Part shown: positions 1 through 32,936 of the stretch, one piece after another
How positions within the stretch are numbered: the stretch's first letter is position 1
Layout: each line of letters starts with the position of its first letter
Assembly (NCBI GenBank): GCA_028692765.1
Contig: JAQUWT010000011.1
Location: 1 to 32,936, forward strand
Source of the DNA: Patescibacteria group bacterium
Lineage (GTDB): Bacteria > Patescibacteriota > Patescibacteriia > Patescibacteriales > UBA12465
Direction of reading: 5' to 3'
DNA: 32,936 bases
Position numbers and translations under genes: made by a program
Notes under the pieces: generated by a model
Seen by the model: only the letters and a program-made list of their open reading frames with translations
The model's database searches: none
What the model was told of the DNA's origin: nothing

Positions 1-1111
1 TAATTTCTGCTTCTTTAATAATTTTTTCCCGTCTTTCGTTTTTGTTTTTAGGCAATTCAAAATTGGCCTCGGCTTGATGCCCGGTGAGTAGGGCAATTTT
101 TACATTAAAGTCCGACAATAGTTTCTGCAGACTTTGATAATGCTGGCCGGCCAAGATTTCGGTCGGCGCCATCAAGGCTCCTTGGTATTTGTTGATGGCT
201 GTATTAAATAAAGCCATGGCCGCCACTACGGTTTTGCCAGAACCAACATCGCCCTCCAATAGGCGCGACATCGGCGCGTCTTTATCAATGTCTTGGAGAA
301 TTTCCCAAGCGGCTTGTTTCTGGCCGGCGGTGAGAGAAAAGGGAAGCGATTGAACGAATTTTTTGGTCATTATTTCTTGGAAAACAATTTTTGGGGCCAC
401 TTTATTCTTTAATTGATATTTTAGAGCCTGAGAGCGCAATTGGCGGATAAAGAGCTCTCCGAAGCCCAATCTTTGTCGGGCGGCCAGCGCCTGCTTTATA
501 TTTTCAGGAAAATGCGTTTGTTTTACCGCTTTATCTAAGGGCAATAACCCGAGCTCTTTCCTAATATTTTCCGGGAGCCACTCTTCCAGCTTATCGGTGG
601 CGCCAACAGCTTGTTTTATGAGGAAACGCAGCTGTTTTTGGGTGATATCGGCGCTAAGGCGATATATTGGTACCAATCCTTGGGTATGGATTAAATTGCC
701 GTTTGCCCCTATTTTTTCATACTGCGGTGAAACAAGAGTTAGCTGACCGTAGCTTTCGGCGGTTTTTCCCGCCAGAGACACCCTATCGCCCGGTTTTAGG
801 TTTTGAGCGATGAAGGGCTGGTTGAACCAAATTACTTTAATTAAGCCGCTGTCATCGCTGATTAGGGCTTCGGTCAGCTGCCGCCTTTGTTTGGCGCTGC
901 GCTTATTTTGAATCAATTCAATCGTGCCGGCGATGCTGACATTATGCCCGGCCTCTATTTGGTCTATCGGCGTTGTTTGGCTAAAATCGTCATAGCGGAA
1001 AGGGAAATAGAAAAGCAGGTCTTGGACCGTTTCCAGCCCGAGTTTCTTTAAAGATTGAGCCGTATTTTTGCCGACGCGGTTAAGCGCCGATAAGGGGACG
1101 CTAAGCAGCAT
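1..1111 (-). CDS. recG: ATP-dependent DNA helicase RecG (partial, C-terminus outside window)
   Basis: Reading the minus strand from the ATG at 1111 gives about 370 residues with no stop up to the window edge. The order matches RecG: an N-terminal helical part (MLLSVPLSALNRVGKNTAQS), an OB-fold wedge domain (around VSIAGTIELIQNKRSAKQRR and PGDRVSLAGKTAESYGQL), then helicase domain 1 with Walker A (LLEGDVGSGKTVVAAMA) and the motif Ia-like APTEILAGQHYQSL. RecG remodels stalled replication forks and Holliday junctions. The DEAH box and helicase domain 2 must lie beyond position 1. The start sits 10 nt below a strong hairpin and just downstream of tRNA-Arg, so read-through from the tRNA promoter is possible. 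The family assignment is secure. Confidence 0.95.
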   Translation of the reverse strand, partial: MLLSVPLSALNRVGKNTAQSLKKLGLETVQDLLFYFPFRYDDFSQTTPIDQIEAGHNVSIAGTIELIQNKRSAKQRRQLTEALISDDSGLIKVIWFNQPFIAQNLKPGDRVSLAGKTAESYGQLTLVSPQYEKIGANGNLIHTQGLVPIYRLSADITQKQLRFLIKQAVGATDKLEEWLPENIRKELGLLPLDKAVKQTHFPENIKQALAARQRLGFGELFIRQLRSQALKYQLKNKVAPKIVFQEIMTKKFVQSLPFSLTAGQKQAAWEILQDIDKDAPMSRLLEGDVGSGKTVVAAMALFNTAINKYQGALMAPTEILAGQHYQSLQKLLSDFNVKIALLTGHQAEANFELPKNKNERREKIIKEAEI

Positions 1112-1120
1112 TTTATGAAA

Positions 1121-1143
1121 ATAGGCGCCTTCTTGGCGCCTAT
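1121..1143 (-). terminator. Hairpin between tRNA-Arg and recG
   Basis: A perfect 9-bp inverted repeat (ATAGGCGCC / GGCGCCTAT) with a 5-nt loop lies between the tRNA-Arg 3' end and the recG start. On the minus strand it is followed only by TTTTC, a weak U-tract. It could be a leaky terminator or processing signal for the tRNA transcript, or a structure in the recG leader. Confidence 0.5.
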
Positions 1144-1160
1144 AAGATAATATATTGGTG

Positions 1161-1232
1161 TGCCCTCACCAGGAATCGAACCTGGATTACAAGATCCGCA
1201 ATCTTGCGTTCTATCCATTAAACTATGGGGGC
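1161..1232 (-). tRNA. tRNA-Arg(GCG)
   Basis: The minus strand folds as a cloverleaf. The acceptor GCCCCCA pairs with TGAGGGC with one C-A mismatch at the fifth pair. The D arm carries TGGATAGA, the anticodon stem is CAAGA/TCTTG with loop TTGCGGA, and the T arm is CCAGG TTCGATT CCTGG. The anticodon is GCG (Arg CGC/CGU). A20 in the D loop, C35/G36 and an A discriminator agree with arginine identity. CCA is not encoded directly after the discriminator. Most bacteria read these codons with an ACG tRNA modified to inosine, so G34 is notable. Confidence 0.9.
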
Positions 1233-1259
1233 CGGAAATTTAAATTTCACGATAGGCGA

Positions 1260-1289
1260 ATTATACTATAGCTTGAATAATTTCGTCAA
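1260..1289 (-). promoter_or_regulatory. Promoter of tRNA-Arg
   Basis: On the minus strand, TTGACG (1289-1284), an 18-nt spacer and TATAAT (1265-1260) form a strong sigma70-type promoter pointing at the tRNA-Arg 5' end at 1232. The -35 and spacer lie inside the last codons of the neighbouring membrane protein gene. Confidence 0.75.
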
Positions 1290-1790
1290 CTCTTCCGACA
1301 GGGGAGGGGCAATTCTTTCCAAATCCTCGTTAAGATAACGGACCAGGTAGTTACGGACTGTTAAAGGGTCTTGGCGACGCAAGGGGATGGCTAAGCGCGG
1401 CAACATTTTATTACTGAATTCCAGATAAAGATTCTTAATGCTTTGTTTTGGCTTATAGAGGACGCAAAATTGCTTAATTTCATCGTAATCATAGAAACGG
1501 CGACCAATTTGGATGCCTTCCGGCTCGAGTTTGACCGTGACCATTCTCGGCTCCTGGCTGTCATGAACGGTCATTATTGCCATTGAAATCAGGATAATTA
1601 AGGCAAAGAGGAAATTTGATTTTGCGCCCAGAAAGACGATATGCCAGCCGGAAATCGTGAAAAATGAGAAAAAAAGACAGATAATAACGAAAATAGCGGC
1701 CAGCAGATACCAGTGCTTGCCCCTTTCCGGTTTTTTATATTCCGGCACTTGCCATTGAATGAAATTTTTGCCTTTATCTTGGCTGTCCAT
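1266..1790 (-). CDS. Conserved membrane protein, two TM helices, unknown function
   Basis: The ATG at 1790 (MDSQDKGKNF) gives 174 aa. A TTG four codons upstream is also possible but would overlap the tRNA-Ser promoter. There is a polar N-terminus, two adjacent hydrophobic helices at about residues 27-48 and 58-76, then a soluble C-terminal half of about 95 residues (MVTVKLEPEGIQIGRRFYDY, then a long basic segment) that resembles the PH-like or DUF5673-type domain of small membrane proteins. No catalytic motif is visible. An extended -10 drives it divergently from tRNA-Ser. The function is unknown; the membrane topology is well supported. Confidence 0.75.
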   Translation of the reverse strand: MDSQDKGKNFIQWQVPEYKKPERGKHWYLLAAIFVIICLFFSFFTISGWHIVFLGAKSNFLFALIILISMAIMTVHDSQEPRMVTVKLEPEGIQIGRRFYDYDEIKQFCVLYKPKQSIKNLYLEFSNKMLPRLAIPLRRQDPLTVRNYLVRYLNEDLERIAPPLSEELTKLFKL

Positions 1791-1795
1791 ATTGT

Positions 1796-1824
1796 TTGAC
1801 AATAAATAAGAGATTTTATATAGT
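1796..1824 (+). promoter_or_regulatory. Promoter of tRNA-Ser
   Basis: TTGACA (1796-1801), a 17-nt spacer and TATAGT (1819-1824) are near-consensus. The predicted start at about 1831 is some 30 nt before the tRNA 5' end. Confidence 0.8.
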
Positions 1825-1825
1825 G

Positions 1826-1834
1826 ATTATACCA
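1826..1834 (-). promoter_or_regulatory. Extended -10 promoter of the membrane protein gene
   Basis: On the minus strand, TGG-TATAAT (TATAAT at 1831-1826) is an extended -10. The predicted start at about 1819 lies within the divergent tRNA-Ser promoter, so the two promoters interleave. Confidence 0.65.
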
Positions 1835-1862
1835 TAAAATCGAAAAGAAAAAAATATTATTA

Positions 1863-1953
1863 GGAGAGGTGGCTGAGCGGCTGAAAGCGGCAGGTTGCTA
1901 ACCTGTTATAGGAGTTTTTGCTTCTATCCGGGGTTCGAATCCCCGCCTCTCCG
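1863..1953 (+). tRNA. tRNA-Ser(GCT)
   Basis: The acceptor GGAGAGG (1863-1869) pairs with CCTCTCC (1946-1952). The anticodon stem-loop GCAGG TTGCTAA CCTGT gives anticodon GCT (Ser AGC/AGU). A long variable arm typical of class II tRNAs follows, then the T arm around GGGTTCGAATCCCC. The discriminator is G at 1953, and CCA is not fully encoded. Confidence 0.95.
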
Positions 1954-1988
1954 CAAAAATCGTGCTAACACGATTATGTTATATAAAG

Positions 1989-2009
1989 CACCCAAATTGG
2001 GTGTTTTTG
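1989..2009 (+). terminator. Rho-independent terminator after tRNA-Ser
   Basis: The inverted repeat CACCCAA/TTGGGTG is followed by TTTTT. A second hairpin, AATCGTG-CTAA-CACGATT (1958-1975), lies between the tRNA and this terminator and may be a processing structure. Confidence 0.75.
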
Positions 2010-2012
2010 TGT

Positions 2013-2041
2013 TTGACTACACAGATAAAATGGAATAATAT
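2013..2041 (+). promoter_or_regulatory. Promoter of the DUF5343-HEPN operon
   Basis: TTGACT (2013-2018), a 17-nt spacer and TAATAT (2036-2041) give a predicted start at about 2048 and a leader of about 23 nt before the ATG at 2071. The promoter starts only 4 nt after the upstream terminator, so the module is transcriptionally self-contained. Confidence 0.75.
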
Positions 2042-2070
2042 ATATTTATATATTAAATTATAATAAATCT

Positions 2071-2661
2071 ATGATTAGCGAAGCATATATGAATTCCGTT
2101 GGAAGGCTCCCTGCAATGTTGGAGGCAATACAAAGCGCAGGCGTTCCACCACGTTTTACTATAGAATTTCTAAAATCTTTGGGCTTTAAAAGTACAAATG
2201 ACCGAGCTTTTATCCCAGTCTTGAAAGGAATTAAATTTCTTGATGAAAGCGGTGTGCCTACTGAAAAATATAAAGCATACAAAAATAAAAGTGAAGGCGG
2301 AAAAGTTTTGGCTAGAGCTCTGAAATTGGCATATGAAGATTTATTTTTAGCTGATGAAAATGTTCAAGATGCTTCGCAAACTAAAATAGCAGGTATTTTT
2401 GCAACTAAGACTGGCAAAGGAGAAACTGTAACTAAAAAGATGGCGACTACTTTTAAAGCTTTAGCTGATAAAGCTGATTTTTCAGATAAAAATGATTCAC
2501 CAGAAGAACATGTAGAAGAGAGCATGTCACCCGTTAAAGATATTACACTTAGTAAAAAAGATACTCAATTTCATTATAACATTCAAATACATTTACCAGC
2601 CACAAAGGATATTTCAGTCTATAACGCAATCTTCAAGAGTCTTAAGGAGTATCTTCTATGA
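2071..2661 (+). CDS. DUF5343 domain protein, first gene of a HEPN module
   Basis: 196 aa. The first ~95 residues match the DUF5343 pattern from memory: AYMNSVGRLPAMLEAIQSAG, VPPRFTIEFLKSLGFKSTND, then RAFIPVLKGIKFLDESGVPT and a helical segment ending AYEDLF. A charged linker (about 110-165) leads to a C-terminal block (FHYNIQIHLPATKDISVYNA) that recurs in DUF5343 proteins. The fold is probably winged-helix-like, though no molecular role is established to my knowledge. The gene ends in TGA overlapping the next ATG (ATGA, 2658-2661), so the pair is translationally coupled. By analogy with toxin-antitoxin pairs it could be a sensor, antitoxin or adaptor for the HEPN partner; that is inference. 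Base composition is more AT-rich than in the surrounding genes. Confidence 0.85.
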   Translation: MISEAYMNSVGRLPAMLEAIQSAGVPPRFTIEFLKSLGFKSTNDRAFIPVLKGIKFLDESGVPTEKYKAYKNKSEGGKVLARALKLAYEDLFLADENVQDASQTKIAGIFATKTGKGETVTKKMATTFKALADKADFSDKNDSPEEHVEESMSPVKDITLSKKDTQFHYNIQIHLPATKDISVYNAIFKSLKEYLL

Positions 2662-3248
2662 TAAATAAAGCTCAAAATTTCATTTTTAAGGCTATGCTGT
2701 TAAATACCGAATTGGAAGCATTTAAAGATATTGGGATTATTTCTGAGGAAAGCCCTTCGTTAGATAAAAAAGCAACCGATGAAAAACGTATTTCAATTGA
2801 ATCTTTTCCCACAGTTATTCGTCTTAATGCAATAAAGATGTCTAGTGTTTATATGGCTTTTTTTGCTTTTGAAAACTCAGTTAGAGATTTAATTAAAGAA
2901 AGATTAAGCGGGAAAGAGCACCTTGGTATTAATTGGTGGGATAAGGGAGTTGCCGAAAATATCAGAAAAAAAGTTATTGATAGAAAAGGTAAAGATAGTA
3001 AAAACAAATGGCACGCACCAAGGGCTATTGATAATATAGCCTATGCTGATTTTGGTGATATGGCAAATATTATAATAAACAACTGGGAACATTTTGAGGA
3101 TATTTTACCATCTCAAGATTGGATAAAAACAAGGCTTAGTGATTTAGAGCAGTCAAGAAATGCCCTAGCCCACAATAATGTGTTAGAGGAGAGAGATATT
3201 TTAAGAATTAAAATGTATCTTGAGGATTGGCTTAATCAAACTGGTTAA
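2658..3248 (+). CDS. Swt1-type HEPN domain protein, candidate ribonuclease effector
   Basis: 196 aa, all helical. A core helix (YMAFFAFENSVRDLIKERL, about 65-83) is followed by the Swt1-HEPN-like INWWDKGV, and near the C-terminus SRNALAHNN carries the HEPN RX4H motif (R167, H172). HEPN domains with this motif are metal-independent ribonucleases in toxin-antitoxin, abortive infection and CRISPR effectors. There is no other domain. Coupled by a 4-nt overlap to the DUF5343 gene and followed by a strong bidirectional terminator. Predicted role: RNA-cutting effector of a small defence or toxin-antitoxin module. The HEPN call is firm; the biological role is inferred. Confidence 0.82.
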   Translation: MINKAQNFIFKAMLLNTELEAFKDIGIISEESPSLDKKATDEKRISIESFPTVIRLNAIKMSSVYMAFFAFENSVRDLIKERLSGKEHLGINWWDKGVAENIRKKVIDRKGKDSKNKWHAPRAIDNIAYADFGDMANIIINNWEHFEDILPSQDWIKTRLSDLEQSRNALAHNNVLEERDILRIKMYLEDWLNQTG

Positions 3249-3357
3249 TTAATATGCACACGGGGATTTATCGATTTATAAAGTTATAATATAGCAAATA
3301 ACCTTGCTAGGCTTACTAAGAATATGGTTTTAGTCCGATGTAGCCTGTGCTTAAAAT

Positions 3358-3390
3358 AAAAACATCCATTTTGGATGTTTTTATTTTTAT
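3358..3390. terminator. Bidirectional terminator between HEPN gene and dedA
   Basis: A perfect 11-bp inverted repeat (AAAAACATCCA / TGGATGTTTTT) with a 3-nt loop has T-tracts on both strands and serves two convergent genes. The rest of 3249-3405 holds no gene or repeat that I can see. Confidence 0.85.
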
Positions 3391-3405
3391 CAAAAATGTA
3401 GTTGT

Positions 3406-4230
3406 TTAGATAATTTCTATGATTTCTGCCAGTATATATAAAAAAGACAAGAAGATAAAAATGCATAGACCGCCGAATAATTTTTCGGAAGCGTATCTAG
3501 TTTCCGCTAAAAAGCCGTTGATTACAGGATACTGGCCGCTTAATTTTTTAAACCAATCATAATTTTTTAAATGCATTACAAAGCTTAGACTCGTTGACCT
3601 AAAATAAGCGACAATGGATTTTCCACTATGTTTTATTGCTAAATAAGATAAATAGATTCCAAGGAGGATAATTAAGATGAAGCCAAGGTGGATGGTTCGA
3701 AAATTATTTGCCCATTTATTAAAAACTGCAACGATAAAAGTTCCGGAAAAATACCCGAACGATACATTGAGCACCGCCCAGCCGATACTGCTAAGAATAT
3801 TCCAAAGGACAAAACGTCCCATTCTCATTTTGGAGATACCGGCGATAAAGGGGATAATTGCTCTTACCGGACCGAAAAAACGACCAAAGAAGACGCTTTT
3901 ATCTCCATGGCGCTTAAAGAAATTTTCTCCGTATTTAAGGATTGTCGGATTAATTATTTTTTTCCTTTTTATCCAGTTTTCACTCCAGCGTCCAAGAAAA
4001 TAGCTAAAAAAGTCGCCTAAAATTGCCCCGATGGCGGCAAAAATAATGACATCAAAAACATTTAAATATCCTTGAGAAGCTAAAAGTCCGCCGATAGTAA
4101 TAAAGGTGGCGCCGGGAATCACTAAGCCGATAAAGGGCGCCGACTCGATAAAGGCCAAAATTAGAAAAAGCCAGTTTCCCAGCCAGGCAAATTTGGTTAA
4201 AAAATTAAGTAATGAGTTAATATCCGGCAT
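3406..4230 (-). CDS. DedA family (VTT domain) membrane protein with leftover PAP2-linker tail
   Basis: 274 aa, against about 200 for a plain DedA. The core has IGLVIPGATFITIGGLLAS, the re-entrant glycine-rich AAIGAILGDFFSYFLGRW, then the conserved FFGRFFGPVRAIIPFIAG with its essential arginines and helix-breaking prolines. DedA/VTT proteins move or scramble undecaprenyl phosphate or phospholipids. After a TM helix at about 180-197, the tail (QYPVINGFLAETRYASEKLF then a hydrophobic FIFLSFLYILAEII) resembles the linker and first helix of DedA-PAP2 fusion phosphatases, but the gene stops there and no PAP2 phosphatase motifs follow. This may be an old C-terminal truncation. An extended -10 lies upstream. 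Confidence 0.88.
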   Translation of the reverse strand: MPDINSLLNFLTKFAWLGNWLFLILAFIESAPFIGLVIPGATFITIGGLLASQGYLNVFDVIIFAAIGAILGDFFSYFLGRWSENWIKRKKIINPTILKYGENFFKRHGDKSVFFGRFFGPVRAIIPFIAGISKMRMGRFVLWNILSSIGWAVLNVSFGYFSGTFIVAVFNKWANNFRTIHLGFILIILLGIYLSYLAIKHSGKSIVAYFRSTSLSFVMHLKNYDWFKKLSGQYPVINGFLAETRYASEKLFGGLCIFIFLSFLYILAEIIEII

Positions 4231-4260
4231 AAATAATTTTAATCTATTATATCTTAATAG

Positions 4261-4269
4261 ATTATAACA
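4261..4269 (-). promoter_or_regulatory. Extended -10 promoter of dedA with inverted repeat at the start point
   Basis: On the minus strand, TGT-TATAAT (TATAAT at 4266-4261) predicts initiation near 4254. An inverted repeat AATCTATTA-TATCT-TAATAGATT (4241-4263) spans the start point and the -10, as expected of a repressor site or a 5' hairpin. Confidence 0.6.
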
Positions 4270-4377
4270 TCAGATTATCTTTTTTCATATTTAATATCTT
4301 GTTTTTTAAGAGTTTTATGTAAATTAATAAGTAAATAATAATTTTAAGAAGATTTTAACGAAACTTCATCTCCTATT

Positions 4378-4395
4378 TGCTATGCTGATAGCATA
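4378..4395 (+). promoter_or_regulatory. Extended -10 overlapped by a palindrome, RhuM-Doc gene
   Basis: TGC-TATGCT (4378-4386) looks like an extended -10. The palindrome TATGCT-GAT-AGCATA (4381-4395) covers the -10 and runs into the start codon at 4395. The transcript would have almost no leader. A palindrome here suggests an operator for autoregulation, as in many toxin-antitoxin genes. Confidence 0.5.
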
Positions 4396-5366
4396 TGAAA
4401 AATAATCAACAAAAACAAAACATTTTAATTTATCAGACTAAAACTGGGGCCATAGAAATAAGAAGTGATTTTAAAAAATCTACTATCTGGGCTAGCCAGC
4501 TTCAAATAGCAGAGGTGTTTGGAGTCGAGCGTTCGGTCGTGACAAAGCATATTAGAAATATATTTTTTGATGAAGAATTAAATAAAACTTCAGTATGTTC
4601 AAAATTTGCACATACTGGGAAGGATGCTAAAGTATATCAAGTGCAATACTATAATTTAGATATTATTTTAGCGGTTGGCTACCGTATAAATTCTGTAAGA
4701 GCAATTGAATTTCGTAAATGGGCGACGAAAACATTGGGCTCTTACATTAAAGATGGCTATGCGATTAATAAGGGGCGCATCGCAAAAAATTATAAGCAAT
4801 TTTTGCAAGCGGTTGATGATGTAAAAAAACTGTTGCCGTCAGGGGCGCCAATGGATACGGCAAGCGTATTGGAACTTATTAATATGTTTGCCGGTACTTG
4901 GTTATCGCTTGATGCTTATGATAAAGATTCTTTGGCCACTAAGGGGGCGACGAAAAAGGAAGTGTTTTTAAGCGTTGGAAAACTTTTAAATAGTTTGCGC
5001 AAATTAAAGCAGATATTAATAGAAAGAGGCGAGGCTGGCAATATTTTTGGTTCAGAGCAGAGAAGCGGCGCTCTTGCCGGAATCGTCGGCAATGTAATGC
5101 AGAGATTTGCCGGCCAAGAATTGTACGGTAGCGTTGAGGAGAAAGCGGCTCATCTTTTATATTTTATAGTTAAAGATCATCCTTTTGTCGACGGAAATAA
5201 ACGTTCTGGCGCTTTTTCTTTTGCTTGGTTTTTACGGCAAGCGAAGATATTGGATAAAACTAAAATAACCCCGCCGGCTTTAACTGCTTTGACTATTCTG
5301 GTTGCCGCCAGCAAGCCCGAAGAAAAAGATAAAATGATTAGATTGATTCTTACTATACTTAAATAG
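4395..5366 (+). CDS. RhuM family protein fused to a Doc/Fic domain
   Basis: 323 aa. The N-terminal ~125 residues match the RhuM family: IWASQLQIAEVFGVERSVVT then KHIRNIFFDEELNKTSVCSK, and the NLDIILAVGYRINSVRAIEF segment. A helical linker follows, then a Fic-fold domain (about 205-323) with catalytic HPFVDGNKRSG at 262-272. The NKR-x-G ending is the Doc-type version; classical AMPylating Fic proteins have GNGRxxR. Doc phosphorylates EF-Tu, so a phosphotransferase toxin role is possible, but the target is unknown. No inhibitory (S/T)xxxE(G/N) helix or separate small antitoxin gene is evident. The RhuM part, which looks DNA-binding, may act as the regulator in cis. It has its own promoter palindrome and terminator. 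Confidence 0.88.
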   Translation: MKNNQQKQNILIYQTKTGAIEIRSDFKKSTIWASQLQIAEVFGVERSVVTKHIRNIFFDEELNKTSVCSKFAHTGKDAKVYQVQYYNLDIILAVGYRINSVRAIEFRKWATKTLGSYIKDGYAINKGRIAKNYKQFLQAVDDVKKLLPSGAPMDTASVLELINMFAGTWLSLDAYDKDSLATKGATKKEVFLSVGKLLNSLRKLKQILIERGEAGNIFGSEQRSGALAGIVGNVMQRFAGQELYGSVEEKAAHLLYFIVKDHPFVDGNKRSGAFSFAWFLRQAKILDKTKITPPALTALTILVAASKPEEKDKMIRLILTILK

Positions 5367-5388
5367 CCCTTAAAATGTATTCGGTCTC

Positions 5389-5413
5389 AAAATTAGCCAT
5401 TTGGCTAATTTTT
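5389..5413 (+). terminator. Terminator of the RhuM-Doc gene
   Basis: AAAATTAGCC-ATTT-GGCTAATTTT followed by a T. A TATAAT at 5418-5423, right after it, is a candidate -10 for the ATP-grasp gene. Confidence 0.75.
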
Positions 5414-5449
5414 GTTTTATAATATAGGCTGTGCTTAAATATCAAATCT

Positions 5450-6472
5450 ATGCTTCAAATAAAACAAAGGACTTTTACCCCGCTTTTGGGGCAGATTCTC
5501 CAGAAAATTGCTCCGCGTATCGGTGCTAAAGTAATCATGGAACCCCAGTGGAATATTGTCGGCCAGATTGTTTTTAAAAGCGGGCGTAAGCGTTATTTCC
5601 GTTATTCCAGCCTCGATTTAAACCCATTGGGCGCTTCGGAAATCGCCAGGGATAAGGATTACGCCAATTTTTTCATGAAAAAGATGAATTATCCGACAGT
5701 CCCCCAGAGCCGAGTTTTTTATCGGCAAGATTGGGCGGAGGCAATCGGACAAGCTCAGAATAACATTGATGCGGCTTATTTGTATGCGAAAAAAATCGGC
5801 TTGCCTGTGTTTGTAAAGCCCAATAGTGGCACTCAGGGTATTGGTGTCGCTCTGGTTTATAATAAAAATGATTTTTATCGCGCCGTTCGCACCATTTTTA
5901 AAAATGACCGTCTTGCCTTGGTACAGCCAAGGCTGGAGGGTCGAGATTACCGCTTGGTAGTCCTTGATAATAAGCTTATTTCCGCCTATGAGCGCCTGCC
6001 TTTAAGTATTGTCGGCAACGGCGTCTCCAATATTGCTGAATTATTGGCGGCTAAACAAGCCGACTTTGTAAATACCGGCCGCGACACTAAGATAAAATTT
6101 GATGATTATCGCATTAAAGCGAAATTGCGCCGCTTGAAATTAGATTTCAAGGATGTTTTGCCTCTGGGTCGGCGCTGTTATCTCTTGGATAATGCTAATT
6201 TGTCAACGGGAGGGGAATCAGTTGATGTAACCGCCAAGGTTCACTCTGATTTTAAGAAATTAGCTCTTAGTTTGGTAAAAGATATGGGCTTGCGTTTTTG
6301 CGGGGTGGATTTAATGGTCCAAGGAGATATCGGTGCCAAACCGCAAAAGTTTTGGATTTTGGAAATTAATGCCGCTCCCGGACTGGACCATTATGTTAAG
6401 ACCGGCAAGGCGCAGGAGAAAATAGTTGAGGATATGTATCTTGAGGTTTTAAAGAGTTTAGATAAAAAATAA
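5450..6472 (+). CDS. ATP-grasp ligase, cyanophycin synthetase/RimK-like
   Basis: 340 aa. Residues about 100-330 form an ATP-grasp fold: GLPVFVKPNSGTQGIGVALV carries the ATP-binding lysine and glycine loop, VQPRLEGRDYRLVVLDNKL the next strand pair, LSTGGESVDVTAKVHSDFKK and GLRFCGVDLMVQGDI are close to the ATP-grasp part of cyanophycin synthetase, and WILEINAAPGLDHY holds the metal-binding Glu/Asn. Such enzymes join a carboxylate to an amine via an acyl phosphate. The Mur-ligase half of cyanophycin synthetase is absent, so real cyanophycin synthesis is unlikely. The substrate cannot be read from the sequence. Start is the ATG about 27 nt below TATAAT. Confidence 0.85.
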   Translation: MLQIKQRTFTPLLGQILQKIAPRIGAKVIMEPQWNIVGQIVFKSGRKRYFRYSSLDLNPLGASEIARDKDYANFFMKKMNYPTVPQSRVFYRQDWAEAIGQAQNNIDAAYLYAKKIGLPVFVKPNSGTQGIGVALVYNKNDFYRAVRTIFKNDRLALVQPRLEGRDYRLVVLDNKLISAYERLPLSIVGNGVSNIAELLAAKQADFVNTGRDTKIKFDDYRIKAKLRRLKLDFKDVLPLGRRCYLLDNANLSTGGESVDVTAKVHSDFKKLALSLVKDMGLRFCGVDLMVQGDIGAKPQKFWILEINAAPGLDHYVKTGKAQEKIVEDMYLEVLKSLDKK

Positions 6473-6512
6473 GGTCAGGAATAAAGGTGTTATTTTATAT
6501 TGTTTTGGGCGG

Positions 6513-6521
6513 TGTTATAAT
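6513..6521 (+). promoter_or_regulatory. Extended -10 upstream of the six-helix membrane protein
   Basis: TGT-TATAAT (TATAAT at 6516-6521), with a second overlapping TATAAT at 6521-6526. The transcript would have a leader of about 40 nt before the ATG at 6570. Confidence 0.55.
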
Positions 6522-6569
6522 ATAATTAATCGCGTTACTTATCAGAGTATCTAATAAATAATATAATTT

Positions 6570-7148
6570 ATGAAAATTATCGAACAAATTGGCTTTTCCT
6601 CCGTTTTATTCGATACGCTTTTCGGATTGATTCTTTTTTTCTGCCTAGATTCTTTTTTGGACATCAGGGGTTTTACGCCTTTTGTGTTCTATATTTTTAG
6701 CGTCATTATCTTGGTCCATTGGTGGCTGATTTTTAAATCGGCTGATGACGCTTTTGGCGAAGAAGTTTCAGATTCGGCCCTTGATTTATTGTTTGGCGTT
6801 GTCTATGTAATTTTTATCGAATATATTATTTTAGATGCCAAGGCTTTCGATATGGCAGGTGCAACTTTATTTTTATTAGCCCTTTTGTTTTTAGATTTAG
6901 CTTGGGCCTTGGCTTGGCGTTATATAGGCCAATGGGAAAGCAAGGATAAGAAAAAAATTGCTTCAATGGAAAAAGAATTATCTAATAATATTTGGGTAGA
7001 CTTGATGATAATTCCTCTTTTTGTCTTTTTATTTCTTTTAGCGCCATACTTGCCAGATATTGCCTATTTAATCATTTTTATTGTTTTATATCTGCTATTT
7101 GTCATTTCTACTTTTCGCCATCGGATTATTGATTTAAAAATATTTTAA
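6570..7148 (+). CDS. Multi-pass membrane protein, unknown function
   Basis: 192 aa, about six hydrophobic helices at roughly 10-30, 36-56, 72-90, 96-118, 140-160 and 164-182, with a charged loop (WESKDKKKIASMEKELSNN) between the fourth and fifth. I do not recognise the family and see no catalytic motif. It heads a run of same-strand genes with short gaps (28 nt to the next gene), so co-transcription with the pyrophosphatase and peptidase E genes is plausible. Confidence 0.7.
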   Translation: MKIIEQIGFSSVLFDTLFGLILFFCLDSFLDIRGFTPFVFYIFSVIILVHWWLIFKSADDAFGEEVSDSALDLLFGVVYVIFIEYIILDAKAFDMAGATLFLLALLFLDLAWALAWRYIGQWESKDKKKIASMEKELSNNIWVDLMIIPLFVFLFLLAPYLPDIAYLIIFIVLYLLFVISTFRHRIIDLKIF

Positions 7149-7176
7149 TTGCCGGCTTATTAGCGTAATAATCTTT

Positions 7177-7791
7177 ATGATTTTAATAATGGGCACCAAA
7201 AATCAAGCTAAGGTCGAACAAATCAGAGGAATATTGGAGGCTTTGGATATTGATTTGCAGGTTTTGCCGGCCGGTGAATATGATGAAGCGGCGGAAAATG
7301 CTGATAATGCCGTTGAAAATGCCGCCGCTAAGGCTCGCCATTACTCATCCATTTTAGGTTTGCCTGTTTTGTCAATGGACAATGCTTTATATTTTAAAGA
7401 TTTACCTAATGAAGCCCAGCCCGGAATCAATGTGCGGCGCTTGCCGGGGGCGGGCTCGCGGCCGAGCGATAGCCAGTTGCTACACTATTATAAGGAATTA
7501 GTTGCTTCCTTAGGCGGTCAGGCGGAAGCCTATTGGGAATATGGTTTGGCTTTAGCTTATCCAGATGGGGCTGTCGAAACTGCTCTGGTTCGTTCTCCTC
7601 GCATTTTTGTCAGCCAACCCAGCCTTGCGCTTATTCCGGGCTATCCGTTGGAGTCAATCCAGATAGACCCAAGTTCCGGCATCTATATTGCGGCAATGAA
7701 TGCAGTCGAACGGACAAATTATTGGCAAAAAAGTATCGGCCGGGGCATCCGCAGTTTTATTGAAAATAGTCGATTTTATCAAACTAGATAA
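7177..7791 (+). CDS. Divergent HAM1/RdgB-like non-canonical purine NTP pyrophosphatase
   Basis: 204 aa, the usual length. MGTKNQAKVEQIRGIL gives the TxNxxK substrate loop, and AENADNAVENAAAKA matches the glutamate-rich EEN..KA segment. The normally invariant SDDSGL appears as SMDNAL, keeping one Asp, and the later GFGYDP loop is replaced by SIQIDPSSGIYI. ITPases of this family hydrolyse dITP/XTP to clean the nucleotide pool. The changes around the metal site mean altered substrate range or weak activity is possible. It is 12 nt upstream of the peptidase E gene. Confidence 0.75.
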   Translation: MILIMGTKNQAKVEQIRGILEALDIDLQVLPAGEYDEAAENADNAVENAAAKARHYSSILGLPVLSMDNALYFKDLPNEAQPGINVRRLPGAGSRPSDSQLLHYYKELVASLGGQAEAYWEYGLALAYPDGAVETALVRSPRIFVSQPSLALIPGYPLESIQIDPSSGIYIAAMNAVERTNYWQKSIGRGIRSFIENSRFYQTR

Positions 7792-7803
7792 ATATATAAT
7801 TTT

Positions 7804-8463
7804 ATGAAATTACTTTTAAGCTCCGGCGGTCTGACTAATAATTCTATAGCCGCCGCTTTGGTATCGCTGGCAGGCAAGCCGGCCAAAGAAATCTCAGTCG
7901 CTTTTATTATCACGGCCGCTATGACGGAGACAGGGGATAAAGGCTGGTTAATTGAAGATTTGTCCAATCTCAAAAAACGAGGTTTTAAATCAATAGAAAT
8001 TATTGACATCGCTTCAATTGACAAACATCTTTGGTTGCCGAAGATAGAGGCTGCCGATGTTTTATTTTTCGGCGGCGGTGATAATTATTATTTGATGTCC
8101 TGGCTGGGAACTTCCGGCTTGGCTGGTTTATTGCCCGAATTATTAAAAACAAAAGTTTATGCCGGTATTAGCGCCGGCAGCATGGTGGCGAGCCGGAGCC
8201 TTGATTTGAGTTCTTCCCAGCTGATTTATGATGAAGACTTAGATAGGACGGAAGATGCTGTCGGACTAGGTTTGGTTGATTTTTATTTTTTTCCGCATCT
8301 TAACTCTCCTCATTTCCCGCATGTACGCCAGCCGCAGATTGCCGCTTTTGCTAAAGAACATGGGGAAGCGGTTTACGCCCTTGATGATGATTCCGCTTTA
8401 AAGATAGAAGATGACAGGATTGAATTGATAAGCGAGGGGAAAAGCTTGATTTTTAATAATTAG
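7804..8463 (+). CDS. pepE: Peptidase E-like serine peptidase (family S51)
   Basis: 219 aa. The class I glutamine amidotransferase-like fold is shown by LLLSSGGL at the N-terminus, ADVLFFGGGDNYYLMSWL, and the nucleophile elbow YAGISAGSMVASRSL with Ser123, followed by LGLVDFYFFPHLNSPHFPHV, where the catalytic His is expected. S51 peptidases cleave Asp-Xaa dipeptides in the cytoplasm; cyanophycinase is the related exopeptidase for cyanophycin. An ATP-grasp enzyme of cyanophycin-synthetase type lies 1.3 kb upstream, a suggestive but unproven link. TATAAT at 7794-7799 precedes the ATG closely. Confidence 0.85.
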   Translation: MKLLLSSGGLTNNSIAAALVSLAGKPAKEISVAFIITAAMTETGDKGWLIEDLSNLKKRGFKSIEIIDIASIDKHLWLPKIEAADVLFFGGGDNYYLMSWLGTSGLAGLLPELLKTKVYAGISAGSMVASRSLDLSSSQLIYDEDLDRTEDAVGLGLVDFYFFPHLNSPHFPHVRQPQIAAFAKEHGEAVYALDDDSALKIEDDRIELISEGKSLIFNN

Positions 8464-8488
8464 TATTTATAAATTTAATTATTATCTT

Positions 8489-8659
8489 ATGTCTCACGAG
8501 ATTGAAGCCGATTTCGTTTATAGCTGGGAAAATGAAAATTCTCAATGTCAGCGTTGCAGCAGTTTTCAAATTATGGAAGATGGCAAGGGTTTTTGCACGG
8601 AAGCGCAAGCAGAAGTGCCGGCCGACGCCCATTGCGATTTTTTCCAATCCGTAGATTAA
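8489..8659 (+). CDS. Small four-cysteine protein
   Basis: 56 aa (MSHEIEADFV ... FFQSVD) from the ATG at 8489 to the TAA at 8657. Cysteines fall at 20, 23, 36 and 49, spaced CxxC-12-C-12-C, compatible with a small zinc- or iron-binding knuckle. The protein is acidic with no membrane segment. It begins 25 nt after pepE and ends before a strong terminator, so it is probably the last gene of that transcript. No function is known to me. The regular cysteine spacing and placement support a real gene. Confidence 0.65.
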   Translation: MSHEIEADFVYSWENENSQCQRCSSFQIMEDGKGFCTEAQAEVPADAHCDFFQSVD

Positions 8660-8687
8660 TTCTTTATTATTTTCACCAGTGATTATA

Positions 8688-8718
8688 AAAAAACTATTCT
8701 TTGCCGGAATAGTTTTTT
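8688..8718. terminator. Bidirectional terminator
   Basis: AAAAAACTATTC (8688-8699) pairs with GAATAGTTTTTT (8707-8718), with A/T tracts on both sides, between the convergent small-protein and MATE genes. Confidence 0.85.
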
Positions 8719-8743
8719 GCTATATATTTTGCGCTTGCTAAAT

Positions 8744-10099
8744 CTAGCAATCGCTGGGGATGGTCGTTTCCGCTTCTATCTCTCTGCCGATTTGATTATT
8801 CAGCTGTTCGGCTGCCGAGATTAAAGTCTTTTGGTGCCAGTGGCTCCGTTTAAAGACTATCAGATACATTACTACGGAGATGGCGCCGCTAGCCGGAAAA
8901 GCCAGCCACAAACCGTCTAGGCCGAGATTGGTGAAGCGGGAGAATATATAAATCAAAGGAATTTGGATTAGCCAAGTGGAAATCAGGGTCAGGCTCATCG
9001 CCGTTTTAGTGCTGCCAGCTGCTTGCAGAGTGCTGCCAATAATAATTTGGAAGCCAATCAGGCCGAAGATGGGGGCAATAAAATGGAGATAATGCGCTCC
9101 GGCGGCAATCACGGCCGGATCATTGGGCACAAAAAATTTAATCAGATATGGCGCTAAGATAAAACTGATTAGACCTAAGATGCTAAAAGCGATGATAGCT
9201 ATTTTCAGGCTGAGATGGGCGGTTTTTTTGGCAATTTCTTTCTGGTTGGCACCCAGATAACGGCCGACTAAAGCGGCATTCGCCCCTGCCAAGCCGAAGG
9301 AAGTCATCAGCATCAATTGCAAGATATTGGTGCCGACACCGTAGGCGGCGACGGCCAAGGTGCCGAAACCGGCAATTAAGGAAGTGATGACAGTGAGGCT
9401 CAAACTTCGCGCCGATTGCTCGACGGAAGCTGGTAATCCCAGCAGGAAAGCTTTTTTAATAAAAGCAAAATCAGGTTTAAAATCGTGCCAATGTAAATGA
9501 ATGCCGTGTTTGCCGGAGAATAACAGAATCAGCCCAATAATGGCAGCGATGCTTTGGGTCCCCAATGTCGCCATAGCGACGCCGGCTACACCCAGGGCGG
9601 GGATTGGTCCGAAGCCGAACATAAACAGGGGATCGAGCGCAAAATTTAAGATGACCGTAAAGATAACTACGTAAAAAGGCAGTTGAGGGCGGCCGATGCT
9701 GCGCATGATTGATTGGAAGATGAAGAAAGAGAAGTTGAAGATAAGGCCAAGGAAGGCGATGCGCAGATAGGCCTGAGAGTCGACAACAATAGAGGCATCC
9801 GTGCCCAGCAGCTTTAAAATTCCGGGAGTGCCGAGATAGCCGATAAAGCTGAAAAGCAGGGAAACGGCGACGACCATCAACATCGTCTGGGCGGCCGCTT
9901 GACCGAGCATTTTTTCATTTTTAGCGCCAAAATACTGGGCGGTCAGGGTCGAACCGGCGATGGCCAGCCCCACACCGACGCTGACCATAAAAAATAGCAC
10001 CGGCATACTCATCGCGACCGCGGCCACTGCTTTCTCGCCTAAGCGCCCGACCCAGAAAGCGTCGGTAAATTGATAGGCGATTTGAAAAAACTGGGCCAA
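8744..10099 (-). CDS. MATE family efflux transporter (intact frame; N-terminus displaced by a frameshift)
   Basis: The open frame gives 451 aa with about 12 TM helices in two similar halves, and MATE signatures such as AQFFQIAYQFTDAFWVGRLG, GVGLAIAGSTLTAQYFGAKN and GANAALVGRYLGANQKEIAK. MATE proteins export cationic drugs and metabolites by Na+ or H+ antiport. The frame starts only at a TTG inside what should be TM helix 1; the missing residues are found upstream in another frame (see 10100-10164). If the frameshift is real the protein lacks part of helix 1 or must start internally. The gene follows dUF389 by 10 nt, suggesting one transcript. Confidence 0.9.
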   Translation of the reverse strand: MAQFFQIAYQFTDAFWVGRLGEKAVAAVAMSMPVLFFMVSVGVGLAIAGSTLTAQYFGAKNEKMLGQAAAQTMLMVVAVSLLFSFIGYLGTPGILKLLGTDASIVVDSQAYLRIAFLGLIFNFSFFIFQSIMRSIGRPQLPFYVVIFTVILNFALDPLFMFGFGPIPALGVAGVAMATLGTQSIAAIIGLILLFSGKHGIHLHWHDFKPDFAFIKKAFLLGLPASVEQSARSLSLTVITSLIAGFGTLAVAAYGVGTNILQLMLMTSFGLAGANAALVGRYLGANQKEIAKKTAHLSLKIAIIAFSILGLISFILAPYLIKFFVPNDPAVIAAGAHYLHFIAPIFGLIGFQIIIGSTLQAAGSTKTAMSLTLISTWLIQIPLIYIFSRFTNLGLDGLWLAFPASGAISVVMYLIVFKRSHWHQKTLISAAEQLNNQIGREIEAETTIPSDC

Positions 10100-10164
10100 G
10101 ATGATGGGGCGGCCAATTTAAGCAGAGTTGTTAAAAGTGAATTATTGTTTTTATTTGTATCCAT
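10100..10164 (-). pseudogene. Out-of-frame true N-terminus of the MATE gene
   Basis: From the ATG at 10164 the minus strand reads MDTNKNNNSLLTTLLKLAAP, then leaves frame at a run of four C residues (plus-strand G 10106-10109). One more C would continue as IILAQFFQ, exactly the MATE helix 1 sequence, giving a 473-aa protein. It is either a one-base deletion in the organism or a homopolymer error in the assembly. Confidence 0.8.
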
Positions 10165-10174
10165 AGCCGATGGT

Positions 10175-10867
10175 TTATGATGCGTTATCTTCCTGTTTTA
10201 CTTCCGCCAATACTTTTTTTTCAGCATTATGGAATTTAAGGACGGTGAAGATAATGAGGCTGCCGGCGATAATGCCGGCGACATTGAATAAGTATGTTTT
10301 GATGGCGCCGATAAAGATATTATAATCCAAGGCCGCCAAACCGAAGCCGGCAATAACTAGCGGCGGCACTAAAGTGACAGTAATGGCAACTCCGGCTAGA
10401 TTATTTACTAAATTCTTTTTAGCCCAGGTAAGACTGGCGGCGGCGCCGGCCATGGCGGCAATGAGAATATCAAAGCCGTTAGCTCCTATTTTCTGCATCA
10501 ATTCTATTTCATTGGTGCGGAATGGAAAAACTAGACCGAAAATCATTGAAACCAGGAGGGATAAGATTGTGGTGATGAGAAATACCTTAAGGGAGCGCCA
10601 AGCCACTTTGCCGTTAAGGATAATAATCGACAGAGAAATGGCTAAAACTGGCGAGAGCAAGGGGGCGACCAGCATGCCGCCGATTAACAGGACGATATTA
10701 TTTTTTAACAATCCGGCCATGACAATAAAAAGGGAAATGATTAGGAGAAAATAAAATTCCCCCTTTAGACTGGAACTGTTTATTAATTCATGAAAAAAAT
10801 CGTTGCGTTCGCTGCGGCTGAGATTAAATGCACTGGCCGGTCGGCGTCCTTTGAAAAAATTAAGCAT
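10175..10867 (-). CDS. DUF389 family membrane protein
   Basis: 230 aa with about six TM helices. The family hallmark GGMLVAPLLSPVLAISLSII (about 63-82) is present, as are AAMAGAAASLTWAKKNLVNN and VAITVTLVPPLVIAGFGLAA. DUF389 (TIGR00341-like) proteins are widespread bacterial membrane proteins of unresolved function. The N-terminal cytosolic half found in longer members is missing, which matches short DUF389 forms. Start is ATG at 10867. It leads a minus-strand pair with the MATE gene. Confidence 0.88.
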   Translation of the reverse strand: MLNFFKGRRPASAFNLSRSERNDFFHELINSSSLKGEFYFLLIISLFIVMAGLLKNNIVLLIGGMLVAPLLSPVLAISLSIIILNGKVAWRSLKVFLITTILSLLVSMIFGLVFPFRTNEIELMQKIGANGFDILIAAMAGAAASLTWAKKNLVNNLAGVAITVTLVPPLVIAGFGLAALDYNIFIGAIKTYLFNVAGIIAGSLIIFTVLKFHNAEKKVLAEVKQEDNAS

Positions 10868-10963
10868 ATTTTTATATTTTTATCTTATGTCTATTGTAAA
10901 GTTTTTCACCGCAATATACAAGTATGATTCATTTTTATGTTTTTTAATTTTAATAATGATATT

Positions 10964-10991
10964 TTGTTTTTTTGTAAATAGATGATATAAT
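10964..10991 (+). promoter_or_regulatory. Promoter of the secreted repeat protein gene
   Basis: TTGTTT (10964-10969), a 16-nt spacer and TATAAT (10986-10991). The leader of about 37 nt is almost pure A/T, with the inverted repeat AAATTAAT/ATTAATTT. Confidence 0.65.
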
Positions 10992-11034
10992 TTTAAATAG
11001 CTAAATTAATAAAAATTAATTTAATTAAAATCAT

Positions 11035-11829
11035 ATGAAAAAAATGCTCACTTTAGCCGTTTTAGCGGCTATCGGTTTGGCTATTTTTGGTTTTGCTCCG
11101 GTTAAGGCCGATGATACTGATACCAACATTAGTACCAGCGCCGGTGCTTTAGAAAAAATTCTTTCTCCTGATCAAATTAAGTACTTTAAGGTGATTAAGA
11201 AAGAGAATGGTTCTTTATACGGCATCCGCTTGTCTGCTGCCGTTAAGAATCAAACTACCGAGCAGGCCGGTTCCGACGCTAAGGAAAATTTAAGCACCGC
11301 TAAGGCCCAATTAGAGAAAATTTTAGCGCCCCAGTTCATCAGTCTTTACGAGAAAATTCAAAAAATAGGCAATTCTTTGTGGGGGGTAAAGAAATCAACC
11401 GATGATACGAGCGATGAAGTAAAGCTGGTATTATCACCGCGCCTGGTTACTTCAGCGATGATTGAGTGTGTTTCTGCGGCTATCGATAAAAAAGACGAGG
11501 CTTTAAAGAATAGAATTACTGTAAGCGCAGAAGCGGTCAATGCCGCTATTGGCGTGCGCGGCGAATGCCAAAAATCAGCTATCAAGACGACCGATAATCA
11601 GGCGGCCGCACTCCAAGTTTGTGTGAAGGATTTTCGCGCCAAGAGCGAGGAAATCATGAAACAATCTAAGGCCGAGCAGCAGATAATTTGGAAGGCTTAT
11701 CAAGCAGATTTAAAAGAATGTTCTGCTCTGGATGCAACTGTTAGTAGCGAGGAAGAAGGCGACGAATTTTTAGAGTTAATGATTGAAGATGGCGGCAGCG
11801 CTTCCATGGAAGCAGTATTGAATCAATAA
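11035..11829 (+). CDS. Secreted helical protein with tandem repeats and four cysteines
   Basis: 264 aa. Signal peptide MKKMLTLAVLAAIGLAIFGF with cleavage likely after VKA (about 25). Two related repeats follow: LEKILSPDQIKYFKVIKKEN ending GSLYGIRLS (about 39-68) and LEKILAPQFISLYEKIQKIG ending NSLWGVKKS (about 86-115). The C-terminal half is helical with four cysteines, each in a similar setting (IEC, GEC, QVC, KEC), which could form two disulfides outside the cell. I know no function for it. The sequence suggests a surface or periplasm-like protein. It is monocistronic, with its own promoter and terminator. Confidence 0.75.
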   Translation: MKKMLTLAVLAAIGLAIFGFAPVKADDTDTNISTSAGALEKILSPDQIKYFKVIKKENGSLYGIRLSAAVKNQTTEQAGSDAKENLSTAKAQLEKILAPQFISLYEKIQKIGNSLWGVKKSTDDTSDEVKLVLSPRLVTSAMIECVSAAIDKKDEALKNRITVSAEAVNAAIGVRGECQKSAIKTTDNQAAALQVCVKDFRAKSEEIMKQSKAEQQIIWKAYQADLKECSALDATVSSEEEGDEFLELMIEDGGSASMEAVLNQ

Positions 11830-11832
11830 AAA

Positions 11833-11874
11833 AATCAAAAAAGAGGTTCAAATTATTGAGCCTCTTTTTTGATT
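11833..11874. terminator. Bidirectional terminator
   Basis: A 14-bp stem AATCAAAAAAGAGG / CCTCTTTTTTGATT continues inward through TTCAA/TTGAG to a 4-nt loop. It lies between the convergent repeat-protein and LamG genes. Confidence 0.9.
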
Positions 11875-11880
11875 GTTTAG

Positions 11881-14484
11881 CTATTGCAAACCGTTTAAGA
11901 TAGTGCCGTTTTTGCCCCGGCCCCGGTCATAAAGAGATTGAATCTCTTCATCGGAGAGAACGCGGTTATATACCTTTAAGTCCGATACCGTCCCTTTGGC
12001 TGAAACCGTGCTGGAGTTTCTAGCGCCGATAATAAATTTATTGGGAAAGTTGAAGGTACCGTTGTTTCTTGCCTGGCTGGCTGTTTGCAAGACTCCGTTT
12101 ACATAGGGGCGGATAAAATTTCTCGAGGAATAGGTTATAACCAGATTTATCCATTCATTAGCATTCCAAATAGGTTGTTCCCATTCGAACCTTAAATAGG
12201 AAGGTCCCGGTTGCTGCATATATAAGACATTGTCATAGGGATTACCGCAGCAGCTTCGCAGGGCTAATTCAAAGCTATTATCGACCCAAGATGCCCCGGT
12301 TGAATATAATATACTATTTCTATTGGCATCTGTGGAACTGTAGATTGGTTTATACCAAATAGAAATCGTGCCTTCCTCATTGGGCACTTGCAAGTCTGTT
12401 TCAATTCTTTGCCCGGTGGCGCTGAGCAGGGTTCCATCCGTACTGACGCTACCGCCGTAATTTTGGCCGTCATGAGAATAAGGAGTGTTGTCGGTCATTA
12501 TCTGAGAGCCGATGGCGCTGCTCTTTGTATATTTTGAAGTTAAAGGCATGTCTAAAATCAAGCCTTTATTTAGAGAGCCTGAAGAAATTTTTGTTTTATT
12601 CTGTTCGTACAATGACTTAATTTCTTCCGTTGAGAGGGTGCGGTTATATGCCCGCACTTCCGCTAGCGAACCGTTGAAAAAATCAGATAGGCTAGTGCGC
12701 CCCATATAAATATGACTGCCATCAACCGTGACCGGAAAGACGCTCGGCGTTCCTGGTTCGCCGTTAACATAGTAGTTGCCGCCGGATTTAACGACATGAG
12801 TCCATGCGGTTCCCGGGAAGGGGGCATACCAGAAAGACAGGCTGGTGGGAGCTTCCGGCAAAACGGCTTCAACAGCATCACCATAGGAATCATAGCCGTT
12901 TAATAAGTCTTGGATTGATGGTTCGCTACCGTCCACTACGTCCATGCGCGGATAAACGGTGTAATGGATGACACCTTCGGCGTTGGCTTGATAAATGGCT
13001 AAGGTCCGCCCTCTGGCGGTGGTTGTTTCCGGCGCCCATTTATAATCAGCGCTGGTATTGGCAAATTTTCCGTCGGTAGTATATAAACCAGAATCGGAAT
13101 GGCGGTCTGTTCCGCTATAATTGTAGGGAAATACATGTCCGACTACTAATACCCATTGCCCCTCAGGCAGATAGCTTGATGTCGGAATATTGGTAGTGCT
13201 CCAAAAATAAGGGTTAGTATTATAGGTACCGGCACTTAAGTTGATGACTCCATTAGTCGAACCATAGCCGTTTAAACCGGCGTAGTAACGGCCATAAGTA
13301 GCTTCGCCGCTGCTGACCGATTTTTCCCACCAGGAAAAACGATATAGTTTAGTATTATCGATAGGCTGTGCACTTGCGTATATGCCGGCATTAAGCGATG
13401 AGCTTTGCCAGACAGGCACTTTTCTTCCCCATGGATCTTCGGCAATAATGCGCGTATTATTGGCGGCAAGATTATATATGCCAAAAGGCCCGATGGCGCC
13501 TGTTTGCCCCTCTTTCCAGAGGCGGTAGTTGAGAAGGAGAGGCGGTTCGTCATCATTAATTTTTACCGCTTTGCCTTCTTGGCCATTGCGGTCAAATACT
13601 GGGTCGGCTCCGTAATTAATACCGCTGTTGCCATAAGCGGAGCGGTCGCTAGCCGTATTATTGCCGGCATCAAGGCTGCTTGCATCTAGGGGCCAATAAC
13701 CGATTAGGCCTTTTTCTAGAGAGGAGCTTTGAATTTTAGTTTTTGAAGAATTATATAAGTCTTTAATTTCTGTTTCCGAGAGGGCGCGGTTATATATTTT
13801 AGCATTAGCAAAATCGCCGCCTATCCAGTCCCATGAGCCGGATAAGTAGAGGGCGCTTGTGCCGTAGCTAATGCTGCCGGTGACGGTTTGGCATTCTTGT
13901 TTTGCCCCGTTAAAATAAATACATTGTTGTTTGCTGCTATTATCAAAGGTGCCGGTAAGATATATCCATTCATCCCAATTTACTTTTTTAGTGCCGAAAT
14001 ATTGTCCCGACAACCCATTAAGTCCCCATTTAAAAGTGCGGTCGGCGTTTATTTCCGTGGTGAATCCGTACCAGCTGGTAAAAATTACGTGCCTTTTGTT
14101 AATATTTTGCGGTTTATACCAGAAACTGACGGTAATTGAAGCACTTTTATAGCTGGAATTATGAGGGATAACTATTTCGTCGTTAGTACTGGTAAAACTC
14201 ATTGCCTTATTGCTTTGTCCGTTTTTGTCGGCTGTAAAAACGGCCGGATTGGTGGAGATGGCATTATTGCCGCTGCCACTTTTATCGGCGAAAGTTCTGG
14301 TGCCTGAATTATAATTGTCTTGGCTGAAATCTATATCAAGAACCAAGCCGTTTTTATTATCATTGATTCCATAAGCAAAAACTAGGCTGGCGGCGGTAAC
14401 AATGCCAACCATTAAAAAAGGCAGAGCGATTACTTTTAAACGCTGATTGGCTTTTTTCCACTTTTTGACGATAAATTTTCTCAT
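11881..14484 (-). CDS. Large exported protein with three LamG-like jelly-roll domains
   Basis: 867 aa from the ATG at 14484 (MRKFIVKKWKKANQRLKVIA). Earlier in-frame codons fall inside the -10 element, so this start is preferred. One N-terminal TM or signal helix at about 19-37 is followed by three concanavalin A/LamG-type domains (about 46-245, 260-635, 645-855). Each ends with a variant of the same motif: AKIYNRALSETEIKDLY, AEVRAYNRTLSTEEIKSLY, SDLKVYNRVLSDEEIQSLY. The second domain holds an insert of about 220 residues with RFSWWEKSVSSGEATYGRYY and GQWVLVVGHVFPYNYSGTD. LamG_3 domains usually bind sugars or calcium, so adhesion to a surface or host is likely. The C-terminus has no sorting motif. 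Confidence 0.88.
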   Translation of the reverse strand: MRKFIVKKWKKANQRLKVIALPFLMVGIVTAASLVFAYGINDNKNGLVLDIDFSQDNYNSGTRTFADKSGSGNNAISTNPAVFTADKNGQSNKAMSFTSTNDEIVIPHNSSYKSASITVSFWYKPQNINKRHVIFTSWYGFTTEINADRTFKWGLNGLSGQYFGTKKVNWDEWIYLTGTFDNSSKQQCIYFNGAKQECQTVTGSISYGTSALYLSGSWDWIGGDFANAKIYNRALSETEIKDLYNSSKTKIQSSSLEKGLIGYWPLDASSLDAGNNTASDRSAYGNSGINYGADPVFDRNGQEGKAVKINDDEPPLLLNYRLWKEGQTGAIGPFGIYNLAANNTRIIAEDPWGRKVPVWQSSSLNAGIYASAQPIDNTKLYRFSWWEKSVSSGEATYGRYYAGLNGYGSTNGVINLSAGTYNTNPYFWSTTNIPTSSYLPEGQWVLVVGHVFPYNYSGTDRHSDSGLYTTDGKFANTSADYKWAPETTTARGRTLAIYQANAEGVIHYTVYPRMDVVDGSEPSIQDLLNGYDSYGDAVEAVLPEAPTSLSFWYAPFPGTAWTHVVKSGGNYYVNGEPGTPSVFPVTVDGSHIYMGRTSLSDFFNGSLAEVRAYNRTLSTEEIKSLYEQNKTKISSGSLNKGLILDMPLTSKYTKSSAIGSQIMTDNTPYSHDGQNYGGSVSTDGTLLSATGQRIETDLQVPNEEGTISIWYKPIYSSTDANRNSILYSTGASWVDNSFELALRSCCGNPYDNVLYMQQPGPSYLRFEWEQPIWNANEWINLVITYSSRNFIRPYVNGVLQTASQARNNGTFNFPNKFIIGARNSSTVSAKGTVSDLKVYNRVLSDEEIQSLYDRGRGKNGTILNGLQ

Positions 14485-14490
14485 TTTAAC

Positions 14491-14499
14491 ATTATAGCA
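14491..14499 (-). promoter_or_regulatory. Extended -10 for a leaderless LamG transcript
   Basis: On the minus strand, TGC-TATAAT (TATAAT at 14496-14491) is followed by 6 nt (GTTAAA) and then ATG at 14484. Initiation 7 nt after the -10 would fall on the A of the start codon. Confidence 0.7.
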
Positions 14500-14548
14500 A
14501 ATATTCAAAGATTAGTAATAATTTACAGATTCTCAGTTTTAGCAGCCT

Positions 14549-14577
14549 TTGAATTTTTTTGATATTATTGTTATGAT
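14549..14577 (+). promoter_or_regulatory. Promoter of the malic enzyme operon
   Basis: TTGAAT (14549-14554), a 17-nt spacer, and TATGAT (14572-14577) preceded by TG-T. The leader of about 49 nt contains CCGG-TTTCTT-AAGAAA-GAG-CCGG, an imperfect hairpin. Confidence 0.65.
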
Positions 14578-14632
14578 TAATTGACTTAATAATTTATCTC
14601 CGGTTTCTTAAGAAAGAGCCGGTTTTCTTCAT

Positions 14633-15769
14633 ATGTCTGATTTAAACGCCGAATCTTTGGAATTGCATCGCCTCCATGGAGGTAAAATCGCCACCGCCCT
14701 TTCCGTGTCTTTGGATAATAAGCACGATTTGTCTTTAGCCTATACGCCGGGAGTGGCGGCGGTCTGCCAGGCGATTGCCTCCGACCAAGAATTGGCGCGT
14801 ACGCATACGATTAAGGGGCGGACGATTGCCGTCGTAACGGACGGCAGCGCCGTTTTAGGCTTGGGCAATATCGGCGCGGTGGCGGCTTTGCCGGTGATGG
14901 AGGGGAAATGCGCCTTGTTTAAGAAGTTTGCTGACGTCGATGCCTTTCCGATTTGTCTGGATACTCAAGACACGGAAGAAATAATCAGAAGCGTAAAATA
15001 TCTGGCACCGGTATTTGGCGGTATTAATTTAGAGGACATTGCTGCTCCCCGCTGTTTTGAAATTGAAAGGCGTTTGCAGGCGGAACTTGATATTCCGGTG
15101 ATGCATGACGATCAGCACGGTACGGCTGCGGTCGTTTTAGCGGCTTTGATTAACGCTTTGAAATTAAGGGGCGGCGATAAGGCGGAACTTAAGGTGGTCT
15201 TAAGCGGCGCCGGTGCCGCCGGCAATGCGATTGCCCGTCTTCTGCTCGGTTACGGCGTCAAAAATATTATCGTTTGTGATCGCCAGGGCGCGATTTATGC
15301 CGGCCGGCCGGACTTGGACCAAGAAAAAGCGGAACTGGCCACCATTACTAATTTTCACGTTCAAAAAGGCTCTTTAGCCGAGGTTTTAGCCGGAGCCGAT
15401 GTTTTTATCGGCGTATCTTCGGCCGGCTTGGTCACTCGGGAAATGGTAGCGGCGATGGCGCCCAGACCTGTAGTTTTTGCTTTAGCCAATCCGGTGCCGG
15501 AAATAATGCCGGATGAAGCCAAAGCGGCCGGCGCTTTTATAGTCGCCAGCGGCCGCAGCGATTTTCCCAATCAAATCAATAATGTTTTGATTTTTCCCGG
15601 TGTTTTCCGGGGCGCTTTGGATAATAAGGTAAAGCGCATCAGCGACGAGATGCTGGTGAAGGCGGCGGAGAATCTGGCCGCTTTAGTGCCATCCCCCAGT
15701 GTTGAGATGATTCTGCCGGCGCCTTTTGCGCCCGGTATCGCCGCGGCGGTAGCGGAGGCGATTAAATAA
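14633..15769 (+). CDS. NAD(P)-dependent malic enzyme
   Basis: 378 aa, the short bacterial form without a phosphotransacetylase tail. Signatures: SLAYTPGVAAVCQAIA, VVTDGSAVLGLGNIGAVAAL, the metal/substrate segment INLEDIAAPRCFEIERRL, PVMHDDQHGTAAVVLAALIN, a Rossmann motif SGAGAAGNAIARLLLGYGVK, and ALANPVPEIMPDEA. It decarboxylates malate to pyruvate with reduction of NAD(P)+, giving reducing power and pyruvate in a reduced central metabolism. Cofactor preference cannot be told safely. The C39-like peptidase gene starts 5 nt after its stop, so the two are co-transcribed. Confidence 0.95.
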   Translation: MSDLNAESLELHRLHGGKIATALSVSLDNKHDLSLAYTPGVAAVCQAIASDQELARTHTIKGRTIAVVTDGSAVLGLGNIGAVAALPVMEGKCALFKKFADVDAFPICLDTQDTEEIIRSVKYLAPVFGGINLEDIAAPRCFEIERRLQAELDIPVMHDDQHGTAAVVLAALINALKLRGGDKAELKVVLSGAGAAGNAIARLLLGYGVKNIIVCDRQGAIYAGRPDLDQEKAELATITNFHVQKGSLAEVLAGADVFIGVSSAGLVTREMVAAMAPRPVVFALANPVPEIMPDEAKAAGAFIVASGRSDFPNQINNVLIFPGVFRGALDNKVKRISDEMLVKAAENLAALVPSPSVEMILPAPFAPGIAAAVAEAIK

Positions 15770-15774
15770 AGATA

Positions 15775-16647
15775 ATGAAAAAGATTTTTTTCTTCTTAAT
15801 AATCATCGCGGCGGCCATTTTTTTCTTAATGGACAAAGGCCGGCCGGTAGACCAAGTTTTATCACCGAGTCCGGCCACGGAGGAAATTTTGCCTACAGCC
15901 AGCATAGGTCTGCCGGAGTCGGAAGAGGCTTTTTTAGATTTGCCGCCGGCAGCGGCTGTTTTATCGACATCCGCTGATGAAAAGGATGATATAGAGAACC
16001 ACTCAGAAGCGGAGATTAAAGAACTTGCGCCGCCGGCTTCTTCAAGCGCGCCTATCGAAGAAAAAAGTATTATTTTATCAGTTCCCTTTATTGCTCAAGC
16101 CCCTTTAGCTCATTGGGAGGATGCACGCCAGCAGGATGGCTGCGAAGAAGCTGGTGCCTTAATGGCGATGGCTTGGGCGCGGGGAACAGTAGACGCCAGT
16201 CAGGCGGCGGCCGAAAAAGAAATCATTGCTTTAGCTGATTGGGAGCAGGAGACTTACGGCGAACATCGCGATGTTTATATCGATGATGTTGCCACCCGTA
16301 TTTTTCAAGATTATTTCAATTATAATAAGGTTACAACCGAAATAGTTGATAGCGCCGAAGATTTGTTGACTGCTTTAAAGGCAGGAAAATTAATTTTAGC
16401 GCCGACCAACGGTCAGGCTTTACATAATCCTAATTTTAAAGCGCCGGGCCCGGCCAGGCATTTGCTGGTGATTATCGGTTACGATGCCAAGACGGACGAA
16501 TTTATCACCAATGATCCGGGCACACGCCGGGGAGCCGGCTACCGCTATCCCTCCGATATTTTATTTAAGGCCATCCGTGCCTATCCCAGCGGTTATCATC
16601 TGCCGATTGTTGGTATTGAAAAAAAGGTATTATTAGTAGAAAAATAG
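15775..16647 (+). CDS. Membrane-anchored C39-like cysteine peptidase
   Basis: 290 aa. One N-terminal TM helix (about 3-20) precedes a Pro/Ala/Glu-rich linker to about 95, then a papain-like Peptidase_C39_2 domain: VPFIAQAPLAHWEDARQQDG leading to the catalytic Cys (DGCEEAGALMAMAW, Cys~123), the His region ARHLLVIIGYDAKTDEF, and the Asp region TNDPGTRRGAGYRY. Anchored C39-like domains probably act outside the membrane on peptides or cell-wall substrates; the target is unknown. It lacks an ABC transporter, so it is not a bacteriocin exporter peptidase. Confidence 0.85.
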   Translation: MKKIFFFLIIIAAAIFFLMDKGRPVDQVLSPSPATEEILPTASIGLPESEEAFLDLPPAAAVLSTSADEKDDIENHSEAEIKELAPPASSSAPIEEKSIILSVPFIAQAPLAHWEDARQQDGCEEAGALMAMAWARGTVDASQAAAEKEIIALADWEQETYGEHRDVYIDDVATRIFQDYFNYNKVTTEIVDSAEDLLTALKAGKLILAPTNGQALHNPNFKAPGPARHLLVIIGYDAKTDEFITNDPGTRRGAGYRYPSDILFKAIRAYPSGYHLPIVGIEKKVLLVEK

Positions 16648-16743
16648 TAATATTTTAAGTTTTTGTTTACTATTTTTTTGTTTTTCCCCTGTACAAAATT
16701 TATTGTTTATATTAATATTTTTTTATCAATTGTTCCTTAACCA

Positions 16744-16763
16744 GTCTCCTGGTGACAGGAGGC
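16744..16763 (+). promoter_or_regulatory. GNRA-capped leader hairpin containing an AGGAGG sequence
   Basis: GTCTCCTG-GTGA-CAGGAGGC forms an 8-bp stem (one T-G pair) with a GTGA tetraloop of GNRA type. The 3' arm includes AGGAGG, the only Shine-Dalgarno-like sequence nearby, 17 nt before the ATG at 16781. It could be a leader structure that controls translation or protects the mRNA. Confidence 0.4.
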
Positions 16764-16780
16764 ACAAATACAAAAAGCAG

Positions 16781-17200
16781 ATGGATAAAAATTTTTGGCG
16801 TACAACAATTAAGCTCAGCCATATTTTGGCTGAGCCCGAATTTAGGGAAATTTTTCAGCCTCATCAAGAGGTTGTAATAAATCCCGAAACAATTACAATA
16901 GAAAGCTGTAATCCGCTCTTGGTAATTGTCACTATTGAGGTGAGCGGAGGGCAGCTTCCGATTGATTTAGCCGCTTTGCAATTAAGTCAAGAGCAGAAAG
17001 AAAGGTTAAAAGAATTTCTGCCAAAAAACTATTTTAAAAAGGTAAAGCGGTTATCGTTACAAACGATTCCAGTTTTTGAACTGTCGGGTGGTGTTTTTTT
17101 GGAGACTAGGTCTTTAGAGACGGATCCCGCCCAAGGTGTCGATATCAATCTCCGTCAAAGGAGGTTGAAATCTATTGGTGTGCGTGTGCTTTGTTTTTAA
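16781..17200 (+). CDS. Hypothetical protein
   Basis: 139 aa from the ATG at 16781 (MDKNFWRTTIKLSHILAEPE). A TTG start at 16703 would place the leader hairpin inside the coding region and is less likely. The protein is soluble and mixed alpha/beta, with a hydrophobic strand (NPLLVIVTIEVSGGQLPIDL), an LSQEQKERLKEFLP helix and a basic C-terminus. No recognised domain. It stands between the C39 peptidase gene and a strong terminator; the 130-nt upstream gap suggests separate control. Confidence 0.6.
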   Translation: MDKNFWRTTIKLSHILAEPEFREIFQPHQEVVINPETITIESCNPLLVIVTIEVSGGQLPIDLAALQLSQEQKERLKEFLPKNYFKKVKRLSLQTIPVFELSGGVFLETRSLETDPAQGVDINLRQRRLKSIGVRVLCF

Positions 17201-17235
17201 TTTATTTTTGGGTATTAAACCATTTATTGTAAAAT

Positions 17236-17261
17236 AAAAGAGGTCGTTTGCGACCTCTTTT
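17236..17261. terminator. Bidirectional terminator
   Basis: AAAAGAGGTCG-TTTG-CGACCTCTTTT, a perfect 11-bp stem with A/T tracts on both sides, between convergent genes. Confidence 0.9.
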
Positions 17262-17281
17262 CTAATTGTGTAAATTTAGAT

Positions 17282-17821
17282 TTATTCGATACAGCAATTA
17301 ATCACTTTTTTAACCAATTCTCCCAGTTTGCCGGCAAAGCCTTTTTTTTCTTCATCGTGTTTATCAATTGCGTCTTCGTCAATTTTTTTGATATCGCCTG
17401 TGCCGATAAGCTTCAAGTTTAATCCCCAGAATAGGGAATAGAGCTTATAGGCTTTATCAAACAAGGCATGGGCCTCTTCTTTCTTCCCGCGGCTAAGCTG
17501 TTTGGTGCCGACTTCCATCAGGCGGTAGCTGGCAGCGAGCAGATGTTTGGAGATGCACCAAATTTCACCCTCGGGTTCTTTGACGATTTGTTTTAACAAC
17601 TCTTTGCGCATTTCCCGGACTTCATCAATTAAATCATAATATTCATTCTTGCCGGTCTTGGCGCCGGTGAAAAAGAAGTGCTCTTCAATGCCGACCAGGT
17701 TCATGATAGCGATACTTAGGTCTTGATCGGAAGATAAATCCATCTTTTCCTGCTTTTTCATATTGTCCGCCCTATCAATAAACTCTTGCAGGCTTTTAAT
17801 CGGATTTTTGCTTGTATCCAT
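17282..17821 (-). CDS. Conserved helical cytosolic protein, unknown function
   Basis: 179 aa, almost wholly alpha-helical with no TM segment. Recognisable blocks are LVGIEEHFFFTGAKTGKNEY, DLIDEVREMRKELLKQIVKE and HLLAASYRLMEVGTKQL, the last followed by a TPR-like helix pair (KKEEAHALFDKAYKLYSLFW). The C-terminus is lysine-rich and ends VINCCIE. I recall similar unnamed proteins from CPR genomes but no function. It follows the CPVC membrane protein gene by 4 nt, so it is the last gene of that transcript. Confidence 0.72.
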   Translation of the reverse strand: MDTSKNPIKSLQEFIDRADNMKKQEKMDLSSDQDLSIAIMNLVGIEEHFFFTGAKTGKNEYYDLIDEVREMRKELLKQIVKEPEGEIWCISKHLLAASYRLMEVGTKQLSRGKKEEAHALFDKAYKLYSLFWGLNLKLIGTGDIKKIDEDAIDKHDEEKKGFAGKLGELVKKVINCCIE

Positions 17822-17825
17822 ATGT

Positions 17826-18338
17826 TTATTTGCTTAAAAAATAAAAGATTAGGCTTAAAATTGCCAGCGTGCTTACCGGTATCACCACCTTTTCAAAAGG
17901 AAAGTGGGCGTGGCCATTATTTTTCTTTTTTATAATTTCATAAGACCAGGCGGCCAGAGCAAAAAAGATGCTGCCGACGGCGATGCCCAGGGCCAATTTA
18001 TCCAGCCCGTATAAGCGGTTGAAGGGGTCGCCGATGAATCCTTGGGCATAAAGCGGCCAGATGACCATTAGGTAATAGGCGATGACTATCAGGGGGTCGC
18101 GCCAGGCGCTGTAATTTTTGAGCCAATTTTTTTTGTTGCAATAAGTAATGGTCCAGGCGCTTAAGCCGATGAGCAAGCCGCCGATCCAAAGGCCGGCGAT
18201 GCTGTCGTCAATGCCGAGATATTCGGACAAGCCCAAACCGGCGCCGACGGCGACAATACAGACCGGACAGACCGCTTGTGCGGGCAGGGCCTTAAGAAGA
18301 AGCAGGGAACCGAGAGTAAATAGATATTTTTTCTTCAT
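17826..18338 (-). CDS. CPVC-containing membrane protein, candidate redox partner
   Basis: 170 aa from the ATG at 18338 (MKKKYLFTLG). The longer frame would overlap the upstream gene by over 100 nt and is rejected. A signal-like first helix ends at ALPAQA, directly followed by CPVC (Cys24, Cys27) at the external face, then about four more TM helices. The CxxC pair at the membrane exterior and the gene immediately upstream encoding a thioredoxin-like CPHC protein suggest a two-component thiol-disulfide relay outside the membrane, comparable in role to DsbB/VKOR-DsbA, though sequence similarity to those is not evident. Confidence 0.72.
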   Translation of the reverse strand: MKKKYLFTLGSLLLLKALPAQAVCPVCIVAVGAGLGLSEYLGIDDSIAGLWIGGLLIGLSAWTITYCNKKNWLKNYSAWRDPLIVIAYYLMVIWPLYAQGFIGDPFNRLYGLDKLALGIAVGSIFFALAAWSYEIIKKKNNGHAHFPFEKVVIPVSTLAILSLIFYFLSK

Positions 18339-18342
18339 AAAT

Positions 18343-18717
18343 TTATTTGCTGAAAAAATCAATAATATCGGTATCGCCCAGTAAGCATTTTTCTCCGGTC
18401 CAGAGGAAGGGAACGCCCAAGCTGCCGGTATCCAAGCCGCAGATTTCGGCTTTAGCAACTAACATTTCGCTGTTTTTTCTGTCAGCGGAAATTTCCAATT
18501 GAGAAAAGCTGTATTTATCTTTAACATTATTTTCCTGAATATATTTTTCCACATTCTGGCAGTGCGGGCAGGATAGGCTGTAGAAGAGAATCATGCCGTT
18601 ATTATCCGCCGGCACTTGATTATTCTCGGATTGGCGTTTGAAGATAAAAATCGAGGCGACTGCGATCAAGACAAGCAAGACGATAACGGCGCTTAAAGCG
18701 CTTTTATTTTTATTCAT
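18343..18717 (-). CDS. Membrane-anchored thioredoxin/glutaredoxin-like protein
   Basis: 124 aa. One N-terminal TM helix (about 8-26) is followed by a small thioredoxin fold: MILFYSLSCPHCQNVEKYIQ with the redox pair Cys50-Pro-His-Cys53, and the cis-proline loop LGVPFLWTGEKCLLGD. CPHC is the DsbA-type active-site dipeptide, favouring oxidation. The anchor places the domain outside the cytoplasm. It ends 4 nt before the CPVC membrane protein gene, so the two are likely co-translated. Probable role: oxidation or isomerisation of disulfides in the secreted Cys-containing proteins of this organism. Confidence 0.85.
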   Translation of the reverse strand: MNKNKSALSAVIVLLVLIAVASIFIFKRQSENNQVPADNNGMILFYSLSCPHCQNVEKYIQENNVKDKYSFSQLEISADRKNSEMLVAKAEICGLDTGSLGVPFLWTGEKCLLGDTDIIDFFSK

Positions 18718-18760
18718 ATGTTATGAGATTATTTTTTATAGTATTTGAATTTTATCATAA

Positions 18761-18794
18761 AAACGGGCGGAGAGGAAATCTCCGCCTGTTTTTT
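18761..18794 (-). terminator. Terminator of thrS
   Basis: The 12-bp stem AACGGGCGGAGA / TCTCCGCCTGTT (one G-T pair) lies just after the thrS stop, with a T-tract on the minus strand (CGTTTTTATG). Confidence 0.85.
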
Positions 18795-18806
18795 GCTTGA
18801 TGTTGT

Positions 18807-20543
18807 TTAAGCGTAATTTTTAATCTTATCCGCCAGTTCTTGGATAAAATTTTCCCGGCTGATTTCTCTGGTTTCCTGGGCGCCGCGGTCGCGGACCGCC
18901 AAATTAGCCGCTTCCGCTTCTTTATCACCGATTACCAGCATATAAGGCACTTTTTCGTTAACGGCTTTGCGGATCTTATTACCGACGGTTTCGTTGTTTT
19001 CGTCAATTTCCACTCGGATACCGGCCGCTTTCAGTTCGTCGGCTAATTTGCGGCAGACGGGAATATGGGTTTCGGCGACCGAAATTAATTTAACTTGGAC
19101 CGGCGACAGCCACAGCGGAAAAGCGCCGGCATAGTGTTCGATGATAACGCCCAAGAATCTTTCCATTGAACCCAAGAGGGCGCGATGGATGACGACCGGC
19201 GTTTTGGCGGAGCCGTCGGCAGCGGTATATTTTAATTCGAAGCGCAAAGGCAGTTGGAAGTCTAGTTGGATGGTGGCCAATTGCCACTGGCGGCCGATAG
19301 CATCCTTAACTTTAACGTCAATTTTTGGTCCGTAGAAAGCACCGTCGCCTTCGTTGATGTGGTATTCGAGCTTGGCTTCTTCCAAGGCCTGTTTCAGATT
19401 GGCTTCGGCTTCATCCCAGACCGCTTTTTCGCCCAAAAAATGTTCGGGGCGAGTAGAAAGGTGAATCTCATCTATTTGTAAGCCGAAGACTTGATAAATC
19501 ATTTTGATTTTGTCCAAGAGGTTGGAGATTTCGTCAAGAATTTGGTCAGGACGGGCAAAAATATGAGAATCATCTTGGGAAAGACTGCGAACACGCGTCA
19601 ATCCATGCAAAGTGCCTGATTTTTCATTACGATATAGAGTAGTTGTTTCAGCTAAACGCAGAGGCAGTTCTTTATAGGAATGGAGGTCGCGTTTAAAAAT
19701 AAGCATGTGAGCCGGGCAGTTCATTGGTTTAACTCCTAAATCAACGTCGTCTTCAACATGATGCATGCAAAACATGTCTTCCTGATAATGTTCCCAGTGT
19801 CCGGAAATTTTCCAAAGTTCGGCGTTTAATATTTGTGGTGTTCTTACCTCGCGATAACCTGCGCCATAAGAATGGGCTCGGATAAATTTAAGTAATTCTT
19901 GAAGCAGAATCATACCCTTGGGCAGGAAGAAGGGCATGCCCGGGGCCAGTTCGTGATTCATAAATAAGTCTAATTCTTTGCCCAGTTTACGGTGGTCGCG
20001 CTTTTCCGCTTCCGCCATCATTTTCAGATATTCGTCCAATTCTTCTTTGGTATCAAAAGCTAAGCCGTAGATGCGGGTTAACATTTTATTTTTTTCATCG
20101 CCGCGCCAATAAGCGCCGGCCAGCTTATCCAGCTTGAAGCTATTAGGCTTGATTTCTTTGGTATTTTCGACGTGAGGGCCGCGGCAGAGGTCGGTAAACT
20201 TACCGACCGTATAGAAACTAACCGTAGTTTCGCCCTTTTCTTTCAAATCGCTGATGATTTCTTCTTTGTAGGGGTCGTTTTCGGCTTTCGCCCAAGCCAG
20301 GGCTTCGTCGATGTTTTTTTCGGTGCGAGTGAATTCTAAATTTTGTTTGGCCAGATGCGCCATTTTTTTCTCAATTTCTTTTAATTGAGACTCGTTAATG
20401 CTGACATCGTTAAAATCGATGTCATAGTAAAAGCCGTTGTCTATGGCCGGGCCGATAGCCAGTTTGGCTTGCGGCCACATTTCTTTGACGGCGGCGGCCA
20501 TCAAATGCGCCAAGGAATGGCGCTTCGTTTCAATATTGGACAT
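18807..20543 (-). CDS. thrS: Threonyl-tRNA synthetase without TGS domain
   Basis: 578 aa, against about 640 for the E. coli enzyme. The first ~60 residues (TGS domain) are missing and the protein begins at the editing domain: HSLAHLMAAA with His9/His13, and CRGPHV with Cys120/His124, which hydrolyse mischarged Ser-tRNA. The class II core has the zinc ligands Cys276 (MNCPAHM), His327 (DDSHIFA) and His453 (VVIHRALLGSMERF), motif 2 TTLYRNEKSGTLHGLTRVRS, and a C-terminal anticodon-binding domain from about 485. It is controlled by a T-box riboswitch. The short TGS-less form has the full editing and aminoacylation sites, so it should be active. Confidence 0.97.
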   Translation of the reverse strand: MSNIETKRHSLAHLMAAAVKEMWPQAKLAIGPAIDNGFYYDIDFNDVSINESQLKEIEKKMAHLAKQNLEFTRTEKNIDEALAWAKAENDPYKEEIISDLKEKGETTVSFYTVGKFTDLCRGPHVENTKEIKPNSFKLDKLAGAYWRGDEKNKMLTRIYGLAFDTKEELDEYLKMMAEAEKRDHRKLGKELDLFMNHELAPGMPFFLPKGMILLQELLKFIRAHSYGAGYREVRTPQILNAELWKISGHWEHYQEDMFCMHHVEDDVDLGVKPMNCPAHMLIFKRDLHSYKELPLRLAETTTLYRNEKSGTLHGLTRVRSLSQDDSHIFARPDQILDEISNLLDKIKMIYQVFGLQIDEIHLSTRPEHFLGEKAVWDEAEANLKQALEEAKLEYHINEGDGAFYGPKIDVKVKDAIGRQWQLATIQLDFQLPLRFELKYTAADGSAKTPVVIHRALLGSMERFLGVIIEHYAGAFPLWLSPVQVKLISVAETHIPVCRKLADELKAAGIRVEIDENNETVGNKIRKAVNEKVPYMLVIGDKEAEAANLAVRDRGAQETREISRENFIQELADKIKNYA

Positions 20544-20577
20544 ATTTTTGTGATTAATAATTTTATTTTAATTTAAT

Positions 20578-20760
20578 AAAAAAATCCCATCCTCGCAAAA
20601 ACAGCATCATCTGTTTTTGCCGGGACGGGACTCAAAAGGTCTCGCGGTTCCACCCAGCTTCTCCTTTATTCCAGGAGCGCTTTCTTTTTGGGCCTGCTCT
20701 TAGGCCGCCAGTGGGCGGCGATTTCTCTCGAGCTTGGTAGACTCGACAATCGAGCGGTCA
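20578..20760 (-). ncRNA. T-box riboswitch (threonine) controlling thrS
   Basis: On the minus strand the leader contains the T-box sequence AGCTGGGTGGAACCGCGAG (20659-20641), then CGTCCC to complete the antiterminator. An overlapping terminator follows: TCCCGTCC..GCAAAAACAG pairs with CTGTTTTTGC..GGATGGGA and ends in T7 (20584-20578). Upstream, a 5-bp helix TCGAG/CTCGA (20746-20742 with 20732-20728) displays TCTACCAAG, containing the Thr specifier ACC (20738-20736) followed by A. Hairpins GCCGCC/GGCGGC and CTCCT/AGGAG occupy the stem II/III region. Uncharged tRNA-Thr would stabilise the antiterminator and allow thrS transcription. Stem I looks much shorter than in canonical T-boxes. Confidence 0.92.
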
Positions 20761-20766
20761 TTTTTT

Positions 20767-20795
20767 ATTCTATTCCTATTTTTCCAGTTTGTAAA
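20767..20795 (-). promoter_or_regulatory. Promoter of the T-box-thrS transcript
   Basis: On the minus strand, TTTACA (20795-20790), a 17-nt spacer and TAGAAT (20772-20767) place initiation near 20760, the first base of the T-box RNA. The -35 begins 6 nt after the comF stop. Confidence 0.8.
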
Positions 20796-20800
20796 GCTTT

Positions 20801-21508
20801 TTAGAGGCTTTGACTTAGTACCGCTACTAGGATGGTATCGGCGCCGGCCGTTTTTAAAGCCTGCGCCGCCGCTTGAGCGGTAGTGCCGGTGGCAAAGGTG
20901 TCATCCACTAAAATGATATTTTTGCCAGTTAATAATTCACCGCTATAGGCAAAAATTTCGTGCCGAAAAGAGGAGGAAGCTTTTGGCTGGCGCCAAGATT
21001 TTCGTTTAAGGCCTTCATTTATTAACCAGCCAGTAGTTTTTGAAACGCCGGTGGCAATCAGTTGGGATTGATTGAAGCCGCGGGCGCGCTGGCGGCGGGG
21101 ATGGAGCGGTATCGGTATAATTATTACCTCTCGTTGTTTTATTGCTTCCGGCGCTTGCGTCCAGGCAATGGCCAGACGCCGTCCGAGCATTTTACCCAGA
21201 CTTCTTCCTAAAGATTTGGCGCCTTGGTATTTTAGAACTCTAATCGCCTTAGACATGATGCTGTCGCTTGGGTATGCATAAGCGAAGATGCCATCGAAGC
21301 TGACGGTTTGATGGGTCTGCCGGCAGTTTAGACAAAAAAGACCTAGGCTTTGCGCACGGCCGCAGGCAGGGCAGAGGGCCGGAATCTTTTGGATTTGCGC
21401 ACGGCAGGCAGGGCAGAGGGCCGGTCCCGGTCGCCGGCAATTGAGACAGCTTTCCGGCAGAATAAAATTTTCCGCTTTTGATAATAAATTGATGATTTTT
21501 TTAAACAT
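20801..21508 (-). CDS. comF: ComF family phosphoribosyltransferase-like competence protein
   Basis: 235 aa. The N-terminus has a double zinc-ribbon: ESCLNCRRPGPALCPACRAQ, then ALCPACGRAQSLGLFCLNCR, eight cysteines in four CxxC pairs. The rest is a type I PRTase fold with the PRPP loop NIILVDDTFATGTTAQAAAQ and the ComF-typical IPLHPRRQRARGFNQSQLIA. ComF/GntX proteins are needed for natural transformation, at the step of pulling single-stranded DNA into the cell. A type IV pilus cluster lies 1.5 kb away on the other strand, supporting competence. It is followed by the independent thrS promoter. Confidence 0.93.
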   Translation of the reverse strand: MFKKIINLLSKAENFILPESCLNCRRPGPALCPACRAQIQKIPALCPACGRAQSLGLFCLNCRQTHQTVSFDGIFAYAYPSDSIMSKAIRVLKYQGAKSLGRSLGKMLGRRLAIAWTQAPEAIKQREVIIIPIPLHPRRQRARGFNQSQLIATGVSKTTGWLINEGLKRKSWRQPKASSSFRHEIFAYSGELLTGKNIILVDDTFATGTTAQAAAQALKTAGADTILVAVLSQSL

Positions 21509-21519
21509 AGATAATAAAA

Positions 21520-21539
21520 AATCGGCTTGAGCGCCGATT
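21520..21539 (-). terminator. Terminator of the beta-propeller gene
   Basis: AATCGGC/GCCGATT stem with a T-tract on the minus strand (GATTTTTTATT), in the 50-nt gap before comF. Confidence 0.75.
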
Positions 21540-21558
21540 CTTTTTTATTTTTCGATTA

Positions 21559-22833
21559 CTACAATTTTATTTCATAAATTTTTCCGGTGCTTTTATCGGT
21601 GAAATATAAGGTTTGCTGGTCGGAACCGACCATGATGCTGGAAACATTGCTGGCGGTTGAAGGAATAGCAATTAATTTTTTAGCGCCGGTTGTTAGGTCA
21701 ATCTTATAGAGATTATCCGTGGTTTTGTCGGCCAGTTCCGGAAAGAGCCCTGCACCTTGGGGCAGGTTTTCCGGGACCGCGCAATAGACTTCGTCGTTGG
21801 TGGCAAAGGTGCATTTGCTGGCCCAGGTGCTTAATCCGAGATTGGTGCGATTTTGGCCGATGCTGTCTCCCTGCGCATCGACAATCCAAAGGCTCGGGTT
21901 CATGTTGTTGTCGCTGCTATAGACGCTATAGAGGAGTTTGTCGCCTTCATCCGACCATTCCGGTTCGAAGCCGCGGCCGTTAATTATGGTTGATTTAAAA
22001 TTTTCACCGTTTAGGCCGACAAAGAATACTTCCTGGCGATTAAAATCAACTCCGCGGGTATACATGGCGGCCGCTTGGTTGTTGGGTGACCAAACGGGAT
22101 AGACATCGTCGGCATTTTCTCCGATGGCGCTTAAAGAAGCCGCTTTGGAGCCGTCGGCGTTGGCGGTGATTAGATATCTGTTTTCCACGTCATTGCCGAT
22201 GCTTTTGGCGCTGATTTGATTGCCGCTGGGCGAAAAAGAAAAGTCTTCCCAATGTTTGGGCAAAGTAACTTGCTTTTGTGTTTGGAAATCATAGGTAATC
22301 TTGGAGCCGTCCGGGTATTCTAAAATAGCTTTATTGCCGTCAGTTGACCAGGTAACATTGCTAACCTGATGAAAGACTTTATCGCTGATGGCAAGCAAAT
22401 CGCCGTTGCTGTCGAGCTTATAAAATTTGCCGTCGTTTTGGTTATAGTATCTTAATTCGCCGTTGCTGGTCATGGTGGGGTCAAGTACCGGGTCGGAGGT
22501 GAGGGCGGTGACTTTAGTGACTCCGCCTAGGGCCCGGTCGGAAATTTCATTGCCGGTGGGAGCATCGGCGCTGATTTGGCCGTTGTTTTGTCCACTGCCG
22601 GTATTAGCGTCATCGCTACCGTTTAAACGCCCGTCGCCGGTAGAGGAGGAATAGTTGCCGCTGCCGTCATCTGCAGTATTGAGGCCGCCGATGTTGCCGC
22701 TAATGTCAGTGATTGCCGGGGAAGTGACGGGGTTGCGGAAAAAGGCAATCCAGATAAGATAAATCATCAGGCCCACAAAGGCGATAAAAGCGAGCAATAG
22801 CCAGATTTTTTTATATTTACTAAATAATCCCAT
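21559..22833 (-). CDS. Membrane-anchored WD40/TolB-like beta-propeller protein
   Basis: 424 aa from the ATG at 22833 (MGLFSKYKKIWLLLAFIAFV); a TTG 12 codons upstream is less likely. One TM helix at about 9-32, then a low-complexity Ser/Gly/Asp/Asn linker (to about 110), then repeated propeller blades with PD40-like turns: WSTDGNKAILEYPDGSKITY, FSPSGNQISAKSIGNDVENR, WSPNNQAAAMYTRGVDFNRQ, WSDEGDKLLYSVYSSDNNMN, ending FTDKSTGKIYEIKL. It is an external binding or scaffold protein. The divergent promoter region with pilM places it next to the pilus operon, and a role with the pilus is possible but unproven. Confidence 0.82.
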   Translation of the reverse strand: MGLFSKYKKIWLLLAFIAFVGLMIYLIWIAFFRNPVTSPAITDISGNIGGLNTADDGSGNYSSSTGDGRLNGSDDANTGSGQNNGQISADAPTGNEISDRALGGVTKVTALTSDPVLDPTMTSNGELRYYNQNDGKFYKLDSNGDLLAISDKVFHQVSNVTWSTDGNKAILEYPDGSKITYDFQTQKQVTLPKHWEDFSFSPSGNQISAKSIGNDVENRYLITANADGSKAASLSAIGENADDVYPVWSPNNQAAAMYTRGVDFNRQEVFFVGLNGENFKSTIINGRGFEPEWSDEGDKLLYSVYSSDNNMNPSLWIVDAQGDSIGQNRTNLGLSTWASKCTFATNDEVYCAVPENLPQGAGLFPELADKTTDNLYKIDLTTGAKKLIAIPSTASNVSSIMVGSDQQTLYFTDKSTGKIYEIKL

Positions 22834-22917
22834 ATTCTTATTTTTTAATTTTATCTTTCTATGATACAATTGAAGATAATGGCACTTGCTGGAAGCTTTC
22901 AGATTTTTGCGATTTCC

Positions 22918-22946
22918 TTGTCGCCATCCTCTAAATATTATATACT
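22918..22946 (+). promoter_or_regulatory. Promoter of the pilM operon
   Basis: TTGTCG (22918-22923), a 17-nt spacer and TATACT (22941-22946), with a leader of about 52 nt to the pilM ATG. It drives pilM-N-O and probably through pilC, since gaps between those genes are 4-20 nt. Confidence 0.75.
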
Positions 22947-23004
22947 AGAAGCGGAGAGAACACAATTTTTTCACTTGCTTTCCCGACTTTAATTTTTATT
23001 TACT

Positions 23005-24054
23005 ATGGGTTTATTTTCCTCAGCGGATGACAATTTATTTTTAGGCATAGACATCGGCGATTCTTCTTTGAAAATGGTGGAATTAAGGAAGAAGAATAAA
23101 AAGATTTTTCTTTCTAATTATGCCTTCAGCGAAAATGTCAGCGGCGTTAATTTTACCAAAATAGAGGATATCAATTATCTGGCCCAGGCCATTTTAAAGG
23201 TGAAAGCGGAAGCCGGCATCAAGGCTAAGAGGGTAACGGCCTCTTTGCCGACTTTTTCGGTTTTTTCTTCAATCATTAATTTGCCTCCTACCGACAAGAA
23301 AAATATGGATGCGGCGGTGGCGGAAGAAGCAAAGAAGGTAATACCTTTGCCGGTCGAAGAAATGATTTTGGATTGGAAATTGGTGCCGACGGGCAAGGAT
23401 GAGGACAAGGAAGGAGTGCGCGTTTTTCTTACCGGCTCCCCAAAAAAATTGGTGCGTCGCTATATCGAAATTTTTCGTTTGGCCAAATTAGAATTAGCCA
23501 GCTTGGAAACAGAGACTTTTTCTTTGGTCAGAGCTTTGATGGGCAATGATCCTTCCACGGTGATGATTGTCGAGATTGGCGCTAACAGCACCGATTTGTC
23601 GGTAGTGCATGAGAGCATCCCTGTGCTTAATCGCAGTTTGGAAATTTGCGGCGGCACCGTCACTTCCGCTCTGGCGGAAAAATTGGGGCTTAGCTTCGGC
23701 CAGGCAGAGCAATTCAAGTTCGATTTGGGCGCTTCGCTTTCCGACACTTCTAAAGAGGAATTGCCGCAGTTGATAATCAAGACCTTGGCGCCGGTTATCC
23801 ATGAGATTGAATATATGCAGGAGTTTTATCAGAATAATACCGGCGGTCAAAAAATCGAGAAAATAATCTTGTCCGGCGGCGGCGCCTTGCTGATGAACTT
23901 GGCTGATTATCTTTCCCATCATCTTAATCTTCAAGTCATTATCGGCAATCCTTTCGGCCGTATCGTTTATCCCTTGGAAATGGAGCCGATAATCGCTGAA
24001 GTGGGCCCGAAATTGGCCGTTGCTGCCGGTTTGGCCTTAAGGGAAATTTCTTAA
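23005..24054 (+). CDS. pilM: Type IV pilus assembly protein PilM
   Basis: 349 aa, normal length. An actin-like (SHS2/FtsA) ATPase fold: FLGIDIGDSSLKMVELRKKN forms phosphate loop 1, MIVEIGANSTDLSVVHESIP phosphate loop 2, and KIIILSGGGALLMNLADYL-type sequence the adenosine motif, ending with the FGRIVYPLEMEPI segment typical of PilM. It sits on the inner face of the membrane and binds the N-terminal tail of PilN, linking the PilB motor to the PilNO alignment complex. First gene of the pilus operon. Confidence 0.95.
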   Translation: MGLFSSADDNLFLGIDIGDSSLKMVELRKKNKKIFLSNYAFSENVSGVNFTKIEDINYLAQAILKVKAEAGIKAKRVTASLPTFSVFSSIINLPPTDKKNMDAAVAEEAKKVIPLPVEEMILDWKLVPTGKDEDKEGVRVFLTGSPKKLVRRYIEIFRLAKLELASLETETFSLVRALMGNDPSTVMIVEIGANSTDLSVVHESIPVLNRSLEICGGTVTSALAEKLGLSFGQAEQFKFDLGASLSDTSKEELPQLIIKTLAPVIHEIEYMQEFYQNNTGGQKIEKIILSGGGALLMNLADYLSHHLNLQVIIGNPFGRIVYPLEMEPIIAEVGPKLAVAAGLALREIS

Positions 24055-24064
24055 CTTTTACGAT

Positions 24065-24721
24065 GTGTTTAATTTTTCCATAAAATCAAAAAAGAAAAGC
24101 GGGGGAGTGGGCAGTCCCTCCCAGAACCCCAAAGTCTTGGAGGTAAACCTGATTAAAAGCGAGATGCAGGTTGATTTTGATTTTAGCAAGAATCTCGGCA
24201 CCCTATTATTTGCTTTAATTATTACCGCTTTGTTTATTACGGAAATTTATCTCGGCCTCAATTGGTGGTCCGACTATGAAAATGCCCGCATGCTGGCCGC
24301 TGAAACTAAGTTTAATCAGGTGTCAAAGGAAATCAAAGCGCTAAAAACTGAGTCTGACCAGATTTTGGCCTTTAAGCAGAGAGCGGATTTAGCTAATACT
24401 TTGGTGGAGAACCATATTTATTGGACCAATTTTTTTAACTGGCTGGAGAAGAATACCTTAAGCAGCGTCAATTATCTCGGTTTTCAGGGGGATAAAAGCG
24501 GCGTGTATTCTTTGTCTGCCTCCGCTAAAACTTTCCGCGATATCAGCTGGCAGACGCGGGCGATGCTGGAGAGTCCGGCGGTTGTTTCTGTCCATGTTAA
24601 TAATGGCGAAAGCGAGCGCCCGACCGATAGCGGCGGTGCGGAAGCGGAAGTCGAAGATATCAAGTTCAGCCTCGATTTGGTGGTTGACCCGAATATATTT
24701 AAAAATTTGAACGCTAATTAA
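24065..24721 (+). CDS. pilN: Type IV pilus assembly protein PilN
   Basis: 218 aa starting at GTG (24065); an ATG two bases earlier is in another frame. A short cytosolic tail with KVLEVNLIKSEM, the variant of the PilM-binding NLLP-type motif, precedes one TM helix at about 46-68, a coiled coil (about 80-110) and a small ferredoxin-like external domain (WTNFFNWLEKNTLSSVNYLG onward). PilN pairs with PilO in the alignment complex. It lies 10 nt after pilM and 4 nt before pilO. Confidence 0.88.
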   Translation: MFNFSIKSKKKSGGVGSPSQNPKVLEVNLIKSEMQVDFDFSKNLGTLLFALIITALFITEIYLGLNWWSDYENARMLAAETKFNQVSKEIKALKTESDQILAFKQRADLANTLVENHIYWTNFFNWLEKNTLSSVNYLGFQGDKSGVYSLSASAKTFRDISWQTRAMLESPAVVSVHVNNGESERPTDSGGAEAEVEDIKFSLDLVVDPNIFKNLNAN

Positions 24722-24725
24722 TTTT

Positions 24726-25352
24726 ATGGCCGTGGCCGCCAAACATAAGAATAAGAACGACATCAATTCTTTTCTTAATGCCAATTTTAATATCTTGGTA
24801 GTCTTAGTGGTGGTAATTGTCTTAGCGGCCGCTTATTTTCTAATTATCAAGCCTAAATTTGAATTAACTTTGGTCGCCATCAAGGATAATATCGGCCAGC
24901 AAGAGCAGTTCTACCAGAGCCAGCGCCAGAAACTCGTTGATTTGCAAGCTGCCGCCGCCATGTATCACAAGATTAGCGATAGCGATATTCGCAAGATTAA
25001 AGAAGTCCTGCCCGATGAGTATGCCAAGGAAAAATTATTTGGAGAGTTGGAAGACATCATTACCCAGCAAGGACTCTTGATTACCGGTATTAATTTGGAA
25101 AAAATAGGCGAAGCCGATAATGAAGCGGAGCCGATGGCCGCCAAAGATGAGCGCCTGTTGGATATACCAAATTCCGAGCATGTCGGCGTAATTGCGGCTA
25201 ATATCAAGCTGTCGAGCACCGATTACGCCGGTTTAAAGAATCTTTTGCCGCTATTTGAGAGCAATTTGCAGTTAGTAGATATCGATTCCATTGATTTCGA
25301 CCAAGAAGATAAAACGGCTGAAATTACCCTTTATACATATTATTTCAAATAA
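24726..25352 (+). CDS. pilO: Type IV pilus assembly protein PilO
   Basis: 208 aa. One TM helix at about 22-42 (ILVVLVVVIVLAAAYFLIIK), a coiled coil of about 45 residues with KLVDLQAAAAMYHKISDSDI, then a PilO-type ferredoxin-like domain with IITQQGLLITGINLEKIG and STDYAGLKNLLPLFESNLQL. PilO dimerises with PilN at the inner membrane. The position after pilN and the topology make the call good, although PilO sequences are poorly conserved. Confidence 0.88.
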   Translation: MAVAAKHKNKNDINSFLNANFNILVVLVVVIVLAAAYFLIIKPKFELTLVAIKDNIGQQEQFYQSQRQKLVDLQAAAAMYHKISDSDIRKIKEVLPDEYAKEKLFGELEDIITQQGLLITGINLEKIGEADNEAEPMAAKDERLLDIPNSEHVGVIAANIKLSSTDYAGLKNLLPLFESNLQLVDIDSIDFDQEDKTAEITLYTYYFK

Positions 25353-25359
25353 AGAGCTT

Positions 25360-25722
25360 ATGTCTAAAAGCCGCAGTTCCAGCATCTATATTCTTACCGG
25401 CGTTTTGATTATTGTCGGTATTTTGATTTTTGCTTTCCGGGAAAGGCTTTTGTCTTATTTAAGCGCTCAAGTTTTCGGCACGGATTTTGGTGCGACGGAA
25501 ATGGTTTTAGACGTTTCGGCGGCCGGTAATTTGGATATTAAAATATTAGATAATCAAGCGTTCCAAACTCTTAGTAACCGCGTGCTCTATTTTGATTTTG
25601 ACAAGGTGGGGAAGCCGGTGCTGAGTCAGGCCGCCAGCCCTAATTTGCAGGCGCCTCTTTGGCAGGCGGTCTATCTCGGCAATTCCCATCCTTTCCCGGT
25701 GAAAGAGAAGAAAGAGAACTAG
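25360..25722 (+). CDS. Small membrane-anchored protein in the pilP position
   Basis: 120 aa from the ATG at 25360, 7 nt after pilO; the longer frame overlaps pilO and is rejected. One TM helix at about 9-27, then a short external domain with QVFGTDFGATEMVLDVS and LSNRVLYFDFDKVGKPVLSQ. In diderm bacteria pilO is followed by pilP, an inner-membrane lipoprotein that meets the secretin. This protein has no lipobox and no clear PilP similarity, consistent with a cell lacking a secretin. Its function is probably a lineage-specific part of the pilus base. Confidence 0.75.
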   Translation: MSKSRSSSIYILTGVLIIVGILIFAFRERLLSYLSAQVFGTDFGATEMVLDVSAAGNLDIKILDNQAFQTLSNRVLYFDFDKVGKPVLSQAASPNLQAPLWQAVYLGNSHPFPVKEKKEN

Positions 25723-25739
25723 CAGTTTTAGATAATTTT

Positions 25740-27503
25740 ATGCTTATTGACCAACAAGAACAGCTGCTTAAAATATTGCAGGAAAAAAAATTGATTGCCG
25801 CTGACCAGGCGGCTGATATCAAGCTTAAGGCAGCGGCCGCTAAAACAGAGCTGCCCGATTTTTTATTGAGCAACAAGCTGGTTAACGAAGAGCAGCTGAC
25901 CGAGGCTAAGGCGGTTTTATATAATTTGCCCTATTTCGCTTATACCGATGAGGTTATTCCCGAAGAAGTGTTGAATTTTTTACCGGAAGAAATTGCTCGT
26001 ACTTATAATATCGTTTGTTTGGCCAAGGAAAATAAAGTATTAAAGATAGGTTTGGTCGAGCCGAATTTGAAAGCGATGGAAGCGGTTAATTTTTTGGCCT
26101 TGGATGAAAAACTAAGCGTCCAGTACTATCTTTTATCTGCTAGCAGCTGGCACAAGATTTTTAAGCAGTATCAGAAAATAGAAGAAGAAATTTCCAGTGC
26201 TTTGGAAGTGAAGGCGAAGGAGGACAGCGATGACGTTGTCGCCGTCAAATCTGAAGACGCCGCCATGGTCGATGAGGAGGATATTAACAGCGCGCCGGTA
26301 TCCCGCATCGTTTCCGTTATTATTCGCCATGCCGTCGAAGCCAGGGCTAGCGACATCCACATCGAGCCGTATGACAAGGAAAGCCGGGTGCGCTACCGCA
26401 TTGATGGTATTTTGCACACCTCTTTAACTTTGCCTAAAAGCATCCACAACGCCATTATTGCCCGTATCAAGGTTATGTCAAAATTGAAGTTGGATGAAAC
26501 GCGCGTGCCTCAAGACGGACGCATCCGTTTGCTGGTTAATGGGAGGGCGGTCGATTTCCGTATTTCCACCCTGCCTTTGGCCAATCAGGAGAAAGTGGTT
26601 ATGCGTATTCTTGATACCGCCAAAGGCGCGCCGGCTTTAAGCGATTTGGGTTTTAATTCCAACTCTTTACGCGCCATCAACGAAGCCGCCAAAAAGACCA
26701 GCGGCATTATCCTGGTTACCGGTCCGACCGGTTCCGGTAAGACCACGACTTTATATTCGTTGTTGAATATTCTCAATCAGGAGGGGGTCAATATTTCCAC
26801 TTTAGAAGACCCGATTGAATATGAGATGAAGGGCGTTAATCAGTCTCAGGTGCGGCCGAAGGTCGGCTTTACTTTTGCCAGCGGCCTGCGTTCGCTTTTG
26901 CGCCAAGACCCCAATATCATTATGGTCGGCGAAATCCGCGACGAAGAAACGGCGGAATTATCTATCCACGCTTCTTTGACCGGCCATTTGGTTATTTCTA
27001 CTTTGCATACCAATGATGCTTTAGGCGCCGTTTTCCGTCTTTTGGATATGAAGATTGAGCGCTTCCTTTTGGCTTCCACCTTAAAAACCGTCGTTGCTCA
27101 GCGCTTGGCTAGGCGCTTGTGCGATAAATGCAAGCAAGCCGTGACCTTGCCGGAAGCGGAGTTGGCCGAGATGTCGGCGGCCTTAAAAGATGTACCGGCC
27201 AGTATTTTAAAGGCAGAGCTGCCTGATTTGCAGGACATCAACAATTTAAGCAATTATACTTTTTATCATCCGGTCGGCTGCAGCCATTGTGAAAATACCG
27301 GCTTTACCGGTCGGGTGGCGATTTCCGAAGTAATCGATATTAACGAGCAATTAAAGGAAATGATTAACCGTGGAGATAAGAATTTTAATATCGATGCGGT
27401 CAAGGCCAGCCAAGATTTTATTTCCATTAATCAGGACGGAATTATCAAAGTGCTGAAGGGAATTACGACCATGGAAGAAATTTTGCGCGTCATTGAAAGC
27501 TAA
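25740..27503 (+). CDS. pilB: Type IV pilus assembly ATPase PilB
   Basis: 587 aa from the ATG at 25740; the longer frame overlaps the upstream gene. An N-terminal MshEN/T2SSE_N domain (to about 150) is followed by the GspE/PilB core: Walker A TGPTGSGKTTTLYSLL at about 328-335, Asp box EDPIEYEMKGVNQSQVRPKV, Walker B IIMVGEIRDEETAELS near 394, and His box HLVISTLHTNDALGA. A tetracysteine zinc site follows (C461xxC464 in LCDKCKQAV and C514xxC517 in GCSHCENTGF), characteristic of extension ATPases. It powers pilus polymerisation. No pilT retraction ATPase is in this window. Confidence 0.97.
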   Translation: MLIDQQEQLLKILQEKKLIAADQAADIKLKAAAAKTELPDFLLSNKLVNEEQLTEAKAVLYNLPYFAYTDEVIPEEVLNFLPEEIARTYNIVCLAKENKVLKIGLVEPNLKAMEAVNFLALDEKLSVQYYLLSASSWHKIFKQYQKIEEEISSALEVKAKEDSDDVVAVKSEDAAMVDEEDINSAPVSRIVSVIIRHAVEARASDIHIEPYDKESRVRYRIDGILHTSLTLPKSIHNAIIARIKVMSKLKLDETRVPQDGRIRLLVNGRAVDFRISTLPLANQEKVVMRILDTAKGAPALSDLGFNSNSLRAINEAAKKTSGIILVTGPTGSGKTTTLYSLLNILNQEGVNISTLEDPIEYEMKGVNQSQVRPKVGFTFASGLRSLLRQDPNIIMVGEIRDEETAELSIHASLTGHLVISTLHTNDALGAVFRLLDMKIERFLLASTLKTVVAQRLARRLCDKCKQAVTLPEAELAEMSAALKDVPASILKAELPDLQDINNLSNYTFYHPVGCSHCENTGFTGRVAISEVIDINEQLKEMINRGDKNFNIDAVKASQDFISINQDGIIKVLKGITTMEEILRVIES

Positions 27504-27523
27504 TCGCATTTTTGCATTAATTT

Positions 27524-28732
27524 ATGCCGATTTTTAAATACAAAGCCAAAAATAATGTCAGCGGCAAGACTAAATCAGAATTGACCGTTGGCATCAATGA
27601 AGCGGATGTAGTCAACCGTTTGAGCCGGCAAAATTTTAGCGTTTTGGCTATCGCCGACCAGACGGACAGCTTGGAGGCAAAAATTAACTTGTTTTTGAAT
27701 CCGATTAAAGTGAAAGATTTGGTAATTTTTTCCCGCCAGTTTTCCGTCATGATTGCCGCTAACGTGCCCGTCGTCGAATCACTGTTGATTTTAATCGACC
27801 AGACTAATAATTTTTCTTTGAAAAAAATGATTGCCGATATCGCTTTTGAAGTAGATAGCGGCTCTTTGCTGTCCGACGCTTTTGCCCGGCGTCCGAAAAT
27901 TTTTTCCGAATTCTTCGTTAACATCATCAAGAGCGGCGAAACCTCGGGTAAGCTGGATGAGGTTTTAACTTATTTGGCTGATGAAACCGAAAAGAGTTAT
28001 GATATGGCCGCTAAAATTAAGGGGGCAATGATATACCCAGCTTTTATTTTAGTTGGTTTGTCCGGCGTCGGCGTCATTTTAATGGTCTATGTGATTCCGA
28101 ACCTAACTAGCATGCTAACTGAATCCGGCATGAAATTACCGCTGGCTACCCGAATTATTATTGCCGTTTCCAGTTTTATGCAGAATTATCTGATTCTGTT
28201 AATCTTAATATTAGCCGGTTTAATTGTCGCGGTGCGCTATTATCTGCAAACAGAAGCCGGCCGTTACCAATTGGATACTTTTAAATTAAAGATGCCGATT
28301 TTCGGGCGTTTATTCAAATATATTTATCTGATGCGCTTTACCCGCTCTTTGTCCACCCTGCTTAAAGGCGGCGTGACTATTACCAGGGCGCTGGAAATCA
28401 CCGCTAACGTTGTCGGTAATGTCATTTATCGCGATTTGATTTTAGAGACCTTGGAATCAATCAATGACGGCAATCCTTTGTCGACTGTAATGGAAGCGAG
28501 CAATGATGTGCCGAAGATGGTGCCGCAGATGCTTAGCGTCGGCGAGAGGACGGGGCGCATTGATTCGGTGCTAGACAAGATTACTGATTTTTACGGCCGC
28601 GAGTCGGGTACGATGCTGGCCAACCTCAGCACTTTAATGGAGCCAATTATTATGGTTATTATGGGCGTTGGCGTCGGCATTATGGTAGCCGCTATTTTAA
28701 TGCCGATGTATAATATGGCCAATCAGTTTTAA
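27524..28732 (+). CDS. pilC: Type IV pilus platform protein PilC
   Basis: 402 aa, normal length. Two T2SSF (GspF) domains (about 65-190 and 265-390): VKDLVIFSRQFSVMIAANVP with SGSLLSDAFARRPKIFSEFF, then IYLMRFTRSLSTLLKGGVTI with MVPQMLSVGERTGRIDSVLD. Three TM helices lie at about 165-190, 215-238 and 372-396. It is the inner-membrane platform rotated by PilB. The gene is 20 nt after pilB. A short GGTTA/TAGCC stem at its 3' end is too weak to call a terminator. Confidence 0.96.
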   Translation: MPIFKYKAKNNVSGKTKSELTVGINEADVVNRLSRQNFSVLAIADQTDSLEAKINLFLNPIKVKDLVIFSRQFSVMIAANVPVVESLLILIDQTNNFSLKKMIADIAFEVDSGSLLSDAFARRPKIFSEFFVNIIKSGETSGKLDEVLTYLADETEKSYDMAAKIKGAMIYPAFILVGLSGVGVILMVYVIPNLTSMLTESGMKLPLATRIIIAVSSFMQNYLILLILILAGLIVAVRYYLQTEAGRYQLDTFKLKMPIFGRLFKYIYLMRFTRSLSTLLKGGVTITRALEITANVVGNVIYRDLILETLESINDGNPLSTVMEASNDVPKMVPQMLSVGERTGRIDSVLDKITDFYGRESGTMLANLSTLMEPIIMVIMGVGVGIMVAAILMPMYNMANQF

Positions 28733-28769
28733 GGGTTAGCTATTAGCCTTTGATTTTAACTGACGACTC

Positions 28770-28798
28770 TTGTGCCGATTGCCTGATTTTGCTATAAT
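28770..28798 (+). promoter_or_regulatory. Promoter of the first pilin gene
   Basis: TTGTGC (28770-28775), a 17-nt spacer and TATAAT (28793-28798), also preceded by TG-C as an extended -10. It has both elements and so should be strong, as expected of a major pilin gene. Start near 28805, leader about 80 nt. Confidence 0.8.
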
Positions 28799-28826
28799 TT
28801 TAATATCTTATAATTTATTTGCATTT

Positions 28827-28889
28827 ATGCCTTTTACTACCGGTATTAAGGGTGTAAATGGAAATTTTTGGAAGGGGGTGAATCTATGA
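28827..28889 (+). CDS. Possible 20-aa leader peptide coupled to pilin 1
   Basis: ATG at 28827 opens MPFTTGIKGVNGNFWKGVNL and stops at TGA 28887-28889, which overlaps the pilin ATG as ATGA. It lies entirely between the predicted transcription start (about 28805) and the pilin start, and contains the pilin Shine-Dalgarno (GGAAGGGGGTG). Translation of it would bring ribosomes straight onto the pilin start. It could still be a chance ORF, as no start signal is visible in front of it. Confidence 0.35.
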   Translation: MPFTTGIKGVNGNFWKGVNL

Positions 28890-29314
28890 ACAACAAAAAA
28901 GGCTTTACTTTAATCGAATTATTGGTGGTTATCGCCATCATCGGCTTGCTCTCGACTTTGTCGGTTTTAGCTCTTAATGGCGCCCGCGCCAGAGCGCGCG
29001 ACGCAAAGCGTATTGCCGATATCAAACAAATCCAAACTGCTTTGGAAATGTATTATAACGATAATAACGTTTATCCCAGTCTTTTATCTCAATTAACTAC
29101 CACCACTCCGCCTCTGATTAAAGTTCTGCCCACCGCTCCGACTCCGACCGACGGTAACTGTACAGGTGCGCAAAATACCTATACTTACACTTTCTATGCC
29201 GGTGGAACTAATGATACTGGCTCAGCTACTTATGCTCTGACTTATTGTCTCGGCTCTGCCACCGGCAATGTCGCCTCTGGTCCGAAGACCGCTTCACCGT
29301 CAGGCATTCAGTAG
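28886..29314 (+). CDS. Type IV pilin, copy 1
   Basis: 142 aa from the ATG at 28886, chosen because a strong SD (GAAGGGGG) stands just upstream and because the leader MNNKKG then fits the class III prepilin signal: G cleavage site, F+1 and E+5 in GFTLIELLVVIAIIGLLSTL. A prepilin peptidase would cut before Phe. The N-terminal helix runs on through ARARARDAKRIADIKQIQTA, and the C-terminal part is Thr/Pro/Ala-rich with a Cys pair (GNCTG and LTYCLG) likely closing a disulfide loop. It is probably a major pilin subunit. Its first 311 bp are identical to copy 2. Confidence 0.93.
   Translation: MNNKKGFTLIELLVVIAIIGLLSTLSVLALNGARARARDAKRIADIKQIQTALEMYYNDNNVYPSLLSQLTTTTPPLIKVLPTAPTPTDGNCTGAQNTYTYTFYAGGTNDTGSATYALTYCLGSATGNVASGPKTASPSGIQ
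28892..29202 (+). repeat. 311-bp exact duplicate of 29447-29757 (pilin 5' part)
   Basis: By eye every base from 28892 to 29202 equals the base 555 positions further on, silent positions included. After that point the two genes differ at synonymous and non-synonymous sites, and upstream they differ fully. Confidence 0.95.
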
Positions 29315-29337
29315 TATTTATTATTGATAATAGATGC

Positions 29338-29365
29338 AAAAATCCGCCTTTTGGCGGATTTTTTT
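29338..29365 (+). terminator. Terminator of pilin copy 1
   Basis: AAAAATCCGCC-TTTT-GGCGGATTTTT followed by more T. It separates the two pilin genes transcriptionally. Confidence 0.9.
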
Positions 29366-29443
29366 AAAGAAAAAGATTGTATAATTTTCTGTCTCATGTT
29401 AGTATATTTATATAATCTTTTAAAGGTTTATTAATCAAAAAAT

Positions 29444-29866
29444 ATGAACAAAAAAGGCTTTACTTTAATCGAATTATTGGTGGTTATCGCCATCATCGGC
29501 TTGCTCTCGACTTTGTCGGTTTTAGCTCTTAATGGCGCCCGCGCCAGAGCGCGCGACGCAAAGCGTATTGCCGATATCAAACAAATCCAAACTGCTTTGG
29601 AAATGTATTATAACGATAATAACGTTTATCCCAGTCTTTTATCTCAATTAACTACCACCACTCCGCCTCTGATTAAAGTTCTGCCCACCGCTCCGACTCC
29701 GACCGACGGTAACTGTACAGGTGCGCAAAATACCTATACTTACACTTTCTATGCCGGCAGCGGCGGCAGTGGTACTGCCACCTACGCTTTGACTTATTGT
29801 CTCGGTTCTGCCACCGGCAATGTCGCCTCTGGAGCTAAAACAGCTTCACCGTCCGGCATTCAGTAG
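29444..29866 (+). CDS. Type IV pilin, copy 2
   Basis: 140 aa with leader MNKKG and the same class III signal and helix as copy 1. The proteins are identical through the C-terminal region up to FYAG, then copy 2 has SGGSGTATYALTYCLG where copy 1 has GTNDTGSATYALTYCLG, and AKTASP for PKTASP. The variable stretch lies just before the second cysteine, in the D-region loop that faces outward in pilins. It has its own TATAAT (29411-29416) and no visible SD, unlike copy 1, so expression levels probably differ. Confidence 0.93.
   Translation: MNKKGFTLIELLVVIAIIGLLSTLSVLALNGARARARDAKRIADIKQIQTALEMYYNDNNVYPSLLSQLTTTTPPLIKVLPTAPTPTDGNCTGAQNTYTYTFYAGSGGSGTATYALTYCLGSATGNVASGAKTASPSGIQ
29447..29757 (+). 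repeat. 311-bp exact duplicate of 28892-29202
   Basis: Second copy of the identical pilin 5' segment, at an offset of 555 bp. Confidence 0.95.
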
Positions 29867-29890
29867 TCTTATCTTCAATTTTCTTGTTTT

Positions 29891-29922
29891 AGCGCTCCTT
29901 GATAGGGGGCGCTTTTGTTTTT
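29891..29922 (+). terminator. Terminator of pilin copy 2
   Basis: AGCGCTCC / GGGGCGCT (one T-G pair) followed by TTTTGTTTTT. The T-tract doubles as the -35 of the femAB promoter. Confidence 0.8.
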
Positions 29923-29942
29923 AGGTCGGCCTTTGCTATAAT
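29915..29942 (+). promoter_or_regulatory. Promoter of a leaderless femAB transcript
   Basis: TTGTTT (29915-29920), a 16-nt spacer and TATAAT (29937-29942), with TG-C as extended -10. Six nt (TAGGTT) separate the -10 from the ATG at 29949, so transcription should start at the initiation codon. Confidence 0.75.
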
Positions 29943-29948
29943 TAGGTT

Positions 29949-30935
29949 ATGATTTTGAATAAGGAAAACAATTTGGACGATATTGTTTGGGAAGCTGGTT
30001 TACAGTCTTTACCGGACGGCGGGGAAATTTTACAGTCGGGGATTTGGCGACAAATTGCCTTAGCGGAGAAGCATAAAATAAAACGTTTTTCTTGGCGCCG
30101 AGAAGATGGCGTCGTGGCGGTTTTAGCTCAGATTTTAAGCTCCCGTCGCTTTGGTTTTAAGTCGTGGTATTTGCCGCGCGGACCGGTTTGGCTCTCATCT
30201 TCTGAGGCTGATATCGCTTGGCCTGCAGTTTTATCCGATTTAATGCAAGTGGCAAAACGCCAAGGAGTGATGTCTATTCGTTTCGAACCGGAAAATTGGC
30301 CGCTTTCCAATACCGCATTCGGTCAAAAAATTACTTCGATTCAGCCTGAAAAGAGCTTATTTTTGAATTTAAGCTATAGCGAAGAAGAGTTGTTGGCGCA
30401 GATGCATCCTAAAACTAGGTATAATATTCGTTTAGCTGAGAAGAAAGGAGTAGAGATTACGCCGGGGAAACTTGAAGATTTAGTTGATTTTTGGCAATTG
30501 CTCCAAGCGACCACGACGCGCGATGGTTTTCGCGGCCACTCCTTAGCTCATTATCGCCATCTTCTTGATAATGGCGGCGCTGCGATAGAGCTTTATTTCG
30601 CACGGCGCGAAGGTAGAGTTTTAGCCGCTGGCTTATTTTCATTTTACGGCGGCCGGGCTGTTTATTTGCATGGCGCTTCCGCTGACGTTGGTCGGCAGTA
30701 TATGGCCCCCTATCTTTTGCAATGGCGCATGATTCAAAGGGCTAAGGCCAAACATTGCCGTTACTATGATTTTTATGGAATCGATGAAAAGAAGTGGCCG
30801 GGGGTAACCCGTTTCAAGCGCGGTTTCGGCGGGGAAGAGAGAGAGTACCCCGGCTCCTTTCTGTTAATTGTTTCTCAGTATAAATATTTTATTTATTCTC
30901 TGTTATCAAAAATAGTTAAAATATTACGCCCTTAA
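29949..30935 (+). CDS. FemAB/FemX-type peptidoglycan bridge aminoacyltransferase
   Basis: 328 aa. Two GNAT-like halves as in FemAB/MurM proteins: WYLPRGPVWLSSSEADIAWP in the first, and AQMHPKTRYNIRLAEKKGVE, the family signature for the helical boundary, followed by a second acyltransferase domain with AAGLFSFYGGRAVYLHGASA, then YYDFYGIDEKKWPGVTRFKR. These enzymes transfer amino acids from aminoacyl-tRNA to lipid II or related cell-wall precursors, in the cytoplasm at the membrane. It may form cross-bridges in this organism's thin wall. YbeY follows after 7 nt, in one transcript. Confidence 0.9.
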   Translation: MILNKENNLDDIVWEAGLQSLPDGGEILQSGIWRQIALAEKHKIKRFSWRREDGVVAVLAQILSSRRFGFKSWYLPRGPVWLSSSEADIAWPAVLSDLMQVAKRQGVMSIRFEPENWPLSNTAFGQKITSIQPEKSLFLNLSYSEEELLAQMHPKTRYNIRLAEKKGVEITPGKLEDLVDFWQLLQATTTRDGFRGHSLAHYRHLLDNGGAAIELYFARREGRVLAAGLFSFYGGRAVYLHGASADVGRQYMAPYLLQWRMIQRAKAKHCRYYDFYGIDEKKWPGVTRFKRGFGGEEREYPGSFLLIVSQYKYFIYSLLSKIVKILRP

Positions 30936-30942
30936 TCAATAT

Positions 30943-31398
30943 ATGTTTTCGATTGAAGTTAAAAATTTAAGCAAGCGGCCGGTAGGCTTAAAAGCTTTAC
31001 GGCGGGCAGCCGAATTTACAGCCAAGCGTTTGCGTCTTGATGGAGAATTGTCTTTAGTTTTAGCCGGTGACCGCCGTTTACAAAGATTAAATCAGGCTTT
31101 TTTAGGGAAAGACAAGCCAACCGATGTCCTATCTTTTAGCGCGCCGGTGATTTCTCCCGGCGCTTTGGGCGAAATATTTATCAATTTGTCCGATTGTCGC
31201 CGTCCGCAAAAATATCTGGAAGTTTTCGGAGAGAAAAAATCATTTGCTTATATTTTATTATTTTTAATGATTCACGGTTTGCTTCATTTGGCCGGAGATG
31301 ATGATGCGACTGAAAAGGAACGCCTGGCAATGGTGGCTCGTGGAGAGAAAATAATGGAAGAATTGATGAAAAATGGTATAATTAAAGAAAGTTTGTAA
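30943..31398 (+). CDS. ybeY: Endoribonuclease YbeY (rRNA maturation), altered metal motif
   Basis: 151 aa. RLQRLNQAFLGKDKPTDVLS and GALGEIFINLSDC match the family blocks (TDVLSFP, GDIxIS). The zinc motif is IHGLLHLAGDDDATEKE: two histidines of HGxLHLxGxDH are present, but the third His is replaced by Asp. YbeY processes the 16S rRNA 3' end and monitors ribosomes. Aspartate can bind metal, so activity may survive. The gene lies between femAB and a secreted protein gene in one compact operon. Confidence 0.9.
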   Translation: MFSIEVKNLSKRPVGLKALRRAAEFTAKRLRLDGELSLVLAGDRRLQRLNQAFLGKDKPTDVLSFSAPVISPGALGEIFINLSDCRRPQKYLEVFGEKKSFAYILLFLMIHGLLHLAGDDDATEKERLAMVARGEKIMEELMKNGIIKESL

Positions 31399-31400
31399 AT

Positions 31401-32756
31401 ATGCGCCTCCGCTATTTTCTGTTTTTATTATTACCGCTTGCGGCCTTATTGCTGCCGTCGTCTTTTGAAGTGGCGCGGGCTTCGGTTAATGAAAATATTC
31501 GCGGTTTGGCCAGTTCTTCGCAAGGCTATATCAGTTTCAATTGCCTTGACGATGATTTTGCCGGCCGTTTTCCCTTTACTTTTACTTTTCAATTTAATGT
31601 TCCTCCTTGTTCATTTTCGCAGCATGGCGTCAACTTGAATTTTGATAATACTTTTTCCGGACTAGCTTGGAATTCATCATTAGGTTTTATCGATTTCGGT
31701 TCTTCCACTACTCCGCCCGCCCCTAATTATGATTTTAATGTCAACTGCCAGAATCCTTGCAATGCCGGCAATAATTGTATCGCTTGCTATAATGATGAGA
31801 ATGAAAGGGTTTTTGGCTGGGCCTACGTTATCGGCACTGACGACTGGATAGAACTCAATAGCGCTATTATGCCGGAAACGACCATTACCAATTATCTCGC
31901 CCCCCAGCCGGGCATTTTCTCCGGCTACGCTTCCAGTTCTTTTGGCGCCATTATGTTTAATTGCGCCAATAACGGCAGCTGTGGCACCTTTGACCACAAG
32001 GTTTATATTTGGAAATTGGATTTGAAAGAGATGTCGGCGCCTAATTGGAGCTTTAGCGACGCTTGTAGCCAGGGGGCGCGGCGGGCAACCTTTAAATGGC
32101 TGCGTCGCGGCGGCATCCAAACTGCTTATCGCGTGGTGCTTAGCACCACCAACAGCACTTCCAGTCCGGCCTATGACTCCGGCCAGATTGCCGGTTCTGC
32201 CTCTCAGCTGGTTTGTCCCGGACCCAGCTGCAGCTTCCAGCCCGCTTACGGCACTTCCTATTATTGGTGGCTGCAACTCTGGGATGAGAACGGCCAGCCC
32301 AGCGAATTATTCCAGTTCGATACCAATACTTTCGGGGTCCTGACGGATAATATTGCCGCTAACAGCATTAATAATCCTACTAATCCTAATCTCACCTTTA
32401 CCAATTACAAGCACGAATTTCCAACCCCGTATTTTAGCTGGAGTCCGACTGATATCATCGTCGGCAGCAGTACTGATTTTGTCAGCAATTCCCATTACTA
32501 CACTGCCGCTTCACCCGGTTCCAACCCGCAATTATGCGTTGACGGCATCTGTCAATTCCTGTGGCAGATAAGCGACGGCGCTGGCGATATTTCCAACGCG
32601 ACACAGTCAACCACTACCATCGTTTTTTGGAATAATAATCCTAAATCAGTTTCCTTGCAGATAATCGACCCCGATCTTTATACCTGCTCGACTTCTTCTC
32701 CGGTCCTAACTATTAATTTCCAATTGCCGATTTGGAAAGAAGTGAAAGCGGAATAA
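31401..32756 (+). CDS. Large secreted Cys-rich protein with GYxxF-type repeats
   Basis: 451 aa. Signal peptide MRLRYFLFLLLPLAALLLPS, likely cleaved near ARA-S. The body is rich in Ser, Asn, Cys and aromatics. It has two copies of a motif seen in CPR surface proteins: FSGLAWNSSLGFIDFGSS and FSGYASSSFGAIMFNC, near SQGYISFNC. A fibronectin-like segment follows (RATFKWLRRGGIQTAYRVVL ... YGTSYYWWLQLWDENGQPSE). At least twelve cysteines suggest disulfides, which fits the extracellular thiol pair encoded at 17826-18717. It starts 2 nt after ybeY. No anchor is seen at the C-terminus; it is followed by a pseudopilin gene, so it could be a pilus-associated adhesin. Confidence 0.78.
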   Translation: MRLRYFLFLLLPLAALLLPSSFEVARASVNENIRGLASSSQGYISFNCLDDDFAGRFPFTFTFQFNVPPCSFSQHGVNLNFDNTFSGLAWNSSLGFIDFGSSTTPPAPNYDFNVNCQNPCNAGNNCIACYNDENERVFGWAYVIGTDDWIELNSAIMPETTITNYLAPQPGIFSGYASSSFGAIMFNCANNGSCGTFDHKVYIWKLDLKEMSAPNWSFSDACSQGARRATFKWLRRGGIQTAYRVVLSTTNSTSSPAYDSGQIAGSASQLVCPGPSCSFQPAYGTSYYWWLQLWDENGQPSELFQFDTNTFGVLTDNIAANSINNPTNPNLTFTNYKHEFPTPYFSWSPTDIIVGSSTDFVSNSHYYTAASPGSNPQLCVDGICQFLWQISDGAGDISNATQSTTTIVFWNNNPKSVSLQIIDPDLYTCSTSSPVLTINFQLPIWKEVKAE

Positions 32757-32768
32757 TCTTGGCTTCTT

Positions 32769-32936
32769 ATGTTTAAGCGATTACGCACAATCAGCCGCTG
32801 CCGTCCCGCCTTTAGCATTATTGAAATAATGGCGGTTTTGCTTATCGTTTCGCTGGCTATGATTGGCGTTGCTAATTTGGCGGTGCAGAGTATCCAGGCG
32901 CAGACCATTAATCGTGGCAGCATCATCGACCATCAA
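32769..32936 (+). CDS. Type IV pseudopilin-like protein, N-terminal part
   Basis: Open from ATG 32769 to the window end (56 codons). MFKRLRTISRCR leads to PAFSIIEIMAVLLIVSLAMI, a prepilin signal with A in place of G before F, the E at +5 and a long hydrophobic helix, then QSIQAQTINRGSII. Probably a minor pilin (PilV/PilW-like). The alanine at -1 is tolerated by some prepilin peptidases. It is 12 nt after the secreted protein gene and in the same operon. The C-terminus is outside the window. Confidence 0.75.
   Translation, partial: MFKRLRTISRCRPAFSIIEIMAVLLIVSLAMIGVANLAVQSIQAQTINRGSIIDHQ

Follow-up and report, generated by a model that had tools for sequence, protein, structure and literature searches.

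How could a leader of about 180 nt, terminator counted, sense tRNA-Thr upstream of thrS, when transcriptional T-boxes generally need a long Stem I with an elbow-binding module, fast binding being required (reviewed in Zhang 2020, PMC7583486)? The leader in question lies at 20760–20578 on the minus strand, 34 nt 5′ of thrS as read directly from the sequence, in a window corresponding to the whole stretch of DNA that was analysed (32,936 nt, contig JAQUWT010000011.1 of assembly GCA_028692765.1). The host genome (880 kb, 99% complete) belongs to the Patescibacteria (CPR), and its thrS locus is closest to records of Candidatus Falkowbacteria and of the Parcubacteria group (90–70% identity). According to our analysis, this leader is very probably a transcription attenuator that senses tRNA-Thr in the manner of a T-box and of which the tRNA-binding domain has been rebuilt. 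Its elements follow each other in the order GACCGCUCGAUUGUCGAGUCUACCAAGCUCGAGAGAAAUCGCCGCCCACUGGCGGCCUAAGAGCAGGCC...GAAAGCG-CUCCUGGAAUAAAGGAG-AAGCUGGGUGGAACCGCG...CCCGUCCCGGCAAAAACAG-AUGAUG-CUGUUUUUGCGAGGAUGGGAUUUUUUU and their coordinates are gathered in Table 1. The synthetase encoded downstream has no N-terminal TGS domain, since Pfam recovers only the SAD, catalytic core and anticodon-binding domains.

Table 1. Features of the thrS locus and its leader (positions of the window).
Feature	Positions	Strand	Evidence or remark
Promoter -35 element TTTACA	20790..20795	-	17 bp from the -10 element
Promoter -10 element TAGAAT	20767..20772	-	15 nt before GAUUG
P1 5′ strand GACCGCUC, basal helix of the junction	20752..20759	-	anchored covariation, 57 leaders; MFE of the isolated aptamer
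Conserved GAUUG	20747..20751	-	identical in 53/57 leaders
P2 specifier hairpin UCGAGU-CUACCAA-GCUCGA	20728..20746	-	present in 52/57 MFEs; covariation
Specifier codon ACC (Thr), then purine A20735	20736..20738	-	ACC in 57/57 leaders, next A in 56/57
P4 hairpin GCCGCC-CACU-GGCGGC	20704..20719	-	sequence; MFE; P4 covariation in the alignment of relatives
Conserved CUAA	20700..20703	-	52/57 CUAA; 5 CCAA by a fixed rule, some of the 5 mis-picked
P1 3′ strand GAGC-A-GGC	20692..20699	-	anchored covariation; paired when the aptamer is folded alone
Purine string AAGCG and stem III CUCC...GGAG	20661..20682	-	RF00230 alignment; motif RRRxG...AA in 55/57 leaders
Antiterminator: A1 (CUGGG/CCCGG), A2 (GCG/CGU, GAC/GUC)	20619..20658	-	RF00230 positions 152-216; A1 covaries
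Antiterminator bulge UGGAACC	20652-20646	-	UGGN reads UGGA in 54/54
Intrinsic terminator UCCCGUCC..GGCAAAAACAG/CUGUUUUUGC..GGAUGGGA and U7	20578..20630	-	hairpin of -29.0 kcal/mol
thrS, threonyl-tRNA synthetase, 578 aa	18807..20543	-	Pfam tRNA_SAD, tRNA-synt_2b, HGTP_anticodon

The 3′ half of the leader is a discriminator domain of canonical type, in which the series RRRxG–stem III–AA precedes an antiterminator carrying the T-box sequence UGGAACCGCG at 20652–20643. The 5′ arm of the terminator is the 3′ strand of the antiterminator, which makes the two structures mutually exclusive, and a script recovered the same overlap in 46 of 54 related leaders. A stable hairpin followed by U7 and built on that strand argues for a transcriptional output; moreover, the U7 tract ends 34 nt before the start codon, an arrangement that does not correspond to control by SD sequestration. 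These observations bear out the sequence-only reading of the window in its main lines, i.e., a CPR-like host, a canonical T-box with terminator, a transcriptional output and some 100 nt ahead of the T-box sequence (108 nt by measurement from the leader start). Compared with RF00230, the canonical character held for the 3′ half, where stem III and the antiterminator align to model positions 152–216 of 219, while the 5′ half found no match and the score (22.7 bits) stayed below the cut-off of 93 bits. Owing to this low score, standard annotation would overlook the leader: a Rfam scan of the window at gathering thresholds reported two tRNAs and no T-box leader. Other weak Rfam matches (VR-RNA, Srn266 and others, on the plus strand) were rejected as sub-threshold chance matches in A/T-rich sequence.

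Variation on this half was observed among relatives. Four Thr aptamers (L172, L174, L181 and L271) keep UGGAA(C)C and have the GCG/CGU helix of A2 replaced, with a terminator-like hairpin still present on the 3′ side, and in L270 (reverse strand, ~620–260) an insertion of ~150 nt, resembling a long inverted repeat within stem III, separates the Thr aptamer from the antiterminator.

Both contacts expected of a T-box can be read against the tRNA of the same genome. Its tRNA-Thr(GGU) ends in ...AAACGGC-U-CCA, with U73-CCA encoded; the anticodon GGU complements the specifier ACC and the discriminator U complements the A of UGGA, a sequence invariant in the 54 leaders with a standard core. The threonine specificity proposed earlier is thus consistent with the specifier of all 57 leaders, the gene downstream and the tRNA available.

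Upstream of stem III, the 57 related leaders, which precede thrS in other Patescibacteria, share a common plan, P1, GAUUG, P2, an optional P3, P4, CUAA and P1′, where P1 encloses a junction of roughly 60–95 nt containing P2 and P4, as well as P3 in most relatives, though not in the window copy. The specifier is displayed in the loop of UCGAG-UCUACCAAG-CUCGA, i.e., a 9-nt loop on 5 bp, or a 7-nt loop (CUACCAA) if a U-G pair is counted. Across the leaders, the loop follows the consensus Y-U-ACC-A-A (position 1 a pyrimidine in 56/57, position 2 a U in 42/57, a purine after ACC in 57/57), an arrangement that mirrors the anticodon loop of a tRNA (Y32 U33 NNN R37 N38) and makes a loop-to-loop kissing complex between the specifier hairpin and the tRNA anticodon plausible. 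The hairpin-loop position of the specifier, its lack of an alternative elsewhere and the absence of a normal long Stem I, all proposed from the letters, withstood the comparison of relatives, whereas the idea of a decoding domain limited to a 5-bp helix has to be abandoned, the specifier hairpin sitting in a covarying, P1-closed junction with one or two more hairpins. Folding gave a divided answer: the leader is more stable than its shuffled versions (z = -4.7; none of 200 equally stable), while P1 is not seen in the single-sequence MFE of the whole leader and appears in the MFE when the aptamer is folded alone. A competing hairpin specific to the window (GGCCU/AGGCC) overlaps CUAA and P1′.

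The evidence for the junction comes from covariation, counted for P1 and P2 over the 57 leaders from fixed sequence anchors (GAUUG, ACC and CUAA) rather than from a structure-fitted alignment. Over five positions of P1, 236 of 285 cells are paired, against a mean of 155 and a maximum of 179 in 5000 shuffles, and each of the positions -1 to -4, with four to five standard pair types, exceeds all of 2000 shuffles; for P2, the count is 310 of 324 cells (shuffle mean 193, maximum 221). A MAFFT alignment of all members placed P4 wrongly, and the P3-containing subset and the anchor counts were used instead. In an 18-aptamer MAFFT alignment, 88.7% of the cells of four helices are paired, with a covariation score of 0.483, and sliding the 3′ side lowers these values to 31–46% and 0.08–0.14, respectively; both P3 and P4 show changes on both sides of the helix. 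The shuffle control leaves shared ancestry in, but the outcome of sliding and the variety of pair types speak against ancestry as the source of the covariation. The UAA of CUAA is also able to pair with the UUG of GAUUG, and the two likely form a small helix, supported by few sequences because its pairs are almost invariant: they do not vary in the 18-aptamer set, and outside it L135 (UUG/CAA) and L003 (UUA/UAA) fit the pairing.

The distribution of the element was examined with two covariance models, from the training of which the window was left out. R1, built from six distant leaders of the common plan, finds the window with 57.2 bits (E 3.2e-15 in its own genome) and reaches at least 40 bits in 71 of the 111 genomes of the order. 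R2, restricted to P1 through P1′ with the T-box excluded, recovers the window as the sole match in its own genome with a modest 30.3 bits (E 1.1e-4). In many-genome runs, which were filtered more strictly and miss weaker members, the window included, R2 gives one match per matching genome in 49/111 genomes of the order and in 8/380 of a phylum sample. Within the order, R2 positions coincide with those of R1; one R2 match of partial score is a Thr aptamer that a long insertion separates from its antiterminator. R2 matched none of 65 further thrS loci, chiefly those of Firmicutes, at E<=1, and full-length Thr elements are rare beyond the order in the phylum-wide sample of 380 genomes. As judged from these matches, the junction-type T-box appears nearly restricted to this order.

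At face value, so short a leader might belong to an ordinary T-box with a long Stem I that extends further upstream and has escaped notice, as longer T-boxes do occur in its own genome and in other Patescibacteria. The promoter TTTACA-17-TAGAAT makes this scarcely credible: ending 15 nt 5′ of GAUUG, it would place the transcription start at about 20761–20758, at or close to P1, so that a longer Stem I would not fit, while the ORF upstream ends at 20801 and the Stem I of RF00230 finds no counterpart. Promoters lie at comparable distances from GAUUG in most relatives, and a promoter-like score of at least 9.5 is reached in 46/57 leaders versus 8% of shuffles. It is hardly more probable, though somewhat less far-fetched, that the leader is a degraded or minimal T-box keeping an antiterminator but no longer specific for a tRNA, or simply the remnant of a terminator, as its great shortness and a score far under the Rfam threshold could suggest. 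In such a relic, one would not expect an ACC conserved throughout in a hairpin while the stem around it changes freely in compensated pairs, a UGGA bulge that is both invariant and fitted to the genome's own tRNA, or an element recurring in the order as widely as R1 indicates; an architecture conserved in 57 leaders with compensatory changes argues against chance.

Among the known classes, the closest competitor is the actinobacterial ultrashort Stem I T-box (translational; ileS of Nocardia farcinica/Mycobacterium), with its K-turn, Stem II S-turn and IIA/B pseudoknot, here ending in a terminator by chance. The apical-loop specifier followed by a purine and the lack of an elbow-binding module are common to both, and such a specifier, already described in T-boxes with a short Stem I (Zhang 2020, PMC7583486), is not new by itself. 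However, the extra hairpins of the Thr leaders are nested within the basal helix P1 instead of lying 3′ of Stem I, their output is a terminator, and neither the K-turn, the F-box pseudoknot nor the S-turn was found by sequence signals. GAUUG/CUAA lacks the NNNGA/GA consensus in the 57 leaders, judged on sequence only, and we rejected its reading as a K-turn because the tandem G-A is missing; as for Stem II, an F-box-like CCGUUA/CCGUAA occurs in 2/57 Thr leaders versus 30/42 other Patescibacteria T-boxes. We therefore hold the ultrashort explanation to be improbable, if less so than the two preceding ones. With the long Stem I transcriptional T-boxes (RF00230; Firmicutes aaRS leaders), the Thr leader shares stem III with its purine string, the UGGN bulge with A1 and A2, a mutually exclusive terminator, a specifier fitting the regulated synthetase and a position 5′ of thrS; by the discriminator features examined, it is a T-box in mechanism. 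It differs from them in having no long Stem I, consensus K-turn, Stem II, IIA/B or AGAGA/UGxRA at a conserved place, its specifier lying in a hairpin loop inside the P1-closed junction. In particular, no distal arm is present for the elbow-binding double T-loop (AGAGA + UGxRA), and the AGAGA of the window is not conserved among relatives. The glyQS T-box is likewise transcriptional, devoid of the Stem II domain and joined to stem III by a short linker, but it depends on the K-turn and elbow module of a long Stem I, in place of which the Thr leader has a junction that displays the specifier in a hairpin loop.

The Thr element is not the only T-box of these bacteria. At E<=1e-4, RF00230 matches 121 of 362 sampled Patescibacteria genomes, 13 of them above the Rfam cut-off (L240–L252), so that long canonical T-boxes also exist in the CPR. 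The host genome itself carries one further T-box, upstream of trpB (L001 1501–1664, minus strand; contig C2:3573–3736; 52.8 bits), with a UGGC bulge, an F-box CCGTTA and a specifier UGG in an internal-loop-like position beside a short distal hairpin. In several transcriptional Patescibacteria T-boxes, namely L112, L117 and L138 (aspS), L113 (possibly Asn), L191 (ileS) and L194 (glyS), the specifier apparently lies in a small hairpin loop, e.g., UUUAG-CUGACA-CUAAA (Asp) and GGAG-UCAUCAC-UCC (Ile), and the Asp and Ile cases retain F-box-like sequences; these T-boxes would combine an ultrashort Stem I with a transcriptional output. Wels 2008 (PMC2494555) listed T-boxes in Firmicutes, Actinobacteria, Chloroflexi, Deinococcus-Thermus and Proteobacteria from a set without CPR genomes, and our search of the open-access literature, with subscription papers and TBDB outside its scope, yielded no publication dealing with T-boxes of CPR, Patescibacteria or Parcubacteria.

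Altogether, a canonical discriminator joined to a tRNA-binding half that lacks the consensus signals of K-turn, Stem II/F-box and elbow module indicates that the sensing end of the T-box has been kept and the tRNA-binding end rebuilt. In the mechanism that we propose for this attenuator, RNA polymerase would start at the base of P1 and the compact junction would display ACC in its 7-nt, anticodon-loop-like loop, with which tRNA-Thr(GGU) would pair loop to loop. The 3′ UCCA of an uncharged tRNA would then pair with the UGGA bulge, stabilising the antiterminator and allowing thrS to be transcribed, while with a charged tRNA the terminator would form and transcription would stop; tRNA binding, sensing of charging and read-through are what we infer from this architecture. 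In steadying the codon–anticodon duplex, the junction (GAUUG/CUAA, P3 and P4) may replace Stem II and the elbow contact.

The predicted junction-type tRNA-binding domain, shared across the lineage, makes these leaders a structurally new variant of T-box, of which we found no description in open-access papers. We further lean towards regarding it as a distinct transcriptional class, where a three- or four-way junction with an anticodon-loop-like hairpin takes the place of Stem I and Stem II with their K-turn, elbow module, S-turn and pseudoknot, in which case sensing charged tRNA at transcriptional speed would need only codon pairing and the discriminator. Whether any T-box can function without a K-turn has been posed as an open question (Zhang 2020, PMC7583486), and these leaders, which are short and by sequence devoid of both K-turn and elbow module, make the questions of that review directly testable. 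More broadly, the T-boxes of Patescibacteria escape the models in wide use: none of the 60 nearest genomes scanned has a T-box match reaching the Rfam threshold, which implies that synthetase regulation is under-annotated in these reduced genomes.
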